From Acidobacteriota bacterium (GTDB lineage Bacteria; Acidobacteriota; Terriglobia; Bryobacterales; Bryobacteraceae), in assembly GCA_016871155.1 (NCBI GenBank), contig VFZO01000008.1:1-62441 (forward strand): a stretch of 62,441 nt of DNA, in the 5' to 3' direction. Below, one piece after another: positions 1 through 62,441 of this stretch. The notes beneath the pieces were generated by a model, which was not told where the DNA came from, made no database searches, and worked only from the letters and a program-made list of their open reading frames with translations. A program made the position numbers and the translations under genes. Within the stretch, counting starts at the first letter, position 1; each line of letters opens with the position of its first letter.

Positions 1-391
1 GCAAAAGCGTATTCGTCAGGTGCAGCGCGATGACGATGGCCCGGCTCAACGAAGCGTCGTTCTCCACCAGTTCCATTTTCACGAGCACCGCGCCGACAAA
101 ACCTTCGACCAGGATGAAGAACATCGTCAGGATCGCGGCCTTCCTCGCGCGGCCACTCGTGAACCAGATCATGGCGAGTCCAAAGACCCCGCACAAGGCG
201 CTGGTGATGCGGTGGGTAAATTCGATCACCGTCTTCGTTTGCGGTGCAGCCGGCAGCACTTCGCCGTTGCACAACGGCCAGTGATTTCCGCACCCCGCGC
301 CCGCTCCCGCGATTCGCACCCACGCGCCAAACAGAATGACCGCAATCAGGTAAGCGGCAAATGCCCAAGCGAAACGTTGGTGTTTGCTCAA
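1..391 (-). CDS. ctaA: Heme A synthase CtaA/COX15, N-terminal part (runs off the window)
   Basis: The enzyme oxidises the C8 methyl group of heme O to give heme A for cytochrome oxidase, in the cytoplasmic membrane. About 130 residues are visible. A first membrane helix (AYLIAVILFGAWVRIAG) is followed by the family signature GAGCGNHWPLCNG and then EFTHRI, whose His is a likely heme ligand, and by further hydrophobic helices. The proposed start is a TTG at 391-389, because an in-frame TAA lies just upstream (403-401). It overlaps the TGA of the preceding DUF1501 gene as TTGA, which suggests translational coupling. The C-terminal half lies beyond position 1. Family assignment is firm; the start is inferred. 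Confidence 0.85.
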   Translation of the reverse strand, partial: MSKHQRFAWAFAAYLIAVILFGAWVRIAGAGAGCGNHWPLCNGEVLPAAPQTKTVIEFTHRITSALCGVFGLAMIWFTSGRARKAAILTMFFILVEGFVGAVLVKMELVENDASLSRAIVIALHLTNTLL

Positions 392-1818
392 ATTAAGATT
401 TTATCGTGGACTATGCCGGCCACATCCGTGAGCCGGAAGTCGCGTCCGGTGTACCGGTAGGTCAGTTTGTCGTGCTGTAGCCCCAGAATGTGAAGGATCG
501 TCGCGTGCCAGTCGTGAATATGCATGCGATTCTCCTCGGCGTGATAGCCGATCTCGTCAGTCGACCCATACACAAACCCAGGCTTCACGCCGCCGCCGGC
601 CATCCACACCGTGTACCCGTACGGATTGTGATCGCGCCCGTTGCCGCTCTCGCTCACCGGCGTGCGGCCAAACTCGCCCGCCCAAATCACGAGCGTGTCC
701 TTCAACAACCCGCGCGACTTCAGATCCTTCAACAGCCCCGCGATCGGCTTGTCGACTTCCGCCGCGTTCGACGTATGTTTCGCAAACAGATCCACGTGCT
801 GATCCCACTTGACCGGATGCGTGCACTGCACAAACCGCACGCCTTTCTCGCACAACCGCCGCGCCAGCAAACACTGCCAGCCGAAGTCCTCCGTCGTCGG
901 ATCGTCGATCCCATACAACTTCTTCGTCGCGTCCGATTCGTTGTCGACCGCGAAGATCTCCGGGGCCTGCGTCTGCATTCGGAACGCCAGTTCGAACGCC
1001 TGAATCCGGGCCTCCAGATTCGGGTCCACCGTTCGCAATTCCTGATGCTTGCGGTTGATGTTCTGGATCATGTCGAGCTCGAACCGCTGCTGCTCCGGCG
1101 TCAGGCCCTTGTTGAGCAGGTACTGAATCGGCTCGTTCTTAATCTCCTCGACCTTCATGCCGCCGTGGCCGATCGGCGTGCCCTGATACGCTCCCGGCAA
1201 AAACGCCGCGCCGTAATTCTTCGCGCCGCCGTGCGATAGAGTCGGCTTGATCGTAATGTAGCCCGGCAGGTCCTGGTTCTCCGTACCCAGGCCGTACACG
1301 GTCCACGCGCCCATCGACGGCCGCACAAACGTCGACGATCCCGTAAACATCTGCAACATCGCCGCGCCGTGATCGACCCCGTCGCCCACCAACGACCGGA
1401 TCACGCACAACTCGTCCACCATCTCGCGCACATGCGGAAAGAGATCGCTGACCGGGATCCCGCTTTGGCCGCCGTTCTTGAACGCCCACGGCGACTTCAT
1501 CAGCGGACCCGCCTCCTGATCGGCGAACGCCAGCGGCCGCTTGATCGGCAGCGGTTTGCCGTGATCGCGCACCAGCCGCTCCTTCGGATCGAAGGTGTCG
1601 ATTGACGAGGGTCCGCCGTGCATGAACAGGAAGATCACCCGTTTGGCTCGAGGCGCATAGTGCGGGTTTTTCAGCGATAGAGGACTCGACTGCGCCAGCA
1701 CATTCGCCAGGCCGATCGTACCTAGGCCGCACGCCGCGTACCGCAGCATGCCGCGCCGCGACACCGGCTGCACGCGCCGCGCAAAAATTTCGCGAATCGG
1801 ATCGTTGTTAATCGACAT
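388..1818 (-). CDS. DUF1501 family protein (Tat-exported, alkaline-phosphatase fold), locus 1
   Basis: A 476-residue DUF1501 protein, a family related to alkaline phosphatases and sulfatases with no settled substrate. The N-terminus carries a twin-arginine export signal (SRRGMLRYAACGLG) and the body shows the family motifs FMHGGPSSIDTFDPK, WAGEFGRTP and GRDHNPYG, which probably include metal ligands. The ATG at 1818 (MSINNDP) is chosen because it overlaps the end of the upstream PSD1 gene by 11 bp and places the Tat signal near the N-terminus; the frame is open a further 7 codons upstream. It is the distal partner of the PSD1 gene at 1808-4555 and precedes ctaA. Function of the pair is unknown. 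Confidence 0.85.
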   Translation of the reverse strand: MSINNDPIREIFARRVQPVSRRGMLRYAACGLGTIGLANVLAQSSPLSLKNPHYAPRAKRVIFLFMHGGPSSIDTFDPKERLVRDHGKPLPIKRPLAFADQEAGPLMKSPWAFKNGGQSGIPVSDLFPHVREMVDELCVIRSLVGDGVDHGAAMLQMFTGSSTFVRPSMGAWTVYGLGTENQDLPGYITIKPTLSHGGAKNYGAAFLPGAYQGTPIGHGGMKVEEIKNEPIQYLLNKGLTPEQQRFELDMIQNINRKHQELRTVDPNLEARIQAFELAFRMQTQAPEIFAVDNESDATKKLYGIDDPTTEDFGWQCLLARRLCEKGVRFVQCTHPVKWDQHVDLFAKHTSNAAEVDKPIAGLLKDLKSRGLLKDTLVIWAGEFGRTPVSESGNGRDHNPYGYTVWMAGGGVKPGFVYGSTDEIGYHAEENRMHIHDWHATILHILGLQHDKLTYRYTGRDFRLTDVAGIVHDKILI

Positions 1819-4555
1819 AGATGAACTCGTTCGACGCAAACAAAATCCGCGCCAGGCTCTGCCACGCGCTGGACTCTTGCATCTTGGGGAATTGTTTCTG
1901 GAACGCCGCGGTGTAACTCATCGCGTTATCGATCTCCGCGGGCCGCGCCGATCGATTCAGAATCTTCAAGTACAACCGCTCCGCGCGGTCTTTCAGCGGC
2001 AACCCGGCCGCGTCTTTGGCCACCGCTTCGGCCTGCTCGGCGACGAACTTCGAATTCATCAGGAACAACGCCTGCGGCGCGACGTTGGTCACGATCCGCT
2101 TGCCGTTGGCCGTCGTCGCATCGCCGAAATCGAACAGGTTCAACAGCGCCGGCAAATTCGAGCGCCGCAGCGGCAGATACACCGACCGCCTCGTCTGCTC
2201 CTCCGGACTAATCGACATGCGGCTATTTGAGCTTTCCGAATCGGTGCCGAAGCCCGTCTGCATCGTGCCGCCCATCGTCATGTCGATCTTGCCGCTGATC
2301 GCCAGCATGCCGTCGCGCATCTCTTCAACCAGCAACCGGCGCCGCGGGAACCGCGAAAACAGCCGGTTTTCCGGATCCGCCTTGGCCGCTTCCGCGCTCG
2401 GCGCGCTGCTCATTTGATAGGCGTCCGACAACAGAATCTGCCGGTGCAGCTTTTTGATGCTCCAGCCGTCGCGCACAAACTGCGACGCTAGCGCATCGAG
2501 CAACTCCGGATGCGTCGGACGCTCACCCATGCGTCCGAAATTATCCGGTGTCCGCACAATCCCTTCGCCAAAATGCCAGTTCCACACGCGGTTCACGATC
2601 ACCCGCGCCGTCAGCGGATTTGTATCGCTCGCCAGCCAGCCGGCCAGTTCGCGCCGCCCGCCTCCTTGCGTGATGATCGGCCGGTCTTTCCCGGCAACAA
2701 CCAGCGGAAACGTCTTCGGCGCATCCTCGCCGAGCACATTGTAATCGCCGCGCACAAAAACCTTTGCATTAAAGGGCGTTGACTCCTCGATCCCGCACGC
2801 CATATCCGGCTCCGGCGGCAGCTCGTCTTTCAACTTCTTTTGTTCCGCGCGCAACACCGCGAGCTCCTTCTTGCCGGCCTCGGAAGCGATATCGTCGATC
2901 GCCTTCGACGCGATCCCGAACGGTCCGGCATCGGCGAACACGTCCCGGAAGAAGCCGTCCTTTTCATCGATCAGCTTCGGCATCTCATACAGCATGTTCT
3001 TCTCTGCGAGCTGCTTCCGTTCCCGCACGCGAAAAGCGCTCATCTTCTTCGCCCACGCGGCCAAATTCTCCTTCGCCGACTCCTGCAGCTTCGCGATCGC
3101 CGCCGCGTCGTTATCGCCCTTGTGAAACGCATCGAGCCACGGCCGCGGCACTTCGGTCTCGTTGAAATGCGCCACCCATTTTTCGATGACGCGCTCGTTC
3201 AGCCCAAGCGTCTTGTCGTAATTCTTCTTCGCGCGCACCGCTCGCGCGGCCAGCATGTAATCGCCGAGCCGTTCGAGCCACTTCTCCTGCACCGCTTGGC
3301 GTTCGCGGTCGATGACGATTCCGATATCGATGCCCTTGTTCGCCACCACGCTTTGCGCCGCTTCGTATTTCTCGTACTCCGCCTTCGAAACCAGCGGCGT
3401 AAACAGCAGCATCGCCACGTTCGGTTCGGTATCGCGGAATTGCTTAGTCGACGCGAACATCCCCATCATGCCGTAGTAGTCTTTTTGCGTCAGCGGATCG
3501 AACTTGTGATCGTGGCACCGCGCGCAGGCGAGCGTCACACCGAGAAACGTCTTCGACAACACATCGATCTGTTCGTCGTAGACATCCAACACCATCTTCT
3601 TCTTATCCTGCTGCGCGACCGCCTTCGCTCCGAGAGTGAGAAATCCCGTCGCGATAATCCCTCGCCGGTTCACCGGCTCGCCCGGCGCGGCCGGCATCAA
3701 ATCGCCCGCCACCTGTTCGCGGACAAATTGATTGAACGGAAGGTCATGATTGAACGCGTCGATTACATAATCGCGGTAGCGCCAGGCGTACGGATAGCGG
3801 TGATCCTCGTCGTTGCCCGTCGAATCGGCATAGCGCGCCACATCCAACCAATGACGCCCCCACTTCTCGCCATAACGCGGGCTCGCCAGCAGCCGCTCGA
3901 CGACTTTTGCATACGCATCCTTCGAACTGTCCGCCAAAAACGCCGCCAGTTCTTTCTCGGAAGGAGGGAGTCCATGCAGATCATAGGTTACGCGGCGCAG
4001 CAGTGTTGCGTTGTCGGCGCGCGCCGCGGGCTTTAAATTCTTCGCGGCCAGCGCTTCGCGCAAATACGCATCGATCGACTTTGCCGCCGCCGGTTTCGCT
4101 ACCGGCTGAAAGGCCCAGAACTTCCATTCGCTATCCGTAAAAGCCGACCCGTGCTTCCGCGTCCCGCTCGGATTCGTCGCCGCATTTGCGGGCCGGGGCC
4201 CCGCGCCCGGCCAGGGCGCGCCCATCTTGATCCACTCACGGACCTTGCCGATCTCGTCGTCTTTCAACTTCCCCGTAGGCGGCATCTTCAGCGACCCGTC
4301 ATAGGTCAAGACCTTCAGGATCAGAGATTGATCCGGCGTCTCGACGTTGACAAGCGAACCGCTGGCGCCGCCGGCGAAAAACGCGTCGCCGGTGGACATG
4401 TCAAGGCCCGAGGTCTTGGCCTTGGCATTGTGGCACGTCGTGCATTTCGTGGCGATCAGCGGCCGGATATTCTTTTCGAAGAATTCTGCCTGCGCCGTGG
4501 TTTGCGCCTGCATAGCCGCGGACAGCCCGAGAATCAGGAACCGTAGTCTCGACAT
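1808..4555 (-). CDS. PSD1-type cytochrome c/DUF1549/DUF1553 protein, locus 1
   Basis: A 915-residue secreted protein. It has a signal peptide (about residues 1-23), a cytochrome-c-like domain with heme motif CTTCH at 38-42, a DUF1549 domain starting near residue 160 and containing a second CxxCH motif (CARCH, 344-348), a long helical spacer, and a C-terminal DUF1553 domain (NPLTARVIVNRVWNWHFG and the end NEFIYVD). Such proteins are typical of Planctomycetota, Verrucomicrobiota and Solibacter-like acidobacteria and are nearly always followed by a DUF1501 gene, as here (11-bp overlap). A periplasmic or secreted redox role is inferred from the heme motifs; the substrate is unknown. Confidence 0.85.
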   Translation of the reverse strand: MSRLRFLILGLSAAMQAQTTAQAEFFEKNIRPLIATKCTTCHNAKAKTSGLDMSTGDAFFAGGASGSLVNVETPDQSLILKVLTYDGSLKMPPTGKLKDDEIGKVREWIKMGAPWPGAGPRPANAATNPSGTRKHGSAFTDSEWKFWAFQPVAKPAAAKSIDAYLREALAAKNLKPAARADNATLLRRVTYDLHGLPPSEKELAAFLADSSKDAYAKVVERLLASPRYGEKWGRHWLDVARYADSTGNDEDHRYPYAWRYRDYVIDAFNHDLPFNQFVREQVAGDLMPAAPGEPVNRRGIIATGFLTLGAKAVAQQDKKKMVLDVYDEQIDVLSKTFLGVTLACARCHDHKFDPLTQKDYYGMMGMFASTKQFRDTEPNVAMLLFTPLVSKAEYEKYEAAQSVVANKGIDIGIVIDRERQAVQEKWLERLGDYMLAARAVRAKKNYDKTLGLNERVIEKWVAHFNETEVPRPWLDAFHKGDNDAAAIAKLQESAKENLAAWAKKMSAFRVRERKQLAEKNMLYEMPKLIDEKDGFFRDVFADAGPFGIASKAIDDIASEAGKKELAVLRAEQKKLKDELPPEPDMACGIEESTPFNAKVFVRGDYNVLGEDAPKTFPLVVAGKDRPIITQGGGRRELAGWLASDTNPLTARVIVNRVWNWHFGEGIVRTPDNFGRMGERPTHPELLDALASQFVRDGWSIKKLHRQILLSDAYQMSSAPSAEAAKADPENRLFSRFPRRRLLVEEMRDGMLAISGKIDMTMGGTMQTGFGTDSESSNSRMSISPEEQTRRSVYLPLRRSNLPALLNLFDFGDATTANGKRIVTNVAPQALFLMNSKFVAEQAEAVAKDAAGLPLKDRAERLYLKILNRSARPAEIDNAMSYTAAFQKQFPKMQESSAWQSLARILFASNEFIYVD

Positions 4556-4621
4556 TTTGCCTCGTACCGAGAAAATACCAAATCTGTATCGTTAACGCAA
4601 AGCGGGAACACAGCGGCTAAA

Positions 4622-5083
4622 ATGGTCGGATTGGAAGACTCTGCCGCAATGCGTGAGGCGCTCGCGGAGGCGCGCCTGGCGGCCGCCGGGGGCGAAGTTC
4701 CCGTGGGTGCGGTCCTGGTGACCGGCGGGGTGGTTGTGGCGCGGGCGCACAACAGGCCCATCGCCCTGCGCGACCCAACCGCCCACGCCGAAATGCAATT
4801 ACTTCGATCCGCCGGGCAGGCGCTGGACAACTACCGGCTGGAGGACGCAACGGTGTACGTGACCCTGGAGCCGTGTGTGATGTGCGCCGGCGCGCTGGTA
4901 CACGCGCGAATCCGCCGTCTTGTTTTCGGCGCGCGCGATCTTCGATTCGGCGGCGTGCGATCGAAGTTTGACCTCGCCGACTCCGCCTTGCTGAACCATC
5001 GAATCGAGATTACAGAGGGAGTCCTGGCCGCCGAATGCACGGAGATACTGCAGGAGTTTTTCCGCGCGCGGCGGCCGGCTTAG
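4622..5083 (+). CDS. tadA: tRNA-specific adenosine deaminase TadA
   Basis: Deaminates A34 to inosine in the anticodon of tRNA-Arg(ACG), in the cytoplasm. The cytidine/deoxycytidylate deaminase fold is clear: HAE at residues 55-57 (zinc ligand His and catalytic Glu) and PCVMC at 84-88 (two zinc-binding Cys), followed by the TadA-typical ARIRRLVFGARD and GGVRSKFDL segments. Length 153 aa is normal. The ATG at 4622 is used; a second Met at 4649 (MREALAEARLAAAGGEVPVGA) aligns better with the usual N-terminus and is possible. The gene sits alone between two minus-strand genes and its last 4 bp overlap the convergent gene at 5080. Confidence 0.93.
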   Translation: MVGLEDSAAMREALAEARLAAAGGEVPVGAVLVTGGVVVARAHNRPIALRDPTAHAEMQLLRSAGQALDNYRLEDATVYVTLEPCVMCAGALVHARIRRLVFGARDLRFGGVRSKFDLADSALLNHRIEITEGVLAAECTEILQEFFRARRPA

Positions 5084-7314
5084 AAGCGCGCCGTTGTCCG
5101 CCGCGGCAGCGTCTCGCCTCGCAGCCACACCAGTAATGGCGCATGCGGCCTCGGTGCGGGCCACGGCATCACAATATTCATCCGCTGGCCATCGGATGCC
5201 GGCGCGGGCAGCTCAGCGGCGTCGACCGGCAAATCCGGCGTCCAGCCCGTACGGGCGATGCGCTCCAATTGGCGGCCTTTCAACTGCCCGCGATACCGCT
5301 GCGGCCCGGCCTCCTCATCGCTCAGTGTAAAGGCGTCGATGTGCGGCAGTGCGACCACCGTGCCGATCGCCTCTGGCCGGGAGCCGCCCAGCGCCGCCGC
5401 GAGTTCGCAACCGCCGCGAATGGCCGGCACTGTGACATAAACGGAACCCGCGCCGATGGGACGCGTCTCCACGCCTTCGATCTTGGCGCCGCCCTGGCAG
5501 GCAACCTCCACCTCGCCGCCCCCGCCCTCGAACTGCAGTGAGAAACTCAGCGGCTGCGCCGCGTCAATCTCGTTCGGCCGGCGCTCCACCGGTCCCGCCG
5601 GCTGCGCCGCTTTCACCACACTGACAATGCGCGTCCGCGGCGCTTGGATCTCCAGAGCGTTCGTCAGAACGATCGGCTGATTCCGCCCTTCCACGCGCAA
5701 CTCCAGGCTGGTCCCCGCGGTCGGCTCCACGATCAGCGTCCGCTCCTCGCGCCGCCACTCCGTATGGGCGTTCGCGCTGGCGATGGATTCGATGCGCTCC
5801 ACACCTTGCCCGCGCAGCACGATGGCCTGCCGCTCACCGCGATACGCCGGCAGAGGCAGCCCTTCCAAAACGGGCGGAGGAAGCTGCATCAATACGGCGA
5901 GCGTCGCCCGGCTCCCGCCCCGCTGCGTAAGCGTCAGCTCATAGGGCGCGTGCGCGGCGCCGGTAGTGTCGATCTCCAATTCGGCCGACGCGCCGTCCGG
6001 AGCGACGGCGAACGGAATCGCCACTGGCTTGGCCAGTGCATCGCCGGCCTTCTTCCATGCGGCGGCGTCCAGAAAAAAAAGAGGCGCGCCCTCCAGCCGC
6101 AGACGGACCGGGCCGTTGCCCATCACAAGCCGGTCGGCTGAGTCCGGGGAGAGCCGGACGTCGCGCAGATCCGGCAGCGCGTGCGTTTCAAGCGCGTTCG
6201 GAATTCGCAGCGGCGTCCAGTCCCAATCGGCCTCCAAGGTATACAGCCCCGGCTCCGGAACGTCCGCGATCCGCAGCGACTTCTCCGCGGCCGGCGCCGT
6301 CACCTGCACCTCAAACGCCTTGCCCGCCGCATTGACCAATCGCCAGCGATACGCCCTCGCCGCCGCCGCAATCTGTTCGCCGGGCACGTCGAACCGGATG
6401 GCGCCTGTCATTCCCGCGGGAGCGTGAGCCAGGCCCGCGGGTGCCAGCACCGGCGGGTCGCCGCCGGGCAGGCGCCGCGCCCACAGAAACCCCAGCCGCG
6501 ACCGCGGCGCGTCCTTCGCCGCGGCGCAAAGCGTATTGCCGCGCAGCAGCGCCGAACGCAACTCGGTTCGGGGGAACATCATGCCGCGCAGGTTCAGCAT
6601 CAGCGCCGCGCCTCCGCCTGCCAAGCCGATGTAGTTTCCATAGAACAGCCCCGCCACCGACGACGCCAGCGTCGCCGATTGCTGCCAACGCTGCTTCTGA
6701 TCCGTGGCCAGCGGATCGTATCCATGCAGCGCCGGATTCAGCGCCCGCAGCATCGCCAGCGTCTGCTGATCCATCGATGCGGACCGGTTCAACGCTGTAC
6801 CGCCCGGAGTGGAGGCCAGCCCTTTCAACGCCCCGTCGAAGGCGCGATCACCGGTGGAGCCGCTCTCCAACGCTTTCAACAGCAGCTCCGTCTGCGCCGT
6901 TTTCTCGCTGTACGCCGCCAGTTGCGAAATCAAGTCGCCGTCCTTCGACACCAGCGTCTTCATGCGGCCGCTGTCGAACCCCTTGGGGCCGAAGGCTACC
7001 GCCACCGCGGCGGGGTCCACCGGCAGCGTCCACTGCGCCGGCGCATTCGCTTTCACGGCGTCCAAAACATGCAGCTCCTGTTTCCCCGTCAGCACCAGCA
7101 GCGCCGCGCGGGATTTCTCCAGGTCCGCTCCGGAGGCCGTCAAGTGAACCACATCGCCCTGCCGCAAGCGATTCACGCGGTCCAGCGGAATGCGCAGCGC
7201 CGAACCCGGCCGCTGCGCCTCCAGTTGCAATTGGGCCACGGCCACACCCGCCGGGCAGGAGGGCGCGGCATAACTGGCGGCTACGGAAACGGCAAGGGGG
7301 AGGAGAAACCGCAA
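5080..7314 (-). CDS. Large secreted protein of unknown function
   Basis: A 744-residue protein that I do not recognise. It begins with a probable Sec signal peptide (RFLLPLAVSVAASYAAPSC). The start is a TTG at 7314, as no ATG is available in frame. The rest alternates beta-strand-like segments rich in Ala, Pro and Leu, with a helical region around residues 120-200 that ends in a hydrophobic glycine-rich stretch (GNYIGLAGGGAALMLNL, near 230), which might be a membrane hairpin. The C-terminal half resembles repeated Ig-like or beta-sandwich modules, as found in surface proteins. It is convergent with tadA and divergent from the PSD1 gene at 7367. Function unknown. Confidence 0.6.
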   Translation of the reverse strand: MRFLLPLAVSVAASYAAPSCPAGVAVAQLQLEAQRPGSALRIPLDRVNRLRQGDVVHLTASGADLEKSRAALLVLTGKQELHVLDAVKANAPAQWTLPVDPAAVAVAFGPKGFDSGRMKTLVSKDGDLISQLAAYSEKTAQTELLLKALESGSTGDRAFDGALKGLASTPGGTALNRSASMDQQTLAMLRALNPALHGYDPLATDQKQRWQQSATLASSVAGLFYGNYIGLAGGGAALMLNLRGMMFPRTELRSALLRGNTLCAAAKDAPRSRLGFLWARRLPGGDPPVLAPAGLAHAPAGMTGAIRFDVPGEQIAAAARAYRWRLVNAAGKAFEVQVTAPAAEKSLRIADVPEPGLYTLEADWDWTPLRIPNALETHALPDLRDVRLSPDSADRLVMGNGPVRLRLEGAPLFFLDAAAWKKAGDALAKPVAIPFAVAPDGASAELEIDTTGAAHAPYELTLTQRGGSRATLAVLMQLPPPVLEGLPLPAYRGERQAIVLRGQGVERIESIASANAHTEWRREERTLIVEPTAGTSLELRVEGRNQPIVLTNALEIQAPRTRIVSVVKAAQPAGPVERRPNEIDAAQPLSFSLQFEGGGGEVEVACQGGAKIEGVETRPIGAGSVYVTVPAIRGGCELAAALGGSRPEAIGTVVALPHIDAFTLSDEEAGPQRYRGQLKGRQLERIARTGWTPDLPVDAAELPAPASDGQRMNIVMPWPAPRPHAPLLVWLRGETLPRRTTARF

Positions 7315-7366
7315 ACTAACATTCTGACGCGTTTCCGGCCGCGAAAGTTGATATCATCGGCACGAA

Positions 7367-9727
7367 ATGCGGATGTATTTTTTGGCGGTGCTCGCCTTGT
7401 GTTTGCGGGCCGGCGATGAGGCGTTGCTTTCCACGCTCGCCACCCATTGCGCGGGCTGCCACGGCGGCGCGGCGCCACAGGGCGGCCTTTCCGTTGCGAG
7501 TGTCGACGCGCTCCGCACCGGCGGCAAACGGGGCGCGGCCATCGTGCCGGGCCATGCGGCGCAGTCGGCCCTGGTGGATCACTTGAAAGGGCTGAAGACG
7601 CCGCGCATGCCGCTGGGCGGCAAGCCGCTGGACGCCGGTGTCATCGCCTCCATCGAAAAGGCGATCGACGCCATGCCTCCCATCACGGTCTCGCAGGGTC
7701 CCCGGCTTTTCCGCGCGCCGCTGCCGGTGAAGGGCGGGCCGGCCTCGATCGACGAATTCGTCCGGGCCGCGCTGGCGAAACAGGGGCTGCGGCCGGCCCC
7801 GGAGGCCGGCAGGCGCACCTTGCTGCGGCGGTTGTACTTCGATCTCATCGGCGTGCCGCCTCCGCCGGAAGAGGTGCGCGCGTTTGAGGCCGATACCAGC
7901 GAAAACGCCTACGAGAAGCGCATCGACGCGCTGCTGGCCGACAAGCGCTACGGCGAACGCTGGGGCCGCCACTGGCTCGACCTGGTCCGCTACGCCGAAT
8001 CCGACGGATTCGCCATCGACGGCGAACGCCCCACGGCCTGGCGCTATCGCGACTACGTGATCCGCGCCTTCAATAGCGACAAGCCCTACGACCAGTTCGT
8101 GCAGGAGCAACTCGCCGGCGACGAGTATCGCGGTCCCAAGGCCGCGCCGATGGCCGAGCGCCAGGTGGCCCTCGGCTTCCTGCGCTTCGCCCCCTGGGAG
8201 GCCGACGCGAATTCGAAGAAGCAACTGCGCCAGGATTTTCTGAACGACATCACCGGCACCGTCGGCTCGGTGTTTCTCGGCATGACCACCGGCTGCGCGC
8301 AGTGCCACGACCACAAGTACGATCCCATTCCGCAGAAGGACTACTATCGCCTGCAGGCTTTCTTCGCAGGCACCGCCACGGCGGAGCTGCCTTCGGGCTA
8401 CGAACCCGTCGAGAACCCCAAGGAGATGAAGCGCCTGCAGCGCGCCCACGACGACGCGGCCGAGCAGGCGCAGGCCGATCTCGACAATCAGCGCGACGCG
8501 CTCAAACGCCGCTACATGGACCTGTTTAAGGTCGACGACAAGGACGAAGGCCTGAAGCGGTTCCTGGGCAAGCTGAACACGAAAAACCTCTTCTTCCTGG
8601 AGCAGGACCTGCCGCTTATCAAGGAACCCGAATGGAAAGCGCCGCTGCGCGCCTACTTCGACACGCGGGACACCATGCAGCGCGAGCAGGAGCTGGCCCG
8701 CCGCTACCAGCCCATCGCCTACGCCGTGCGCGACGTGGCTCCGCCCGCCGCGCCGGACGTTCCGGACACGCATGTTCTGATCGGCGGCGACCTGGCCGCG
8801 CGCGGCGAAAAAGTGGAACCTTCGTTCCTCTCCTGCGTGACCGGCAAGAGCGAGCCCGCCGCCATCCCCTACGCCGGCGGCAGCAACGGCCGGCGGCTGG
8901 CGCTGGCCGAATGGATCGGCTCCAAGGAAAATCCCTTCACCGCGCGGGTGATGATGAACCGCCTGTGGCAGCATCATTTCGGCGAAGGCATCGTCCGCAC
9001 GCCCAGCGATTTCGGCAAGAACGGCGAACCGGCCACGCATCCGGAGCTGCTGGACTGGCTCGCCGTGCAGTTCGTCGAAAAGAACTGGAGCGTCAAGGCC
9101 ATGCACAAGGTCATGCTCCTGTCGGCCACCTACAAACAGGCCAGCGTGCATCCGGAACAGACGCGCCACGCCGCCGCCGACCCCACCAACAAGCTTCTGT
9201 GGCGCATGAACTGGCAGCGCCTGGACGCCGAAGTGATTCGCGATTCCATCCTCTCGCTCAGCGGCAGGCTGAACCTTGAGACCGGCGGACCGCCCGTTCT
9301 GTTCGATGTCCCGGCCGACGTGGCCCAGGGCTTTGAGTTCTTCAAGTGGTACCCATCGAGCGAGTCGCAACGGTTGCGGCGCAGCGTGTATCTGATGCAG
9401 CGGCGCAGCGTCCTGTTCCCGATGTCGGAGACCTTCGACGCGCCAAACTCCAGCACCTCCTGCGCGCGCCGCCAAACCACCATCGTCGCCCCGCAGGCGT
9501 TGACGCTGCTGAACGGCGACCTCACCCGCACCGAGTCGAAACACTTCGCCGCGCGCGTGGCGAAGGCGGCCGACCCTCTGGCGGAAGCGTTCTGGCTGGC
9601 GCTGGGCCGCGAGCCCTCCGCGCCGGAGCGCGCCTCGGCCGCATCGCTGGCCGGCCGGGGGGAAGAGGGTCTGGCGTCCCTGGGCGCGGTGCTGTTCAAC
9701 CTGAACGAATTCCTGTTTGTGGAGTAG
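7367..9727 (+). CDS. PSD1-type cytochrome c/DUF1549/DUF1553 protein, locus 2
   Basis: A 786-residue protein with a short signal peptide (MRMYFLAVLALCLRAG), a heme motif CAGCH at residues 28-32, a DUF1549 domain (LLRRLYFDLIGVPPPPEE, then RYGERWGRHWLDLVRYAESDG), a second heme motif in TGCAQCHDHKYDP, a charged helical linker and a C-terminal DUF1553 domain (NPFTARVMMNRLWQHHFGEG, ending NEFLFVE). It is shorter than the paralogue at 1808 mainly in the linker. The next gene, a DUF1501 protein, starts 2 bp after the TAG stop, so the two form an operon. A secreted or periplasmic redox role is inferred; the substrate is unknown. Confidence 0.86.
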   Translation: MRMYFLAVLALCLRAGDEALLSTLATHCAGCHGGAAPQGGLSVASVDALRTGGKRGAAIVPGHAAQSALVDHLKGLKTPRMPLGGKPLDAGVIASIEKAIDAMPPITVSQGPRLFRAPLPVKGGPASIDEFVRAALAKQGLRPAPEAGRRTLLRRLYFDLIGVPPPPEEVRAFEADTSENAYEKRIDALLADKRYGERWGRHWLDLVRYAESDGFAIDGERPTAWRYRDYVIRAFNSDKPYDQFVQEQLAGDEYRGPKAAPMAERQVALGFLRFAPWEADANSKKQLRQDFLNDITGTVGSVFLGMTTGCAQCHDHKYDPIPQKDYYRLQAFFAGTATAELPSGYEPVENPKEMKRLQRAHDDAAEQAQADLDNQRDALKRRYMDLFKVDDKDEGLKRFLGKLNTKNLFFLEQDLPLIKEPEWKAPLRAYFDTRDTMQREQELARRYQPIAYAVRDVAPPAAPDVPDTHVLIGGDLAARGEKVEPSFLSCVTGKSEPAAIPYAGGSNGRRLALAEWIGSKENPFTARVMMNRLWQHHFGEGIVRTPSDFGKNGEPATHPELLDWLAVQFVEKNWSVKAMHKVMLLSATYKQASVHPEQTRHAAADPTNKLLWRMNWQRLDAEVIRDSILSLSGRLNLETGGPPVLFDVPADVAQGFEFFKWYPSSESQRLRRSVYLMQRRSVLFPMSETFDAPNSSTSCARRQTTIVAPQALTLLNGDLTRTESKHFAARVAKAADPLAEAFWLALGREPSAPERASAASLAGRGEEGLASLGAVLFNLNEFLFVE

Positions 9728-9729
9728 CG

Positions 9730-11106
9730 ATGATCAACCGGAGACAGTTCGCGTATCAAGGCGTGTTCGGCATCGGCAGCGCGGCGTTGGGCCAACTGCT
9801 GGCGGCGGATCAGGGCCGCGGGCCGCACCACGCGGCCAAGGCCGATGCCTGCATCTTCCTCGGCATGTTGGGCGGCGTCAGCCAGGTGGACACCTTCGAC
9901 CCCAAGCCGAAGCTCAAGGAGCTGGACGGCAAGATCATGGACTGGTCGAAAGAGAAGAAGACCGACCAGCCCAACCTCTTCGCGCGGCCGCGCAAGTTCG
10001 TCGCGTCCCCGTTCACGTTCGCGAAATACGGCCAGTGCGGGCGCGAGATCTCGAACCTTCTGCCGGAAACCGCCAAACACGCCGACGAGCTGGCGCTGGT
10101 CCGCAGCGTGCAGTCCGATAACGGCAACCATCCGGCGGCCGTGTTTCAGATGAACACCGGCTTTATCATTCCGGGCAATCCGTCGATGGGCGCCTGGATC
10201 ACCTACGGTCTCGGCACGCGCAACAAAAACCTGCCCGCCTTCGTCGCCATGCCCGATTTCCGCTCCATTCCCTTCAGCGGCGCGCAGCAATGGGGCAGCG
10301 GCTACCTGCCCGCCGAGTATCAGGGCATGGTGATGCGCGCGGCCTCGGAACCCGTGCGGGACCTCGCCTCGCCCGCCGCCGTCGAACCCTCCCTTATCGC
10401 CGCCGAGCGCGACGTCATGCGCACCCTGAACGCCTCCTTCGGCGAGCGCCGCTCCGACAACGCCGACCTGCAGGCCCGCATCGACTCCTACGAACTCGCC
10501 TACCGCATGCAGATGGAGGTGCCCCGCGTACTCTCCATCGACGCCGAGCCGGAGGCGGTGAAGGAGATGTACGGCCTGAACGATCCCGTCACCGCGTCGT
10601 TCGGCCGCCGCTGTCTGATGGCCCGCAAGCTGGTGGAGGCCGGCGTGCGGTTCGTTGAGATCTTCACGCCCTCCCAAAGCTGGGACGCCCACGGCGACAT
10701 TCTGAAGAACCACGAGAAGAATGCGCGGGAGACCGACAAACCGATCGCCGCTCTGCTCACGGACCTGAAACAGCGCGGCCTGCTGCCCCGCACCCTGGTG
10801 GTGTGGATGGGCGAATTCGGCCGGACGCCGGACACCCCGGCCGATCAGCCGGTGGTGGGCCGTGATCACAACACCCGCTGCCAGAGCATGTGGTTCGCCG
10901 GCGGCGGCGTGAAGGGCGGCAGCATGGTGGGCGGTACCGACGAGATCGGGCACAAGGCCGTGGAGGACGTCTATCACATGCACGATGTCCACGCGACCAT
11001 CCTGCATCTGATGGGTTTGAACGACATGCGGCTTACCTACTACTTCGCCGGGCGCAACCGCCGCTTGACGGACCTGGGAGGCCGGACCATCCGGCAGATC
11101 CTCTAA
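9730..11106 (+). CDS. DUF1501 family protein, locus 2
   Basis: A 458-residue DUF1501 protein paired with the PSD1 gene just upstream. The start ATG at 9730 (MINRRQFAYQGVFGIGSAAL) gives a twin-arginine-like signal and has a GGAG ribosome-binding site a few bases upstream, inside the end of the PSD1 gene; the frame is open farther upstream but that overlaps PSD1. Family motifs are present: FLGMLGGVSQVDTFDPK, WMGEFGRTP, VGRDHN and HMHDVHATILHLMG. The fold belongs to the alkaline phosphatase superfamily, where Asp, His and Asn residues bind metal; the activity of DUF1501 is not established. A GC-rich hairpin follows the gene. Confidence 0.85.
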   Translation: MINRRQFAYQGVFGIGSAALGQLLAADQGRGPHHAAKADACIFLGMLGGVSQVDTFDPKPKLKELDGKIMDWSKEKKTDQPNLFARPRKFVASPFTFAKYGQCGREISNLLPETAKHADELALVRSVQSDNGNHPAAVFQMNTGFIIPGNPSMGAWITYGLGTRNKNLPAFVAMPDFRSIPFSGAQQWGSGYLPAEYQGMVMRAASEPVRDLASPAAVEPSLIAAERDVMRTLNASFGERRSDNADLQARIDSYELAYRMQMEVPRVLSIDAEPEAVKEMYGLNDPVTASFGRRCLMARKLVEAGVRFVEIFTPSQSWDAHGDILKNHEKNARETDKPIAALLTDLKQRGLLPRTLVVWMGEFGRTPDTPADQPVVGRDHNTRCQSMWFAGGGVKGGSMVGGTDEIGHKAVEDVYHMHDVHATILHLMGLNDMRLTYYFAGRNRRLTDLGGRTIRQIL

Positions 11107-11169
11107 CCGGCAGCGCGTAGCCGGAGGGCGGCGGGGCGGGCCCGGCGGCCCTTACGTTGCTGTTCGGCC

Positions 11170-11188
11170 GGCGGCAGCGGCTGCCGCC
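11170..11188. terminator. GC-rich hairpin between convergent genes
   Basis: GGCGGCA pairs with TGCCGCC around a GCGGC loop, a perfect 7-bp stem. It lies between the DUF1501 stop (11106) and the stop of the convergent SIR2-STAND gene (11221), where a bidirectional terminator would be expected. No T-tract follows, so it is only terminator-like. Confidence 0.3.
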
Positions 11189-11220
11189 ATTGGGATTGCG
11201 GATGCCCCGTATTGAATGGG

Positions 11221-14200
11221 TTACTGGCGCATTTCGGCGCGGAGTTTTTCGATGGCGGCGCGCACCTCGGCCTCCCAATCCAGCGGCGGGTCCTTGGCCG
11301 GGTCGTAGGGCGGCAGGTTGGGGATGGGCACGCTGAGTTCGTTGAGGAGTTTGATGGTCTTGTTGAGGTAGCAGCGATTTACGGAGGGCTCGCCGTCGCC
11401 CCAGTAGAATTCATAGGCGATGAGAGCATACCGTTTCGCCTTGTCCAGATCTCCGATCGCCTGCCAGAGCCGGGCGATGAAATAGGAACTGTACGACTGC
11501 TGCGCGAGGCGGAGCGCCTCAGCGCGGGCCTCCTCCTGTGAGAGTTGGCCGTCGAGGAACCGGGCGAGGGCCAGGCCGCATTCGCTGGGTCCGTCCAGCA
11601 AGCGGCGCTCGCGGGCCATGGCGACAGCGGTCTCGAATCCTTGGACGGCGGCGTGCCAGTTACCTAGCTCCAATTGCCAGTGGCCGCGCAACTCCGCCAG
11701 TTTTCGGAGCGCGAAACGGTTGTCGCCCGCTCTCGCGAGGGTCTCGGCCTTGTCGATGTCCTCAGGCCGCAGTTGGCCCCTTCGCAACTGGTGCCAAGCA
11801 AAATACCACTCCGTATCGCCCGGGCGATAAATGGCCCGGCTGTACGGAATTGGCAAAGAAGACAGGGCTTCCCAGTGCCGCTCTGCCTCCTGCCAGTTTC
11901 CGATCCGCGAGAACTCGTCGAATGTATACAGATGGTTTAGGTAGAGCCATTCGCGATTTTCCGTCAGTTGGGCGACATCGAATATGAGTTCGAACAGGCG
12001 CAGGGCCGCCGCTGGCGCTCTCGTGACCGCAGCGTTGCTTAGGCGCAGGCACAACACGGACCAGTTCTGCGCCCGAAGGTCGATCCGAACCAGTGCGCCA
12101 TAGACCTTCAACGCCATCTCCTGTTCGCCGAGTCTCCTTAATGCGATAGCGGCCCCATTGGCCAAGTAAGCGGCATCACCGGACTCCACGGTGTCCGGCG
12201 GCTGCTCCCAGCCCGCCGGAAAATACGGCTTCAAGAGCGCGAGCACCTCGACATACGCCTCTAGGTTAAAGAGCAGTGCATTCGAAAGGCCACGCCAATA
12301 GACGTCAGCCGCCGCCTGGAACTTGCCCAGCTTGAGTAGGGTCTGGACTACATAGATCCCGGGCGCGACGTCCTCCAGCGTCTTTGCCTCGTCGTAGGGC
12401 GGATGCGGCTGAGCCGAGAAATGATCCACCACGCGCTGGCCGTACTGTTCCTTATCGCCGGAATCCATACCGCCCGAAGCCACGCGGCGGACCACCGGGT
12501 GCAGATCCCAGCGACGGCTGGCGTGATCATACTGCACCATCCCGCGTAGCTCCAGATCCCGAATGGCTAGCTTGATATCCGCCTGCGCCAGCGCCGCCAG
12601 CGTTTCATAATCCACGGACCCGGAGAGCAGCGCCAGTATGGAAAGGAGCCTCCGGCTGTGCGGCGAGAGCCCATCGAGCGCCGCGTGAAGTATGTTGTTG
12701 CGGCGCTGGATCAGGTCCAGTTCGGCCAGGTTCAGGCGCGCGCCATCATTCGCCAGCCAGGCGTCAAAGTCGCCGCGCCGCGGCAGGTAGTTCGCCACCA
12801 GACCGGCCACCACGCCGGTCACCAGCGGGTGATTGTCGCAGTTCTCGGTCAGAAACGCCTGCATCTTCGCGGAATCGCCGGTCACCCCGCAGGAGCGCAG
12901 CAAGGCCTCCGCATCGGCCGGGCGAAGGCCGGGCAGCGTGATGCGCCGCGCGCCCGCGATGGGTTGACCGGCCTGATTCAACAACACGCGCGGAATCAGG
13001 CGGGAGGAGATCAGAACCTTGGATGGCTTCGCTCCGGCCAAAAGGCGCAGCAGCGCGCCATCCTCCTCCCGGATCGTATTGCACGGATTCCGCTCCAAAA
13101 TCTTGTCCGTTGGCTGGTTGACGTCCTCGTCGGGCACCTCCGCGGCGTCGATGCGGTGGTACGCCACCAGCACCCGCTCCAGCCCGTCCAGCACCAGCAG
13201 CCAGGGTTCGGCGTGCAGCTTTTCGACCAATTTTTGAAACAGCTCCGCCGACGGCCGCTCAGCCCATTCTTTCCAATCTGTGCCGGTCATGTAGGCCAGA
13301 GCGTGCCGGCAGAAATCCGCCATCACCGCGCCGCGTTCATAGAACGAGTACCAGAAGCGGCCCGCCCAATCCGTTCGCACGCTCGGAGCCTGCTGCGTCG
13401 CCCAGTGCCACGTCAACATGCTCTTGCCGGTCCCGCCGATCGCATCGAAGATCAGCAGGTTGGCCGGGTCGGCCGGTTTGGCCCAATCGTTCAACTCCTC
13501 GAGCTGCGCCGCCCGGCCAATGAACGCGTGGGAGCCGATATAGTCCGGAACCGCCACGAACGGTTCCCGCGCCGGCGCGGCCGGCGGCGTCTGGACCCGC
13601 ACCAACGACCGCAGAAACTTCGGCAGATCGTCGTGCTTCTGGCCAAACGAGACCGCCTTGATGTTAAATCCACGCCGGTCGAATTCGGCCTGAAACTCCT
13701 CCCGCTGCGACTCGCGCACCAGGCAGAAGTCCCAGTGATTCGCCTGCCGCGCCCGCCCACCATGGGTCTCAAGCAAGAGACCAAAATCGGGGTCGGTAAT
13801 ACCGCTGGTGCCGCAGCCTACGTAGACCCAAACGTTCGTCTTCCAGAACGCCGCCAGATCCTCCCGGTACGCCCCATCGCGGGCGATCCGATCGTACGAC
13901 CTCCAATCCAGAATCACCGTCTCCGGCCTGCGCCAGTAGCCGTGCAGAAAGACGACCTTGCCCGTATCGCCCTGCCGCTGCGCGCCCAGGATCTCGTCTG
14001 TGTCTTTCCAAGTGATGGGCGTGACCCCGCCGCGAAGCAGCAGGCCGTCATAGTTCGTGGTCGCCAGCGTGTAGCCTTGCCTTCGCAGCGCCTCCAGCGC
14101 GTCAAGAACGGCCGGTTTCGTCGCTTGGATCGAGCCAACCGTCTCCTTCAGCCAATTGGCAAACTGTTCGTCGCTCATTTTGGAACGCACAGTCTGAGCG

Positions 14201-14430
14201 GTGGAGATTAGCCAGTGAGTTTCAGGCGCGTCCTCTAGAAACGTCAGCAGCAACTCCGCCTTAGGGTACAAGTTGTGCTCGCGCAACCACTCCAGCCCAT
14301 GCCGCAACAACCCAACCCACGACGCCTGCTTATGCCCGCCGCTGGCGGCAATCGAGACACCCGTCCCCACGACCAACACGGCCCGGCCGGGTACAAGCGC
14401 GCTGCGCAGTTCGTCTTCTGGAGTAGCCAC
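11221..14430 (-). CDS. SIR2-STAND-TPR protein, candidate anti-phage defence NADase
   Basis: A 1069-residue three-part protein. Residues 1 to about 260 form a SIR2-like domain with nucleotide-binding VVGTGVS (20-26), the catalytic-type TTNYD (124-128, Asn126) and FLHG (161-164, His163), and YVGCGTSG. A STAND-type ATPase follows, with P-loop GGTGKS (332-337) and Walker B LLVLDG (411-416), then a winged-helix-like segment (HSRRLLSILALLSGSVDYETL) and a long TPR-like helical C-terminus. In known defence proteins of this plan (for example SIR2-containing AVAST/Avs members) the C-terminus senses a phage component, the STAND ATPase oligomerises and SIR2 depletes NAD. That role is inferred here. No partner gene is adjacent; the 34 bp to the next gene hold nothing clear. 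Confidence 0.8.
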   Translation of the reverse strand: MATPEDELRSALVPGRAVLVVGTGVSIAASGGHKQASWVGLLRHGLEWLREHNLYPKAELLLTFLEDAPETHWLISTAQTVRSKMSDEQFANWLKETVGSIQATKPAVLDALEALRRQGYTLATTNYDGLLLRGGVTPITWKDTDEILGAQRQGDTGKVVFLHGYWRRPETVILDWRSYDRIARDGAYREDLAAFWKTNVWVYVGCGTSGITDPDFGLLLETHGGRARQANHWDFCLVRESQREEFQAEFDRRGFNIKAVSFGQKHDDLPKFLRSLVRVQTPPAAPAREPFVAVPDYIGSHAFIGRAAQLEELNDWAKPADPANLLIFDAIGGTGKSMLTWHWATQQAPSVRTDWAGRFWYSFYERGAVMADFCRHALAYMTGTDWKEWAERPSAELFQKLVEKLHAEPWLLVLDGLERVLVAYHRIDAAEVPDEDVNQPTDKILERNPCNTIREEDGALLRLLAGAKPSKVLISSRLIPRVLLNQAGQPIAGARRITLPGLRPADAEALLRSCGVTGDSAKMQAFLTENCDNHPLVTGVVAGLVANYLPRRGDFDAWLANDGARLNLAELDLIQRRNNILHAALDGLSPHSRRLLSILALLSGSVDYETLAALAQADIKLAIRDLELRGMVQYDHASRRWDLHPVVRRVASGGMDSGDKEQYGQRVVDHFSAQPHPPYDEAKTLEDVAPGIYVVQTLLKLGKFQAAADVYWRGLSNALLFNLEAYVEVLALLKPYFPAGWEQPPDTVESGDAAYLANGAAIALRRLGEQEMALKVYGALVRIDLRAQNWSVLCLRLSNAAVTRAPAAALRLFELIFDVAQLTENREWLYLNHLYTFDEFSRIGNWQEAERHWEALSSLPIPYSRAIYRPGDTEWYFAWHQLRRGQLRPEDIDKAETLARAGDNRFALRKLAELRGHWQLELGNWHAAVQGFETAVAMARERRLLDGPSECGLALARFLDGQLSQEEARAEALRLAQQSYSSYFIARLWQAIGDLDKAKRYALIAYEFYWGDGEPSVNRCYLNKTIKLLNELSVPIPNLPPYDPAKDPPLDWEAEVRAAIEKLRAEMRQ

Positions 14431-14464
14431 GGAGGTCTCTAGGCGGTTAAGTTCGGGTAGTCTA

Positions 14465-14902
14465 TCACGCCGCTTCCAGCCGCCGCCGTAACGCCTCCAG
14501 GTCCTTCCGGTTCGCCCGCCGCACCGCCGCCTGCATAAACGGCGCCACCAGCCGCGAGAACCCCGCCGGCTCGCCGTGGTTCCGCAGCGTCATCCGCGTG
14601 CCGTCCGGCACGGCCTCCCAGGTGTAGACCGTCTCCATCGGGAACGGCCCTTCGCTGGTCCGCATCACCAATCGTTGACCGGGGATGTACTCGGCAATCT
14701 CATACGTATAGGCCATCCGCTTACCCAGAAACCGCGCCACAAACGCGATTCGCGCGCCAACAGCCACGCCCGGCGGCGACTTCCATTCCACGCTCTGAAT
14801 ATTCTCGTACCAGGCCGGCACGTTGTCCGGGTCGGCCGCGAACGCGGCGACCGCCTCCAGCGGGCGGGCGATCACAATCTCGGTCGTAACGTCGACGTGC
14901 AT
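14465..14902 (-). CDS. SRPBCC (START/Bet v1-like) family protein
   Basis: A 145-residue single-domain protein of the SRPBCC superfamily, a helix-grip fold that binds hydrophobic ligands. The usual opening is seen (VTTEIVIARPLEAVAAFAADPDN), followed by WYENIQSVEW, the LVMRTSEGPFPMETVYTWE beta strands, and a C-terminal helix (MQAAVRRANRKDLEALRRRLE). The start is the ATG at 14902 (MHVDV), which aligns with the family N-terminus; the open frame farther upstream overlaps the DUF1501 gene. It lies 25 bp downstream of that gene and may be its third operon member. Ligand and function are unknown. Confidence 0.8.
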   Translation of the reverse strand: MHVDVTTEIVIARPLEAVAAFAADPDNVPAWYENIQSVEWKSPPGVAVGARIAFVARFLGKRMAYTYEIAEYIPGQRLVMRTSEGPFPMETVYTWEAVPDGTRMTLRNHGEPAGFSRLVAPFMQAAVRRANRKDLEALRRRLEAA

Positions 14903-14927
14903 CGCTCCCCATTCTGCCACCCCGCGC

Positions 14928-16328
14928 TCAGGTCCAGAGCTCGTCCATCGGCAGATAGATCCCGTGCGAGGCGTCCGGCACGTACTCAAACGTCCGGCCG
15001 TAGGGGGTCTCCAACTGCTTGGTCCAGTCGATCCCCATCGCCGAATAGACCGTCGCCAGCACATCCTCCGGCCGGTGGTCGCGCTCGTGCGGCCAGCCGA
15101 AACTGGTGGTCCGCGCGCCGGTCGCGTCCGTAGCCCCGACAATCTTTCCGCCCTTCACGCCCGCCCCGGCGAACGCGGCGAAGTGCTGCAAATAGTGGTC
15201 CCGCCCGCCGGAGGCCGAAACCGCGCCCACCGTGCGGCCAAACTCGCCCACCATCACCACCAGAGTGTCCTTCAACAGGCCGGCGGAGTCGAGATCGCCA
15301 AGCAACGCGCTCATCCCGGCGTCGAAAGTCTTTCCAAGCGAGAAGATACTCGTCGCCGCCCCGCCCGTGCCGTAGATATCGTTGTGCATGTCCCAGCCGC
15401 CGAGCGAGATCTGAATAAACCGCGTCCCCTGATTTGCCGCCAGCACCTGTTTGGCCACCAGGCAGGCGTTTCCAAACCCGTTGGCCACCCCGGCCACGCC
15501 ATAGCGCTGCGACTCGGCGGCGGAATAGCGGAACGCGGTGTCCACCGCCGCGTTGAACATCATTCCGTTGGCCGCCGCGTAGAACTTGTCGTAGTCCTCG
15601 GCCGGTTTCCCCAGCGGCGACGCCAAACGCAGCGGATCGTCGATCGACTTCAGGAACCGCAGACGCGCGTCGGAGCGGGGTTTTCCATCGGTGTTCGATG
15701 TGTTCGGCAAGCCCGTCGTCGCCGGCGTCACTTTGAACGGCGCGTACGAGGCCGGGAAGTAGCCAGGCCCGATCGCGCCATTGGAGTTCAACGCCAGAAA
15801 ACTCGGGAATACCTGGGAGGCGGTCCGCTCGCGGTCCTTCTCGCTCGCCACCACCGAACCCATATTCGGCGACACGTCGCCCAGCGCCGCCGCCGGGTTG
15901 CGCCCAATCTGCGTCCACGTCTGCCCCAGCGAATGCACCAGCGCCCAGGCGCGCATCGACCGCACAATGGCCATCTTGCCCAAGTGATTCGCCAACTGCG
16001 GCATGGCGCCCGTGGGCCACAGGACGCCGTTCTTCGTCTCCGCCTTCAAATCGGCGGGCGTCGAGGGGCCCACCTTGCAATCGAACGTGTCGACGTGGCT
16101 GGGCGCGCCGCTCATCAGCACGAAGATGCAGTACTTGGCCGTGTTCTTCGTGGTGACGCGCACGCCGCCGGTCTGGCCGGACAGCGGGGCGGTAAGGTAC
16201 GACGCGCCGACGCCGGCCCCCGCCACCTCAAAAAACCGCCGCCGCGACAGGAACGGCGCCTCGCTGTAGGTGCAATGCCGGCGCGGGTACTTGGCGATGT
16301 GCCGCTGCAATTTCTCTTCGTTGAACAT
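14928..16328 (-). CDS. DUF1501 family protein, locus 3
   Basis: A 466-residue DUF1501 protein, the most divergent of the four here. The N-terminus has a cytosolic-looking extension of about 27 residues before a Tat-like motif (LSRRRFFEVAGAGVGASYL). Family motifs include FVLMSGAPSHVDTFD, VMVGEFGRTVGAVSASGGRDHY and the C-terminal HERDHRPEDVLATVYSAMGID. The ATG at 16328 lies 15 bp downstream of the partner DUF1549/DUF1553 gene, and an SRPBCC gene follows. Activity and substrate are unknown. Confidence 0.83.
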   Translation of the reverse strand: MFNEEKLQRHIAKYPRRHCTYSEAPFLSRRRFFEVAGAGVGASYLTAPLSGQTGGVRVTTKNTAKYCIFVLMSGAPSHVDTFDCKVGPSTPADLKAETKNGVLWPTGAMPQLANHLGKMAIVRSMRAWALVHSLGQTWTQIGRNPAAALGDVSPNMGSVVASEKDRERTASQVFPSFLALNSNGAIGPGYFPASYAPFKVTPATTGLPNTSNTDGKPRSDARLRFLKSIDDPLRLASPLGKPAEDYDKFYAAANGMMFNAAVDTAFRYSAAESQRYGVAGVANGFGNACLVAKQVLAANQGTRFIQISLGGWDMHNDIYGTGGAATSIFSLGKTFDAGMSALLGDLDSAGLLKDTLVVMVGEFGRTVGAVSASGGRDHYLQHFAAFAGAGVKGGKIVGATDATGARTTSFGWPHERDHRPEDVLATVYSAMGIDWTKQLETPYGRTFEYVPDASHGIYLPMDELWT

Positions 16329-16343
16329 GGCTTCCTCCGGGCT

Positions 16344-18230
16344 CTAGTAGTTAAATATAAAGTCGACTTTGTTGTAGAGCGACCACAACAGATCCTCGGC
16401 CTGCGCCGTGCGATTCCCGCTGGTCAACTGCGCCCGCGCCGCCGTCCGCTCGGCCGCCGTCGGCACGCGGGACAACACCGTCAGAAAAAGCGTATCGATT
16501 AGATCGTCGTCCGGCTTGTTCAGGTTCCGCGCCAGCAGCAGATTAGAGTTGCCGGTGGCCCGGATGCGCGAAAGTACCAGCGGATCGTTCATCAGCGACA
16601 GCGCCTGGGAGATGGACCCGTCGTTGCGGCGCGAATCCTCGTCGCGGTCCCCGCGCAGGAACGCGTCCAGGAAACGCGAAACCGCGCCGCCCCGGTCCGG
16701 CGTGCGCAGAGGCTCCGGACTCTTCATGGCCCAGGACTCGTTCGCCGAAAAGCCGGGAAAGTCGCGCTGCAGGTTGTAGCTGGGCGTCAGGCCGGATGAC
16801 TGCACCAGCGCGTCATGCACCTCCTCACCCCACAGCCGGCGTACGTAGTGGCGGGCGTAGAGCGGCTCCCAATTCGGATCCCACGTGCCTGGATAGCGGC
16901 TCGACATCTGGTAGGCCTCCGACATGGCGATCTGCTTCATCAGCTTCTTCAGATCGTGTCCGGAGGCGGTGAAATCGGCGGCCAGTTCGCGCAGCAGCTT
17001 CGCATTCGTGGGCTGCAGCGTCCAGTCCGGTTCGGTGGGAGGACTATCCGGATCCAGCCGCGCGGGGTCGAACCCGTCGTTCGGCGTCACCAGCGCGAGG
17101 CTGAAGAAATGTTCGAAGACGTAATTCACCGCCGCCATGCCGAACAGCGGATCGGCGACAATGTCCCGCGCCAGCGCCACCCGGTAGTTCGAGCCCGCGG
17201 CCGGCCGGTTGCCAGTGAAAATGTAGGACGGAGGCACCGTCGTCTGCGTGCCGATGGGCTGCCGGGCGGGCCGGTTGCCGGTGGTGGTGTTCAGCGCGTA
17301 GTCTCGGACCAGACGCGGATCCTGAACAATCGACCAGTAATAAGGGACAAAGCTATCGGACCGGATCGAAGTGCGCGTCATGGCCGTGCGGGAAAAATAG
17401 CTGGCCATGCCCCAGGCCTGCGAGCGCGTGGCACGCATCCCCCACACGCTCAGCGTTTCCAAATGCCCGCGCCCGTTGTGGCACAGGATACAGTTCAAAT
17501 GCCCCAGGCCCAGAAACGTGCGTGCCACATCCACGGCCTGCTGATCGTAGGTGTCCTGAACCGGCACCGCCGGCTGGAAGCTGCCCGGCAGAAAATTCAG
17601 TTCGCCGGTCTCGTAGCTATTGGACCCGGTCGCCGAGATGAGTTCGGTAGCCATCGTTGCGTAGGACTTCCCCGTCCGAAGCGACGAAGCGATCCACTGA
17701 TAAAACGCCGCCACACCATCGCCGTCCCGCCGGATCTGCGTGTTGACGGAATTGTTCTTGAACAGGTCGCCGTAGAACTGCGTCCACTTATCCACCCACT
17801 CCGGCTTCGCCAGCAGCTCGTCGATCAAAATCTCGCGCTTGTTCGCCCGCGCGTCCGCCACGAAACTGGTCACCCGCTCCGGTGTGGGAATTCGGCCGGT
17901 CAGGTCCAGCGTCACGCGGCGGATGAACTCATAGTCGTCCGTACGCGGCGCGGGCGTCACGCCGCGCTGCTGCAGGACTTCGAAGATATTGCGGTCGATC
18001 GTCGCCATCTCGTCCAGTTGAAAGCGGGAATTGGTGCGCGTCCCGCCCGGCACGAAGTAGCCGCCGCCCAGCCGCGCGATGACGCCACCAGTGGTCTCCG
18101 AGATTCGGCCAACCCGCCGGCCATACTTCCCGCCCTCGACGATGCGATCATGCTGAGAGCCGAAGAAAACGCATTCGGTGGCCTCTTGCGCCATTGCCAA
18201 AGAGCCGAATAGAAGTAAGGACCGCAACAT
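16344..18230 (-). CDS. DUF1549/DUF1553 protein, locus 3 (no N-terminal PSCyt1 domain)
   Basis: A 628-residue secreted protein. The ATG at 18230 gives a short signal peptide (MLRSLLLFGSLAMAQEATEC) and has a GGAG-like site upstream; an earlier in-frame Met at 18275 would add 15 charged residues in front of it. It lacks the usual N-terminal cytochrome domain, but the DUF1549 part (FIRRVTLDLTGRIPTPERV) keeps one heme motif (CILCHNGRGH). The C-terminal DUF1553 part follows (FFSLALVTPNDGFDPARL, then LMKQIAMSEAYQMSSRYPG). It is the first gene of a minus-strand operon with DUF1501 and SRPBCC. Substrate unknown. Confidence 0.82.
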   Translation of the reverse strand: MLRSLLLFGSLAMAQEATECVFFGSQHDRIVEGGKYGRRVGRISETTGGVIARLGGGYFVPGGTRTNSRFQLDEMATIDRNIFEVLQQRGVTPAPRTDDYEFIRRVTLDLTGRIPTPERVTSFVADARANKREILIDELLAKPEWVDKWTQFYGDLFKNNSVNTQIRRDGDGVAAFYQWIASSLRTGKSYATMATELISATGSNSYETGELNFLPGSFQPAVPVQDTYDQQAVDVARTFLGLGHLNCILCHNGRGHLETLSVWGMRATRSQAWGMASYFSRTAMTRTSIRSDSFVPYYWSIVQDPRLVRDYALNTTTGNRPARQPIGTQTTVPPSYIFTGNRPAAGSNYRVALARDIVADPLFGMAAVNYVFEHFFSLALVTPNDGFDPARLDPDSPPTEPDWTLQPTNAKLLRELAADFTASGHDLKKLMKQIAMSEAYQMSSRYPGTWDPNWEPLYARHYVRRLWGEEVHDALVQSSGLTPSYNLQRDFPGFSANESWAMKSPEPLRTPDRGGAVSRFLDAFLRGDRDEDSRRNDGSISQALSLMNDPLVLSRIRATGNSNLLLARNLNKPDDDLIDTLFLTVLSRVPTAAERTAARAQLTSGNRTAQAEDLLWSLYNKVDFIFNY

Positions 18231-18331
18231 AAAATGAACTCTCCGTTTACAAATTATCTCTTCCGACCGAAACACGGCGGCGGGAATAGAGTTTCAGAAA
18301 ATGATTCGCGAACCGGGCCGGGGACCCAACA

Positions 18332-20149
18332 ATGAACAGACGAACCATACTATACCTGCTGACTCTATCGGCGGGAACGGCGTTTTGCCAGAGCCTTTCC
18401 AACGCATCTTTAAACGGGCGGTACTTCTTCCGCCACCTGATGATACTCGGAAACGCGGCCGGCGGAGTATCGGAGATGCGAACCGCGTACGGCACAATTA
18501 CGTTCAACGGCTCGGGCGGCTACTCCGTCGCCGGCTCGCAGATTGTCGGCGCCGGCGCGCCGGCCGCCTTCAACGCCAACGGCACCTACACGGTCAAGGC
18601 CACCGGCTATGTTGCGCTCGCAAATCCGCAACGCGCGGGCGTCGAAATCAATGCCGGCCTTGGGCAAGGGGGGCTGGTGGGCGCGTCCACGGAAGGCGCG
18701 GGCGGAGTCTATGACCTCTTCGCCGCCGTGCAGGCCCCGGCCGGCGGCCAAAGCAACGCCTCGTTGAACGGAGCGTATCTCGTTTCCGCTCTAGAGTTTC
18801 CGAACGGTTCGGCGGCGCAGATGCGCAACGCCTGGTTCCGCATGGCGGCCTCCGGCGCCGGCTCGGCGGGCAACCTGACCGTATCGGGAAAATCGGCTAA
18901 CACCGGCGACCGCGTGGCCAACTCCACGGTGACCGCCGCAGCCTATACCGTCTCAGCCGATGGCTCCGGCTCGCTCACTCTGCCTGGGTCCGGCCTGCTG
19001 AACGGAACGCGGTCGCTCTGGGTCTCGGCCGACGGCAACCTGGTACTGTTCGGCTCCACCTCCGGCGGCGGCCACGATCTCTGGGTCGGCTCCAAAGTCT
19101 TCGCCGGCGCCACGTCGGCCACCTCCTTCAGCAATCTGCATTTTCGCGCCGGCCTGCGCTTTGAAGCCAATAAAGCCGGCTGCTACGCCGGCTCGTCGAA
19201 CTCCACCGGCAGTGGCAAGCTGGTTTCCAGCCTCCGGGTGCGTCAGCCGGAGGGTGTCCTGGACCTGACCGGCGCAAACAGCTACTCGCTGGCTCCGGAT
19301 TCACTCGGCACGCTGGAGCTGGGGCGGCTGGCCCTCGGCTTCGCCAGCAACTCGTTCCACACCAATGGCGTATCCACGGTCGATTCCAATAACTACGAGC
19401 TCAGCTTCGGCATCCGCGCCGCCGCACCATCCGGCACCGGAATTTTCGTCAGCCCGCAAGGGGTGCTCAACGCGGGCAGCTTCGCTCCGGTCGGCGCTCC
19501 GCTCTCGCCGGGGGGCTTCTTCACGCTGTTCGGCTCCGGCCTGGCCGGCGCCACGACGGTGGCGGAACGCCTTCCCTTCCCTACGACTCTCGGCGGCGTG
19601 CAGGTCCTGGTCAACAATACGCCCGCGCCGCTGTATTTCACCGCGCCCACGCAAATCAGCGCACTTGTGCCCTTCGCCGCGTCCGGCTCCTCCGCCTCCA
19701 TCGTTATCGTCAACGGCGCGCAGCGTTCGTCCCCGATTGAGGTCCCGCTGGCCCGCACCTCGCCCGGCATCTTCACCGTCCCCCCGGCCGGCACCGGCCC
19801 CGCCGCGCTGCTCCATGCCGATTTCACGCTAGTCTCGGCCGCCTCGCCCGCCCGGCGCGGCGAGACGATTCTACTATTCCTCACCGGTCTAGGCGCGGTC
19901 ACTCCGCCCGTCCCCGACGGTGCGGCCGCTTCCGGTGCGCCGCTCAGTAACGTCAATGCCGAGGTGAAGGTCTATGTCGGCGGCCGGCTGGCCACCGTAG
20001 TCTTCAAAGGTCTGGCGCCCAACCTTGCCGGCCTCTATCAGATCAACTTCACTGTCCCAGCTTCCGCGCCCACCGGTTCGGCGCTGCCCTTAGCCATCGA
20101 GACGCCGGACGCGTTTCACGACATGGCCGACATCGCCGTCGCCAACTGA
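18332..20149 (+). CDS. Secreted protein with Solibacter-type C-terminal domain (TIGR03437)
   Basis: A 605-residue protein with an N-terminal signal peptide (MNRRTILYLLTLSAGTAFCQ). Roughly residues 25-365 form repetitive beta-rich sequence (Gly, Ser and Ala rich, with repeated NGRYFFRH or NGAYLVS-like units). The last 220 or so residues match the Solibacter uncharacterised C-terminal domain: it opens with GVLNAGSF, then FTLFGSGLAG, a YFTAPTQISALVPF segment, LLFLTGLGAV and GLYQINFTVP. That domain is a lineage marker; its function is not known. The gene is divergent from the DUF1549 gene and its stop lies 3 bp from the convergent gene at 20153. Probably cell-surface or secreted. Confidence 0.85.
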   Translation: MNRRTILYLLTLSAGTAFCQSLSNASLNGRYFFRHLMILGNAAGGVSEMRTAYGTITFNGSGGYSVAGSQIVGAGAPAAFNANGTYTVKATGYVALANPQRAGVEINAGLGQGGLVGASTEGAGGVYDLFAAVQAPAGGQSNASLNGAYLVSALEFPNGSAAQMRNAWFRMAASGAGSAGNLTVSGKSANTGDRVANSTVTAAAYTVSADGSGSLTLPGSGLLNGTRSLWVSADGNLVLFGSTSGGGHDLWVGSKVFAGATSATSFSNLHFRAGLRFEANKAGCYAGSSNSTGSGKLVSSLRVRQPEGVLDLTGANSYSLAPDSLGTLELGRLALGFASNSFHTNGVSTVDSNNYELSFGIRAAAPSGTGIFVSPQGVLNAGSFAPVGAPLSPGGFFTLFGSGLAGATTVAERLPFPTTLGGVQVLVNNTPAPLYFTAPTQISALVPFAASGSSASIVIVNGAQRSSPIEVPLARTSPGIFTVPPAGTGPAALLHADFTLVSAASPARRGETILLFLTGLGAVTPPVPDGAAASGAPLSNVNAEVKVYVGGRLATVVFKGLAPNLAGLYQINFTVPASAPTGSALPLAIETPDAFHDMADIAVAN

Positions 20150-20152
20150 CGC

Positions 20153-21799
20153 CTATCGGAATCCGAACGCGGCGATCGGTACGCCCAGCGTGCGCGGGTC
20201 TCCGTTTGTTGGACGGAACGGCGGCTCCACGCGGAATTCCACATCCACCATCTCGTCCTTGGCCGCCGGCGGAACGGCGAAGTAGTCCGTCAGCCAGCCG
20301 TTCTCCGTATACACGGGCTTGCCGATCTCAACGCCATTGACGAGGACAGTAAGCGTCGACCTCTTCACAGCCGCGATGTACTGTGGACTTACGTTCACGG
20401 TTACCGAAAAGCGCGTTCCGCCGGCCGGTTTGCGCAGCTTCGCCTTGGCCACCGGCGCGATCCAGCGGAAGCGGTCCTCGCCCTGAAACCAGCCTTCGGT
20501 CAAGAGCCAGAAAGGCGTCAACCGGCCCAGTTCGATATAAGCCGCGTCGTTGCCCGCCGTGCGCCGCAGTGCCAGCAGATCGCGCTGCGAAGCGCTCCAG
20601 CTCAGCACGGCGAGCGTCTTCGCGGCATCTGGCTCCGGCCGCCGTGTGTCTTCGACAAACGTTGCGTTTACCTTGTCGCGATCGAACGCCAGCCGCAGCG
20701 CGCCCTCGACGCCCCACCGGCGCATCGAAGCCGGATAGCCGTCGATCAGGATCTGCTCGATGTCCGGCATTTCGCGCGCGACGCCGCGCACCTTCCCAAC
20801 GTAAATCCGCGTCTCGTCCGCCTCCGCCAGCGCCACGTTGCGCCTGTCGCGCAACGCGAAGTACTGCAGCGGCAGCCACAGCAGCAGCGCGGCGGTCACC
20901 CAGCGCCACCGGTCCACCACGGCGGCGAACGCGATACCGAGTCCCGCTAAGGGCAGATAGAGATAGGCGCTAAACAGGCGGCCCGGCACCGCAAACATCG
21001 GCCCCAGAAACAGTAGCAACGCGGCCATTCCGAACCAGACGCGTTTGTCCTTCCAGTGCAATAACGGCAGCAGGGCCACAGGCCCTAGTGCAGCACCGTA
21101 GAACTGCACCGCCGTCCACAGCGTCGCCGGCGTCAGCCGAATCCCGTAGTCGCCCGCCTGACCCGACTGCATCAGCAGCGCCTGCCCGGCGAACAGCGCG
21201 GCCACCGCGCCGTGCGGAATCAAGGCGCGGAACCGCTTCTGCCCGAACCACTGCTCATAAAGCGCAAGCACCAGTGGCACAGCCACGGCCAGTTCCTTGG
21301 ATTTATACGAGAGAAAGAAAAGGCCCAGGCTCCACCAGCGGTGGCCGCCGGTCCAGCAGAGGATCGACGCCAGCGCGAAGGCGGCGCACAACACGTCAAA
21401 AACATACATCGGCTTCCAATAGGCGTCGAACGCCGCCATATGAAATGCGAACAGGACGGTGCCCGCCGCCCGCGCCAGCCACGGTAATTCGAACTTGCCG
21501 CAAAGCCGCCACAGCAGGATCGTGTTCAGAAAATGCAAGCCGTGAACCACAGCCATGTACGGCGGGTATTGCAAGTCCGCCCAGCGCCCCATGCACCAGA
21601 AAAAAAAGTGGCCAACGGGCCGGAAGTTGGTTGTATAAAACCTCGGCGTGAACAGCCCCTCCACGAACGCGTCGTAGTGGGCGAAGCGCGTCCATGCCAA
21701 ATTGTCCAGATCGTCGGAGGAGAAATAACCCTTATACGCGCCTTTGCAGGCCACATAGAAGAGCCAGCCCAGCACCGCGAAAAACAGCCGCGTCTTCAT
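20153..21799 (-). CDS. Polytopic membrane protein resembling GT-C glycosyltransferases
   Basis: A 548-residue protein with about 9 to 11 predicted membrane helices in the first 350 residues (for example LARAAGTVLFAFHMAAF, VDRWRWVTAALLLWLPLQYF) and a soluble beta-rich C-terminus of about 190 residues. An SDDLDNLAW motif follows the first helix, matching the acidic catalytic motif in the first extracytoplasmic loop of GT-C (PMT/ArnT-like) enzymes, which use lipid-phosphate sugars. Glycosyltransferase activity is therefore plausible but unproven. Its ATG overlaps the stop of the upstream IlvD/Edd gene (ATGA), so the two are probably co-translated. Confidence 0.6.
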   Translation of the reverse strand: MKTRLFFAVLGWLFYVACKGAYKGYFSSDDLDNLAWTRFAHYDAFVEGLFTPRFYTTNFRPVGHFFFWCMGRWADLQYPPYMAVVHGLHFLNTILLWRLCGKFELPWLARAAGTVLFAFHMAAFDAYWKPMYVFDVLCAAFALASILCWTGGHRWWSLGLFFLSYKSKELAVAVPLVLALYEQWFGQKRFRALIPHGAVAALFAGQALLMQSGQAGDYGIRLTPATLWTAVQFYGAALGPVALLPLLHWKDKRVWFGMAALLLFLGPMFAVPGRLFSAYLYLPLAGLGIAFAAVVDRWRWVTAALLLWLPLQYFALRDRRNVALAEADETRIYVGKVRGVAREMPDIEQILIDGYPASMRRWGVEGALRLAFDRDKVNATFVEDTRRPEPDAAKTLAVLSWSASQRDLLALRRTAGNDAAYIELGRLTPFWLLTEGWFQGEDRFRWIAPVAKAKLRKPAGGTRFSVTVNVSPQYIAAVKRSTLTVLVNGVEIGKPVYTENGWLTDYFAVPPAAKDEMVDVEFRVEPPFRPTNGDPRTLGVPIAAFGFR

Positions 21800-23493
21800 T
21801 CGGCGTGCAGAAAGTCGAAGTCGCAGCCTTCGTGCGCCTGCGTCACATGGTCGAGAAACAGCTTGCCATAGCCGCGCGTGTAGTGGGGTTCGTGGACTGG
21901 CCGCACCGCCAGCCGCCGGGCGATCTCATCGGCGGGCACGTGCAGCGTTAACTCTCTCTTGGCGACGTCGAGCGTGATCCGGTCGCCGGTTTCGACGATC
22001 GCCAGCGGGCCGCCAATCGCCGATTCGGGCGAAACATGCAACACCACCGTGCCAAACGAAGTTCCCGACATGCGTGCATCGGAGATTCGAACGCAGTCCG
22101 ATACTCCCTTCTCCAGCAGCACGCGCGGCATCGGAATGTGCGCCCACTCCGGAAATCCTGGCGCGCCCTTCGGCCCGCCATTCTTCATCACCAGGACCGT
22201 GTTCTCGTCGATCGGCAAATCGCTTGAGTCGATCGTGTCGTGCATCTGCTGGTAGTTCTCGAAAACATAGGCCGGACCCGTGTGCTGGCACAGGTGCGGC
22301 GAGGCGGCCGTCTGCTTGAACACTGCCCCGTCGGGAGCCAAATTTCCTCGAAGCACCACGGTGCCGCCCTCCGGATGCAGCGGCGTCTCCCGGGCGGCGA
22401 TCACGTCGCGGTTGTGGCACACGGCCTGGGACACGTTCGCCTCCACCGTCTTTCCGTTCACCGTCACGGCGTCACGATGCAGTTGGGGCAACAGCTCCCG
22501 CATCAGGGCCGGCAGCCCGCCGGCATGGAAAAAATCCTCCATCAGGTGCTGGCCGGACGGACGGAGATTGGCCAGAAACGGCGTCTTGCGCGAGATGCGG
22601 TCGAAGTCGTCGAGCCGCAGCGGCAAGCCCAGCCGGCGCGCGATCGCCAGCAGATGCACCACCGCGTTCGTCGACCCGCCAATCGCCATGTCCACAGTGA
22701 TCGCGTTCTCCATCGCCTCCCAGGTCATGATTGACCGCGGCGTCCGCGCCTCCGCCACCAACTCGATCGCTAGCCGCCCGGAGGCCTCCGCCAACGCGGC
22801 ACGCCGCGAGTCCACGGCCGGAATCGCCGCATTGCCAGGCAGCGTCATCCCCAGCGCCTCCGCCATCGATGCCATTGTCGACGCCGTGCCCATCACCGTG
22901 CAGTGCCCGCTTGACCGCACCATGCAGCCCTCAATCTCCTGCAACTCCTCCGGCGAAACCTTGCCGGTCCGGTAGAGATCAAAGATCTTCCGCCCATCGG
23001 TGCCGGTGCCAAACGGCTGGTTCTTGTAGTTGCCCGAAAGCGTCGGACCGCCCGTCACAACCACAGCCGGAATGTTCGCCGAAGCCGCGCCCATCAGCAT
23101 CGCCGGCGTGGTTTTGTCGCAGCCGCACAGAAGCACCACCGCGTCGATTGGATTCGCCCGGATCGACTCCTCCACGTCCATCGCCATCAGGTTACGGAAC
23201 AGCATCGTCGTCGGCTTCATGAACTGCTCGCCTAGACTGATGACCGGAAACTCCAGCGGAAATCCGCCGGCCTCCCACACCCCGCGCTTCACCGCCTCGG
23301 CCAATCCGCGCAGGTGTGCGTTGCAGTTATTCAGCTCACTGAAGGAGTTGCAAATCCCGATCACCGGCTTGCCGAAAAATATCTCGCGCGAAAATCCGAT
23401 GGACCGCAAGTTCGCCCGGCGCGAAAAGTTGTAGTACTCCTTGCCGTTGAACCAAGTGTAGGAGCGAAGAGCTTTCGGATCGATGGAGGCCAT
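21796..23493 (-). CDS. IlvD/Edd-family dehydratase, sugar-acid (L-arabinonate) type
   Basis: A 565-residue Fe-S dehydratase that removes water from a 2,3-dihydroxy acid. Conserved cluster-ligand segments are present: GICNSFSELNNCN, LLCGCDKTTPAMLMG, and SSGHCTVMGTASTMASM. The AIGGSTNAVVHL and ARMSGT segments fit the family. From memory it resembles Rhizobium-type L-arabinonate dehydratase (CDKTTP, the SRRANLRS-like N-terminus, length) more than branched-chain IlvD, so a sugar-acid role is favoured. The start at 23493 (MASIDPKALRSY) is preferred; an upstream Met at 23532 would overlap the divergent selenoprotein start. Neither has a good ribosome-binding site. It overlaps the downstream membrane-protein gene by 4 bp. 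Confidence 0.82.
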   Translation of the reverse strand: MASIDPKALRSYTWFNGKEYYNFSRRANLRSIGFSREIFFGKPVIGICNSFSELNNCNAHLRGLAEAVKRGVWEAGGFPLEFPVISLGEQFMKPTTMLFRNLMAMDVEESIRANPIDAVVLLCGCDKTTPAMLMGAASANIPAVVVTGGPTLSGNYKNQPFGTGTDGRKIFDLYRTGKVSPEELQEIEGCMVRSSGHCTVMGTASTMASMAEALGMTLPGNAAIPAVDSRRAALAEASGRLAIELVAEARTPRSIMTWEAMENAITVDMAIGGSTNAVVHLLAIARRLGLPLRLDDFDRISRKTPFLANLRPSGQHLMEDFFHAGGLPALMRELLPQLHRDAVTVNGKTVEANVSQAVCHNRDVIAARETPLHPEGGTVVLRGNLAPDGAVFKQTAASPHLCQHTGPAYVFENYQQMHDTIDSSDLPIDENTVLVMKNGGPKGAPGFPEWAHIPMPRVLLEKGVSDCVRISDARMSGTSFGTVVLHVSPESAIGGPLAIVETGDRITLDVAKRELTLHVPADEIARRLAVRPVHEPHYTRGYGKLFLDHVTQAHEGCDFDFLHAE

Positions 23494-23512
23494 GAACTGG
23501 ATATTATGACGC

Positions 23513-23519
23513 AAGGAGG
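23513..23519 (+). promoter_or_regulatory. Strong ribosome-binding site for the UGA-containing gene
   Basis: AAGGAGG, a near-perfect anti-16S match, ends 11 bases before the ATG at 23531. It decides the start: translation begins upstream of the in-frame UGA at 23567, and the internal GTG at 23612 has no comparable site. Confidence 0.8.
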
Positions 23520-23530
23520 CATATTCACAC

Positions 23531-23881
23531 ATGAAGTCGATCGACTGGTCTTATCACCGCCCCGGTTGAACCACCTGCGGCAAAACGCAGGGGTTCCTTG
23601 CGAAACACAAAGTGGCCGTAACGGCCGAGCAAAACGCCAAGAAACAGACGATTCCCCGCGAAGAAGCCATTCGCCTCGCCCGTCAATCGGAGGAGATCGT
23701 CGCCGCCAAAGGCAAAAACGTAGTGCGGCTGAACTTAAAAAAGCAACAGGCTTCCGACGACGAGATCGCCGCGTTGATCGTCGGTCCCAGCGGCAACCTC
23801 CGCGCGCCGAGCTTTCGAGTTGGCAAGCGCCTCGTGGTCGGCTTCGACGAGACGGCGTATAAGGAGGTCCTGGGCGCCTGA
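23531..23881 (+). CDS. ArsC-like thioredoxin-fold selenoprotein (UGA read as Sec13)
   Basis: A 116-residue protein if the TGA at 23567-23569 is read as selenocysteine. The start (MKSIDWSYHRPG) runs into U13-T-T-C16, a UxxC redox motif where the ArsC-like family has CxxC or UxxC. The frame continues without interruption (GKTQGFLAKHKV, then REEAIRLARQSEEIVAAKGK and GPSGNLRAPSFRVGK) to TGA at 23879. The family is known in databases as ArsC family (seleno)protein; its role is probably thiol redox, not proven arsenate reduction. A perfect Shine-Dalgarno precedes the ATG and hairpins follow the UGA. If UGA were a stop, only 12 residues would be made and the conserved remainder would lack its active site. 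Divergent from the IlvD-like gene. Confidence 0.85.
23567..23602 (+). promoter_or_regulatory. Candidate bacterial SECIS hairpin next to the UGA
   Basis: After the UGA, CGCAGG (23586-23591) can pair with CC-U-UGCG (23596-23602), leaving a bulged U and a GGUU loop at 23592-23595. The loop begins 22 bases after the UGA and has G in its first two positions, in line with the bacterial SECIS consensus (upper stem, small loop with early G, 16-37 bases from UGA). A competing, longer hairpin pairs GAACC-CCUGCG with CGCAGG-GGUUC from 23568 to 23596, with one bulged A and loop GCAAAA. Which one forms is not known. Confidence 0.6.
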
Positions 23882-23884
23882 CAC

Positions 23885-23898
23885 CCGTCTTGAGACGG
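23885..23898 (+). terminator. Small hairpin after the selenoprotein gene
   Basis: CCGTCT and AGACGG form a perfect 6-bp inverted repeat four bases after the stop codon, with only two bases between the arms (in practice a 5-bp stem and 4-base loop). No T-run follows, so termination is only suggested. Confidence 0.3.
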
Positions 23899-23905
23899 CA
23901 ACCCT

Positions 23906-24000
23906 GGGGACGGACACAGCCTGCATCGCGAGCCTCTTGAACTTCTCCGGTACGCAAGAGGACTCGTTTTCACGCTCGGTTGTTCGGGCAGTCCGTCCCC
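23906..24000. repeat. Nested inverted-repeat element (REP/MITE-like or structured RNA)
   Basis: The outer arms GGGGACGGAC (23906-23915) and GTCCGTCCCC (23991-24000) are a perfect 10-bp inverted repeat 75 bases apart. Inside, CGAG-CCTCTTG pairs with CAAGAGG-A-CTCG to give an 11-bp stem with one bulged A. A further GTCCGTCC copy occurs near 24090, and GACGGAG/CTCCGTC forms another hairpin near 24035-24065. The 309-bp gap between the selenoprotein and PSD1 genes holds no convincing reading frame. The GGGGACGGAC-type arms suggest a non-autonomous repeat; a folded RNA is the alternative. Confidence 0.45.
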
Positions 24001-24190
24001 AACGAGGAGGATCGCCGGGAGGTAAGGCCGGGACGGAGCCAGCGAACGTCCAAGCTCTCCGTCGGAACTACAACCTGGAGAAAAGCAAAATGTCCGTCCG
24101 AGCGACAAATTTCAACCTGAGCGGAAACCGGCGGTGGCAATCGCCGGCCCGCAACGCCTTCCGAAATGAATAGAATAGAGACGGTTAAAG

Positions 24191-26371
24191 ATGGCGAACC
24201 GGCTCCTGTTCTTTGTGTCCACTGTCGCGTGGGCCGCCACTCCGCCCGTGGAGATCAGCTTCGAGCGCGACGTGCTGTCGCTGCTCACAACCAAGGGCTG
24301 CAACGGTTCCTCCTGCCATGGTTCGCCGGCCGGCCAGAACGGATTCAAGCTCTCGCTCTACGGCGCCGACGCCGCCGCCGACCACGCCATGATCACCACC
24401 GCGCACAACGGACGGCGCATCGACGGCAAACAACCCGAAAATTCTCTGCTCTTGCGCAAGCCTTCCCTGCAAGTGGCGCACGGCGGCGGGCATCTGCTAA
24501 CAGCGGCCAGTGACGAGTACCAGATTCTCCTGCAATGGTTGCGCCAAGGTGCAAAGCGCGTGAGCTCGGGCCCGGGCATCGTCTCCATCGAGGTGCAGCC
24601 CCGCGAAGCTATCGTCCGGCTCTCGGACGCACCGGTTCAACTAAAGGTCGTCGGAACTCTCTCCGACGGCTCGAAAATCGACCTCACCCGCCAGGTGCGC
24701 TACGCCGTCAATGACGAAGGCGTCGTCTCGGCGTCGGCCGAAGGCGTCGTCACAGCGAAAGGTCATGGCCTCACGGTCTTGATGGCGCGCGGAGTCGGCA
24801 AGGCGGCCACCGCCCAGTTCATCGTCGCCGGTAAGCCGCCCGCCCCGGCGCCCAACGCCGCCGAGGCTAATTTTATCGACCGGGAAGTGAACGAAAAGCT
24901 GCGCCAGGTAGCGATAGAACCGTATCCTCGTTCCAGCGACGCCACCTTCGTCCGGCGCGTGTTCCTAGATCTCATCGGCGTACTGCCCACCGTGGAGGAG
25001 ACGGGCCGATTCGTGGATTCGACGAGTACCGGCAAGCGGCAAGAACTGATCGACGAACTCCTCAACCGCCCCGAGTACACCAGCCATTGGCTGGTGAAAT
25101 TCGAAGACTGGTTCCGCAACTCGCAATACTACTCGCAGGGCCGGACCAACGCGAGCTTCAAGCGCTGGCTCGCGGACGCCATTCGCGCCGACAAACCCTA
25201 CAACCAAACCGTGCGCGAAATGATCACAGCCACGGGCGACACAACCGTACACCCCGCCGGCAACTTCTGGCATCCCGCCATCGACTTCATGCTCAAGACC
25301 TTTGAAGTCTCCAAGGCGACGCCCACCGTCACCCGCCTCTTCCTCGGCCAGCGCATCGAGTGCGCCGAATGCCACAACCACCCGCTCGAGAATTTGACGC
25401 AGGACGACTTTTACGGCATGGCCGCGTTCCTGGGCCGAATGAAGGTCAAGCACGGCTACGCCCAATACCGCCGCGTCTGGTTCAACACCCGCGACGGAGA
25501 AGTGATCCACCCCAACACGAAGCAACCCGTTGCCCCGAAATTTCTGGACGGAACCAAACCCGAAATCTCGGGGGAAAAGGACCGGCGCGAGGTGTTGGCC
25601 GACTGGATTCTCGGTCCGCAGGCCCAGCAATTCGCCCGCGCCACGGTGAATCGAATCTGGGCCCAGTACTTCACCGCGGGCATTGTCCATCCCGCCGACG
25701 ACTTCCGCTCGACCAACATGGCCTCCCATCCGGCGCTGCTCGACCGGCTGGCGGCCGCGTTCATCGAGGGCGGGTATCGTCTCAAACCGGTTCACCGGCT
25801 GATTTTGAACTCTGAGACCTACCAGCGCGCCTCCCGCGCGCCCGGCCGCAGCGGCGGAAGCGACCCTCTGGAGCGGGTGCTGTTAGCGCGCTACGAGCCC
25901 CGAAAACTGCCCGCCGAAGTGCTGCTCGACGCGCTGGGGCAAGCCACCGGCGTGCCCCAGACCTTCGGTAACTACCCGCCGGGCACCTCTGCCAAGGACC
26001 TCGTCGCGACAATCGGCGCGACATATTTCCTGACGACTTTTGGCCTTCCTCGCCGCGACACCATGGAGCCGCGCGCGCAGGATCCGTCCCTCGCCCAGGC
26101 GCTGCATCTGATGAACGCCGAAGCTGTCCGCGAAAAGGTCGAGTCCCCCGCGAACGTGCTCTCGGCTCTATTGGAACGAACCATCGACGACCGTCAGGTG
26201 ACAGCCAGCCTCTACCTGCGCGCCCTCTCCCGGCCTCCGAGCGAGAAGGAATCGACCAACGTCGAGGCGTTCCTCGCCGAAGAGAAAACAGCCGGCCGCG
26301 GCCGCCGCCGCGCGTTCGAAAATGTGCTGTGGGCACTACTCAACACCAGGGAGTTTCAAATAAATCAATGA
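24191..26371 (+). CDS. DUF1549/DUF1553 protein with Ig-like insert, locus 4
   Basis: A 726-residue secreted protein: signal peptide (MANRLLFFVSTVAWAATPP), an N-terminal cytochrome-like segment with the spaced motif GCNGSSCHG (Cys37 and Cys42-His43, four residues between the cysteines), a bacterial Ig-like (Big_2-type) domain around residues 130-215 (IDLTRQVRYAVNDEGVVSAS), a DUF1549 domain with a normal heme motif (CAECHNHP), and a C-terminal DUF1553 domain ending in NTREFQINQ. It differs in architecture from the three other PSD1-like proteins. It leads an operon with a DUF1501 gene (ATGA overlap) and a PPC-domain gene. Substrate unknown. Confidence 0.84.
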   Translation: MANRLLFFVSTVAWAATPPVEISFERDVLSLLTTKGCNGSSCHGSPAGQNGFKLSLYGADAAADHAMITTAHNGRRIDGKQPENSLLLRKPSLQVAHGGGHLLTAASDEYQILLQWLRQGAKRVSSGPGIVSIEVQPREAIVRLSDAPVQLKVVGTLSDGSKIDLTRQVRYAVNDEGVVSASAEGVVTAKGHGLTVLMARGVGKAATAQFIVAGKPPAPAPNAAEANFIDREVNEKLRQVAIEPYPRSSDATFVRRVFLDLIGVLPTVEETGRFVDSTSTGKRQELIDELLNRPEYTSHWLVKFEDWFRNSQYYSQGRTNASFKRWLADAIRADKPYNQTVREMITATGDTTVHPAGNFWHPAIDFMLKTFEVSKATPTVTRLFLGQRIECAECHNHPLENLTQDDFYGMAAFLGRMKVKHGYAQYRRVWFNTRDGEVIHPNTKQPVAPKFLDGTKPEISGEKDRREVLADWILGPQAQQFARATVNRIWAQYFTAGIVHPADDFRSTNMASHPALLDRLAAAFIEGGYRLKPVHRLILNSETYQRASRAPGRSGGSDPLERVLLARYEPRKLPAEVLLDALGQATGVPQTFGNYPPGTSAKDLVATIGATYFLTTFGLPRRDTMEPRAQDPSLAQALHLMNAEAVREKVESPANVLSALLERTIDDRQVTASLYLRALSRPPSEKESTNVEAFLAEEKTAGRGRRRAFENVLWALLNTREFQINQ

Positions 26372-27633
26372 GCGCCCGACGCGAACATCCATCAATGAGC
26401 GCTCGCCGCGATTTCCTTCGCATAGGAGGCACGCTGTTCGGCGGCCTCAGCCTCCCTCGCCTGCTCGCTGCTAACGGCCCCGCAAAAAACTGCATCATCT
26501 ACTTCCTCGAAGGCGGCCCCTGCCAGCACGATAGTTTCGACCCCAAGCCAGACCAGCCCATCGACATTCGCGGCGTATGCAAAACCATCCCGACCGCGAT
26601 TCCCGGCGTCCATTTCTCTGAGCTCCTTCCGCACTGCGCCAAAAACGCCCGCAAGTTCGCTGTCGTTCGTTCCATGTATTCGAAGGAGGCGATTCACGAG
26701 AAGGCCAAGCAGTACATCTTCTCCGGCTCGCGCCCGAATAACGCCTTCAAGCACCCGGTCTTCGGTTCGGTGGTTGCCAGGGAGTTGGGTGCGCGCGGCG
26801 GCCTGCCCCCGTTCGTCTGCATCCCCAAGAAGGACATCTCCGCCGACGCCGGTTTCCTAGGTGCGGCCTTTGACCCATTCATCACCGGCGACCCCGGCCG
26901 GAAAGAGTTTCGCGTACAAGATCTCGCGTTGCCGAAAAACGTGGCGTTGGAGGAATCCGCCGCGCGCGCCCGTCTCTTGCAGTCGATGGACGAGGATCTT
27001 CGCAGCGCTGGAAAGTCGAGGCTCATCGAAGGAATGGATCACTTCTACCAGAAGGCCTTCGACCTCGTCACGTCGGAAGCGGCTCGCAAGGCATTCAACA
27101 TTGAGGACGAGCCGGCCGCGCTCCGTGACGCTTACGGCCGCAACTCCGCCGGGCAGGGCGCGCTGCTGGCGCGGCGTCTGGTGGAGTCCGGCGTCCGGCT
27201 GGCCGCGGTCTTCCAGGGCGGGTACGACTCCCACGTCGGCGTCGAAAAATCAAGCAAGACCGTCTTTCCCGTGTTCGATCAAGCGTTCACCGCGCTGCTC
27301 GAGGATCTCGAACAACGCGGCATGCTGGACACCACGCTCGTGCTCGCGATCGGCGAGTTTGGCCGGACGCCCCACATCAATCACTCGGCCGGCCGGGACC
27401 ATTGGCCCGGCGTGTTCTCCATCGCCGCCGCCGGCGCGGGTATCGCAGGCGGCCAGATCATCGGATCCAGCGACGCGCAGGGCGGCGCGCCCAACGACAG
27501 GCCCATCTCCGTCGAGGACCTCGGCGCAACGATCTACAAGAAGCTCGGCATCGACTATCACAAGGAGTACCGGACCATCGGCCGCCCCGTCCGGATCAAC
27601 TCTGAAGGCACTCCAATTCGTGAGTTTTTCTAA
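26368..27633 (+). CDS. DUF1501 family protein, locus 4
   Basis: A 421-residue DUF1501 protein. Two starts compete: ATG at 26368, overlapping the upstream stop as ATGA, and ATG at 26395. Both read MSARR, because about 20 bp around the start is repeated 27 bp downstream. The second is followed directly by the Tat-like DFLRIGGTLFGG, so either works. Family motifs: YFLEGGPCQHDSFDPK, LAIGEFGRTP, SAGRDHWPG and SVEDLGATIYKKLGID. The protein is shorter than the other DUF1501 copies. It is followed after a single base by the PPC-domain gene at 27635, so the three genes appear co-transcribed. Confidence 0.84.
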   Translation: MSARREHPSMSARRDFLRIGGTLFGGLSLPRLLAANGPAKNCIIYFLEGGPCQHDSFDPKPDQPIDIRGVCKTIPTAIPGVHFSELLPHCAKNARKFAVVRSMYSKEAIHEKAKQYIFSGSRPNNAFKHPVFGSVVARELGARGGLPPFVCIPKKDISADAGFLGAAFDPFITGDPGRKEFRVQDLALPKNVALEESAARARLLQSMDEDLRSAGKSRLIEGMDHFYQKAFDLVTSEAARKAFNIEDEPAALRDAYGRNSAGQGALLARRLVESGVRLAAVFQGGYDSHVGVEKSSKTVFPVFDQAFTALLEDLEQRGMLDTTLVLAIGEFGRTPHINHSAGRDHWPGVFSIAAAGAGIAGGQIIGSSDAQGGAPNDRPISVEDLGATIYKKLGIDYHKEYRTIGRPVRINSEGTPIREFF

Positions 27634-27634
27634 G

Positions 27635-29368
27635 ATGCACCGGCTCTGGCTCCTGCTCAGTTGCGCCGCCTTCGCCGGCCCCCACCTATCGAGAATCGTG
27701 CCGCTCGGTGGCCAGGCCGGTACGACCGTGGAGGTAGAGCTAGCCGGTAAGGAGTTGGACTCGTTTGAGCGCGTCACGTTCGAGGCGAACCAGATCGAGT
27801 GGGTAGAGACGCTCAGCGCAACCGCCGAATCTGTGAAGGGCCGGGTTCGAATCGGAAAATCGGCTGCATTGGGACCCTACCGGTTCCGCGCAATTACGTC
27901 GAAGGGTCCAAGTAATTCACGGCTCTTCAACGTCCACGAGTTCCCAGGGGTCATGGAACAGGAGCCAAGGCAGACCGTCGAACTCCGGCCGCAGACCATT
28001 CATGGATACATGAAGGGCCTGGCCGACCAGGACTTCTTCCAGTTCCAGGCGCGCGCCGGCGAACGTTGGCTCTTCGACGTGCAGTCCATCGAACGCGGCG
28101 GCTTTCTGGAGTGTTCCCTGACTCTCACCGATCCGTCCGGGCGAGAGATCGCGTTCAACGAGGATCAGGATGAATTCCTGGAAACGCCGCGCCTCTCGTT
28201 CCAGTTTCCCGGAGATGGGATGTACACCCTAAAAGTGGATCAGTACCGCGGCCCGCAGGGGGTCGGCTGCGGCGAGAACTGCGGCTACCAACTGGTGATG
28301 TCGCAACTCCCCATAGTGAGTGGCGCGTTTCCGCTGGGAGCGCGCCCGGGCTCCACCTACAAGGTCCGCGTGCATGGCGAGAGCCTGGGCGAGACCACCG
28401 GAGCCTATCTGCTGCGGGCCCGCGGCGCGGAGCACTTTCGCCTGACGTTTCCCTTCACCATGCCCGTCGACGGCGCGGACGGAGCCCCTGCCCGCATCGA
28501 GGGACGCGTCGTCGCGGCGGCCTCCGTCTCGGCGGATCTGGAATTTTCGATTCCCAGCGGCGCAAAGGAAGGCCTCTGGCGACTCTGGCTTGTGACCAGG
28601 GCCGGGACGGTCGATACGATGTCGATCGAAATCCATTCCGGCGAAAACGTTTTCGATGGAGTCCTCGACCGCGTGAAGGAGAACTCCTACAACGTGAGCC
28701 TCTCCGCCGGTAAGCCGTTTCACGCCTGGACGCTGGCGGCCCAACTCGGCCTGCCGGCCATCGACACGGTGCTGGAGCTTTGGAGCGCTCGGGGGAAACT
28801 CCTGGCTGAGCACGATGACCTCATGACCGGCCAGGGAACGGTTATTGGCAATCCCGACAGCAGCCTCTACTTTCTACCCAAGGAGTCCGGCGCAGCCCGG
28901 CTCGTGGTGCGGGACCGGACGAATCGAATCGGTCCGTCGTTCGCCTACCGGCTTCACCTGAACTCGGCTGAACCGGGATTTCAACTGCTGGCGGAGCCCG
29001 AGGAACTCGCGATCCGGGCGGGACAGGAGGGTTTTCTGGAGGCGCTGCTCATCAAGGAGCCTGGCTTCGAGAAAGCGGTCGACGTTTGGATTGAAGGACT
29101 TCCGGGCGCGAAGGCGCAGTTCCGGGCCGACCAGCACTTCGGACCTTCCGGTGACGGCGACAATATCAATATTCCAATCGTGCGCCTGCCCGTGGCCATT
29201 CCCAAGGACGCGCAACCCGGGCCCTTTCCAATCCGGCTGAGGGCGCAAGCCGAGGGCAGAACAGGACCTATCGTCGAAGGCCTGGCGACACTCTGGATCG
29301 GTCCGAACGGAAAACGCAACGACACGCGCCGCCCCCTGCCCGCGCCGTCCGTTTACGTCATCCCGTAG
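27635..29368 (+). CDS. Secreted protein with bacterial pre-peptidase C-terminal (PPC) domain
   Basis: A 577-residue protein with a signal peptide (MHRLWLLLSCAAFAG). An IPT/TIG-like opening follows (IVPLGGQAGTTVEVELAG), then a PPC-type beta-sandwich at about residues 125-215 (DQDFFQFQARAGERWLFDV, DGMYTLKVDQYRG), and several more beta-rich modules with a second PPC-like segment (SGAARLVVRDR). PPC domains are accessory, often adhesive or carbohydrate-binding. No catalytic motif is visible. The start lies one base after the DUF1501 stop; such genes commonly follow PSD1/DUF1501 pairs. The 264 bp after it contain no convincing gene. Confidence 0.8.
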   Translation: MHRLWLLLSCAAFAGPHLSRIVPLGGQAGTTVEVELAGKELDSFERVTFEANQIEWVETLSATAESVKGRVRIGKSAALGPYRFRAITSKGPSNSRLFNVHEFPGVMEQEPRQTVELRPQTIHGYMKGLADQDFFQFQARAGERWLFDVQSIERGGFLECSLTLTDPSGREIAFNEDQDEFLETPRLSFQFPGDGMYTLKVDQYRGPQGVGCGENCGYQLVMSQLPIVSGAFPLGARPGSTYKVRVHGESLGETTGAYLLRARGAEHFRLTFPFTMPVDGADGAPARIEGRVVAAASVSADLEFSIPSGAKEGLWRLWLVTRAGTVDTMSIEIHSGENVFDGVLDRVKENSYNVSLSAGKPFHAWTLAAQLGLPAIDTVLELWSARGKLLAEHDDLMTGQGTVIGNPDSSLYFLPKESGAARLVVRDRTNRIGPSFAYRLHLNSAEPGFQLLAEPEELAIRAGQEGFLEALLIKEPGFEKAVDVWIEGLPGAKAQFRADQHFGPSGDGDNINIPIVRLPVAIPKDAQPGPFPIRLRAQAEGRTGPIVEGLATLWIGPNGKRNDTRRPLPAPSVYVIP

Positions 29369-29632
29369 CGGACCACCGCCAGTATCCCGGCACGGTCATT
29401 TCGGCCTCCTGAGCACGGCCACCCGGGGCGGACGGCCGCCAACAATCCGAACGCGGCGATCCCGAAAAACGTCAATCCAAAATCCTTCACAAGCGTTCCC
29501 GAAATCGAATCGGCTGGCGCAATTCCAGAACGTCGCGTGACAAAAACGCCCCGCCAGCGTCTGAATAGGCAGAGGGATCACTGATAAAACAAAGTGACCT
29601 CGAAAATCCGCCTTGGGAGAACTCCAGTAGTT

Positions 29633-30538
29633 ATGTTTTCGACATCCTTTCGAACTTTTGCCCTCACGTTAGCCGCGGCTGCGGCATCGGCGCAGCCCCC
29701 GGCTCCGCCAGCGCCCGCCGCGCCGCCGGCCCCGCCGGCTCAACAAGTGTTCGCCTTGGCCGGGTCGAGGAGCTTCCTCGGCGTGGGCGTTCGGGAAATC
29801 GATGCGGAGAGAGCCAAAGCTCTACAGTTGAAGGAAGAAGCTGGCGTGGAAGTCACGCGAGTCGACGCCGACAGCCCCGCCTCGAAAGCAGGTCTAAAGG
29901 AGGGAGACACGGTGCTGGAGTACAACGGCCAGCGCGTGGAGGGGGCCGAACAGTTCGTCCGGCTGGTGCGGGAGACTCCGGTTGGCCGGATGGTCCGGCT
30001 GAAGATCGTCCGCGCGGGTGCCACGCAGACCGTCTCACCGGTCCTCGCCGAGCGTAAGGGACCCATTGCAATCGGCCGCGTAGACCGGGATCGCCTGGAT
30101 CGAGAAATGGCACGGGTGCGGGAAAAGATTCAAGCAATTCCGGAGATTCGGTGGCAGGACATGCCGGCGCCCGTAATGGGTTGGCGTAGCGGGATGCTCG
30201 GGATCGAAGGCGAGGGTTTGTCGGATCAACTCGCCACCTTTTTTGGCGTGAAAGAGGGTGTCTTGATCCGTTCGGTCGGCAAGAATACCCCGGCGGAGAA
30301 GGCTGGCATCAAGGCCGGCGACGTCATTACGAAGGTGGACGGAACCGTGGTCAAGAGCTCTGGCGAGATCCGGACCGCCCTCCGGAACGCGAAGAGCGCG
30401 AGTCCTGTAAAGGTGACCTTGGTCCGGTCAAAGGCCGAAATGGCCCTCGACGTGACGATCGAAGCTCCTGAGCCAGTCAGGCAGCAACGGCGCTCGATTA
30501 CGGTCACGGCGCCGCAGAACTTCGAGTTCGAGTTCTAG
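29633..30538 (+). CDS. Secreted or membrane-anchored protein with two PDZ domains
   Basis: A 301-residue protein. The ATG at 29633 gives a signal peptide (TFALTLAAAAASAQPP) followed by a Pro/Ala linker (about residues 22-37). Two PDZ domains are seen: residues 45 to 140 (SFLGVGVREIDAERAKALQL, AGLKEGDTVLEYNGQRVEG) and about 190 to 275 (DQLATFFGVKEGVLI, AGIKAGDVITKVDGTVV). There is no trypsin-like protease domain or catalytic triad, so it is not a DegP/HtrA enzyme on its own; a periplasmic adaptor or regulator of proteolysis is plausible. It ends 3 bp before the convergent last gene of the flagellar operon. Confidence 0.75.
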   Translation: MFSTSFRTFALTLAAAAASAQPPAPPAPAAPPAPPAQQVFALAGSRSFLGVGVREIDAERAKALQLKEEAGVEVTRVDADSPASKAGLKEGDTVLEYNGQRVEGAEQFVRLVRETPVGRMVRLKIVRAGATQTVSPVLAERKGPIAIGRVDRDRLDREMARVREKIQAIPEIRWQDMPAPVMGWRSGMLGIEGEGLSDQLATFFGVKEGVLIRSVGKNTPAEKAGIKAGDVITKVDGTVVKSSGEIRTALRNAKSASPVKVTLVRSKAEMALDVTIEAPEPVRQQRRSITVTAPQNFEFEF

Positions 30539-30540
30539 AC

Positions 30541-30966
30541 TCAGAACGATTTCACAACAGCTCGGTGAACCTTGTACAGGAGATCGACCTCACTTTTTGG
30601 AAGCCCGAGTTCCGCGGCCGCCTGCTCCGGGCGGTCGCCCCGGCGGGCCCGGCGCAGGACCTGCGTGCGCTGATTCAGATCGATGCCTTGCGAATAATCG
30701 ACGCCCGCTCGCGCCGGCGCGAAGAGATCCAGCTTCTCCTCGGCAGTCGAAATCCTGGCGGATAGTCTTTCAACCTTCGCGCTCGTGTCGGCGTTGTTGG
30801 CGGCGAGACGTACAGTCTCTCCTTCGACGGCATGGATACGCTGATTGAGTTCGGCCTCCGCCCAAGCGAGATCCCGCTTCACGCTGATGAACAAGAAAAG
30901 GCAGGCCGAGAGTACGGTTGCCAGCAGCATGCAGTAGAGTAGCGGATAAGTAAGCACGATTTCCAT
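30541..30966 (-). CDS. Membrane-anchored coiled-coil protein at end of flagellar operon
   Basis: A 141-residue protein with an N-terminal membrane helix (LLYCMLLATVLSACLFLFI), a coiled-coil stretch (about residues 35-80: LNQRIHAVEGETVRLAANN) and a C-terminal helix-turn-helix-like segment (RRARRGDRPEQAAAELGLPKSEVDLLYKVHRAV). The C-terminus resembles DUF2802/DUF6115-type domains found near flagellar and chemotaxis genes. A clear AAGGAG site precedes the ATG and the gene follows the FliN/FliY gene by 14 bp, so it is the last gene of the fliK operon. Function unknown; a flagellar association is inferred from position. Confidence 0.7.
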   Translation of the reverse strand: MEIVLTYPLLYCMLLATVLSACLFLFISVKRDLAWAEAELNQRIHAVEGETVRLAANNADTSAKVERLSARISTAEEKLDLFAPARAGVDYSQGIDLNQRTQVLRRARRGDRPEQAAAELGLPKSEVDLLYKVHRAVVKSF

Positions 30967-30980
30967 GGAGTCTCCTTCGT

Positions 30981-31847
30981 TTAGTCGAGTGTTCGCAATC
31001 GCTCGGAGCGGCTGACGATCTGTTGAATGCGGACGCCGTAGTTCCCCTCGATTACGACGACTTCGCCGCGAGCGATCACGCAGTTGTTGACGATGACCTC
31101 AACCGGCTCGGTAATCGTGCGATTGAGTTCGACGATCGAACCAGTACTGAGCTTGACGACTTCCTTGAGCGGCAGATGAGTGCGCCCGAATGAAACGCTG
31201 ACAGGCATCTCCACATCGAGAAGCAAATCCATCGAACTTGTGGGAACAGCGGCGGTAGCGGCCGAGGCGCCGCCAGCGCCCGCTACTGCCGCTGCGGCCT
31301 GTGGCTGTGCCTGCGCTTCGCCTGCTGGCGCCGCCGCCTCGGCCGGTTCCTCCGGCGGCTTGAGCGACTGCAACAATGCGGCCTCGACCCGAACGAATAG
31401 GTCGACGCCTGTCCCAGCCGGATTCTCCAGATGGAGGCATAGGAACGGCGAGTCCATCTTCGTAGGCGGAACTGGCACCTCAGCACCTGACTCAAGCGTG
31501 ACTTCGCGGCCGGCCACCGACGTCAGGAACCGGGCGAGCCCGGACAACGCTTGCGTCAGCAGTTCCTGGAACGTGGCGCGAATGTCGGTCTCCTCGGCGT
31601 CCTCCAGGCCGACCGCAGCCAGTGCCTTGGACCCGACGTTCCGCCACGTTTCATCGGACGCGACCACATAGAGCGCGTTGTCCTTATAGATGTTTAGCTT
31701 CTGACGCCAGGAGAAGCTCCCGCCATTACTGTCCGGTAGTTGCGTAGTGGCGACGTTCGCCGGCCAACTCTCACCAATCATGCCCTCCAGGGCTACGCTG
31801 AATTGGTCGCCAAGAGTTTCAAGGATCTTTTGTCGAAGGTCGCTCAT
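30981..31847 (-). CDS. FliN/FliY-type flagellar motor switch protein
   Basis: A 288-residue protein whose C-terminal 80 residues are a SpoA (FliN/FliM C-terminal) domain: DLLLDVEMPVSVSFGRTHLP, LSTGSIVELNRTI and GNYGVRIQQIV. The first 170 residues resemble the chemotaxis-phosphatase/FliY-like part of longer switch proteins, and an Ala/Pro/Gln-rich linker (about 175-205) connects them. It would sit in the cytoplasmic C-ring that sets rotation direction. The ATG at 31847 has an AGGGGA site. A second, short FliN is encoded at 39125-39373 in the same operon, so the two may form a heterotypic ring. FliM and FliG are not in the window. Confidence 0.82.
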   Translation of the reverse strand: MSDLRQKILETLGDQFSVALEGMIGESWPANVATTQLPDSNGGSFSWRQKLNIYKDNALYVVASDETWRNVGSKALAAVGLEDAEETDIRATFQELLTQALSGLARFLTSVAGREVTLESGAEVPVPPTKMDSPFLCLHLENPAGTGVDLFVRVEAALLQSLKPPEEPAEAAAPAGEAQAQPQAAAAVAGAGGASAATAAVPTSSMDLLLDVEMPVSVSFGRTHLPLKEVVKLSTGSIVELNRTITEPVEVIVNNCVIARGEVVVIEGNYGVRIQQIVSRSERLRTLD

Positions 31848-31861
31848 AGCGGTGTCCCCTT

Positions 31862-32608
31862 TTACAGACCGCGATCCATCGGCCATCGTTTTTCAAGGTA
31901 AGCGCGTAGACGCAGAATCGCCTGTGACTTAAGTTGAGACACCCGGCTTTCGTGCAGTTTCACGACCTTGGCGATCTCGCGGAGCGTGAGTTCCTCGTGG
32001 TAGTAGAGGCTCAATACGGTCCGTTCGACGTAGGGCATTTTCTCGATAGCCGCCGCGAGCAATCGCTCCAACTCGGCTCGCTCGACTATGCGCGAGGGCC
32101 ACAGGTCCTCGCTGTCAGAGACAAAACGCAGAAGGTCGCGCCCCTCCTCCTCCGGAGCATTGCCTTCCAGACTGCCAAGGTTCACGCCCCGCACATCGAT
32201 TAGCCAGTCGTGATACTCCTCGGTCGATAGCCCCAGTTCGCCCGCGATCTCATCCTCCGACGGAGAGCGATGGTTTCGCTGCTCCAACGCGAGAATCGCC
32301 GCTTCGATCATCTTCACACGCTTCCTCTGCTGGCGAGGAGCCCAATCCATGCCCCGCAGGCTATCGAGGATGGCCCCTCGAATCTTGTATTCGGCATACG
32401 TCTTCAATTTGACGTTGAGTTTCGGATCGAAATTGTCGATCGCCGAGATCAGGCCGACGATGCCGGTGGATACCAGATCGTCCAGGCTCACGCTGCCTGG
32501 AAGCCGCTCATGAATCCGGCGCGCGATGAGGCGGACCTGCGGCAGGTGATCCAGGATGAGTTGTTCCCGGTCGGCTGTGGCTTTGGCACTTGCGGTTTGC
32601 GTTTGCAT
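31862..32608 (-). CDS. fliA: Flagellar sigma factor FliA (sigma-28)
   Basis: A 248-residue sigma-70 family factor that transcribes late flagellar genes. Region 2 is clear (HLPQVRLIARRIHERLPGSVSLDDLVSTGIVGL, read in two parts, then YAEYKIRGAILDSLR), followed by region 3 (KMIEAAILALEQRNHRSPSEDEIA) and region 4 (LPYVERTVLSLYYHEEL-like, LREIAKVVKLHESRVSQL). The ATG at 32608 (MQTQTA) lies 10 bp after the flhF stop. Downstream targets probably include the flaG-fliS promoter at 47753-47779. The anti-sigma factor FlgM is not in the window. Confidence 0.92.
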   Translation of the reverse strand: MQTQTASAKATADREQLILDHLPQVRLIARRIHERLPGSVSLDDLVSTGIVGLISAIDNFDPKLNVKLKTYAEYKIRGAILDSLRGMDWAPRQQRKRVKMIEAAILALEQRNHRSPSEDEIAGELGLSTEEYHDWLIDVRGVNLGSLEGNAPEEEGRDLLRFVSDSEDLWPSRIVERAELERLLAAAIEKMPYVERTVLSLYYHEELTLREIAKVVKLHESRVSQLKSQAILRLRAYLEKRWPMDRGL

Positions 32609-32618
32609 GATGAATTCC

Positions 32619-33752
32619 CTAGGAGGCGCTCGCTCCCGCCGCGCTGACGCGCGGTGGAGGCAGCGGTAGTTTCTCGTCCGAAGGCTTGAGGATGACCCGC
32701 GCCAGCCGCATGGCGTCGGCCGCCTCGATGTCGTCCGGTACGCAGGGGCCTGTCGAACACCACGACAGCGGCAGGGACCGTTGCCGCGCCAGCGCCCACA
32801 TGGGGCCGAATACGCTGGTCTCATCCATCCGGGTGAAAAGCAGATGGCTTGGGCACAGCCGCTCCAACGCGTCCAGTCGTCTGTTCATGTCCGTCAGCCG
32901 GAGTACGGCCGGTACGACCGCGTGGCGCTCGACGGGGTCAACCCCGTTCAAAGCGGCGGCGATCTCGGACTGGGTTTCAGAGTCGTTGTCGGCGGCGCCC
33001 GGTGTATCGATCAGGATGACAGCGCGGTGGCTGTTGGCCTGAATCGTTGGCGAGAGACTTGCACCCGATGCCACATGCTCGAACGGGATGCCCATGAGCC
33101 GGCAGAGGCGAGCCAGTTGGTCGGCGGCGCCAATGCGCACGCTGTCGGTCGATACGACCAAAGTGTTCAGCCGCCGCGTGACACAGAACCAAAACCCGAG
33201 TTTCGCGATGGTGGCGGTCTTACCGGCGCCCGGCGGCCCAACCAGCGCGATTCGCCGCTGGCGCGCCTGCTCCGTTTCCGAAGCCGTCTCGACAGCAGGC
33301 AGCAGCGTCACCAATCCGTCGGTCGAAATCGGCCGGCCCTGCAACACTTCTTGTTCCAAACGGAGACGAGCCGCCTCGGAGACCTCCTCGATGAGTTCTC
33401 GCGGAACATCGGCTTGCATCAGCCTGCCATGCAATTGGTCGAGAAACGCCTTAGCCGGGCTCACGGCGGCCAAAGCCTTCGGATCGGGCGTTCGCTCCAA
33501 CGCATCGAGCAAGCTGGACAGATCCCCGCGGAACTGACTCCAGGGTTGCCCGGGCCGGGGCTCGACAACGGCTACGCGAGGCGGAGGCGCCACCGGCTCG
33601 GTGATCGCGAACACAACCTCCAGCCGTGGACGGCCGCCTTCAGGTGCCGCCATCGGACGTGTATTGACGAGCATCGCGTCCTCGCCGAGTTCGAGCTTGG
33701 CCCTTTGCAGGGCGTCTTCCATGTTGTGTACGAAGTAGGACTTTATTCGCAT
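32619..33752 (-). CDS. flhF: Flagellar SRP-like GTPase FlhF
   Basis: A 377-residue GTPase of the SRP54/FtsY family that helps place and number flagella at the cell pole. N-terminus MRIKSYFVHNMEDALQRAKLELGEDAML is typical (residues 1-30). After a variable B region comes the NG domain: P-loop GPPGAGKTATIAKLG, the DTPGA G-3 motif (as ILIDTPGAADND) and a degenerate NKxD-like TRMDETSVFG. The ATG at 33752 has an AAGGAA site. It lies between flhA and fliA in the usual flhA-flhF-(flhG)-fliA order; no flhG gene is seen between flhF and fliA here. Confidence 0.92.
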   Translation of the reverse strand: MRIKSYFVHNMEDALQRAKLELGEDAMLVNTRPMAAPEGGRPRLEVVFAITEPVAPPPRVAVVEPRPGQPWSQFRGDLSSLLDALERTPDPKALAAVSPAKAFLDQLHGRLMQADVPRELIEEVSEAARLRLEQEVLQGRPISTDGLVTLLPAVETASETEQARQRRIALVGPPGAGKTATIAKLGFWFCVTRRLNTLVVSTDSVRIGAADQLARLCRLMGIPFEHVASGASLSPTIQANSHRAVILIDTPGAADNDSETQSEIAAALNGVDPVERHAVVPAVLRLTDMNRRLDALERLCPSHLLFTRMDETSVFGPMWALARQRSLPLSWCSTGPCVPDDIEAADAMRLARVILKPSDEKLPLPPPRVSAAGASAS

Positions 33753-33780
33753 GCGGTGTTCCTTATCTGGAGCGGCCTCG

Positions 33781-35808
33781 CTACTGAGCGGCTCCTAACC
33801 GGACTGTTCCTTGAGACACGATCTTCACGCCCGGCGGGATCTCGGCGTGCGAGAGCACAGTCAGGTTCGGCAATACGCCTTCCGCCATCTGACGAAGGAA
33901 AAACCGGGTGCCGCTACCGGTCAATAGGACTTGTGAGCCCTCGCCTCCAACAACGGAGGTGCGAAGCCGGTCAACAATATCCTGGATTTTCCTAGGAGGC
34001 AGATTCGCCGCCGAGTTCGATTCGGTGTGTTCGATCGAAGTTTCGACGGCGGACTCGATCGATGGGTCAACAAGTAACGCGTGGAGCTCGTTGTTTCCGT
34101 TCAGGTGCGGACGGACCACCATTCGCCGGATCGCCTGCCGGACATACTCAGTCAGCAACACCGGATTGCGAGTCACCTGGCCGGCCTCGCCCAGTGCCTC
34201 CAATACCGAAACGGCATCCCGGATCGAGACCCGTTCGCGAAGCAGGTTTTGCAAAACTCGCTGCACCGTAGCCAAGGGAAGCAATTTGGGAACCAAATCT
34301 TCCACCACCTTCGGGTTTTCTTCCGCGACCCGGTCGAGAAGCCGCTTCGCATCCTGCCGCGAATACACTTCGTGCGCGTACTGGCGAATGGTTTCAGCCA
34401 GATGGGTCCCGAGAACGCTCACCGAATCGACGACCGTGTAACCCGACTGCCGCGCAGCCTCCGCGTCGCCCGACGGGATCCAGAGCGCTTGAATTCCGAA
34501 TGCCGGCTCCCGGGTTGGAACGCCTTCCAATTTGGGACAGTCCCGCGTCGCGGCGATCGCCATGTCCATCCCGGACGGCAGTTCGTAGCGCCCGATCTCC
34601 ACGCCCTTGAGAGTGAGCACGTACTCGCGCGCCTTCAAATTGAGATTGTCCGTAACGCGGATCGACGGTAGGAGATATCCGAGGTCGGTGGCAAGTTGCC
34701 GCCGGATGCCGGAGATTCGCCGCAGCAGCGGCGAGTTCGCGCCACCCTCTACGAGCCGGACCAGCCCGAGGCCCACCTCAACCGCAAGCGGGTCGACGCG
34801 CAAGAGGGTGTCGAGATTCTCCCGTGCCGGAGCCGGCGCCGCCGCGCCGGCCTTGCCCGCCGCCTCCTCGGCCGTCGCGTTCTGCCGAGTCTTCAGCCGC
34901 CAGCCGGCATACCCGGTCGCGCCGCCGAGCGCCAGGAACGGAACCGTGGGCAGCCCTGGAAACAGCGACATCGCACCAAGAACGCCGCCCGCGAGAATCA
35001 GCGGTTCCGCCGTGGTGAATATCTGCTTGTGGAATTCGCCGCCCAACCGGTTCTCCGAGCCGGCGCGAGTCACGATCAACGCGCCGCAGACGGAAATCAT
35101 CAAGGCCGGAATGACAGTGACCAGACCGTCGCCAATTGTCAGAATCGTGTAGGTTTCCAGCGCTCGCCGAAACTCCATACCGTGCTGAAACACACCAATC
35201 AGAAATCCTGCGAGAATGTTGATGACCGTGATCAGGATGCTGGCTACGGCGTCGCGTTGAGTGAATCGGGAGGCGCCATCCATCGCGCCATAGAACTCAG
35301 CCTCGGACGCGAGCTGTTTTCTGCGTGACCGCGCTTCGGCCTCGTCGATCAGACCGGCGTTCAGGTCGGAATCGATCGACATCTGCTTACCGGGCAAGGC
35401 GTCCAACGTGAATCGCGCCGTGACTTCCGAGATCCGGACCGCGCCATGGTTGATGACGACGTACTGAATGGCGATCAGGACCAGAAAGATGACAAGGCCG
35501 ATGATGTAGTTGCCGCCCACGACGAAGTTCCCGAACGCTTCGATCACACCGCCCGCCGCCGCTGTACCGGAGTTGCCGTTCAGCAGAATCAAGCGGGACG
35601 ACGAGATGTTCAACGCCAGCCGGAACAGCGTCATCAGCAAAAGCGCCGTCGGAAACACGTTGAACTCCACTGGCCGCGCGATATGGATCGACACGAGCAA
35701 AAGGATGACGGAGAGTGTGATATTCGCGCTGATCAGCAGGTCCAGGACGAAGGCTGGGACCGGAGTGATCATGGCCAGCACAATGCCGAGCACGGCTAGC
35801 GGAATCAC
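33781..35808 (-). CDS. flhA: Flagellar export gate protein FlhA
   Basis: A 675-residue export-gate protein with eight membrane helices in the N-terminal half (from IPLAVLGIVLAMITPVPAFV), the conserved FHIPEP-type cytoplasmic loop (ISEVTARFTLDALPGKQMSIDSDLNAG, here in two parts) and a large C-terminal cytoplasmic domain that docks chaperone-substrate complexes. The only standard start found is GTG at 35808, which has no clear ribosome-binding site and leaves almost no residues before the first helix. The frame stays open upstream to 35974, encoding a Pro/Ala-rich stretch without any ATG, GTG or TTG. The true N-terminus is therefore uncertain. Confidence 0.9.
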   Translation of the reverse strand: MIPLAVLGIVLAMITPVPAFVLDLLISANITLSVILLLVSIHIARPVEFNVFPTALLLMTLFRLALNISSSRLILLNGNSGTAAAGGVIEAFGNFVVGGNYIIGLVIFLVLIAIQYVVINHGAVRISEVTARFTLDALPGKQMSIDSDLNAGLIDEAEARSRRKQLASEAEFYGAMDGASRFTQRDAVASILITVINILAGFLIGVFQHGMEFRRALETYTILTIGDGLVTVIPALMISVCGALIVTRAGSENRLGGEFHKQIFTTAEPLILAGGVLGAMSLFPGLPTVPFLALGGATGYAGWRLKTRQNATAEEAAGKAGAAAPAPARENLDTLLRVDPLAVEVGLGLVRLVEGGANSPLLRRISGIRRQLATDLGYLLPSIRVTDNLNLKAREYVLTLKGVEIGRYELPSGMDMAIAATRDCPKLEGVPTREPAFGIQALWIPSGDAEAARQSGYTVVDSVSVLGTHLAETIRQYAHEVYSRQDAKRLLDRVAEENPKVVEDLVPKLLPLATVQRVLQNLLRERVSIRDAVSVLEALGEAGQVTRNPVLLTEYVRQAIRRMVVRPHLNGNNELHALLVDPSIESAVETSIEHTESNSAANLPPRKIQDIVDRLRTSVVGGEGSQVLLTGSGTRFFLRQMAEGVLPNLTVLSHAEIPPGVKIVSQGTVRLGAAQ

Positions 35809-35977
35809 GAGTTCGCGCCAGGAGATGCCGGCAGGTAAAAGTGCCGCGCCGCCGCCCGGCGGATTCTGTTTAGCGGGTTTACGCGCCGGCGCCCTTTCGG
35901 GTGCGGCCGGTTGCGGGCTCCCGGTGGCGGTGGGGAGAGCGGGGATGCTGGAGGCTGGGGATGAGATGGGTCAGTGT

Positions 35978-37057
35978 TTATGCGAAGGCTTGGCCGGGCA
36001 ACCGGCCGCCGAAGAGACGGAACAGGTAGGCGAGAATTTCAGCGACCGCTTTGTAGAGATGCGGCGGAATCTCTTGTCCAACGTCGGCGGCGGCGTAGAG
36101 CGCACGGGCTAGCGGCGGGTTCTCGATGATGGGAATCTCGTGCGTTCGGGCCATTTCGCGGATTCGGCGCGCCAGGTGATTGCGCCCCTTGGCGACGACG
36201 CGCGGAGCCGAGGCGGCGCCTAGGTCATAGCGAATAGCGACGGCATAATGGGTCGGGTTGACGATGACCGCGGAAGCCTTCGGAACCTCCGTCATCATGC
36301 GCCTCCGTGACATATCGCGTTGCATCCGCCGCACCTTGGCCTTGATCTGCGGATTGCCTTCCACTTCCTTGAACTCGTCGCGGACTTCCTGCTTTGTCAT
36401 CCTGAGCCGCTTGGTGTACCGCTGATGCTGGCGATACCAGTCGACCAGCCCGAGCAGAAGAAACAGGTACATCGCGCGCTCCAGCAGCTCCCGAACCGAC
36501 ATCCCGACGACGACCGCTCCGCTCCACCACGGCAACATGGAAAGGGCCAGCAGCTCCGGCGCTTGGCGCCAGACCAGCCAGCCGGTAACCCAAAGAAAAA
36601 GCGGCAGGAAGAACAAGGACCGGAAGAACTGTCCGATGTTGTGAGTGCCCATCTCCTTCAGCCGCGGCACCGGATTGAGCCGCGCCAGGTCCGGCCCAAG
36701 CCTCTTGCTCGCGATGCCGCCGCGTGACACCGCCATCTGTGCCGCGAACGCGGCGAAGCTGAGCCCGAATCCGACCAGCACGAGGTGAGCGAACACCGGC
36801 GTCAATTGCCCCCGGAAAAGATCGATGAGCCGGTCCCGGCTCAACTCGGCCGGGTCAAACGCTGCGCGCAGGAGGGCGCGCAGATAGGCGGCGCCGGAAC
36901 TGAGAAACGGCTGAAAGCTCCAAAGCGTGAGCGCCGCGAATACGATGTACTGAACGGCGCTAACGAACTCCCGCGACGACACAAAGCTGCCGTCCTTGCG
37001 GGCACGGTCCAGCCGTCTGGGAGTTGGCTTCTCAGTACGGTTTCCGGAATCGCTCAT
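35978..37057 (-). CDS. flhB: Flagellar export switch protein FlhB
   Basis: A 359-residue inner-membrane protein that switches export from hook to filament substrates. The opening EKPTPRRLDRARKDGSFVSSREF is characteristic, four membrane helices follow, and the autocleavage motif NPTH is present (AVIVNPTHYAVAIRYD), with a C-terminal cytoplasmic domain (IPIIENPPLARALYAAADVGQEIP). The ATG overlaps the fliR stop as ATGA. A 169-bp gap separates it from the annotated flhA start, unlike the tight spacing elsewhere in the operon. Confidence 0.94.
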   Translation of the reverse strand: MSDSGNRTEKPTPRRLDRARKDGSFVSSREFVSAVQYIVFAALTLWSFQPFLSSGAAYLRALLRAAFDPAELSRDRLIDLFRGQLTPVFAHLVLVGFGLSFAAFAAQMAVSRGGIASKRLGPDLARLNPVPRLKEMGTHNIGQFFRSLFFLPLFLWVTGWLVWRQAPELLALSMLPWWSGAVVVGMSVRELLERAMYLFLLLGLVDWYRQHQRYTKRLRMTKQEVRDEFKEVEGNPQIKAKVRRMQRDMSRRRMMTEVPKASAVIVNPTHYAVAIRYDLGAASAPRVVAKGRNHLARRIREMARTHEIPIIENPPLARALYAAADVGQEIPPHLYKAVAEILAYLFRLFGGRLPGQAFA

Positions 37058-37842
37058 CGCCGCGGCGCCTCCGAAAGCAGGAATCGAATCGTCTCCAGAG
37101 ATCGCTCCGCCGGCCGCTGAAGAGCGGACGGGAGGCTCTGCGTGCCAAGGGCGGCGATCAGCACGGCCGCCAGCATCTTCAGCGGGAAGCTAAGGGAAAG
37201 CAATTGCAGTTGCGGCTGCATACGGCTGAACAGCGCCAAGGTGACGTCAATAAGCAGGAGCACGGCGGCAACGGGCAGCGCCAGCCGGATCGCGTCCGTG
37301 AACAACGGCGGAAATAGCCGTAACAGCGCCAGCGCGTGATCCGGCTTGGCGGCCCACTCCCCGGGCGGCGCGGTCACGACGCCCTGCAGCAGGAACTGGA
37401 ACAGCAGTGTGTCGAATCCCATGGTGAAGAACAACAACGATCCAGCCAGTGTGAACAGCACCTGCAGGATGGCCGAATCCGCCTCGCTCGCCGGATCGAT
37501 CGTCGAAGCGTAAGAAAAACCGGCCTGCAGGCCGATGATCTGGCCGCCGAGTTGAAGTCCTTCGAGAATGAGGCCCACGCACAACCCCAGCGCCAGTCCG
37601 AGCAGCGCCTCCGACCCGGCCGCAATCAGCATCCCGGGGATTGTGGGAATCGCCGCCGGTTTCGAGAACGGCGTGAGCAGGACGGCAAATAGAACGGCCA
37701 GCAAAAGGCGCGGCAACTCAAGCGCGCTTCGGATTCCGGGAATCGGCAGAAACACGAAGAGCGAGGCGGTCCGGCACAGGATCAGCGCGAAGCTGAGGAC
37801 CGCGTCGATTTGGATCGGGAAGACCGGCGCGCTAGCGTGCAT
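37054..37842 (-). CDS. fliR: Flagellar export gate protein FliR
   Basis: A 262-residue polytopic membrane protein of the FliPQR export gate. The usual sequence features are seen: FPIPGIRS-like (VFLPIPGIRSALELPRLLLA), EALLGLALGLCVGLILEGLQLGGQIIG in parts, and SYASTIDP. The ATG at 37842 (MHASAPVF) overlaps the end of fliQ by 11 bp, and the stop overlaps the flhB start. The frame is open farther upstream but only into fliQ. Confidence 0.92.
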   Translation of the reverse strand: MHASAPVFPIQIDAVLSFALILCRTASLFVFLPIPGIRSALELPRLLLAVLFAVLLTPFSKPAAIPTIPGMLIAAGSEALLGLALGLCVGLILEGLQLGGQIIGLQAGFSYASTIDPASEADSAILQVLFTLAGSLLFFTMGFDTLLFQFLLQGVVTAPPGEWAAKPDHALALLRLFPPLFTDAIRLALPVAAVLLLIDVTLALFSRMQPQLQLLSLSFPLKMLAAVLIAALGTQSLPSALQRPAERSLETIRFLLSEAPRR

Positions 37843-38101
37843 ACCGGGACAGGTCTCCGAACAGGAAGATGGTGTACTCCATGAGCCGCGTGAGCATCCA
37901 GGGAAGGAAGACAAACAGGCCGCCGAGGAACGCCGCCAGGCGGGGCACCGCGCCAAATGCAGAGTCTTGGATCGACGTCACCGCCTGGATCAAGCTGATT
38001 GCGGCACCTGCGACGAAGCCGATCAACAGAAGGGGGAGCGCCAACCAGAACGTCTGCATGAGTGTCTGGCGAACAATTTCTGAAACGGATTCCGGTGTCA
38101 T
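37832..38101 (-). CDS. fliQ: Flagellar export gate protein FliQ
   Basis: An 89-residue protein with two membrane helices, the normal size for FliQ. MTPESVSEIVRQTL, LALPLLLIGFVAGAAISLIQ and the AVTSIQDSAFGAVPRL loop match the family. The ATG at 38101 lies 2 bp after the fliP stop. It forms part of the export-gate helix with FliP and FliR. Confidence 0.93.
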   Translation of the reverse strand: MTPESVSEIVRQTLMQTFWLALPLLLIGFVAGAAISLIQAVTSIQDSAFGAVPRLAAFLGGLFVFLPWMLTRLMEYTIFLFGDLSRYAR

Positions 38102-38103
38102 GG

Positions 38104-38841
38104 CTAGTAGAAGGACCGGACAAGTGAACCAACGACGAGATTCCAACCGTCAACCATCACGAACAGCAGGATCTTGAAAGGCGCGGAAACCATCGCTGGC
38201 GGAAGCTGAACGATGCCGACGCTGAGTGTAATGGAAGCGACTAGCAGGTCGATAATCAGGAACGGCAGAAACAGCATCGCGCCGATCTGAAACCCGGTCT
38301 TAAGCTCGCTCAGCACGTAAGCCGGTAAAAGGATGCGCGGTTCTAGCTCGCCCGCCGTGGCCGGCGCCGTGCTGTGCGAAACCTCGATCAGCATCCGGAC
38401 ATCCTTCTCCCGGACGAAACGGATCAGGAACTTCTGGATCGGCTCAGCCCCTTTCTTCCAGGCCGCCTCCCCTTTCAGTTGCCCTTGTTCATATGGAAGC
38501 CAGCCCTTCTCGTAGGACTCCTTCAGCACCGGCTGCATGATGACCATCGTCAAAAACAAGCTCAGCCCGATCATCACCTGATTCGACGGGGCCGACTGCG
38601 TGCCAATCGCCTGGCGCAGGAAATGGAGCACCAGCGTAATGCGCAGAAACGGCGTCGCGGACATCAACAGGACCGGCAACAGCGTCAATCCCGTCAGCAA
38701 CAGGATGATCTGCATCGGCAGGCCGATGGTCCCCGAAGTGAGTGAGATCACCTGTTGCGGCGAGGCCGCCGGCGCTGGCAGTACGGCCGGCGCGGCAGAC
38801 GCCGCGCCGGCCAAAAACAGAAGAAGGGCTAACCGGCGCAC
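38104..38841 (-). CDS. fliP: Flagellar export gate protein FliP
   Basis: A 245-residue protein, the usual FliP length. It starts with a cleavable signal (RRLALLLFLAGAASAAP), then GTIGLPMQIILLLTGLTLLP, the signature TPFLRITLVLHFLRQAIGTQ, and the C-terminal AYVLSELKTGFQIGAMLFLPF and FKILLFVMVDGWNLV. The start is GTG at 38841, with an AAAGGA site at the right spacing, and it overlaps the end of fliO by 13 bp. The frame runs open far upstream through fliO, but that is shadow sequence. FliP forms the pore with FliQ and FliR. Confidence 0.93.
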   Translation of the reverse strand: MRRLALLLFLAGAASAAPAVLPAPAASPQQVISLTSGTIGLPMQIILLLTGLTLLPVLLMSATPFLRITLVLHFLRQAIGTQSAPSNQVMIGLSLFLTMVIMQPVLKESYEKGWLPYEQGQLKGEAAWKKGAEPIQKFLIRFVREKDVRMLIEVSHSTAPATAGELEPRILLPAYVLSELKTGFQIGAMLFLPFLIIDLLVASITLSVGIVQLPPAMVSAPFKILLFVMVDGWNLVVGSLVRSFY

Positions 38842-39125
38842 GCGCGAAGGTCCTTTCGGATCGGAACGGCAACCGCTGGCGGAGGCGCGGAGTTCGACGG
38901 AAGGCTGACGAGCGAGCACGGCTGCGCACCGGTCGACAACAGAAACTCCTGGTTGTCCCAGCGGACCAGCACCAATTGGCAACCCGGGCTCAAATTGACC
39001 CGTTGTTCCACCGCTAGGCGGCGGCCGGCGTTGGAACCCAGGTTGGCGCGGCGAAGCCAGTGCGAAGCAACGGCCAGGCCGCCAACGGCGGCGAGCACCG
39101 CGAGAATTTGCAGGGCGAGTTCCAT
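38829..39125 (-). CDS. fliO: Flagellar biosynthesis protein FliO
   Basis: A 98-residue protein with one N-terminal membrane helix (LALQILAVLAAVGGLAVA) and a short cytoplasmic domain (LAVEQRVNLSPGCQLVLVRWDNQEFLLS), the family pattern of a helper for FliP assembly. Start and stop overlap the neighbours: the ATG shares one base with the fliN stop (TAATG) and the end overlaps fliP. Assignment rests on pattern plus position between fliN and fliP. Confidence 0.87.
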   Translation of the reverse strand: MELALQILAVLAAVGGLAVASHWLRRANLGSNAGRRLAVEQRVNLSPGCQLVLVRWDNQEFLLSTGAQPCSLVSLPSNSAPPPAVAVPIRKDLRACAG

Positions 39126-39373
39126 TATTCCTCCAGATTGAAGTCAGTGATGCGGACACCCATCGTCGATTCGATAATCACGATTTCGCCGAAGGCCACC
39201 GTTGCGCCGCCGGCGATGACATCGATGTTCTCGCCGGCCGATCGCGTCATCTTGATCACGCTGCCCTTTTCGAGCTTCAGGATCTCCCGAAGACTCATCG
39301 TCTTCCGGTCCAGGTCGACGACGATGTCGATCGGAACGTCCGCCATCAGGCCGATCTCTTCAATCACCTTCAT
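39125..39373 (-). CDS. fliN: Flagellar motor switch protein FliN
   Basis: An 82-residue protein consisting of just the SpoA domain: DVPIDIVVDLDRKTMSLREILKLEKGSVI (read in parts), RSAGENIDVIAGGATVAFGEIVIIE and MGVRITDF. It forms the lower C-ring. It lies between flgE (6-bp gap) and fliO (1-bp overlap). A second protein with this domain is encoded at 30981-31847. Confidence 0.92.
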   Translation of the reverse strand: MKVIEEIGLMADVPIDIVVDLDRKTMSLREILKLEKGSVIKMTRSAGENIDVIAGGATVAFGEIVIIESTMGVRITDFNLEE

Positions 39374-39379
39374 GTCTGG

Positions 39380-40624
39380 TTACCGTTTCAGGTTGATGGT
39401 GTCCTGGCTGATCTCATCGACCGTTGTTACGACTCGCGAGTTCGCTTGATAGCCACGCTGCAGAATGATCAAATTGGTGAACTCGCGGGCGATGTCGACC
39501 GTGGAGTTCTCGATCGCGCCGCCCAGAATCGTTCCGCGGCCGCCCGTTCCGGGCAACCCGATGGCTGGCAGCGCCGACCGGGCGCTGATTTGGTAGGCGT
39601 TGTTGCCAACCGAGATGAGCGATTCCGGATTGCGGACAGAGGCCATGGCAAGCTGGCCTACGCGCACCTGCTGACCGTTAGAATACTGCGCCAGCACCGA
39701 TCCGTCGTCACCCAGGCCCACGCGGATCAACTGCGCCGCCGGATTTCCATCCTGGGCAATGGCGGAGATCGCCGACGTCTGAGCAAACTGTGTGAGGCGC
39801 GGCGATTGGCCGTTATAGAGACTCCACGTCAGGTTGATGTCGGCGGCACCGCTCAGCAGTCCAGGAATATTAAAAGTGGGGAAGGGCCCCGCGGCGGTGG
39901 GATTCACTAACTGTCCATTCGCGTTGAAGTTGATCGTGCCCGTCGCCGGAGTAACCGGAGATGCCACGTCGCTGTTCGGAACGCTCATGGAGTACGACCA
40001 CTCGCCGGCGTTAGCCGTCTTTGTGAAGCTCACGGTCACAACGTGCGAGATGCCAAGCGAGTCGTACACCTCGAGCGAACTCGAGAATGTGTCCGGTGGC
40101 GGACCCGCCGTCGCGGCGGCGTTCAGGTTCATATCGAAGGAGAAATTCGTGGTGGAGGCCGCCGGGCGCAGAGTGCCGACGGGGACAATGATGTCGCTGA
40201 TCGGCAGATTGGTATCGACGGTTCCGCCGATTCCTACCCAGCCCTGAACACGGTCCCGCGTCGCCGTCAACAACGCGCCGTTCTTGTCCACCTGCAGATT
40301 GCCGCCGCGCGTATAGATTTGCGCTCCAGAAGTGTTCTTCAAGACCAGAAAGCCGTCTCCCTGGATCGCAGCGTCCAGCGGACCCGTACTCATTTGGATG
40401 GCGCCTTGCGAGAATTGGCGGAGCGTGTTCGGCCGGGCCACACCGAATCCGACCTGCGTCTCGCCGAGACCCGCACCCAGCGATTGTGTCACCAGATCGT
40501 AGAACGATACGACGCTGGCTTTGAAGCCTGGCGTATTGAGATTGGCAAGATTGTTGCCAACTACGTCGACGGCGGTCGAGTGCGCTCCGAGCGCGGATAG
40601 CGCTGTTGAAAATGATGTAAACAT
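39380..40624 (-). CDS. flgE: Flagellar hook protein FlgE
   Basis: A 414-residue hook subunit, exported through the flagellar channel. The N-terminal rod/hook motif is FSTALSALGAHSTAVDVVGNN followed by LANLNTPGFKAS, the middle carries the FlgE D2 domain (SSLEVYDSLGISHVVTVSF), and the C-terminus matches with NSTVDIAREFTNLIILQRGYQANSRVV. The ATG at 40624 lies 12 bp after flgD. It is the third gene of the minus-strand operon after fliK and flgD. Confidence 0.94.
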   Translation of the reverse strand: MFTSFSTALSALGAHSTAVDVVGNNLANLNTPGFKASVVSFYDLVTQSLGAGLGETQVGFGVARPNTLRQFSQGAIQMSTGPLDAAIQGDGFLVLKNTSGAQIYTRGGNLQVDKNGALLTATRDRVQGWVGIGGTVDTNLPISDIIVPVGTLRPAASTTNFSFDMNLNAAATAGPPPDTFSSSLEVYDSLGISHVVTVSFTKTANAGEWSYSMSVPNSDVASPVTPATGTINFNANGQLVNPTAAGPFPTFNIPGLLSGAADINLTWSLYNGQSPRLTQFAQTSAISAIAQDGNPAAQLIRVGLGDDGSVLAQYSNGQQVRVGQLAMASVRNPESLISVGNNAYQISARSALPAIGLPGTGGRGTILGGAIENSTVDIAREFTNLIILQRGYQANSRVVTTVDEISQDTINLKR

Positions 40625-40636
40625 AAATTCCTCCGG

Positions 40637-40906
40637 TTAGTTGCCCTTCGATGCGGGCTGTTTTTCGAGCACTTCGCGAATCACTCCGATGTCCTGCCGC
40701 ATCCCGAGCAACTGCTCCATCTCCGTGAATTGGGAGAGCTGCGTAAGGAACTCGACACCGTCGGCTGGATTGAGCGGATTCTGATGCCGGATCTGGGCGA
40801 CCAGAAGTTGCAGGAAGTTCTCCTTGGTCGCAAGGTTGTTGCCTGCGGGACTTGGCCCCTCTGGACGCGCTCCGTTTGTGGCGCTGGACACAGCGGCTGG
40901 ATTCAT
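40637..40906 (-). CDS. flgD: Short hook scaffolding protein FlgD (cap domain only)
   Basis: An 89-residue protein with only the conserved N-terminal FlgD segment: FLQLLVAQIRHQNPLNP, ADGVEFLTQLSQFTEMEQLL. Typical proteobacterial FlgD is about 220 residues with C-terminal Ig-like and tudor-like domains; those are absent, as in some other phyla. It would cap the growing hook. It lies between fliK (4-bp gap) and flgE. Confidence 0.9.
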   Translation of the reverse strand: MNPAAVSSATNGARPEGPSPAGNNLATKENFLQLLVAQIRHQNPLNPADGVEFLTQLSQFTEMEQLLGMRQDIGVIREVLEKQPASKGN

Positions 40907-40910
40907 TTTG

Positions 40911-42314
40911 CTATCTCCCGTTTGTGGCCGCCTCGTTCATACGGAAGCGGGGTTGGTTGGATGGTTGGCGGCGGTTGAAGAACTGCTGCTGTTGCCGCTG
41001 TTGTTCCTGGCGCCGTTCCTGACGTTCGTCGAACTGACCCGAGGAGCGGTTGTCATTGGATAGCTGCGAGGAGTCTGCGGCGGCGAGTGGACGCTCGATG
41101 GGCACCTCGGCCGCTGGCACACCCACGGCCGCTTCTAGCGCGAGTTCCGGCTGCTGTGCAACGAAACCGTCGGCAGCAAGAGACTCAATAAGGGGCTGCA
41201 TCTGTTCGGCCGGGATCGGGTTCACGGTGTTGTCCCAGGACCGGACGCGGACAGCAACCTGGTCTCCTCGTTGCGTGACCACCAGGCGGAGAGCCGGGTC
41301 ATCGCTCTGTGGGACCCCGGGCTGACGGAGGTCGACTTGCACGGACGTCACCTGACCGGTTCGCAGGGGCCGGGCAGGTTCGGTTGCCTGAACAGCCTCG
41401 ACAGGCGCGGGCGCATCGGATGGCGGGGCCGCAGTCGGCGGAGCGGGAGCTTCGACGGGCGCCAACACGTTCCCCTGGGCCTGCTCGGGCGCGGCGGCCT
41501 TTTTGATGGCCTTGGGCTCGGGGGCCGGCCTTTCGGACTCTTTCGATGCGGGCTGCGGCTCGGGGCGGGCCTCCTGGTTTGGACCCTCCGTCATTTTCGG
41601 GTTGGGATTCTCGCGCCGTTCGCCGTTAGATTCCCCTTGTTTTCCTGAGTTTGCGCCCGCCGCCTGTTCCGGCGAGAGTGCGGGCTCAGCGGCGGCAGAG
41701 GGAGCCTTGACCTGTGGTTCCCGGAACTGGGAAGCCTGCCGCTCTACGACCTCAAAGTCCGCAGTCCAGACGCTCTCGCCCTTGTCCTTGGGACCCTTCG
41801 TCATTTCCAGGGCGGGCGCCGGGGCGGCGTCCGGATGCGCTATCGCTTGGCGGCCGGACGCCAGTTCCGGCGGGGGCTGGGGAGAGGAGGGGGCCGGAGC
41901 CGGTGTCTCGACGGGCTGCGGCACGAAACTGGTCACGGTCCAATGCGCGACGAGCGGCAGAGCCGGAGGCTCCGCGGGGAGTTCGACAGGGATGTCCTCC
42001 AGCTCCTCAATCCCTATGTCGAGATCGATCTGAGGGACGATCCCGGGCTCCTCGGCCGACGCGGGGTTTTGTGGAAATAGGCTTGCTCGCAGCGGAAAGA
42101 TCTGTCGCAGCGGCGTCTCAACGGGCGGGCCCGGGGCTTGTTGTGCCGGCGGAAAACCGGCGTCGACCGGAAGCGCAGCTACCTCCGAAACCGCTTCCAC
42201 GTTCCAGGCCGCGAGCCATTCCAACTCACGGGTCCCAACGGATCCGGGCGGAGCGGCGGTGGCTGTGGACAGGGAGGCGAAGAGCGGATCGGAGGTGATG
42301 GACGCGGCCTGCAT
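40911..42314 (-). CDS. FliK-like hook-length control protein
   Basis: A 467-residue low-complexity protein (Pro, Ala, Glu rich) from about residue 50 to 350, with a C-terminal globular part (SVQVDLRQPGVPQ, LRLVVTQRGDQVAVRVR, MQPLIESLAADGF) that fits the FliK Flg_hook domain pattern. The last 60 residues are Gln/Arg/Asn-rich. Position first in the flgD-flgE operon supports fliK. ATG at 42314 is used; a TTG at 42368 would add 18 residues. The strength of the family match is moderate because most of the sequence is compositionally biased. Confidence 0.7.
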   Translation of the reverse strand: MQAASITSDPLFASLSTATAAPPGSVGTRELEWLAAWNVEAVSEVAALPVDAGFPPAQQAPGPPVETPLRQIFPLRASLFPQNPASAEEPGIVPQIDLDIGIEELEDIPVELPAEPPALPLVAHWTVTSFVPQPVETPAPAPSSPQPPPELASGRQAIAHPDAAPAPALEMTKGPKDKGESVWTADFEVVERQASQFREPQVKAPSAAAEPALSPEQAAGANSGKQGESNGERRENPNPKMTEGPNQEARPEPQPASKESERPAPEPKAIKKAAAPEQAQGNVLAPVEAPAPPTAAPPSDAPAPVEAVQATEPARPLRTGQVTSVQVDLRQPGVPQSDDPALRLVVTQRGDQVAVRVRSWDNTVNPIPAEQMQPLIESLAADGFVAQQPELALEAAVGVPAAEVPIERPLAAADSSQLSNDNRSSGQFDERQERRQEQQRQQQQFFNRRQPSNQPRFRMNEAATNGR

Positions 42315-42482
42315 CGACGAACTCAATTGCAGTTTCCTGGCCAAAGGAACCGCGCTGAAAATCAACAATATATAGGCGCGGCGGAACGAATCGGTGACGA
42401 ATTCGTGTCAGTTCGAAACGCGTTGACCATTCCGTGCCGGATTGAAACGCCGAAATTGCGCGATTCGCGCGGAAAGCGGGAT

Positions 42483-42498
42483 TGGCCCGATTCGTGCA
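42483..42498 (+). promoter_or_regulatory. Possible sigma-54 promoter upstream of flgF
   Basis: TGGCCCG-ATTC-GTGCA matches the sigma-54 consensus (TGGCACG-N4-TTGCW) with two changes, and the invariant GG (42484-42485) and GC (42496-42497) are 10 bases apart as required. Transcription would begin near 42509, only about six bases before the flgF ATG, and no Shine-Dalgarno is visible there, so the message would be nearly leaderless. Confidence 0.4.
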
Positions 42499-42514
42499 TT
42501 GCATTTCCCGAAGT

Positions 42515-43255
42515 ATGGACGCACTAGGCATCGCAGCGGCAAGCGGACTCCGATCCCGGATGGAGAGTCTCGAGATGATCGCGAATAACATGGCGAACGC
42601 GACCACCGCAGGCTTTAAGGCGGACCGCGAGCACTATGGAATTTATTGGTCTCCGGACTCGACCTCGGCGCTTGACGAAGGGCGCGGGGGCGCCGGAGCC
42701 TCGCCCACTATCGAACGCAATTGGATCGACTTCGCCCAAGGCGCTTTCTTGAGAACCGGTGCGCCCACGCACGCCGCACTGAGCGGAGACGGGTTTTTCG
42801 CCGTCCGGCGCGGCGACGAGACGCTTTTCACTCGCAACGGGGAGATGCAGGTCTCGGCAAATGGCACTCTGGTCAATCTCGAAGGGCTCCCTATGGAAGG
42901 CGTCAACGGACAGCCGGTGCGGGTGAACGGCGCTCAACCGATCGAAATCCGGGCCGACGGTTCGGTGATGCAGGAAGGCGCCGCCGTGGGCCAACTGCGC
43001 GTAGTCTCATTCTCCAACCGGCAACAGTTGCAAAAAGCCGGCCACACCTACTTTCGATGGCCGGGTGAAACGCGAGACATTAGCGCCTCGCGCGCCCAGG
43101 TGGTGCAGGGCGTTTTGGAATCGGCCAATGCGGGACCGGCGGAAGGCGCGGTCCGAATGGTCAACGTTTTACGCCAGTTCGAGGCGCTGCAAAAGGCCCT
43201 CCAGCTTGGTACCGAAATGAGCAAACGCCTGCTCGACGACGTGGCGAGGGTCTAA
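42515..43255 (+). CDS. flgF: Flagellar basal-body rod protein FlgF
   Basis: A 246-residue proximal/distal rod protein. Start is ATG at 42515 (MDALGIAAASGLRSRMESLE), aligned to the usual N-terminus; the frame opens 33 bp earlier. The rod motif MIANNMANATTAGFKADREH and the FlgF/FlgG family middle (GDGFFAVRRGDETLFTRNGE) and C-terminal helix (RMVNVLRQFEALQKALQLGTE) are present. First gene of the plus-strand flg operon; flgG follows 10 bp after the stop. Confidence 0.9.
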   Translation: MDALGIAAASGLRSRMESLEMIANNMANATTAGFKADREHYGIYWSPDSTSALDEGRGGAGASPTIERNWIDFAQGAFLRTGAPTHAALSGDGFFAVRRGDETLFTRNGEMQVSANGTLVNLEGLPMEGVNGQPVRVNGAQPIEIRADGSVMQEGAAVGQLRVVSFSNRQQLQKAGHTYFRWPGETRDISASRAQVVQGVLESANAGPAEGAVRMVNVLRQFEALQKALQLGTEMSKRLLDDVARV

Positions 43256-43265
43256 GGAGGCCGGA

Positions 43266-44057
43266 ATGATCAGAGCACTATTCAGCGCGGGAAGCGGTAT
43301 GTCGGCGCAGCAAACCAACGTCGACAATATCGCGCACAATCTGGCCAACGCCAACACCGTGGGCTTCAAGATGCGCCGGGCCCAGTTTCAGGATCTGCTG
43401 TATCAGAACCTTGTGCAGCCGGGCGCCGCCGCCGGTACGCAGACGGTCGTGCCGAGCGGCTTGCAGATTGGCCTTGGCGCGCGCGCCGCATCGAATGAGA
43501 TCATCTTCACGCAAGGGAGCTTCCTGCAGACGAACAACCCCCTCGACCTTGTGGTGGAAGGCCGGGGATTCTTCCAGGTTCGCAGGCCGACCGGCGAGAT
43601 CGCCTATACCCGCTCCGGGCAATTTCAGTTAAATCGCGACGGGGTGCTGGTGACCGGGGACGGCGACCCAATCGAGCCTCAGATCACCATACCGGCCGAG
43701 GCTCAGTCGGTCACGATCGCCACAGACGGAACGGTGAGTTTCTCCCAGTCCGGCCAGGCGGCGGCGCAGTTGGCCGGACAGATCCAACTGGCATCGTTCG
43801 TCAACCCGGCCGGCATGAACATGATCGGCCGCAATCTGTACCTTCCAACCGACGCATCTGGCGAGCCCATTATCGGAAACCCTGGCGGCCAGGAAGGGAT
43901 CGGATCCCTGCTGCAGGGCTATGTGGAACAGTCCAACGTCAGCGTCGTAGAGGAGTTCATTGGCCTGATTATGAGTCAACGCGCCTACGAAGCGAACTCG
44001 AAAGTGGTGAGAGCCGCCGATGAGATGTATCAGCAGATCAATAACATTACTCGCTAG
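43266..44057 (+). CDS. flgG: Flagellar distal rod protein FlgG
   Basis: A 263-residue rod protein, normal length. Hallmarks: MIRALFSAGSGMSAQQTNVD, NIAHNLANANTVGFKMRRAQ, ELVVEGRGFFQV-like DLVVEGRGFFQVRRPTGE and the C-terminus NVSVVEEFIGLIMSQRAYEA followed by NSKVVRAADEM. An AAGGAGG site sits six bases before the ATG. Its last 38 bp overlap the start of flgA. Confidence 0.95.
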   Translation: MIRALFSAGSGMSAQQTNVDNIAHNLANANTVGFKMRRAQFQDLLYQNLVQPGAAAGTQTVVPSGLQIGLGARAASNEIIFTQGSFLQTNNPLDLVVEGRGFFQVRRPTGEIAYTRSGQFQLNRDGVLVTGDGDPIEPQITIPAEAQSVTIATDGTVSFSQSGQAAAQLAGQIQLASFVNPAGMNMIGRNLYLPTDASGEPIIGNPGGQEGIGSLLQGYVEQSNVSVVEEFIGLIMSQRAYEANSKVVRAADEMYQQINNITR

Positions 44058-44904
44058 CCTGGCATTGGGGCTGGCCCGCGATTGCGCGGTCGTCGATGGC
44101 CCGCGCGTCCGCGCGGCCGACCTGGCCCCGTTGACCAGCGCGTTTGTTGGAGTACCCGGCGACACGGATCTGGGGCCTGCGCCGTCCGGCTCGATGGTGC
44201 GGATTTACACGCGGGAGCAGCTCGCCGTTTTGGCGGGAGGGTCCCAAGAGGAGATGCCGGCCGGGTTGTGCGTCGAGCGCCGCAGGGCCGCGATTCCCGA
44301 AGACGATTGGCGCGCGTCGGTCGACCGGGTCTTCCGGCCACCGTGCCTGGTTTCGATCGGCCTGAAGGAGTATCCCCGGCACCGGTATCCCGGCGGAGAG
44401 CTGGTGTTCTCGGCAGCCGGCCTGGCCGGCTCGAGTGGCGGCATTTGGCTATGGCGAGGGGCGCTGGTCCTGCCCGAAAAAAGCAGCATCCCGGTCTGGG
44501 TTCGCGTGACGATTCTGCGGCAAGGCCGGCGGCAGGTTCTGCGGGAGGCCAAGCCGATGGGTTCGGTTCTTGGCGCCGGAGATTTTACGATCGAGGAGGG
44601 CAACTTCCCGGTGACCGGCTCCGTGTGCGGCGAGGCGAGCGCGTTCTCCCCCATCGGAATGGTGGCGCGCCGGAATCTGAAGGCCGGGGCGGAGGTGGCT
44701 CGCGGGGATGTGCGGCGTCCGCCGGCGGTGAACCGGGGGCAGTCCATCGAAGTCGAGACGGGAGCCGGCAACTCGCGCCTTCGCCTGCAGGCGGTGGCCG
44801 AAAACGACGCGGAAGTGGGCCAGCCGGTCCGGATGAAGAGCTCTTGGAACGGATCCCGTCTGGTTGGGCGTGTTACGGCACAGGGAAAGGCGTCGGTGGA
44901 GTAG
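44020..44904 (+). CDS. flgA: P-ring assembly chaperone FlgA
   Basis: A 294-residue periplasmic protein. A signal peptide (MRCISRSITLLASLALGLA) is followed by a variable region and a C-terminal SAF-type domain: GSVLGAGDFTIEEGNFP, MVARRNLKAGAEVARGDVRR, GQSIEVETGAGNSRLRLQAVAE (read in parts). FlgA helps FlgI assemble in the periplasm. The start overlaps flgG by 38 bp, which is unusual but no better start gives a signal peptide. flgH follows after one base. Confidence 0.85.
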   Translation: MRCISRSITLLASLALGLARDCAVVDGPRVRAADLAPLTSAFVGVPGDTDLGPAPSGSMVRIYTREQLAVLAGGSQEEMPAGLCVERRRAAIPEDDWRASVDRVFRPPCLVSIGLKEYPRHRYPGGELVFSAAGLAGSSGGIWLWRGALVLPEKSSIPVWVRVTILRQGRRQVLREAKPMGSVLGAGDFTIEEGNFPVTGSVCGEASAFSPIGMVARRNLKAGAEVARGDVRRPPAVNRGQSIEVETGAGNSRLRLQAVAENDAEVGQPVRMKSSWNGSRLVGRVTAQGKASVE

Positions 44905-44905
44905 C

Positions 44906-45616
44906 GTGAAAATCCTATTGCTCTTGCTGATGGCCTGCGTGCCAGTCTGGTGTAAGAAGTCGAAGGAGCCGTGCGCGGCCGGTGTGCCGGCGCGAAAGGA
45001 CTGTACGCCGCTCGACCAGTATGTGCTGTCGGTTGAGGCCGATGGGGGACGATGGCTTTCCGGCGGCAGTCCGGGTTCGCTGTTCGCCGCCGGGGGCCGG
45101 ATGGTCGATCTCGGACGCGATTTCCGGGCTGCGTTCGCCGGCGACATTGTGACCGTGCTCGTGAGCGACCGCGCCTCTGCAGTCGCGAGGGGCACAACGA
45201 ACTCGTCTCGCGCGTCGTCGGCATCGGCGGGAGTCTCGGCGGCGCTTGGGCCGCTGCGCGCCGAAGGACCCTTAGGGAAACTCGCGGGCACGAACTCGGA
45301 CACCAAACTCCAGGGCCAGGGCGAGACTAGCCGTTCCACCCAACTGACGGCCACGGTGACGGCGGTTGTGGAAAAGGTGCTTCCGAACGGCAATCTTGTT
45401 TTGCGCGGCAGTAAGGAGATCGCAGTGAACTCCGAGAGGCAGATCGTCGAGGTGCGAGGGGTGGTCCGGCCGGAGGACTTGCAGGCCGGCAACTCCGTCG
45501 CCAGCGACAGGCTTGCCATGCTGGAGGTTCGTGTGAACGGAAAAGGCGTTGTCGGAGACTCGATCCGCCGTCCCAATATTCTCTATCGAATTCTTATGGG
45601 AGTGCTTCCATTTTGA
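44906..45616 (+). CDS. flgH: Flagellar L-ring lipoprotein FlgH
   Basis: A 236-residue outer-membrane ring protein. The start is GTG at 44906, one base after the flgA stop. A lipoprotein-like signal is seen (ILLLLLMAC, with Cys11 a possible lipid site). The FlgH core follows: GSLFAAGGRMVDLGRDFRA, GDIVTVLVSDRASA, GQGETSRSTQLTATVTAVV and LPNGNLVLRGSKEIAVN. Its presence with FlgI implies an outer membrane. The stop overlaps the TTG start of flgI (TTGA). Confidence 0.92.
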   Translation: MKILLLLLMACVPVWCKKSKEPCAAGVPARKDCTPLDQYVLSVEADGGRWLSGGSPGSLFAAGGRMVDLGRDFRAAFAGDIVTVLVSDRASAVARGTTNSSRASSASAGVSAALGPLRAEGPLGKLAGTNSDTKLQGQGETSRSTQLTATVTAVVEKVLPNGNLVLRGSKEIAVNSERQIVEVRGVVRPEDLQAGNSVASDRLAMLEVRVNGKGVVGDSIRRPNILYRILMGVLPF

Positions 45617-46716
45617 AACTAGCTTGGCGTCTGATCCTGATGCTTCTACTTCCGGTGTGCGAGATCTCCGGGGCTGTGACGCGTGTGAAAGAACTGGCCG
45701 CCTTGGAAGGGGTCCGGGACAACCAGTTGACCGGTTACGGGCTGGTGGTTGGGCTGAATGGAACAGGCGATAAACGGCAGACAGTTTTCGCGGCGCAAAG
45801 CCTGGCGAACATGTTGAACCGCATGGGAGTGGCCGTGAACCCGAACGCGATGCAGGCCAAAAACGTCGCGGCCGTAATGGTAACGGCTACCCTGCCCCCT
45901 TTCGCGCAGCCCGGAACGCGGCTGGACGCGACAGTTGGTACGATCGGGGACGCCTCGAACCTGCAGGGCGGACAACTGCTGTTGACGAGCCTGCGTGGGC
46001 CGGACGGTCAGGTCTATGCCGTTGCGCAGGGCGCGGTGCTGACAGCGGGTTTTGTGGCGGGCCGCGCAGGTTCATCCCAAACCGTCAACCATCCAACGGC
46101 GGGCCGCGTGCCTGCCGGGGCGATTATTGAGCAGGCCCCGCCGTCTGTGATTCCTGAGCATCGAATGCGTTGGCAACTGTTGCGCGCCGACTTCACAACC
46201 GCTTCGCGGCTGGCGGCGGCGATCAACGGCCGCTTCGCCGCGAACCGGCCGGCCGTGGCCAAGGCGGTTCACGCGGGTGCCGTGGATGTCGAGGTGCCGG
46301 CCGAATGGAAGGCGCGCACCGTGGAATTCGTGGCGGCGATCGAGGCCCTGACGCTCGATTCGGACCGCCGGCAGAGGCTTGTTATCAATGAACGAACTGG
46401 CACGATTGTGCTCGGCAAAGACGTTCGGATCGCACCGGTTTCAATCCTGCACGGCAGCTTGGCCGTTGAGGTGCTGACGCGCTTCGACGTTTCGCAGCCT
46501 GAACCGCTCTCCGATGGGAAGACCACAGTCACTCCCAATGTGGGGGTTGGAATCAAGGAAGACAACGCCAAGATCGTTCAACTCAAGGAGGGCTCGACCG
46601 TTGAGGAACTCGTACGTGGCCTCCAAAAAATCGGCGCGACGCCGCGGGAGGTGATCGCGATCCTCCAGAGCCTGAAGAGCGCGGGTGCGCTGGATGTGGA
46701 GATGGAGGTCATTTAA
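45613..46716 (+). CDS. flgI: Flagellar P-ring protein FlgI
   Basis: A 367-residue periplasmic ring protein, normal length. Signal peptide (LAWRLILMLLLPVCEISGA), then the family opening VRDNQLTGYGLVVGLNGTGD, AKNVAAVMVTATLPPFA, and the C-terminus KEGSTVEELVRGLQKIGATPR. The start is TTG at 45613, overlapping flgH by 4 bp. flgJ follows 8 bp downstream. Confidence 0.94.
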   Translation: MKLAWRLILMLLLPVCEISGAVTRVKELAALEGVRDNQLTGYGLVVGLNGTGDKRQTVFAAQSLANMLNRMGVAVNPNAMQAKNVAAVMVTATLPPFAQPGTRLDATVGTIGDASNLQGGQLLLTSLRGPDGQVYAVAQGAVLTAGFVAGRAGSSQTVNHPTAGRVPAGAIIEQAPPSVIPEHRMRWQLLRADFTTASRLAAAINGRFAANRPAVAKAVHAGAVDVEVPAEWKARTVEFVAAIEALTLDSDRRQRLVINERTGTIVLGKDVRIAPVSILHGSLAVEVLTRFDVSQPEPLSDGKTTVTPNVGVGIKEDNAKIVQLKEGSTVEELVRGLQKIGATPREVIAILQSLKSAGALDVEMEVI

Positions 46717-46724
46717 GGAAACCC

Positions 46725-46985
46725 ATGGAAATCACACCCACTCAGCGGACGGCCGGGGAGTTTTCCCACGTCAAGGACAGCCGATCGGCGGCCACCGAGT
46801 TTGAGGCAGTGCTGATCGGCCACTTGCTGCAATCCGCGTTTGCGGAGTCCGGCCTTGGCCTGGGCGACACCGACTCGGGGTCGAAGACGATGCTGGACTT
46901 TGGACGCGAACATCTATCGCGCGTGATTTCCCAGGGCGGCGGACTCGGTCTGGCGAAGATCGTTGAAACTGGCCTTAAGCGCTAA
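46725..46985 (+). CDS. flgJ: Rod-binding protein (FlgJ N-terminal domain only)
   Basis: An 86-residue protein matching just the rod-binding domain of FlgJ (ATEFEAVLIGHLLQSAFAES, LDFGREHLSRVISQGGGLGL). The muramidase domain of proteobacterial FlgJ is absent, which is common outside Proteobacteria; a separate peptidoglycan hydrolase would be needed to let the rod through. An AAGGAA site precedes the ATG. It ends the flg operon and overlaps the convergent fliS by 11 bp. Confidence 0.85.
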   Translation: MEITPTQRTAGEFSHVKDSRSAATEFEAVLIGHLLQSAFAESGLGLGDTDSGSKTMLDFGREHLSRVISQGGGLGLAKIVETGLKR

Positions 46986-47376
46986 GCCGCATGGCAGCGG
47001 GCTCATTGGCCAGGTCCGGAATCTGGTTCCACGCTTCGGCCAGGGTGACTAGCAGCTTTTCGACCTCGGCGAGGGGGGCATCGGCCTGTTGGATATTCGC
47101 TTCGCCGAGGCGGGTGTGCATGTAGACGTAGAGTTCGGCCAAGTTGCCGGCGACGTCGCCGCCGATTTCGCGATCGAGCGAGAGAGTCAGTTCCTGAATG
47201 ATCGCGCCCGCCTTCGTGATGGCCTCTGAACGTTCCCGAATCTGGCCGGCCGCCAGAGCGGTTCGTGCTGTCCGCACGGCCTGGATCGCGCCCCGGTACA
47301 ACGCCCGCACCAACTCCAGCGGCGTGGCGCTGAGGATGTCGTAATCTTGTTGATTCTTATAGGCTTGAAGCGACAT
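46975..47376 (-). CDS. fliS: Flagellin chaperone FliS
   Basis: A 133-residue cytoplasmic chaperone that caps the C-terminal helix of flagellin before export. The family opening is present (AYKNQQDYDILSATPLELVR), then the helical bundle with LYRGAIQAVRTARTALAAGQ, AIIQELTLSLDREIGG and ELYVYMHTRLGEANIQQ. It follows flaG by 59 bp. No flagellin or FliD gene is in the window. Confidence 0.9.
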   Translation of the reverse strand: MSLQAYKNQQDYDILSATPLELVRALYRGAIQAVRTARTALAAGQIRERSEAITKAGAIIQELTLSLDREIGGDVAGNLAELYVYMHTRLGEANIQQADAPLAEVEKLLVTLAEAWNQIPDLANEPAAMRLSA

Positions 47377-47435
47377 TTCTGTGGACGGCTTTTCCTTAGA
47401 GTTCTCTTCGGTAGAGCAAGGGAAGTTTTGAGTGT

Positions 47436-47714
47436 TTATGCCAGGCCAATCTGCTCGGCGAGCCTCAAGGTGTATTCCGGGGGTAACTGCCGGATTACCT
47501 CTCGTGTCTGCCGGTCAATGATCCGCAACAACGGACGATGCGTATCCCGATCCAATACGAAGGTGAGCTCGTAGTTTTCTCCGAACAGTTCTGTCGCGTT
47601 AATCGCTTTGATCGCTTTCACGATCTCCCGGCGTTCTTCCACCTGCTTTTGATCCACTCCAGGATCAGTCACAGGTACCGGGTGGCTCGCTCTTTCGACC
47701 GATTTGGTATCCAT
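47436..47714 (-). CDS. flaG: FlaG family protein
   Basis: A 92-residue protein of the FlaG family, associated with filament length and usually next to fliS/fliD. The C-terminal signature is ELTFVLDRDTHRPLLRIIDR followed by QTREVIRQLPPEYTLRLAE. The ATG at 47714 has a strong AAGGAGGAGG site. A sigma-28-like promoter lies about 40 bases upstream, so flaG-fliS looks like a FliA-dependent late unit. Confidence 0.88.
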   Translation of the reverse strand: MDTKSVERASHPVPVTDPGVDQKQVEERREIVKAIKAINATELFGENYELTFVLDRDTHRPLLRIIDRQTREVIRQLPPEYTLRLAEQIGLA

Positions 47715-47752
47715 ACCGACCTCCTCCTTCCTTGTAGGGGTTCTGATAATTC

Positions 47753-47779
47753 TTATCGGGGGCGCCCAGGAAAGTGTGA
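47753..47779 (-). promoter_or_regulatory. Sigma-28 (FliA)-like promoter for flaG-fliS
   Basis: On the minus strand, a -10 element CCCGATAA (47760-47753) matches GCCGATAA at seven of eight bases. Eleven bases upstream a weaker -35 TCACACTT (47779-47772) matches TAAAGTTT at four of eight. The predicted transcript would start near 47745, about 31 bases ahead of the flaG ATG. The fliA gene is in the same window. Confidence 0.5.
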
Positions 47780-48046
47780 GAAGAATTTTCCGAGGCCGAG
47801 CAGCCTCCGTTCGCTCGGGCCATTTCGTGTTGCGCAGAGCCAACGGTCTGGCTTATCGAAGAGTCCCGGCCACCGTGGTTCGAGACCCATGCTCAATTCA
47901 TCTTGCGCGAAGATCCGGACGCCGGCGCTCAGCGGATCAGAGATCCCGAGCAGCAGATCGTCCAATCCGTGGCGAATCCGGGCGATCGGCTCCGTGCTCT
48001 CAGTGCTTCCACACAGAAGGCGCGCGGGCCAGCCGGACGGAGGCAT
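47753..48046 (-). CDS. Doubtful small reading frame between sigma factor and flaG
   Basis: A 97-codon open frame (MPPSGWPARLLCGSTESTEP...) starts 12 bp after the ECF sigma gene stop. It has no recognisable domain, and its end overlaps the predicted flaG promoter. Reasonable codon use is the only support. The 344-bp stretch from 47715 to 48058 may instead be non-coding. Confidence 0.25.
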   Translation of the reverse strand: MPPSGWPARLLCGSTESTEPIARIRHGLDDLLLGISDPLSAGVRIFAQDELSMGLEPRWPGLFDKPDRWLCATRNGPSERRLLGLGKFFSHFPGRPR

Positions 48047-48058
48047 TTAGGGCGTACC

Positions 48059-48628
48059 CTACTGCATTTGCTCATAGAGCCAAGTGCGGGCAAAATTCCA
48101 CTCTCGCTTGACCGTCATCGGGGAGAGTTCCATCAGTTCGCCGACTCCTTCGATCGACAGTCCGGCGAAATAGCGAAGTTCGACAACGCGAGCCTTGCGC
48201 GGATCCAAGCTCTCCAGCCGCTCCAACGCGGAGTGGAGATCAAGGTAGTCGATTTCCGCGGAACCGATTATGGCTGTATCTCCCAAAGGCATCACCTCGC
48301 CGCTGCGCTTGAGCGCCCGTCTTGCCCGGCTGCGGTCCACGAGGATACGGCGAATGATGCTCGCCGCTGCGCCATAGAAATGTGCCCTGTTCTGAAATTC
48401 GATCCGGGAGACCTCGGTCAGCTTCAGGTAGAGTTCGTTGACCAATTCCGTTGCGCTGATGGTCCCGTGTCCGTGGTTGGACTCCCTGTGCAGATAGACG
48501 CGGGCAAGCCGGTGCAGCTCCTGATATACCAGCGGGATCAGGTCGCGGAGGGCAGCGCTTTCCCCGCCGCCCCATTTTCGGAGCAGTTCGGTGATCGCTT
48601 CCTTCGGAAGCGACTCCTCGTCAGCCAT
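48059..48628 (-). CDS. ECF-type RNA polymerase sigma factor (TIGR02999-like)
   Basis: A 189-residue extracytoplasmic-function sigma factor of the subgroup common in Acidobacteriota and Planctomycetota. Region 2 (LIPLVYQELHRLARVYLHRE, ATELVNELYLKL, AHFYGAAASIIRRILVDRSR) and region 4 (LDPRKARVVELRYFAGLSIE, GVGELMELSPMTVKREW) are clear. No anti-sigma factor is adjacent; the Ser/Thr kinase gene lies 57 bp upstream on the same strand, so phosphorylation-based control is possible. That is inferred. Confidence 0.87.
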   Translation of the reverse strand: MADEESLPKEAITELLRKWGGGESAALRDLIPLVYQELHRLARVYLHRESNHGHGTISATELVNELYLKLTEVSRIEFQNRAHFYGAAASIIRRILVDRSRARRALKRSGEVMPLGDTAIIGSAEIDYLDLHSALERLESLDPRKARVVELRYFAGLSIEGVGELMELSPMTVKREWNFARTWLYEQMQ

Positions 48629-48685
48629 CCCATCAGAGTACTTCCCCCGGACGCTCCTTCACAAGCCGCAGTGCGTGCAGTGCGT

Positions 48686-51088
48686 TTATGGCGCGCATGC
48701 GGTGCGGCACTGCTCGATGGCGGGAGCGATACCGTCGAGGCCCTCCTTTTCCTGATTGGAGATCCCTTCGCGAGATCTTACCGCTGGCAGCAAATCCGCG
48801 GCGCGCCGGTAGTGTTCGCAGGCGCCGCAACCTCCGGTGACTTGTCCCAGCCGATGCATCGCCATGATGGTGCGGATCCGGTAAGCTGGCTGGTCAGGCA
48901 GCGCCTCCATGGTCTTGCGATAGTTCTCGACGGAGGTCCGAAGGGCCGCGACTGCCTCTTTGCGCCGTCCGCGTTTGCTTTCCAGAACGCCCAGGTCGAA
49001 ATAGGCAAGGCCGATGCTGCCGAATCGCTCCGGGTCTCCTTGAATGGAAACAACGTGCTCCGGCAGGAGTTCGAGATTCTTCTTCATGGATTCCGCCGCC
49101 TGCTCAAGCAGGCCATGCTGCATCTGGTTTTGCGCGAGATAGGCGTAGGCCAGGCGAAGTTGCCGCTTGGTCTTGATGTCCTTCGGATCGTCGCGCCGCT
49201 GCAACTCTCCGATCTCAATCGCCTGTTGGAACCGCCTTCTGGATTCTTCCGCTCTTCCGAGCGTGCCTAGGGCCAAGCCGGCATTCATGTGCACCGAGAG
49301 GATGTTGAAGCGCGGCACTCGCGATTGGGGCGCTTGGCGGCGGTCGTTTTCGAAGCCCGCGAGCAGCTCGCCGTAGAGGGGAAGCGCTGCCGCCGGGTCG
49401 ATGTCGATCAGCGCATAGGCTTTCGTGAATAGGGCCTGCCGCAGAGGTGTTTCCAGATTGCCCTGGCGGCCGATGCCGATGGCGCGATCCAGATCCGCGA
49501 CGGCTCCCTTGAAGTCCTGCTGGTCCATGCGGACTCCGCCGCGTTGCTTGAACGCGTCGGCGGCGGCTTCCATCAGGGCTGTAGGCGGGCGGGGATGCTC
49601 CTGCAGGGCCTGCTCCGCGGCGGCAATCGCTTTGTCGTAGTTGGCGAGCGCGGCCTTGATCTCGCCCTGAGACTCCCCCATCAACGAGAACTGCACCTTT
49701 CCCATGCGCACGTATCCCTGAATCAGGTCGGCCTGCAGCTCAGCGTTGCCTGACACGTTCTGAGCTAGCGGGTCGAGATAGGCGGTCGATTCCTTGACCA
49801 GATACCGGCGCACTTCAGTGGAATTTGGGAGCTTCTCCACACGGTCATGCAAATCGAACATTAACGTCCGCGCGAGTTTTCTGAGGCTATTGAAGCGCTG
49901 TTCGGCATGCGCGCGCTGATAGCGAGCCTCGTTCCATTGGACGAGAACCGCTGTGGCAGCGGCGATCAACAGCAGCCCGGCGGCAGCCGCAATGCCGCTC
50001 GCGATCCGGTTGCGGAGGACGAGTTTGCGAAACGCGTAGAGCCTCGCCGCAGGCCGGGCGGCGACAGGGCGGCCTTCCAGGAAGCGCCGCACATCCGCGG
50101 CAAGTTCCGCCGCTGACGGATAGCGCTCGCCTGGTTCGATGCGCGTAGTTTTCGCAACGATGGCATCGAGCTCGGCGGAACCGCTAGCGGCCGGGGGCAC
50201 CCCTGTCCGGCATACCGTTTCCAGCACTTCTGAGAGGGTCTTGCCGGCCAACGCGTACGGCCTGCGGCCGGTGAGCCATTCGAACAACACGATGCCCAGC
50301 GAGTAGATGTCGGTGGCCGTGCCGCAGGGCTTGCCCTCGATCTGTTCCGGGCTGGCATAGTCCGGTGTAAAGGCCTGCATCACGGTGCGAGTGGCTGGCT
50401 CATTGCCGGGATCGATTGTGCGCGCGATGCCGAAGTCGAGCAGCCTGGGTTCGCCCTCGGGATTCACCAGTATGTTCGCGGACTTGATGTCGCGATGCAG
50501 CACTAGGTTACGGTGCGCATACTCGACCGCGCCGCAGATCTTCTCAAAAAGAACCAGACGGTCGCGCAGCGGTTGGCGCGCACACCAGGTATCGGAGCGC
50601 TCCCCGCGCACGAGTTCCATTGCTAGAAACGGTGACCCGTCTTCAGCGGTTCCGCCATCGAACAGACGCCCGATATGGGGATGCTCGAGCCTGGCCAAAA
50701 TCTGGCGTTCCTCGCGGAATCGTTCCGCGTTCAGCTTGGACAAGCGCCCGATGGACAGCAATTTGATGGCGACCGTCTGCTCAAACTGCCCATCGGCGCG
50801 GTGCGCCGACCAGACCTCTCCCATGCCTCCCTCGCCGAGGCGTCCGGCGAGCACGTAGGGGCCCGCCCTCATGCCGGCGCGGTCGCCATGCAGGCTAGCC
50901 GTTCCGGCGACGGGAGGCTCCAGGAAGTCCGCAGCCTCCTGCGCGCGCATCAGGAAGCGATCGACGCGCAAGCGCAATCCGGCGTCGCTGGCGCAGGCTT
51001 CGCGAAGAAACGCCTCCCTGTGGTCACCGGACAGTTCCAGGGCCTCGGCGGCGATCGAACTGAACCGGTCCCAGTCCTGTTCGGTCAT
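48686..51088 (-). CDS. Membrane Ser/Thr protein kinase with TPR sensor domain
   Basis: An 800-residue Hanks-type kinase. The kinase domain (about residues 75-340) has GRLGEGGMGEVW, VAIKLL (catalytic Lys), LHRDIKSANILV (HRD) and LLDFGIA (DFG), with YASPEQ. A membrane helix (RIASGIAAAAGLLLIAAATAV) follows near 375, then an extracytoplasmic TPR-like array of about 400 residues ending in a Cys-containing tail (GGCGACEHYRRAADLL). The ATG at 51088 (MTEQDWDRFSSI) gives the usual N-terminal helix for such kinases; the frame is open farther upstream into the PEP-CTERM gene. It lies between PEP-CTERM and ECF sigma genes on one strand. Confidence 0.88.
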   Translation of the reverse strand: MTEQDWDRFSSIAAEALELSGDHREAFLREACASDAGLRLRVDRFLMRAQEAADFLEPPVAGTASLHGDRAGMRAGPYVLAGRLGEGGMGEVWSAHRADGQFEQTVAIKLLSIGRLSKLNAERFREERQILARLEHPHIGRLFDGGTAEDGSPFLAMELVRGERSDTWCARQPLRDRLVLFEKICGAVEYAHRNLVLHRDIKSANILVNPEGEPRLLDFGIARTIDPGNEPATRTVMQAFTPDYASPEQIEGKPCGTATDIYSLGIVLFEWLTGRRPYALAGKTLSEVLETVCRTGVPPAASGSAELDAIVAKTTRIEPGERYPSAAELAADVRRFLEGRPVAARPAARLYAFRKLVLRNRIASGIAAAAGLLLIAAATAVLVQWNEARYQRAHAEQRFNSLRKLARTLMFDLHDRVEKLPNSTEVRRYLVKESTAYLDPLAQNVSGNAELQADLIQGYVRMGKVQFSLMGESQGEIKAALANYDKAIAAAEQALQEHPRPPTALMEAAADAFKQRGGVRMDQQDFKGAVADLDRAIGIGRQGNLETPLRQALFTKAYALIDIDPAAALPLYGELLAGFENDRRQAPQSRVPRFNILSVHMNAGLALGTLGRAEESRRRFQQAIEIGELQRRDDPKDIKTKRQLRLAYAYLAQNQMQHGLLEQAAESMKKNLELLPEHVVSIQGDPERFGSIGLAYFDLGVLESKRGRRKEAVAALRTSVENYRKTMEALPDQPAYRIRTIMAMHRLGQVTGGCGACEHYRRAADLLPAVRSREGISNQEKEGLDGIAPAIEQCRTACAP

Positions 51089-51122
51089 GCCGCCAATTGT
51101 ATTCGACTCCAAGTCCGGTCCG

Positions 51123-52007
51123 CTATGCGCGATTCCACCGGCGCAGGAGAATGGCAAGACCCATCGTCGCGGCGCACAGGCTCCAGGAGGCGGGCTCCGG
51201 GACGGCGGCGGCAGGCTCGCCGGTCCACATGTTGTCCACGAGGCTGGGGCCGTTGGCCGTAAAGCCGTCGGGGAGCCCAAAGACGGCGCCAGAACCGTTG
51301 AAGGTGAGCGTATTGCCAAACTCCGCGCGCGCAGTCATGTTACCCAGCACTCCCGCCCGCGCCTCCACGAACAATTCCACGGTGACCGGAGTGCCGACAG
51401 GAATCGTGAAGGGAAGGGTCGTGAAATTGAGGGAGTGTCCCTGCGGGTTGGTGAAGCTGGACAACGGCCCGGTTTGAGGAAACAGGCTGTTGCCCCGCAC
51501 TTCGAATCCATCGGGACCTTGAGTCAGAAGGGCCCCCCGCGCAAAGCCATCCACCGCCACGGATACAAAAAGGCTGGCGAAGCCGAGGCCGAAGCCGGTG
51601 GCGCCGCCCGACAATCCGCCCGAAAGGTCGAGGATGATCGGGGCGCTGATTGAGGTCACCGGCCCTGTGAACAGATACTCTCCAGAGGCGCGAGCGCCGG
51701 CAATCGCCGAATTGTCCAGGCTGCCGATGGCCGATAGCTCAACGGCGGCGGATGCTCCGACACTGCCTAAGTCCGCGGTGGCAGACGCTCGTCCTGTACG
51801 GGTGAATCCGAATCCGGTGCTGGAACAGTTCTGTCCTACAGTGATGGGCCCGGATGCGGCCCTCTGGGACTCCGGCACAATGCAGGTCCCAGAGCCGGCC
51901 GAAGGCCGGATATTTACGTCGAGTATGGGTGCTCCATAGGCTAACCCGGCGCCGACCCAGCCGGACGCGGCGATCAGCGCTGTTCTTACAGTTGTGGTCA
52001 AATTCAT
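51123..52007 (-). CDS. PEP-CTERM sorting-domain protein
   Basis: A 294-residue secreted protein. Signal peptide (TTVRTALIAASGWVGAGLAYGA), a Gly/Ser/Ala-rich beta-structured body with several Ig-like-looking segments, and a C-terminal PEP-CTERM signal: VPEPASWSLCAATMGLAI, a hydrophobic helix, then RRWNRA. Exosortase would cleave at this site and pass the protein to the surface or exopolymer matrix. Body function unknown. It is followed after 34 bp by the kinase gene. Confidence 0.83.
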   Translation of the reverse strand: MNLTTTVRTALIAASGWVGAGLAYGAPILDVNIRPSAGSGTCIVPESQRAASGPITVGQNCSSTGFGFTRTGRASATADLGSVGASAAVELSAIGSLDNSAIAGARASGEYLFTGPVTSISAPIILDLSGGLSGGATGFGLGFASLFVSVAVDGFARGALLTQGPDGFEVRGNSLFPQTGPLSSFTNPQGHSLNFTTLPFTIPVGTPVTVELFVEARAGVLGNMTARAEFGNTLTFNGSGAVFGLPDGFTANGPSLVDNMWTGEPAAAVPEPASWSLCAATMGLAILLRRWNRA

Positions 52008-52309
52008 ATTGCTTCAAGCTCCTGTTCTCTGTGACCTCACATGGGCGGCTTCGCCGTCATGGCGGTACAAGGAAGCTTGGCGTGAAACCGGTGAAAACCA
52101 GACAATGTTCTTTTCCGGCCCGTCGCTCGGGTCGCAGAAGGGCGCCCATCCGGCGAACCGTGACTCCTACGGTTAGCAGCCGCCGCGGGCATGTCGAATC
52201 AATGGCGAAAGCTTCGATCTGGATGCGCAGCAGATGTTGGGCTTGCAATTGGTCAAAGACTGTCTGAGTACGAAAGACCGGTAAACCGCAATTGTCCGCG
52301 CCGGAATCC
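52008..52309. other. Intergenic stretch, no gene seen
   Basis: Roughly 300 bp between the PEP-CTERM gene and the first pseudogene fragment. Open frames here lack domains or ribosome-binding sites. An AGGAGC, about 13 bases before the PEP-CTERM ATG, is the only feature noted. Confidence 0.5.
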
Positions 52310-52660
52310 TGTTTTGAACTTGTCCGCGGTCGAGGACGAGCACCCAGTCGTTTCCTCTGCCCTGTTCCCCAGGACGGATCGAGCGTCTGCTTGCCTGCTT
52401 TAACCTGACGCGCCGGATGAGTGACGCCGGTGCGCGGGTCGAACCAACGCGACCGCAAGTTCCGCGATCAGAAGCGCGCCGTATCCAGCGTGAACGAATG
52501 GCCGAGGCTGCTGTAGACGAAGGCCCAGCGATGGTTCTTGTCTCCCGTGCCCAAAACGTAACTGTCCCCGGCACCCCCCGGTTTCACGGCGGTGGCGATA
52601 AAGCTGTCGTCCGGTATTTGGACGGCGCCGGGAGCCTCCAATGCGCCGCGCCAGTCTTTG
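52310..52660 (-). pseudogene. Remnant of a DUF4038/putative collagen-binding-domain glycoside hydrolase-like gene
   Basis: Translated pieces spread over two frames recall the C-terminal end of DUF4038-type proteins. DWRGALEAPGAVQ is followed directly by IPDDSFIATA, where a segment of about 15 to 20 residues seems deleted. Then come KNHRWAFVYSSLGHSFTLDTARF, an in-frame TGA (52470-52468) and LRSRWFDPRTGVTHPARQV. A shift of frame then leads to GNDWVLVLDRG. The match is from memory of the family pattern. No intact gene remains. Confidence 0.6.
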
Positions 52661-52731
52661 CCGCCAACGAATCCGTCATCTTTACGGCCAAGTAGGCGAA
52701 CTCCCCGGCTAGCCGGATGTAGGTGATATCG

Positions 52732-53139
52732 GCGGCCCGCAAGGGGCGGCAGACGCTCATGCGCATCACACCCGGACATGGGGCGATCGAAACCGGCGGG
52801 ATCCTCTGGGGCCGGCGATCGCGCGGACGCCGGTTTGCACGGAGGCGCTTTATCTGATGGCGCGGCGTTGCATTCGACCCGCTGGGATACTGGCGGTTTG
52901 AATGGAAGTGCAACGCCAAGAACCATCCTTCACGCCGCGCGGCGTTGCGATTCGGCTTTCAGTACGAAGGCCTGTTTCGCCAGCACATGGTGTTGAAGGG
53001 CGCCAATCGCGACACGGCCCGGTTTGCGATGACCGGCGGCGGCTGGCCGCGATTGAAGACAGTCTACGGAGCGTGGCTCGATCCGGCGAATTTCGATGAG
53101 CGCGGGCAGCAACGGGCGAAGCTGGTTACACTTCGCTGA
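52732..53139 (+). pseudogene. Decayed GNAT-family N-acetyltransferase gene
   Basis: Segments read as a RimJ/RimL-like acetyltransferase: KGRQTLMRITPGHGAIETGG, then PAIARTPVCTEALYLMARR in another frame (52809-52868), then back to the first frame with AFDPLGYWRFEWKCNAKNHP, RAALRFGFQYEGLFRQHMVL and NRDTARFAMTGGGWPRL. Two compensating frameshifts and an in-frame TGA interrupt it, and the N-terminal part is missing. Its last 14 bp overlap the end of the convergent gene at 53126. The sequence could also reflect assembly errors. Confidence 0.75.
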
Positions 53140-54259
53140 GTTTCACGGTGCGGTGTTCGGCGGCCGAACGGTAGGCGGCAAACAGTGCTTCGAGCACACG
53201 GACGCCGTCGGCCACGGTTACCTCCGCGGCGCGCTGGCGTTCCAGCGTGTCAATGAAGGCAGATTGGTCTGACTGGGCGGGCGGCGGGGGCATGAACCAG
53301 ATGGGACCGCCCGATTTACGCTGATCCGAACTGGCCCAGAACGCCGCGGGATCGGCGGGATTGGGTGGCGGCGACTGCCATTGGGGCTGGCGGTCTGTGC
53401 AAATTTCGCCGCGGCCCTGATAGGCATCGGCAAAGATGCTGCCTTTTGTTCCAAACAGTTTGACCCGATTATGTCCTGGCCCGCCGTGGCTGCGCCAGCC
53501 GGTGCGTCCGGCGGAAATCGTCGCGGTGAGGCCACCCTCCATGGTGAGCGACAGGACACCGAAGTCTTCAAAGCCCCGGCGCGCGTTGGCTGCGAGGAAA
53601 TAATTGCCCGTGATCGCGCGCACCGTGAGGAACGCACGGCGGCCGCTGAGCCAGCGCACGAGGGCGAGCGAGTAGACTGCGATATTGAACATTTCGCGTT
53701 TGGCATCGGGCACGAGGAACAGGTCTGGCCGCGCGGCCTCCTGGCGCGGCGCAAGCGGCAGGCCGTCCGCGGAGGCGTAGCCCTTGGCAAAGTAGAGGTC
53801 CTGATGGAAGGCGCGCAACTCTCCCAGCGGCGCGGCGGCGCGGCGCAGGCGCTTTGAAAAAGGCGTGGTGACCTGGGTGAACATCTGGGTGCGCAGGTTC
53901 TTCTGCCGCACCACCGTCTCCAGGGCGCGAGCTTCGGCGAGGCTGCCGGCGAGGGGCTTGTCCATGTAGAGATGCTTCCCCGCTTCGGCGCAGCGCAGCG
54001 TAACGCGGCCCTGGCGGTCATGCTCGGTGCAGATGGAGGCGAGGTCGACGCCGGGCCGCGCGAGGGCGTCGTTGAGATCCTCGATATACGGGATTTGCAA
54101 CTCGGCAGCGAGCGAGCGGTTAAGCTGCGCGCGCCGGGCGTCCACGCCGCGTTCGTCGGTGACGGCGATGAGCCGGCAGCGCGGATCGGCTTGGAAGCCG
54201 CGCGCGTAGTTCTCCTGATGCGTCATGCCGCCGGTAACGACCAACACTCCGTAGCTCAT
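53126..54259 (-). CDS. Gfo/Idh/MocA family oxidoreductase, copy 1
   Basis: A 377-residue NAD(P)-dependent dehydrogenase of the Gfo/Idh/MocA family, which acts on sugars and related polyols or acids. The Rossmann N-terminus reads GVLVVTGGMTHQENYARGF and RLIAVTDERG, and the family KP motif is present as LYMDKPLAGSLAEAR. The ATG at 54259 overlaps the upstream stop as ATGA; an earlier Met at 54271 is 4 codons upstream. No signal peptide is obvious, unlike the next two copies. Substrate unknown. Confidence 0.82.
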   Translation of the reverse strand: MSYGVLVVTGGMTHQENYARGFQADPRCRLIAVTDERGVDARRAQLNRSLAAELQIPYIEDLNDALARPGVDLASICTEHDRQGRVTLRCAEAGKHLYMDKPLAGSLAEARALETVVRQKNLRTQMFTQVTTPFSKRLRRAAAPLGELRAFHQDLYFAKGYASADGLPLAPRQEAARPDLFLVPDAKREMFNIAVYSLALVRWLSGRRAFLTVRAITGNYFLAANARRGFEDFGVLSLTMEGGLTATISAGRTGWRSHGGPGHNRVKLFGTKGSIFADAYQGRGEICTDRQPQWQSPPPNPADPAAFWASSDQRKSGGPIWFMPPPPAQSDQSAFIDTLERQRAAEVTVADGVRVLEALFAAYRSAAEHRTVKLSEV

Positions 54260-54612
54260 TTCGCCAGCCACTCCGGTTCAGGAAAATCGTCAAAACGCAC
54301 GGTGCCATGCTGGCCCACGATGAGGATCTGCGTTTGCGGCTCGACGTTCAGGGCAAGTTCACTGGAGACCATTGCGGTTTGCCCTCGTTCGAATTCGAGC
54401 AGCACCTGCAGGCCGCCGCCACGCATTGCGTCGCGCCGCGCGGGCTTGGCGTTCACCCATCGGCCCGCCATCGCGCAGCCGGCCTCGGAGATGGCTTCGA
54501 GGCGACCGGCGTCGGTTGTCCATTGCAGATGCGCGCGGACAAATACGACTGGCGCTACTTCGGCGAGGCGCGCGGCTACGGACTGTTCGAGCCACGTCAG
54601 GTAGGCGTTCAT
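54256..54612 (-). CDS. Small protein in the oxidoreductase operon
   Basis: A 118-residue protein of unknown family. Its C-terminal half (GGGLQVLLEFERGQTAMVS, QILIVGQHGTVRFDDF) resembles the second domain of Gfo/Idh/MocA enzymes, where a strand carries a HGTKG-like motif, but it lacks the Rossmann domain. It could be a split or truncated relative. Its ATG directly follows the TGA of the gene at 54613 and its stop overlaps the next ATG, so it is clearly translated as part of the operon. Confidence 0.55.
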   Translation of the reverse strand: MNAYLTWLEQSVAARLAEVAPVVFVRAHLQWTTDAGRLEAISEAGCAMAGRWVNAKPARRDAMRGGGLQVLLEFERGQTAMVSSELALNVEPQTQILIVGQHGTVRFDDFPEPEWLAK

Positions 54613-55704
54613 TCAGCTCTCCACGCTCTGCGTTACGCCGGTTGCCGCGGCCTGATAGCCGGCGAACACCACGCGCAACACCCGCAGCGACTCGGCGGGC
54701 GAAAGAATTGGCGGTTCCAGGCCAGCGGCGGCGCGGGCGGCGTGTTGCACAAATGCCGTGTAGAGCGAGGGCGCGCCGGCCGGGGCTTGGTACCGTTGCA
54801 GGCCCTTCCCGGCGGACCACACCAGCGACGGGGCATCGTCGTTGCGGAACTCCAGCCAACCGTTCGCACCCCAGATCTTGATCGATAGTTGCTTGCCGCG
54901 ATCGATGTAGTAGCCCGAGGTGAGATTGCCGAAAGAGCCGTTGGCAAAGCGCAGGGTGAGCGCTGCCGAGTCTTCCGTATCGATGGGCTGACCGCCGACG
55001 TTGCCCGCAAATCCCGCGACTTGCGTGATGGGTGAGCCGGTGATGTACATGGCGAGATCGAGCCAGTGAATGCCGAGCCAGATGAGATGGCCGCCGCCGG
55101 ATCGAGCGCGTTGCGCGGTCCAGGTTTGATGGTAGGCGGGGCGCGTGAGACGCGCCTGATCGGCGATGATCTGCAGGTCCACGCCGTAGACGCGTCCGAT
55201 CAGGCCGGACTGCACGATGCGCCGCGCTTCGATCTGGTAGGGGTCTTTGCGATTTGCCAGCGCCAGCATCAGATTGCGCCGGCCCGCTTCCGCCTGCGCC
55301 GCCAACGGCGCAAAGTCCGCGGCGCGAACGCAGGCGGGTTTTTCCGCCATCACGTGGCAGCCGGCTTTCAGCGCGGCGGCAATCGCCGGCGGCGCGAGTT
55401 TCGCTTCCATGGTGATGAGCGCGAACGTAGGCTTGCGTGCGGCAAACAGCGCGGCGGGCGTGGTGTACGCCGTGAGAAACTTTGCGCCGGCGCCCTTGCG
55501 CACCGCGGCCTCGGTCTTGCCGGATGGATCGCACAGCGACACGGCGCCGATTTCCGGCGTCTGCGCGATGGCTTCGATGTAGGCGCTCAAGTGCGGCCCT
55601 TCGGCGTGCGTAATAAGTGCGGCCTCGAGCGGCCGCGGCGTAGTAGCGGCGTTGGCGGAGGCTGCGGAAAGCGCAGTGGCGGCGAAGGTGCGGCGATCAA
55701 GCAT
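54613..55704 (-). CDS. Gfo/Idh/MocA family oxidoreductase, copy 2 (exported)
   Basis: A 363-residue oxidoreductase with an N-terminal Tat-like signal (MLDRRTFAATALSAASANAA). Family features: EIGAVSLCDPSG and the KP motif in GCHVMAEKPACVRAADF, GLIGRVYGVDLQIIADQ, and SFGNLTSGYYIDRGKQLSI toward the C-terminus. It starts at 55704, overlapping the end of copy 3 by 8 bp. The exported form suggests periplasmic action on carbohydrate-like substrates, as for other Tat-exported members; not shown. Confidence 0.82.
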   Translation of the reverse strand: MLDRRTFAATALSAASANAATTPRPLEAALITHAEGPHLSAYIEAIAQTPEIGAVSLCDPSGKTEAAVRKGAGAKFLTAYTTPAALFAARKPTFALITMEAKLAPPAIAAALKAGCHVMAEKPACVRAADFAPLAAQAEAGRRNLMLALANRKDPYQIEARRIVQSGLIGRVYGVDLQIIADQARLTRPAYHQTWTAQRARSGGGHLIWLGIHWLDLAMYITGSPITQVAGFAGNVGGQPIDTEDSAALTLRFANGSFGNLTSGYYIDRGKQLSIKIWGANGWLEFRNDDAPSLVWSAGKGLQRYQAPAGAPSLYTAFVQHAARAAAGLEPPILSPAESLRVLRVVFAGYQAAATGVTQSVES

Positions 55705-56977
55705 GGCGTGTGTCTCCTGGCGTGGACCAATGCGAACGATACCTGCGGCGGAGGAGCGCCGCGGCCTCGGCGTCACCCGGAATCGTTTCCAGTTTCGGAT
55801 CGAAGCGAATATTGCGGCCAGTGCGCGCGACGATGTTGCCGAGATGGGCGAGCGCGCTGGCCCAGTGGCCTTCCTCAATGTCGACGCGCGGGCGCTGGCG
55901 CGAACGCATTGCATCGAGGAAGTTGCGGGCGTGCGGCGTATCGATGGATGAAGGGCCATGTTCGGCGGAGTGAACTTCCACGCCCTTGCTGTCGAGCACG
56001 CGGAAGCCCCAATTGCGGCCGCCGAACTTGCCGTACTGCGCGACCGCGCGGTCACCGTACACCGCGACGCCGTTGTCGCAGCCTTCGAGTCCATAGGGAT
56101 TCCAGAGACGCTGCTCATAGTGAATGAGGCGCCCGCCGTCGAACTCGTAGGTGAGGTTCATCGTGTCGGGCGTTTGCTGATCGTCGTCGAAGTACAGCTT
56201 GCGCCCGAAGCCAGAAACGGCGATTGGAAGCTGGACGCCGAGCGCGCGGCGCGCGATGTCAATCCGATGTACGCCGTCATTGGCGATGTCGCCAGCGCCG
56301 TAGTGCCAGTGCCAATTCACCGTGGAGTGGAAACGGTTCCGGTTGAAGGGGAGTTTGGGGAGCGGGCCGGTCCACGTGTCGTAGTCGATGCCCGCGGGCA
56401 CGGGCTCATCGGCGCGCTTGCCGATGTTGCGGCGCAGTTGCGCGTTCCATACCTTGGCCATCAGCACGCGGCCGAGTTGGCCGGACTGCACGTAGTTTTG
56501 AAAAGCCTGCGTCACTTCAAGACTGGGAAGTTGCGAACCAACCTGCACGATGCGCTGGTGGCGGCGAGCGGCTTCCACCATTAGGCGGCCTTCGCGCACA
56601 TTGTGCGAGATGGGTTTTTCAACGTAGACGTCTTTGCCTGCGGCACACGCGAGAATCGTGCCGGGCGCGTGCCAGTGGATCGGCGTGCCCATGACGATGG
56701 CGTCAACGCGTTTGTCGTCGAGGCAGCGGCGGATGTCAGACACCAGCGGCGGCCGCTGGCGGCCGGAGGCCTCGATGGTTTTGCAGGCAGCTTCGACGAC
56801 GGTCTCGTCCACATCGCAGACGTAGACCACGTCGACGTCAGGTTGTGCGCAGAATGCTTCGGTGAGATTGCGTCCGCGTCCGCGCACACCCATCAGCGCG
56901 ACGGCGATGCGATCTGTGGGCGCAGAGCGTGCGGTTGCAGCTGTGAGCGCAGCGGGAAGAAAGTAGCGGCGGTGCAT
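55697..56977 (-). CDS. Gfo/Idh/MocA family oxidoreductase, copy 3 (exported)
   Basis: A 426-residue exported oxidoreductase, first of its operon. The signal region (HRRYFLPAALTAATARSA) precedes a Rossmann motif (IAVALMGVRGRGRNL), the KP motif in KDVYVEKPISHNVREGRL and GSQLPSLEVTQAF. The bulky C-terminal domain (HWHYGAGDIANDGVHRIDIA, NPYGLEGCDNGVAVYG) is typical of the larger group in Planctomycetota and Acidobacteriota. ATG at 56977; an upstream in-frame Met at 57010 is possible. Confidence 0.84.
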   Translation of the reverse strand: MHRRYFLPAALTAATARSAPTDRIAVALMGVRGRGRNLTEAFCAQPDVDVVYVCDVDETVVEAACKTIEASGRQRPPLVSDIRRCLDDKRVDAIVMGTPIHWHAPGTILACAAGKDVYVEKPISHNVREGRLMVEAARRHQRIVQVGSQLPSLEVTQAFQNYVQSGQLGRVLMAKVWNAQLRRNIGKRADEPVPAGIDYDTWTGPLPKLPFNRNRFHSTVNWHWHYGAGDIANDGVHRIDIARRALGVQLPIAVSGFGRKLYFDDDQQTPDTMNLTYEFDGGRLIHYEQRLWNPYGLEGCDNGVAVYGDRAVAQYGKFGGRNWGFRVLDSKGVEVHSAEHGPSSIDTPHARNFLDAMRSRQRPRVDIEEGHWASALAHLGNIVARTGRNIRFDPKLETIPGDAEAAALLRRRYRSHWSTPGDTRHA

Positions 56978-57480
56978 ATAGCGGCGGTGCCTAACGACAG
57001 ATTGTGTCACATGAAGTCAACGGCGGTGTCAAGGCAAAGTAGAAATGTCCCCTTTTGTCTGGGCGGTTGAAATGGGCATGGTAGTCTTGGCCTGCCGGTG
57101 AAGCGGAGACGGGCAATGCTGGCGAGAATCCCGATCAAGGAACGGAAGGCCGGAACTCATCCCCAACGATGGGCGGGACATGTTGCTCCCGGCGTGTTCT
57201 CCGACCTGCCCTTGGGCCTGGCCAACGGGAGGCAGTGCCCCGGCCCAGGGTGAAAGCCATATCGGACCGATAGCTTCCGTCTTGCCTCAACAACGCAGTT
57301 CGTAGTCCGGGGCTTAAGAACTTTGGCTCCCGCTGGTGGACGCTTTTCGAACTTTCTGCCTGGCTCCGGGTGTGGCAGGGCGACTGTTGTTTGAGCAGGC
57401 GCGAGGGGTTGCGATGCGGTGAGCGCAGGGCGTCTTGATCGTCAATAGTCGTAGACTCGTTGTGAGGCCCATCGACCGGA
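56978..57480. other. 503-bp gap before the mobile-looking island, no gene recognised
   Basis: No reading frame here has a known domain. The text AAATGTCCCCTTTTGTC at about 57045 and other short motifs recall insertion-sequence ends but no matching partner end or transposase was found. The boundary of the island may lie here. I see nothing else. Confidence 0.45.
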
Positions 57481-58209
57481 ATGACGCGCCAAGACATTCT
57501 CAATTCCATCAAACGGTATTCTGAAAAGCACGGCCGAGTGCCCGGCAAGCTTGCGCTTCTGAGCGAAATGGGGATCAAGGAGTCGGACTGGCGCGGTAAG
57601 TACTGGGCGCGGTTGTCGGATGCCGTAAGAGAAGCGGGCTTTACGCCGAACCAGCTTCAGGAGGCCTACGACAAAGAAGAGGTCATTGAGAAGGTGATCG
57701 AGCTTGCTCGCCGGATAGGCCGATTCCCTGTCACAGCGGAGATTCGACTCGAAGCACGGAATTCCGAATTTCCGAGCGACAAGACGGTCGACAAGCATCT
57801 TGGCTCGAAAGCGGAACGATGCCGCGAAATCGCTGACTACTGTCGAGCGCGGTCCGGATACGAGGATGTGATCCAGATGTGCGAGCTGGCAATCCCCAAC
57901 AACGGCGCGGCCGCAACACATGGGGCGGATGCTTCCGAAGAGACGGACCTGGTTCTTGGCTATGTGTACTTACTCAAGATGGGCAAAGCCTACAAGATTG
58001 GACACAGCAATTCTCCCGGGCGCAGGGCGTACGAGATCGGAACGAAAGGCCCCAGTCGAGTCGACAAGGTCCATGAGATATCAACCGACGATCCTCGTGG
58101 TATTGAGGAATACTGGCACAAGCGGTTCGACCAGAAACGGCTGGAGGGCGAATGGTTCGCTCTCGACGCGCAAGACGTCAAGGCGTTTCGTCGCCGCAAG
58201 TTTATGTAG
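57481..58209 (+). CDS. GIY-YIG-like (MUG113/T5orf172) nuclease with N-terminal DNA-binding repeats
   Basis: A 242-residue protein. Residues 1-90 hold two repeats of the kind linked to homing endonucleases (SIKRYSEKHGRVPGKLAL..., then KVIELARRIGRFPVTAEI). The C-terminal 90 residues fit a GIY-YIG relative: GYVYLLKMGKAYKIGHSNSP, then GRRAYEIGTKGPSRVD, IEEYWHKRFDQKRLEGEWF. Tyr pair GYVYLL...YKIG matches the GIY/YIG motif, and Glu in EGEWF is plausibly catalytic. Homing, mobile-element or DNA-damage role is possible. It ends 4 bp from the convergent relaxase gene. Confidence 0.7.
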   Translation: MTRQDILNSIKRYSEKHGRVPGKLALLSEMGIKESDWRGKYWARLSDAVREAGFTPNQLQEAYDKEEVIEKVIELARRIGRFPVTAEIRLEARNSEFPSDKTVDKHLGSKAERCREIADYCRARSGYEDVIQMCELAIPNNGAAATHGADASEETDLVLGYVYLLKMGKAYKIGHSNSPGRRAYEIGTKGPSRVDKVHEISTDDPRGIEEYWHKRFDQKRLEGEWFALDAQDVKAFRRRKFM

Positions 58210-58213
58210 TTGG

Positions 58214-59617
58214 CTATCGGCCCCTCCCTTTGCCCAGATCCTTTTCCCGGCCCGGCAGGGCGGCGCGGTTGTGCTCGGCCTTTGGTTCATTCACTTCACG
58301 AGGATTTGCGACGGCCCTGTGATAGCGACCGAGCCAACCTCCGTACTCGATCTCAGTTGGAACAATGCCGGGCTGGATCAACAGACATGCCGCCTGCCGT
58401 AGGTGACCTGAATGAAGGTAGGTCTCTGCGTCGCCGTGATCCTCGATCCTGAGTTGACTGCCCATGCGTTCGAACGAGACGAAGTGATTCGGCTTGAGAT
58501 GCCCGTCAGCGAGTAGCCTCTGCATGGCGGGCGTGTGCTGAATAAAGTGGACATTCCAGTCAGTGCCTTCGAGGATCATCTGCGGCTTTCCGGTCATATC
58601 GTCGTGAACGTGGGCCAGGACGCGGCCTTCGAGGGACTCGATGTCTTCGAGGCGCGTGGCGACGGTCGGAAGGCGCGGGTCGGACATCAGCATGCCGTAC
58701 TGCCGGAGCATTTTCTGGCGGTCGCCGGCTTGCTGCATGGTCTTCAGAACTTGAAGGAAGTCGCGGCGGACGATCCAGCCGTTCTCGTTGGGCTTGGCCA
58801 AGCCTATCTTGGCGAGCACGCCGAGCCGCGCGGAGAGCAACTGGCCCAAGCCATTGAGCGGGCCGTAGAGCGGATAGACCAGATCCGCGTCCTGGTTTCG
58901 CTGAGACCGCTTATCGATGTAGCAGTCAAGCGATGTCGGACGGGCCAGGCCCACTTCGCGCCGTTGCGCCTGGGCGATGTCTTCGGAGGTCCGGTAGCCG
59001 AGGGCGCGGGTACAAAGTCTCTCGGCCTCCTCGCGCATGCCCGACCGAATGAGATTCTTGTCGAGGCGCAACTCCTGCCCGGCGGCGAGTCCACGCTGGG
59101 CGACATGAACATGCGGGTGCTCAGTGTTGTTGTGAACCACTGCTACCCATTCCAGGGGCGCGCCGATACGCTCTTCCAGCCGCGCCATGAAGTCGCGCGT
59201 GAACTGGCGGAGGTCGAGACGCTCGCCGAACTCCGGCGAGAGGATCAACTTGAACAGGCGCGGGTCCCGCGATGATTGCCATTCGCCCAGCCGCTCCGAA
59301 AGGCCAGGCTCTGCGGACTCCGTGCCGAACGGCCGATTCTCACCAATGGCGGAATCCCTTTCCAGATAGCGGCCATGCGCGCGCCATTGGCCCTTGGTCT
59401 TGTTCGGCGAATACGACACTCGCACGGCGCACCGCTGACTGGCAAGCTTCGGCGGCCCTCCGCTGCGACGGGCCGAACCGCCGCCCGCCCGTTTCGCCGT
59501 CGCGCGGAAAAGCTGCATTAGGCGGACGAATGCGCCGGGCACCTTGTCGTTGGTCCGATCCTGGCGCGGCCTCCGCGGGCGTAACCGGAATTCGCGGGTG
59601 TCTTCAGCTTCCGACAT
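58214..59617 (-). CDS. Relaxase (MobA/VirD2-like, DUF3363 type)
   Basis: A 467-residue relaxase that would nick oriT and lead the strand into a recipient. The His triad is clear: WVAVVHNNTEHPHVHVAQRG. Upstream YLERDSAIG and downstream LDKNLIRSGMREEAERLCTR and RREVGLARPTSLDCYID fit DUF3363-like relaxases. The start ATG at 59617 (MSEAEDTREF) overlaps the end of the preceding accessory gene by 14 bp, so the pair is co-translated. The nicking Tyr is not firmly placed. No transfer (type IV secretion) genes are in the window, so mobilisation by a helper is likely. Confidence 0.82.
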   Translation of the reverse strand: MSEAEDTREFRLRPRRPRQDRTNDKVPGAFVRLMQLFRATAKRAGGGSARRSGGPPKLASQRCAVRVSYSPNKTKGQWRAHGRYLERDSAIGENRPFGTESAEPGLSERLGEWQSSRDPRLFKLILSPEFGERLDLRQFTRDFMARLEERIGAPLEWVAVVHNNTEHPHVHVAQRGLAAGQELRLDKNLIRSGMREEAERLCTRALGYRTSEDIAQAQRREVGLARPTSLDCYIDKRSQRNQDADLVYPLYGPLNGLGQLLSARLGVLAKIGLAKPNENGWIVRRDFLQVLKTMQQAGDRQKMLRQYGMLMSDPRLPTVATRLEDIESLEGRVLAHVHDDMTGKPQMILEGTDWNVHFIQHTPAMQRLLADGHLKPNHFVSFERMGSQLRIEDHGDAETYLHSGHLRQAACLLIQPGIVPTEIEYGGWLGRYHRAVANPREVNEPKAEHNRAALPGREKDLGKGRGR

Positions 59618-60056
59618 TGCGCTCCAACTCCCGCAGTGTCGCTGGTCCCTGCGTCCGCATGGTCTGGGCGACAACCAGTAGCAGCCGTTCATAGCGGCGC
59701 TTGGCGTTCGCCGTCGCCTGCTCCGTCATCTGTGGCGGCGGTTCGGGGACGCACGTGAAGAACGCTTTAGTCAATGCGTCCACCAGCGACCACGTCGCCA
59801 TGTGCTGGATGCGCAGTTGATGGATCTCGCGGCTCAGCCGGTCGATAGTCGCAATGGTCTTGTGCTCCATGTCGTCAAGCTGCCGTCCGGTGGACTGGCC
59901 ATCCGCCTCGCGCATCAGGATGTGCCGCACATAGGCTGAGACGGTGGCGAAACCCGCTTTGGTTGCAGCCTCCGTCAACCGCGCTTTGAGCGGCGCTTCG
60001 AGCCGCAAATTGAAGCGTTCCGAGCCCTTCGGAGTGGTCTTCCGGCTGGATGACAT
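59604..60056 (-). CDS. MobC/relaxosome accessory protein with ribbon-helix-helix fold
   Basis: A 150-residue protein. The N-terminal part (SERFNLRLEAPLKARLTEAA, TKAGFATVSAYVRHILMRE) is a typical MobC/CopG-like DNA-binding motif. The rest is helical (IATIDRLSREIHQLRIQHMA). The ATG at 60056 (MSSSRKTTPKG) is preferred; an earlier Met lies 10 codons upstream. Position directly before the relaxase supports a role in binding oriT. Confidence 0.78.
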   Translation of the reverse strand: MSSSRKTTPKGSERFNLRLEAPLKARLTEAATKAGFATVSAYVRHILMREADGQSTGRQLDDMEHKTIATIDRLSREIHQLRIQHMATWSLVDALTKAFFTCVPEPPPQMTEQATANAKRRYERLLLVVAQTMRTQGPATLRELERNVGS

Positions 60057-60310
60057 ATGGCACCGCCTAGACGGTATCTGGTTCACAGCTTAAACCGTTT
60101 CCGTGCAAGCTTCAAGAGAAATCCGCAAGCCGCCCCGTATGACGACTCCTTTATGTTCCACTACCCTCCGCTGCAACCCACGCAAACCCACGCCTCTTCG
60201 AGGCTCGGCACCGCCATGGGTCCAATCAGGTATTGCTCGGGCATCGCTGTGGCATGATTCCGGAACGTTGCTGGAGCCGCCTGGGCACCTTTGCGGCATC
60301 GTCGCGGCAA
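60057..60310. other. Non-coding stretch between divergent genes, likely oriT region
   Basis: About 250 bp between the relaxosome gene (minus strand) and the iterons. No reading frame has support. It is the natural place for the nic site and oriT inverted repeats, but I could not identify either one. Confidence 0.35.
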
Positions 60311-60370
60311 CAGTGACTTCGAGTGCCGCTGAGTGACTGTGAATGCCAACGAGTGGGGTGGAATGCCGCT
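60311..60370 (+). repeat. Three tandem 20-bp iteron-like repeats
   Basis: Three direct copies of 20 bp each: CAGTGACTTCGAGTGCCGCT at 60311, GAGTGACTGTGAATGCCAAC at 60331 and GAGTGGGGTGGAATGCCGCT at 60351. Each has the core AGTGNNNNNGANTGCC. They lie just before the plus-strand RHH gene, so they may be its operator, a replication iteron array, or oriT-linked binding sites. They are too short and few to be a CRISPR array. Confidence 0.7.
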
Positions 60371-60407
60371 TCCTGTCCTGCCGATCATGTCGTACCATCT
60401 AAGTGGT

Positions 60408-60824
60408 ATGGCAAAGGAACGTCCAAACAAAGACAAGCCCAAGTTCGTCGCCGTGGTTCCGGTCGGTCAGAAGTCCGTGAAAGCCAAGCCGGGAAACTCC
60501 ACGGACCCTGAGGATCGCGTGCGCTTGGCGTATCGAATGTTGTTTACCCTCGACGATGCTTTGCGAACGCTGATGAAGCGTCGCGGCGAGTTGAGCATGT
60601 ACGTGCTCGAAGCGCTCGACGCGGCGGACTTCCTCAAGATGCCGCTCGTGGACATCAGCCTGGAGAAGAAGGCTCCCGAGGTCAACATGTTCATGCCGAC
60701 GGCGGTTTACCAGAAGATCCGCGCCGTCGCCGAAAAGCGTGACGTCTCGCTGAACGTAATCGTGAACTCCGCCATGGCGCAGTGGCTGTCGAAACGGGGG
60801 CTGGTCGGGATCCGTTCGCTTTAG
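60408..60824 (+). CDS. Small DNA-binding-like protein of unknown family
   Basis: A 138-residue protein. The C-terminal part (NMFMPTAVYQKIRAVAEKRD, VSLNVIVNSAMAQWL) suggests a ribbon-helix-helix fold, and an earlier similar segment (LFTLDDALRTLMKRRGELSM, YVLEALD) may be a second copy, giving a tandem arrangement. ATG at 60408 (MAKERPNKD) follows an inverted pair TACCA-N6-TGGTA; Mets at 60363 and 60387 are alternatives. It may bind the repeats just upstream or its own promoter. Function unknown. Confidence 0.55.
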   Translation: MAKERPNKDKPKFVAVVPVGQKSVKAKPGNSTDPEDRVRLAYRMLFTLDDALRTLMKRRGELSMYVLEALDAADFLKMPLVDISLEKKAPEVNMFMPTAVYQKIRAVAEKRDVSLNVIVNSAMAQWLSKRGLVGIRSL

Positions 60825-60850
60825 TCAATACATCATAATCGTAGTGTTGA
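60825..60850. promoter_or_regulatory. Imperfect inverted repeat, possible operator of the XRE pair
   Basis: TCAATAC (60825-60831) and GTGTTGA (60844-60850) form an inverted repeat with one mismatch and a 12-base spacer, in an AT-rich patch just before the ATG at 60855. The downstream operon encodes an XRE-type regulator that could bind it. Confidence 0.3.
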
Positions 60851-60854
60851 TACA

Positions 60855-61301
60855 ATGATTCCAGAATGGTCATCGAACGGCGACTTGCCGCCCGGCATAC
60901 ATTTCGCGACCTGGGCCCAGATCGAGGAGCGCTTCTCGTTCAATTCTCGGCGCGCACGCTTGCTGGCCGGATTCCGCGAAGCCTGCGAAGTGCTGCGGAA
61001 AGCGGGATGCCGGTTGGTCTACCTGGATGGAAGCTTCGTCACCACCAAGGGGCATCCGGGAGACTTCGACGCCTGCTGGGACATTCAACATGTGGACGAA
61101 GATGCGCTCGATACGGTCTTCTGGGATTTCTCGCAAGGCCGCGCGGCGCAGAAACGGCGATTCCTCGGCGAGTTCTTTCCGGCGCAGTTGCCCGAGGGCG
61201 CGACCGGACGGGCGTTCGTCGAGTTCTTCCAGGTGAACAAGCTGACCGGCGAGCCAAAGGGCATTGTGGCGATTCGGTTGAGAGGGAATAGGAAGCGATG
61301 A
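60855..61301 (+). CDS. DUF6932-like, nucleotidyltransferase-fold protein
   Basis: A 148-residue protein. The segment YLDGSFVTTKGHPGDFDACWD (about residues 57-77) has the GS...DxD layout of minimal nucleotidyltransferases (G-S-F then D-F-D), with flanking helices. It resembles DUF6932. No ribosome-binding site is seen before the ATG at 60855. The stop overlaps the next ATG (ATGA), tying it to an XRE regulator, as in toxin-antitoxin or AbiE-like pairs. That role is inferred from layout only. Confidence 0.6.
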   Translation: MIPEWSSNGDLPPGIHFATWAQIEERFSFNSRRARLLAGFREACEVLRKAGCRLVYLDGSFVTTKGHPGDFDACWDIQHVDEDALDTVFWDFSQGRAAQKRRFLGEFFPAQLPEGATGRAFVEFFQVNKLTGEPKGIVAIRLRGNRKR

Positions 61302-61735
61302 TCAAGAACGAGAAGCAGTACCGGATCACGAAGGCGCAAGCCCGGCGTTTCGAGGACGCCCTCACCGAACTCGCCCGTCAGGAGCGCCCATCGAATATTA
61401 CGCCTCGGCTTTGGCAGGCCCAACGCGACGCCGCCGAGAGCCAGTTGCAGGAACTGCAAGAACAGGTCGCCGCCTATGAGCGCCTCCACATGGGCAAGAG
61501 CAAGGAACTCGTCCTCGAGGCCGTTGAGGACTTGCCGAAGACCCTGATCCGCGCCCGCATTGCGTCGGGAATGACGCAGGAAGTCCTGGCTCACCGGCTC
61601 GGCGTCAAGACACAGCAGATTCAACGCTACGAGGCGACAGAATACGAGAGTGCCAGTTTCGCACGTGTCCTCAAAGTCGTTCAGGCGCTGGGATTGAGGA
61701 TGCCGAAGCCGGCGCGGCTGGTTCGAAACAGGTAA
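61298..61735 (+). CDS. XRE-type helix-turn-helix regulator
   Basis: A 145-residue protein. The first half is a coiled coil (RRFEDALTELARQERPSNIT..., AESQLQELQEQVAAYERL). The second half is an XRE HTH: LIRARIASGMTQEVLAHRLGV, KTQQIQRYEATEYESASFARV. It overlaps the DUF6932-like gene and probably represses the pair through the inverted repeat at 60825-60850, or acts as the antitoxin. Confidence 0.75.
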   Translation: MIKNEKQYRITKAQARRFEDALTELARQERPSNITPRLWQAQRDAAESQLQELQEQVAAYERLHMGKSKELVLEAVEDLPKTLIRARIASGMTQEVLAHRLGVKTQQIQRYEATEYESASFARVLKVVQALGLRMPKPARLVRNR

Positions 61736-61739
61736 GCGG

Positions 61740-62441
61740 CTACTCGGCTTCTTCTGAATACTCGTCCAAAACCGTGTCTGATGTATGACCCAGATGCGGC
61801 AGTCCGGCGATCTGCCGCAAGCCGTCATAGGAAATGTAGGTGCAACTCTCCGCGAGGGGCCCCCTCTCAAGCAGCGAGAAGACGGGGCGCCTGATTTCCT
61901 GAAACACCTTTTCGCGCTTGGCCTCCGGTGCGACGATGTGAAGCTTGATGTCCATGTTAGGTTGAAGCGCCAAGAGATCGGCCATGCGCAGGATTCCGGA
62001 ATAGACCGACGTCGTGTGTTCAACCTCGAAAGCCCTCACAATCGATCTACGTCGCAACCAAAGGACATCGATCTGTTCGATCGTTCTCAACGTGGTGTCG
62101 TCGTAGTTCAGAGGCAATCGATCAAGCAGCGTGCCTTCTTCGCACCTCCACTCGCGTAGGACAGGACCTCGATCGGCCTTGGGGATCCAGATGGACATGC
62201 CCATCTGCTCGCCGATTGCGGCGATTAGCGCCTGCACCTTAATCGACTCGCGCACTTCGACAGGTGAGGCCGCCTCCAGATCTTGGCTGCCAGTGTCATC
62301 GGGCACCGATACACTGTGTCCTTTCGGCAAGCCTGCGTGACTGCGGAATCGCCTTATAGATAGGTTCAAGGAGTCGCGTGGAGGCGACTGAAATGAACCG
62401 AAAAGAGACGGGATCGATCGCGGAGCCAATCGTGCAGTTGC
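61740..62441 (-). CDS. Nuclease-like protein (PD-(D/E)XK-type), probably partial
   Basis: The frame is open from the window edge, so the true start is likely outside; a TTG at 62429 is the nearest candidate. About 230 residues. The conserved core is VQALIAAIGEQMGMSIWIP, TIEQIDVLWLRRRSIVRAF, EVEHTTSVYSGILRMADLLA and IVAPEAKREKVFQEIRRPVF. IDV...FEVEHTTS suggests a restriction-endonuclease-like fold with acidic residues Asp and Glu. It may belong to a restriction or defence module whose other gene lies beyond the window; the fold call is tentative. Confidence 0.5.
   Translation of the reverse strand, partial: ATARLAPRSIPSLFGSFQSPPRDSLNLSIRRFRSHAGLPKGHSVSVPDDTGSQDLEAASPVEVRESIKVQALIAAIGEQMGMSIWIPKADRGPVLREWRCEEGTLLDRLPLNYDDTTLRTIEQIDVLWLRRRSIVRAFEVEHTTSVYSGILRMADLLALQPNMDIKLHIVAPEAKREKVFQEIRRPVFSLLERGPLAESCTYISYDGLRQIAGLPHLGHTSDTVLDEYSEEAE

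Follow-up and report, generated by a model that had tools for sequence, protein, structure and literature searches.

The question raised by this locus is whether an in-frame TGA at position 23567 ends a short, meaningless reading frame or is read as selenocysteine (Sec) in a gene that mechanical annotation truncates. The window, i.e. the whole 62,441-nucleotide stretch of contig VFZO01000008.1 that was analysed, contains the following features at this point:

23513..23519, plus strand: AAGGAGG, a candidate Shine-Dalgarno sequence 11 nt ahead of the start codon
23531..23881, plus strand: predicted coding sequence of an ArsC-related selenoprotein, 116 residues including Sec13, with the stop TGA at 23879-23881
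23531-23533, plus strand: start codon ATG; 12 codons MKSIDWSYHRPG up to the TGA
23567..23569, plus strand: UGA, putative Sec13 at the first UxxC position; an in-frame TGA conserved among homologues, with a Cys codon in some of them
23576..23578, plus strand: TGC encoding Cys16, probably the resolving residue of the UxxC motif and the same in all 33 aligned rows
23612..23881, plus strand: truncated ORF of 89 amino acids with a GTG start, the sole product of the mechanical ORF list

Reading frame and family membership

The preliminary description proposed a probable selenoprotein gene here, and its reading of the sequence was confirmed: the ATG, the 12 codons, the TGA at 23567 and the 103 open codons (TTCGKTQGF...) up to the stop TGA at 23879-23881 are all present, as is AAGGAGG before the start. 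Read-through translation places the TGA in frame at the first position of a UxxC motif (U13-TT-C16). The predicted truncation after the active site also occurs, as the ORF list yields only the 89-residue frame from GTG 23612 and thereby loses Sec13 and Cys16. These elements prove little by themselves, because the window holds 24 comparable frames (this one included, both strands), defined as a TGA preceded by an in-frame ATG within 30 codons and followed by 100 or more open codons, and its GC-rich sequence has 12 copies of AAGGAGG. The open frame and Shine-Dalgarno site were therefore dropped as proof of a selenoprotein; AAGGAGG was found in the 20 nt before the start in none of the 33 other listed loci of the family. 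What exceeds chance for the 23531 gene is its family score, the conservation of the peptide before the TGA and an RNA hairpin. A Pfam scan of 20 of the 23 other TGA frames revealed no second hidden selenoprotein in the window; the only matches were to flagellar rod/hook and FliP domains, both lying after the TGA. Flagellar genes with FliP and FlgE/F/G-type rod or hook domains are located at 38107-39246 (minus strand) and 43128-44054 (plus strand).

The read-through protein matches the NCBIfam family NF041106 ("ArsC family (seleno)protein", ArsC_rel_Se_1) with 133.7 bits over the entire profile (1-107 of 107), compared with a curated NCBI cut-off of 85 bits; in a six-frame genome search the same gene scored 126.1 bits. 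Altogether, one in-frame TGA was found in all 60 genomes above this cut-off in the family and phylum searches. The taxonomic-family search contributed 33 of 200 genomes (33/33 with one TGA) and the phylum search 28 of 396 (28/28, the source assembly G000 included). The next nine phylum matches, down to 53.7 bits, also have one TGA each. Below that score, some matches have a TGA and others do not, and at least a part of them comes from a second ArsC-like family. This second family, from the same bacterial family, has the motif KPTUTTCRKA and occurs in TGA forms (L073-L075, L079, L080) and Cys forms (L076-L078 and L081, the latter with CTTS). One of its members, with the C-terminus left out, scored 68.9 bits against TIGR01617 (cut-off 75) and above no NCBIfam cut-off, though the full protein might pass.

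Conservation extends to both sides of the TGA. In the 33 aligned rows (L039-L071), which were all read and in which conservation does not arise by construction, Y8, H9, R10 and G12 are invariant, so the lack of upstream conservation named in the preliminary description as a ground for refutation was not encountered. Its placement of Sec at the first Cys likewise agrees with seven homologues in which a Cys codon takes the exact place of the TGA. A further collection of 109 loci (L089-L197) includes 92 with TGA, seven with a Cys codon and ten unread by the pattern; this pattern admitted TGA, a stop or Cys only and asked for the surrounding residues, so that conservation around the site is here partly by construction. 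Because the two collections overlap, distinct sequences were used, and 126 Sec loci were reduced to 98 distinct 48-mers.

The family is broadly spread. A scan of species genomes gave at least 579 relatives, and the best 80 of these at least 579 come from records named Acidobacteriota, Planctomycetota, Methylomirabilota, Rokubacteria and others; the scan is tilted towards Cys forms, since one of its two peptide patterns required a Cys codon at the Sec position. A tree of 133 loci, reduced to 114 rows by removal of duplicates and short rows, is poorly resolved, and the Cys forms need two changes on it. The selenoprotein also occurs in MAGs recorded under the names Klebsiella pneumoniae and Candidatus Kuenenia (L144 and L169); L144 groups with a proteobacterial MAG, and the species names of both records may be wrong. 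Among viral sequences, 64 pattern matches to the ArsC-like selenoprotein yielded no confirmed copy.

The hairpin downstream of the UGA

The preliminary description, whose selenoprotein reading is supported by these results, did not include an RNA signal. Two hairpins are relevant:

23586..23602, plus strand: bacterial SECIS hairpin of canonical type; CGCAGG pairs with CUUGCG in the stem and G23592 with C23596 at the apex, and the loop is GUU (23593-23595)
23568..23596, plus strand: competing hairpin using the SECIS 5' arm, computed as the lowest-energy fold of the free RNA

The bSECIS rules, as given in the available text of PMC13188914, place the hairpin 16-37 nt after the UGA with a G in the first two loop positions. 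The loop starts 22-23 nt after the UGA and has G within its first two positions, in agreement with both rules. The hairpin also resembles the consensus in that text in its small apical loop with G then U and its stem of 6-7 bp, whereas it differs in being very uniform across phyla and in a coupled A-U/G-C alternation of the apical pair. Taking the U of UGA as position 0, the stem pairs run from 19-35 to 24-30 and the apical pair is 25-29.

Standard pairs occupy 638 of 686 cells over the 98 distinct sequences. Fewer than seven pairs in the fixed register were found in 21 of the 98; in thirteen of the 21, one or two pairs are missing, and the other eight (from L102-L115, L163, L168 and L169) appear by eye to form an alternative stem in a slightly shifted register. 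The codons that build the hairpin are frozen across phyla: in 100 distinct sequences, Thr is always ACG (73/73), Glu is always GAG (77/77) and Leu is CTT in 87 of 93 cases, and the codons before the UGA are variable. Elsewhere in these genes CTT accounts for 111 of 1362 Leu codons, counted over loci that were not deduplicated. Synonymous replacement of codons 6-11 weakened the fold, giving a mean energy of -5.80 (sd 0.23; lowest shuffle mean -6.34) instead of -9.91, and for the window sequence alone 6 of 1000 synonymous shuffles reach its fold energy. The seven Cys forms keep 2 to 5 of the seven SECIS pairs.

The apical pair links the RNA to a protein residue. Of the 98 distinct sequences, 72 have A-T at this pair and 14 have G-C, and residue 21 is Glu in 77 and Gly in 14 of 100 distinct Sec sequences. 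All 14 GGG codons precede a codon with C at its third position, and 71 of 78 GAG codons precede one with T there. The window protein has Gly21, paired with a matching silent change in Phe22, and thus represents the G-C form, while its five nearest tree rows have Glu and A-T. The pair switches between A-U and G-C about eight times on the best tree, with four independent pairs on starred branches. The corresponding sign test gave a median p of 0.125, with one pair showing no difference in some pairings; with only four starred pairs, it cannot reach 0.05.

The UGA-proximal hairpin was rejected as a SECIS candidate: its loop begins about 11 nt after the UGA, outside the 16-37 rule, and it is less conserved (482 of 588 standard pair cells versus 638 of 686). 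The free mRNA would prefer this UGA-covering fold, and the SECIS core would form once a ribosome holds the first 12 nt. When these 12 nt from the UGA were omitted to mimic the ribosome, the SECIS core reached a probability of 0.99 in the window and exceeded 0.5 in 80 of 98 sequences. The competing fold is favoured in 32 of the 98 sequences, compared with a mean of 26 (sd 3) for synonymous shuffles, none of 60 of which reached 32 (largest 31). However, since shuffling the window sequence itself still gives this fold in 67% of cases, the competing hairpin is probably incidental and would be weak as a regulator. One could picture a translation-gated mRNA switch, in which the 23568-23596 hairpin sequesters the SECIS 5' arm until a ribosome arrives at the UGA and unfolds it, giving timely recruitment of SelB, and in which the same RNA constraint selected the change of Glu21 to Gly with the silent change in Phe22, turning the apical A-U into G-C; we consider such a switch improbable.

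Decoding of the UGA in the source assembly

The preliminary description suggested a search of the genome for the selenocysteine machinery as a check and named the absence of that machinery as a ground for refutation. The source assembly (G000) comprises 7.2 Mb on 577 contigs, with 99.87% completeness and 6.54% contamination. Profile searches identified selA on C200 (482.3 bits) and selD on C43 (357.3 bits), both above cut-off; translation shows that this selD (L022) carries its own in-frame TGA and is a selenoprotein gene in its own right. Another piece of selD (L023/L084) sits at the contig edge where C107 begins and may be a second copy or contamination. SelB matches come in two pieces: profile positions 1-119 are matched where C110 ends (165.8 bits) and positions 136-578 where C297 begins (179.9 bits). 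Neither reaches the cut-off of 242.25 alone, and they apparently represent one gene cut by contig ends.

The remaining component, tRNA-Sec (selC), was not found in this fragmented assembly, where the seven weak matches are tRNAs for Ser, Leu, Trp, Cys and Phe. By contrast with G000, 17 of 18 other genomes of the genus have tRNA-Sec. The same 17 genomes have a gene for a 186-residue protein, located on the tRNA-Sec contig in 15 of them, and both are missing from G000 and from the 58%-complete G013. As the usual neighbour of selC is also absent, an assembly gap is likely, with a missing segment as the simplest reading; a true deletion of selC in the source genome is possible. The idea that selC lies just past the end of C392 was dropped, as that contig contains no more of a tRNA-Ala than its 3' half, preceded by other sequence, and no tRNA was detected at the site by ARAGORN. 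Two such partial tRNA-Ala 3'-half matches, L086 (G000:C392:100-445, within which ARAGORN found no tRNA) and L087 (3852-3890), lie 3.7 kb apart and may be the trace of an integrated element. In the family search, tRNA-Sec was detected at E <= 1e-10 in 30 of the 33 genomes with the gene, a co-occurrence that is weakly supportive because 154 of the 200 genomes decode Sec in any case.

Two other accounts of the UGA can be weighed against these data. If the TGA were a true stop, the locus would be a pseudogene or a truncated gene of which only the part from GTG 23612, or nothing, is translated, which would accord with the 89-residue product of the ORF list and with the 24 TGA-split frames of the window. 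Such decay is very hard to reconcile with a single TGA in 60 of 60 genomes, invariant columns on both of its flanks, frozen SECIS codons and coupled apical changes. It is just as improbable that the codon is read by something other than Sec, be it a suppressor tRNA, a recoded UGA or unspecific read-through of stops. Read-through can occur without a SECIS, the assembly lacks selC, and the homologue pattern (TGA, stop or Cys only) is blind to other residues at this position, yet Cys codons replace the TGA in seven homologues, a SECIS that fits the published rules is conserved, and selA, selD and the split selB are present. We therefore hold with high confidence that 23531-23881 encodes a 116-residue thioredoxin-fold selenoprotein of NF041106 whose UGA at 23567 is read as Sec by means of the hairpin 23586-23602; conservation and the sel genes together indicate that this decoding almost certainly takes place.

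Structural relatives, neighbourhood and proposed function

The predicted structure model has a mean pLDDT of 87.6 and places Sec13 just before a helix (residues 14-25). In a VIA-align comparison, the nearest solved structures were Spx, YffB and ArsC-related proteins. Proteins of the Spx/MgsR and YffB types (TIGR01617; PDB 6ghb, 3gfk, 1rw1) share the fold, with their CxxC at the same place, and are the best sequence matches and among the best structure matches to the window protein. The TIGR01617 score, however, is 44 bits, below the curated cut-off of 75.05, and a Lys of the window protein aligns with Arg60 of Spx, the residue that contacts the RNA polymerase alpha subunit. With glutaredoxin-dependent ArsC (TIGR00014) the protein shares the Pfam family and a Tyr-His pair before Sec, as ArsC has Tyr-His before its catalytic residue. 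The earlier label "ArsC-like" is sound for fold and superfamily (Pfam ArsC PF03960, 34.2 bits versus a cut-off of 24), but the arsenate reductase equivalog TIGR00014 was not among the seven NCBIfam families at E <= 1, a list from which weak matches may be filtered out. R773-type ArsC structures were not in the sequence list at E <= 1, an absence that shows little.

The gene neighbourhood gives little indication of function. Upstream lies a divergent gene:

21796..23493, minus strand: dihydroxy-acid dehydratase (ilvD/edd family; PF00920 390 bits, PF24877 198 bits), with the start set by us at the second ATG of the ORF

Downstream of the selenoprotein gene is a PSCyt2/PSD1 and DUF1501 gene pair. 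Neighbour clusters recurring across loci include sulfatase, Lon, TPR, DUF1501, 2-oxoglutarate dehydrogenase and esterase. Function from neighbours was rejected; most of these clusters, judged by eye, are confined to close relatives. In 7 of 115 distinct loci (L126, L142, L143, L157, L172, L178 and L197), from several phyla, the gene immediately upstream and on the same strand encodes a TIGR01777 (YfcH-type) NAD-dependent oxidoreductase. Two of the seven loci are Cys forms. The oxidoreductase may be a functional partner in those lineages; it does not adjoin the window's gene. Open frames on the minus strand form two clusters centred on or near the gene, seen in 39 and 32 of the 115 distinct loci; high GC and constrained codons probably account for them.

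In the proposed mechanism, SelB with Sec-tRNA-Sec would bind the hairpin 23586-23602 and the ribosome would decode UGA 23567 as selenocysteine. As suggested by fold and motif, the Sec13 selenolate would attack an oxidised substrate, a Sec13-Cys16 selenenylsulfide would form next, and thioredoxin or a low-molecular thiol would reduce it. The protein is probably a selenenylsulfide-forming redoxin. That it is a dedicated arsenate reductase with Sec as the catalytic residue is unlikely. Pfam ArsC does score above its gathering threshold, and "Arsenate reductase-like protein" is the name used in the accessible part of PMC13188914. On the other hand, TIGR00014 is not listed, a Lys stands at the position aligned with Spx Arg60, and an arsenic gene is found in none of the ten scanned neighbour-cluster representatives, the other clusters being judged by eye. 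R773 ArsC uses Arg60, Arg94 and Arg107. Arsenate is not favoured over other substrates.

That such a family already existed was stated in the preliminary description, and it corresponds to the catalogued NF041106. By identifier, NF041106 was found in the literature in PMC13188914 alone, where the text at hand lists it as "Arsenate reductase-like protein" with UxxC under its reference 61. We take this reference to be PMC2398784, which directly precedes entry 62 of the reference list and in whose excerpts "Arsenate reductase 2" (cd03032, UxxC) comprises 42 sequences. "Arsenate reductase-like protein" with UxxC also appears in passages of PMC9312934, and those of PMC1794560 mention an ArsC-like selenoprotein for Desulfotalea and, for Desulfuromonas, a distant homolog of ArsC. 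These passages do not describe the coupled Glu/Gly and T/C change. The "Arsenate reductase" selenoprotein in the portion of PMC1088965 available has UxxS, in contrast to UxxC in the window protein. With NF041106 the protein shares a full-length profile match and UxxC with Sec first; no essential difference was found, and Gly21 is a minority residue. Because this UxxC family is already catalogued, the finding is a sound annotation of a further member of a known selenoprotein family. Its chief value lies in the right gene annotation and in an unusually clear RNA signal: the covarying SECIS provides a clean sequence test for family members, and the recurrent coupled change of Glu/Gly with T/C is a neat case of an RNA signal tied to a protein residue.
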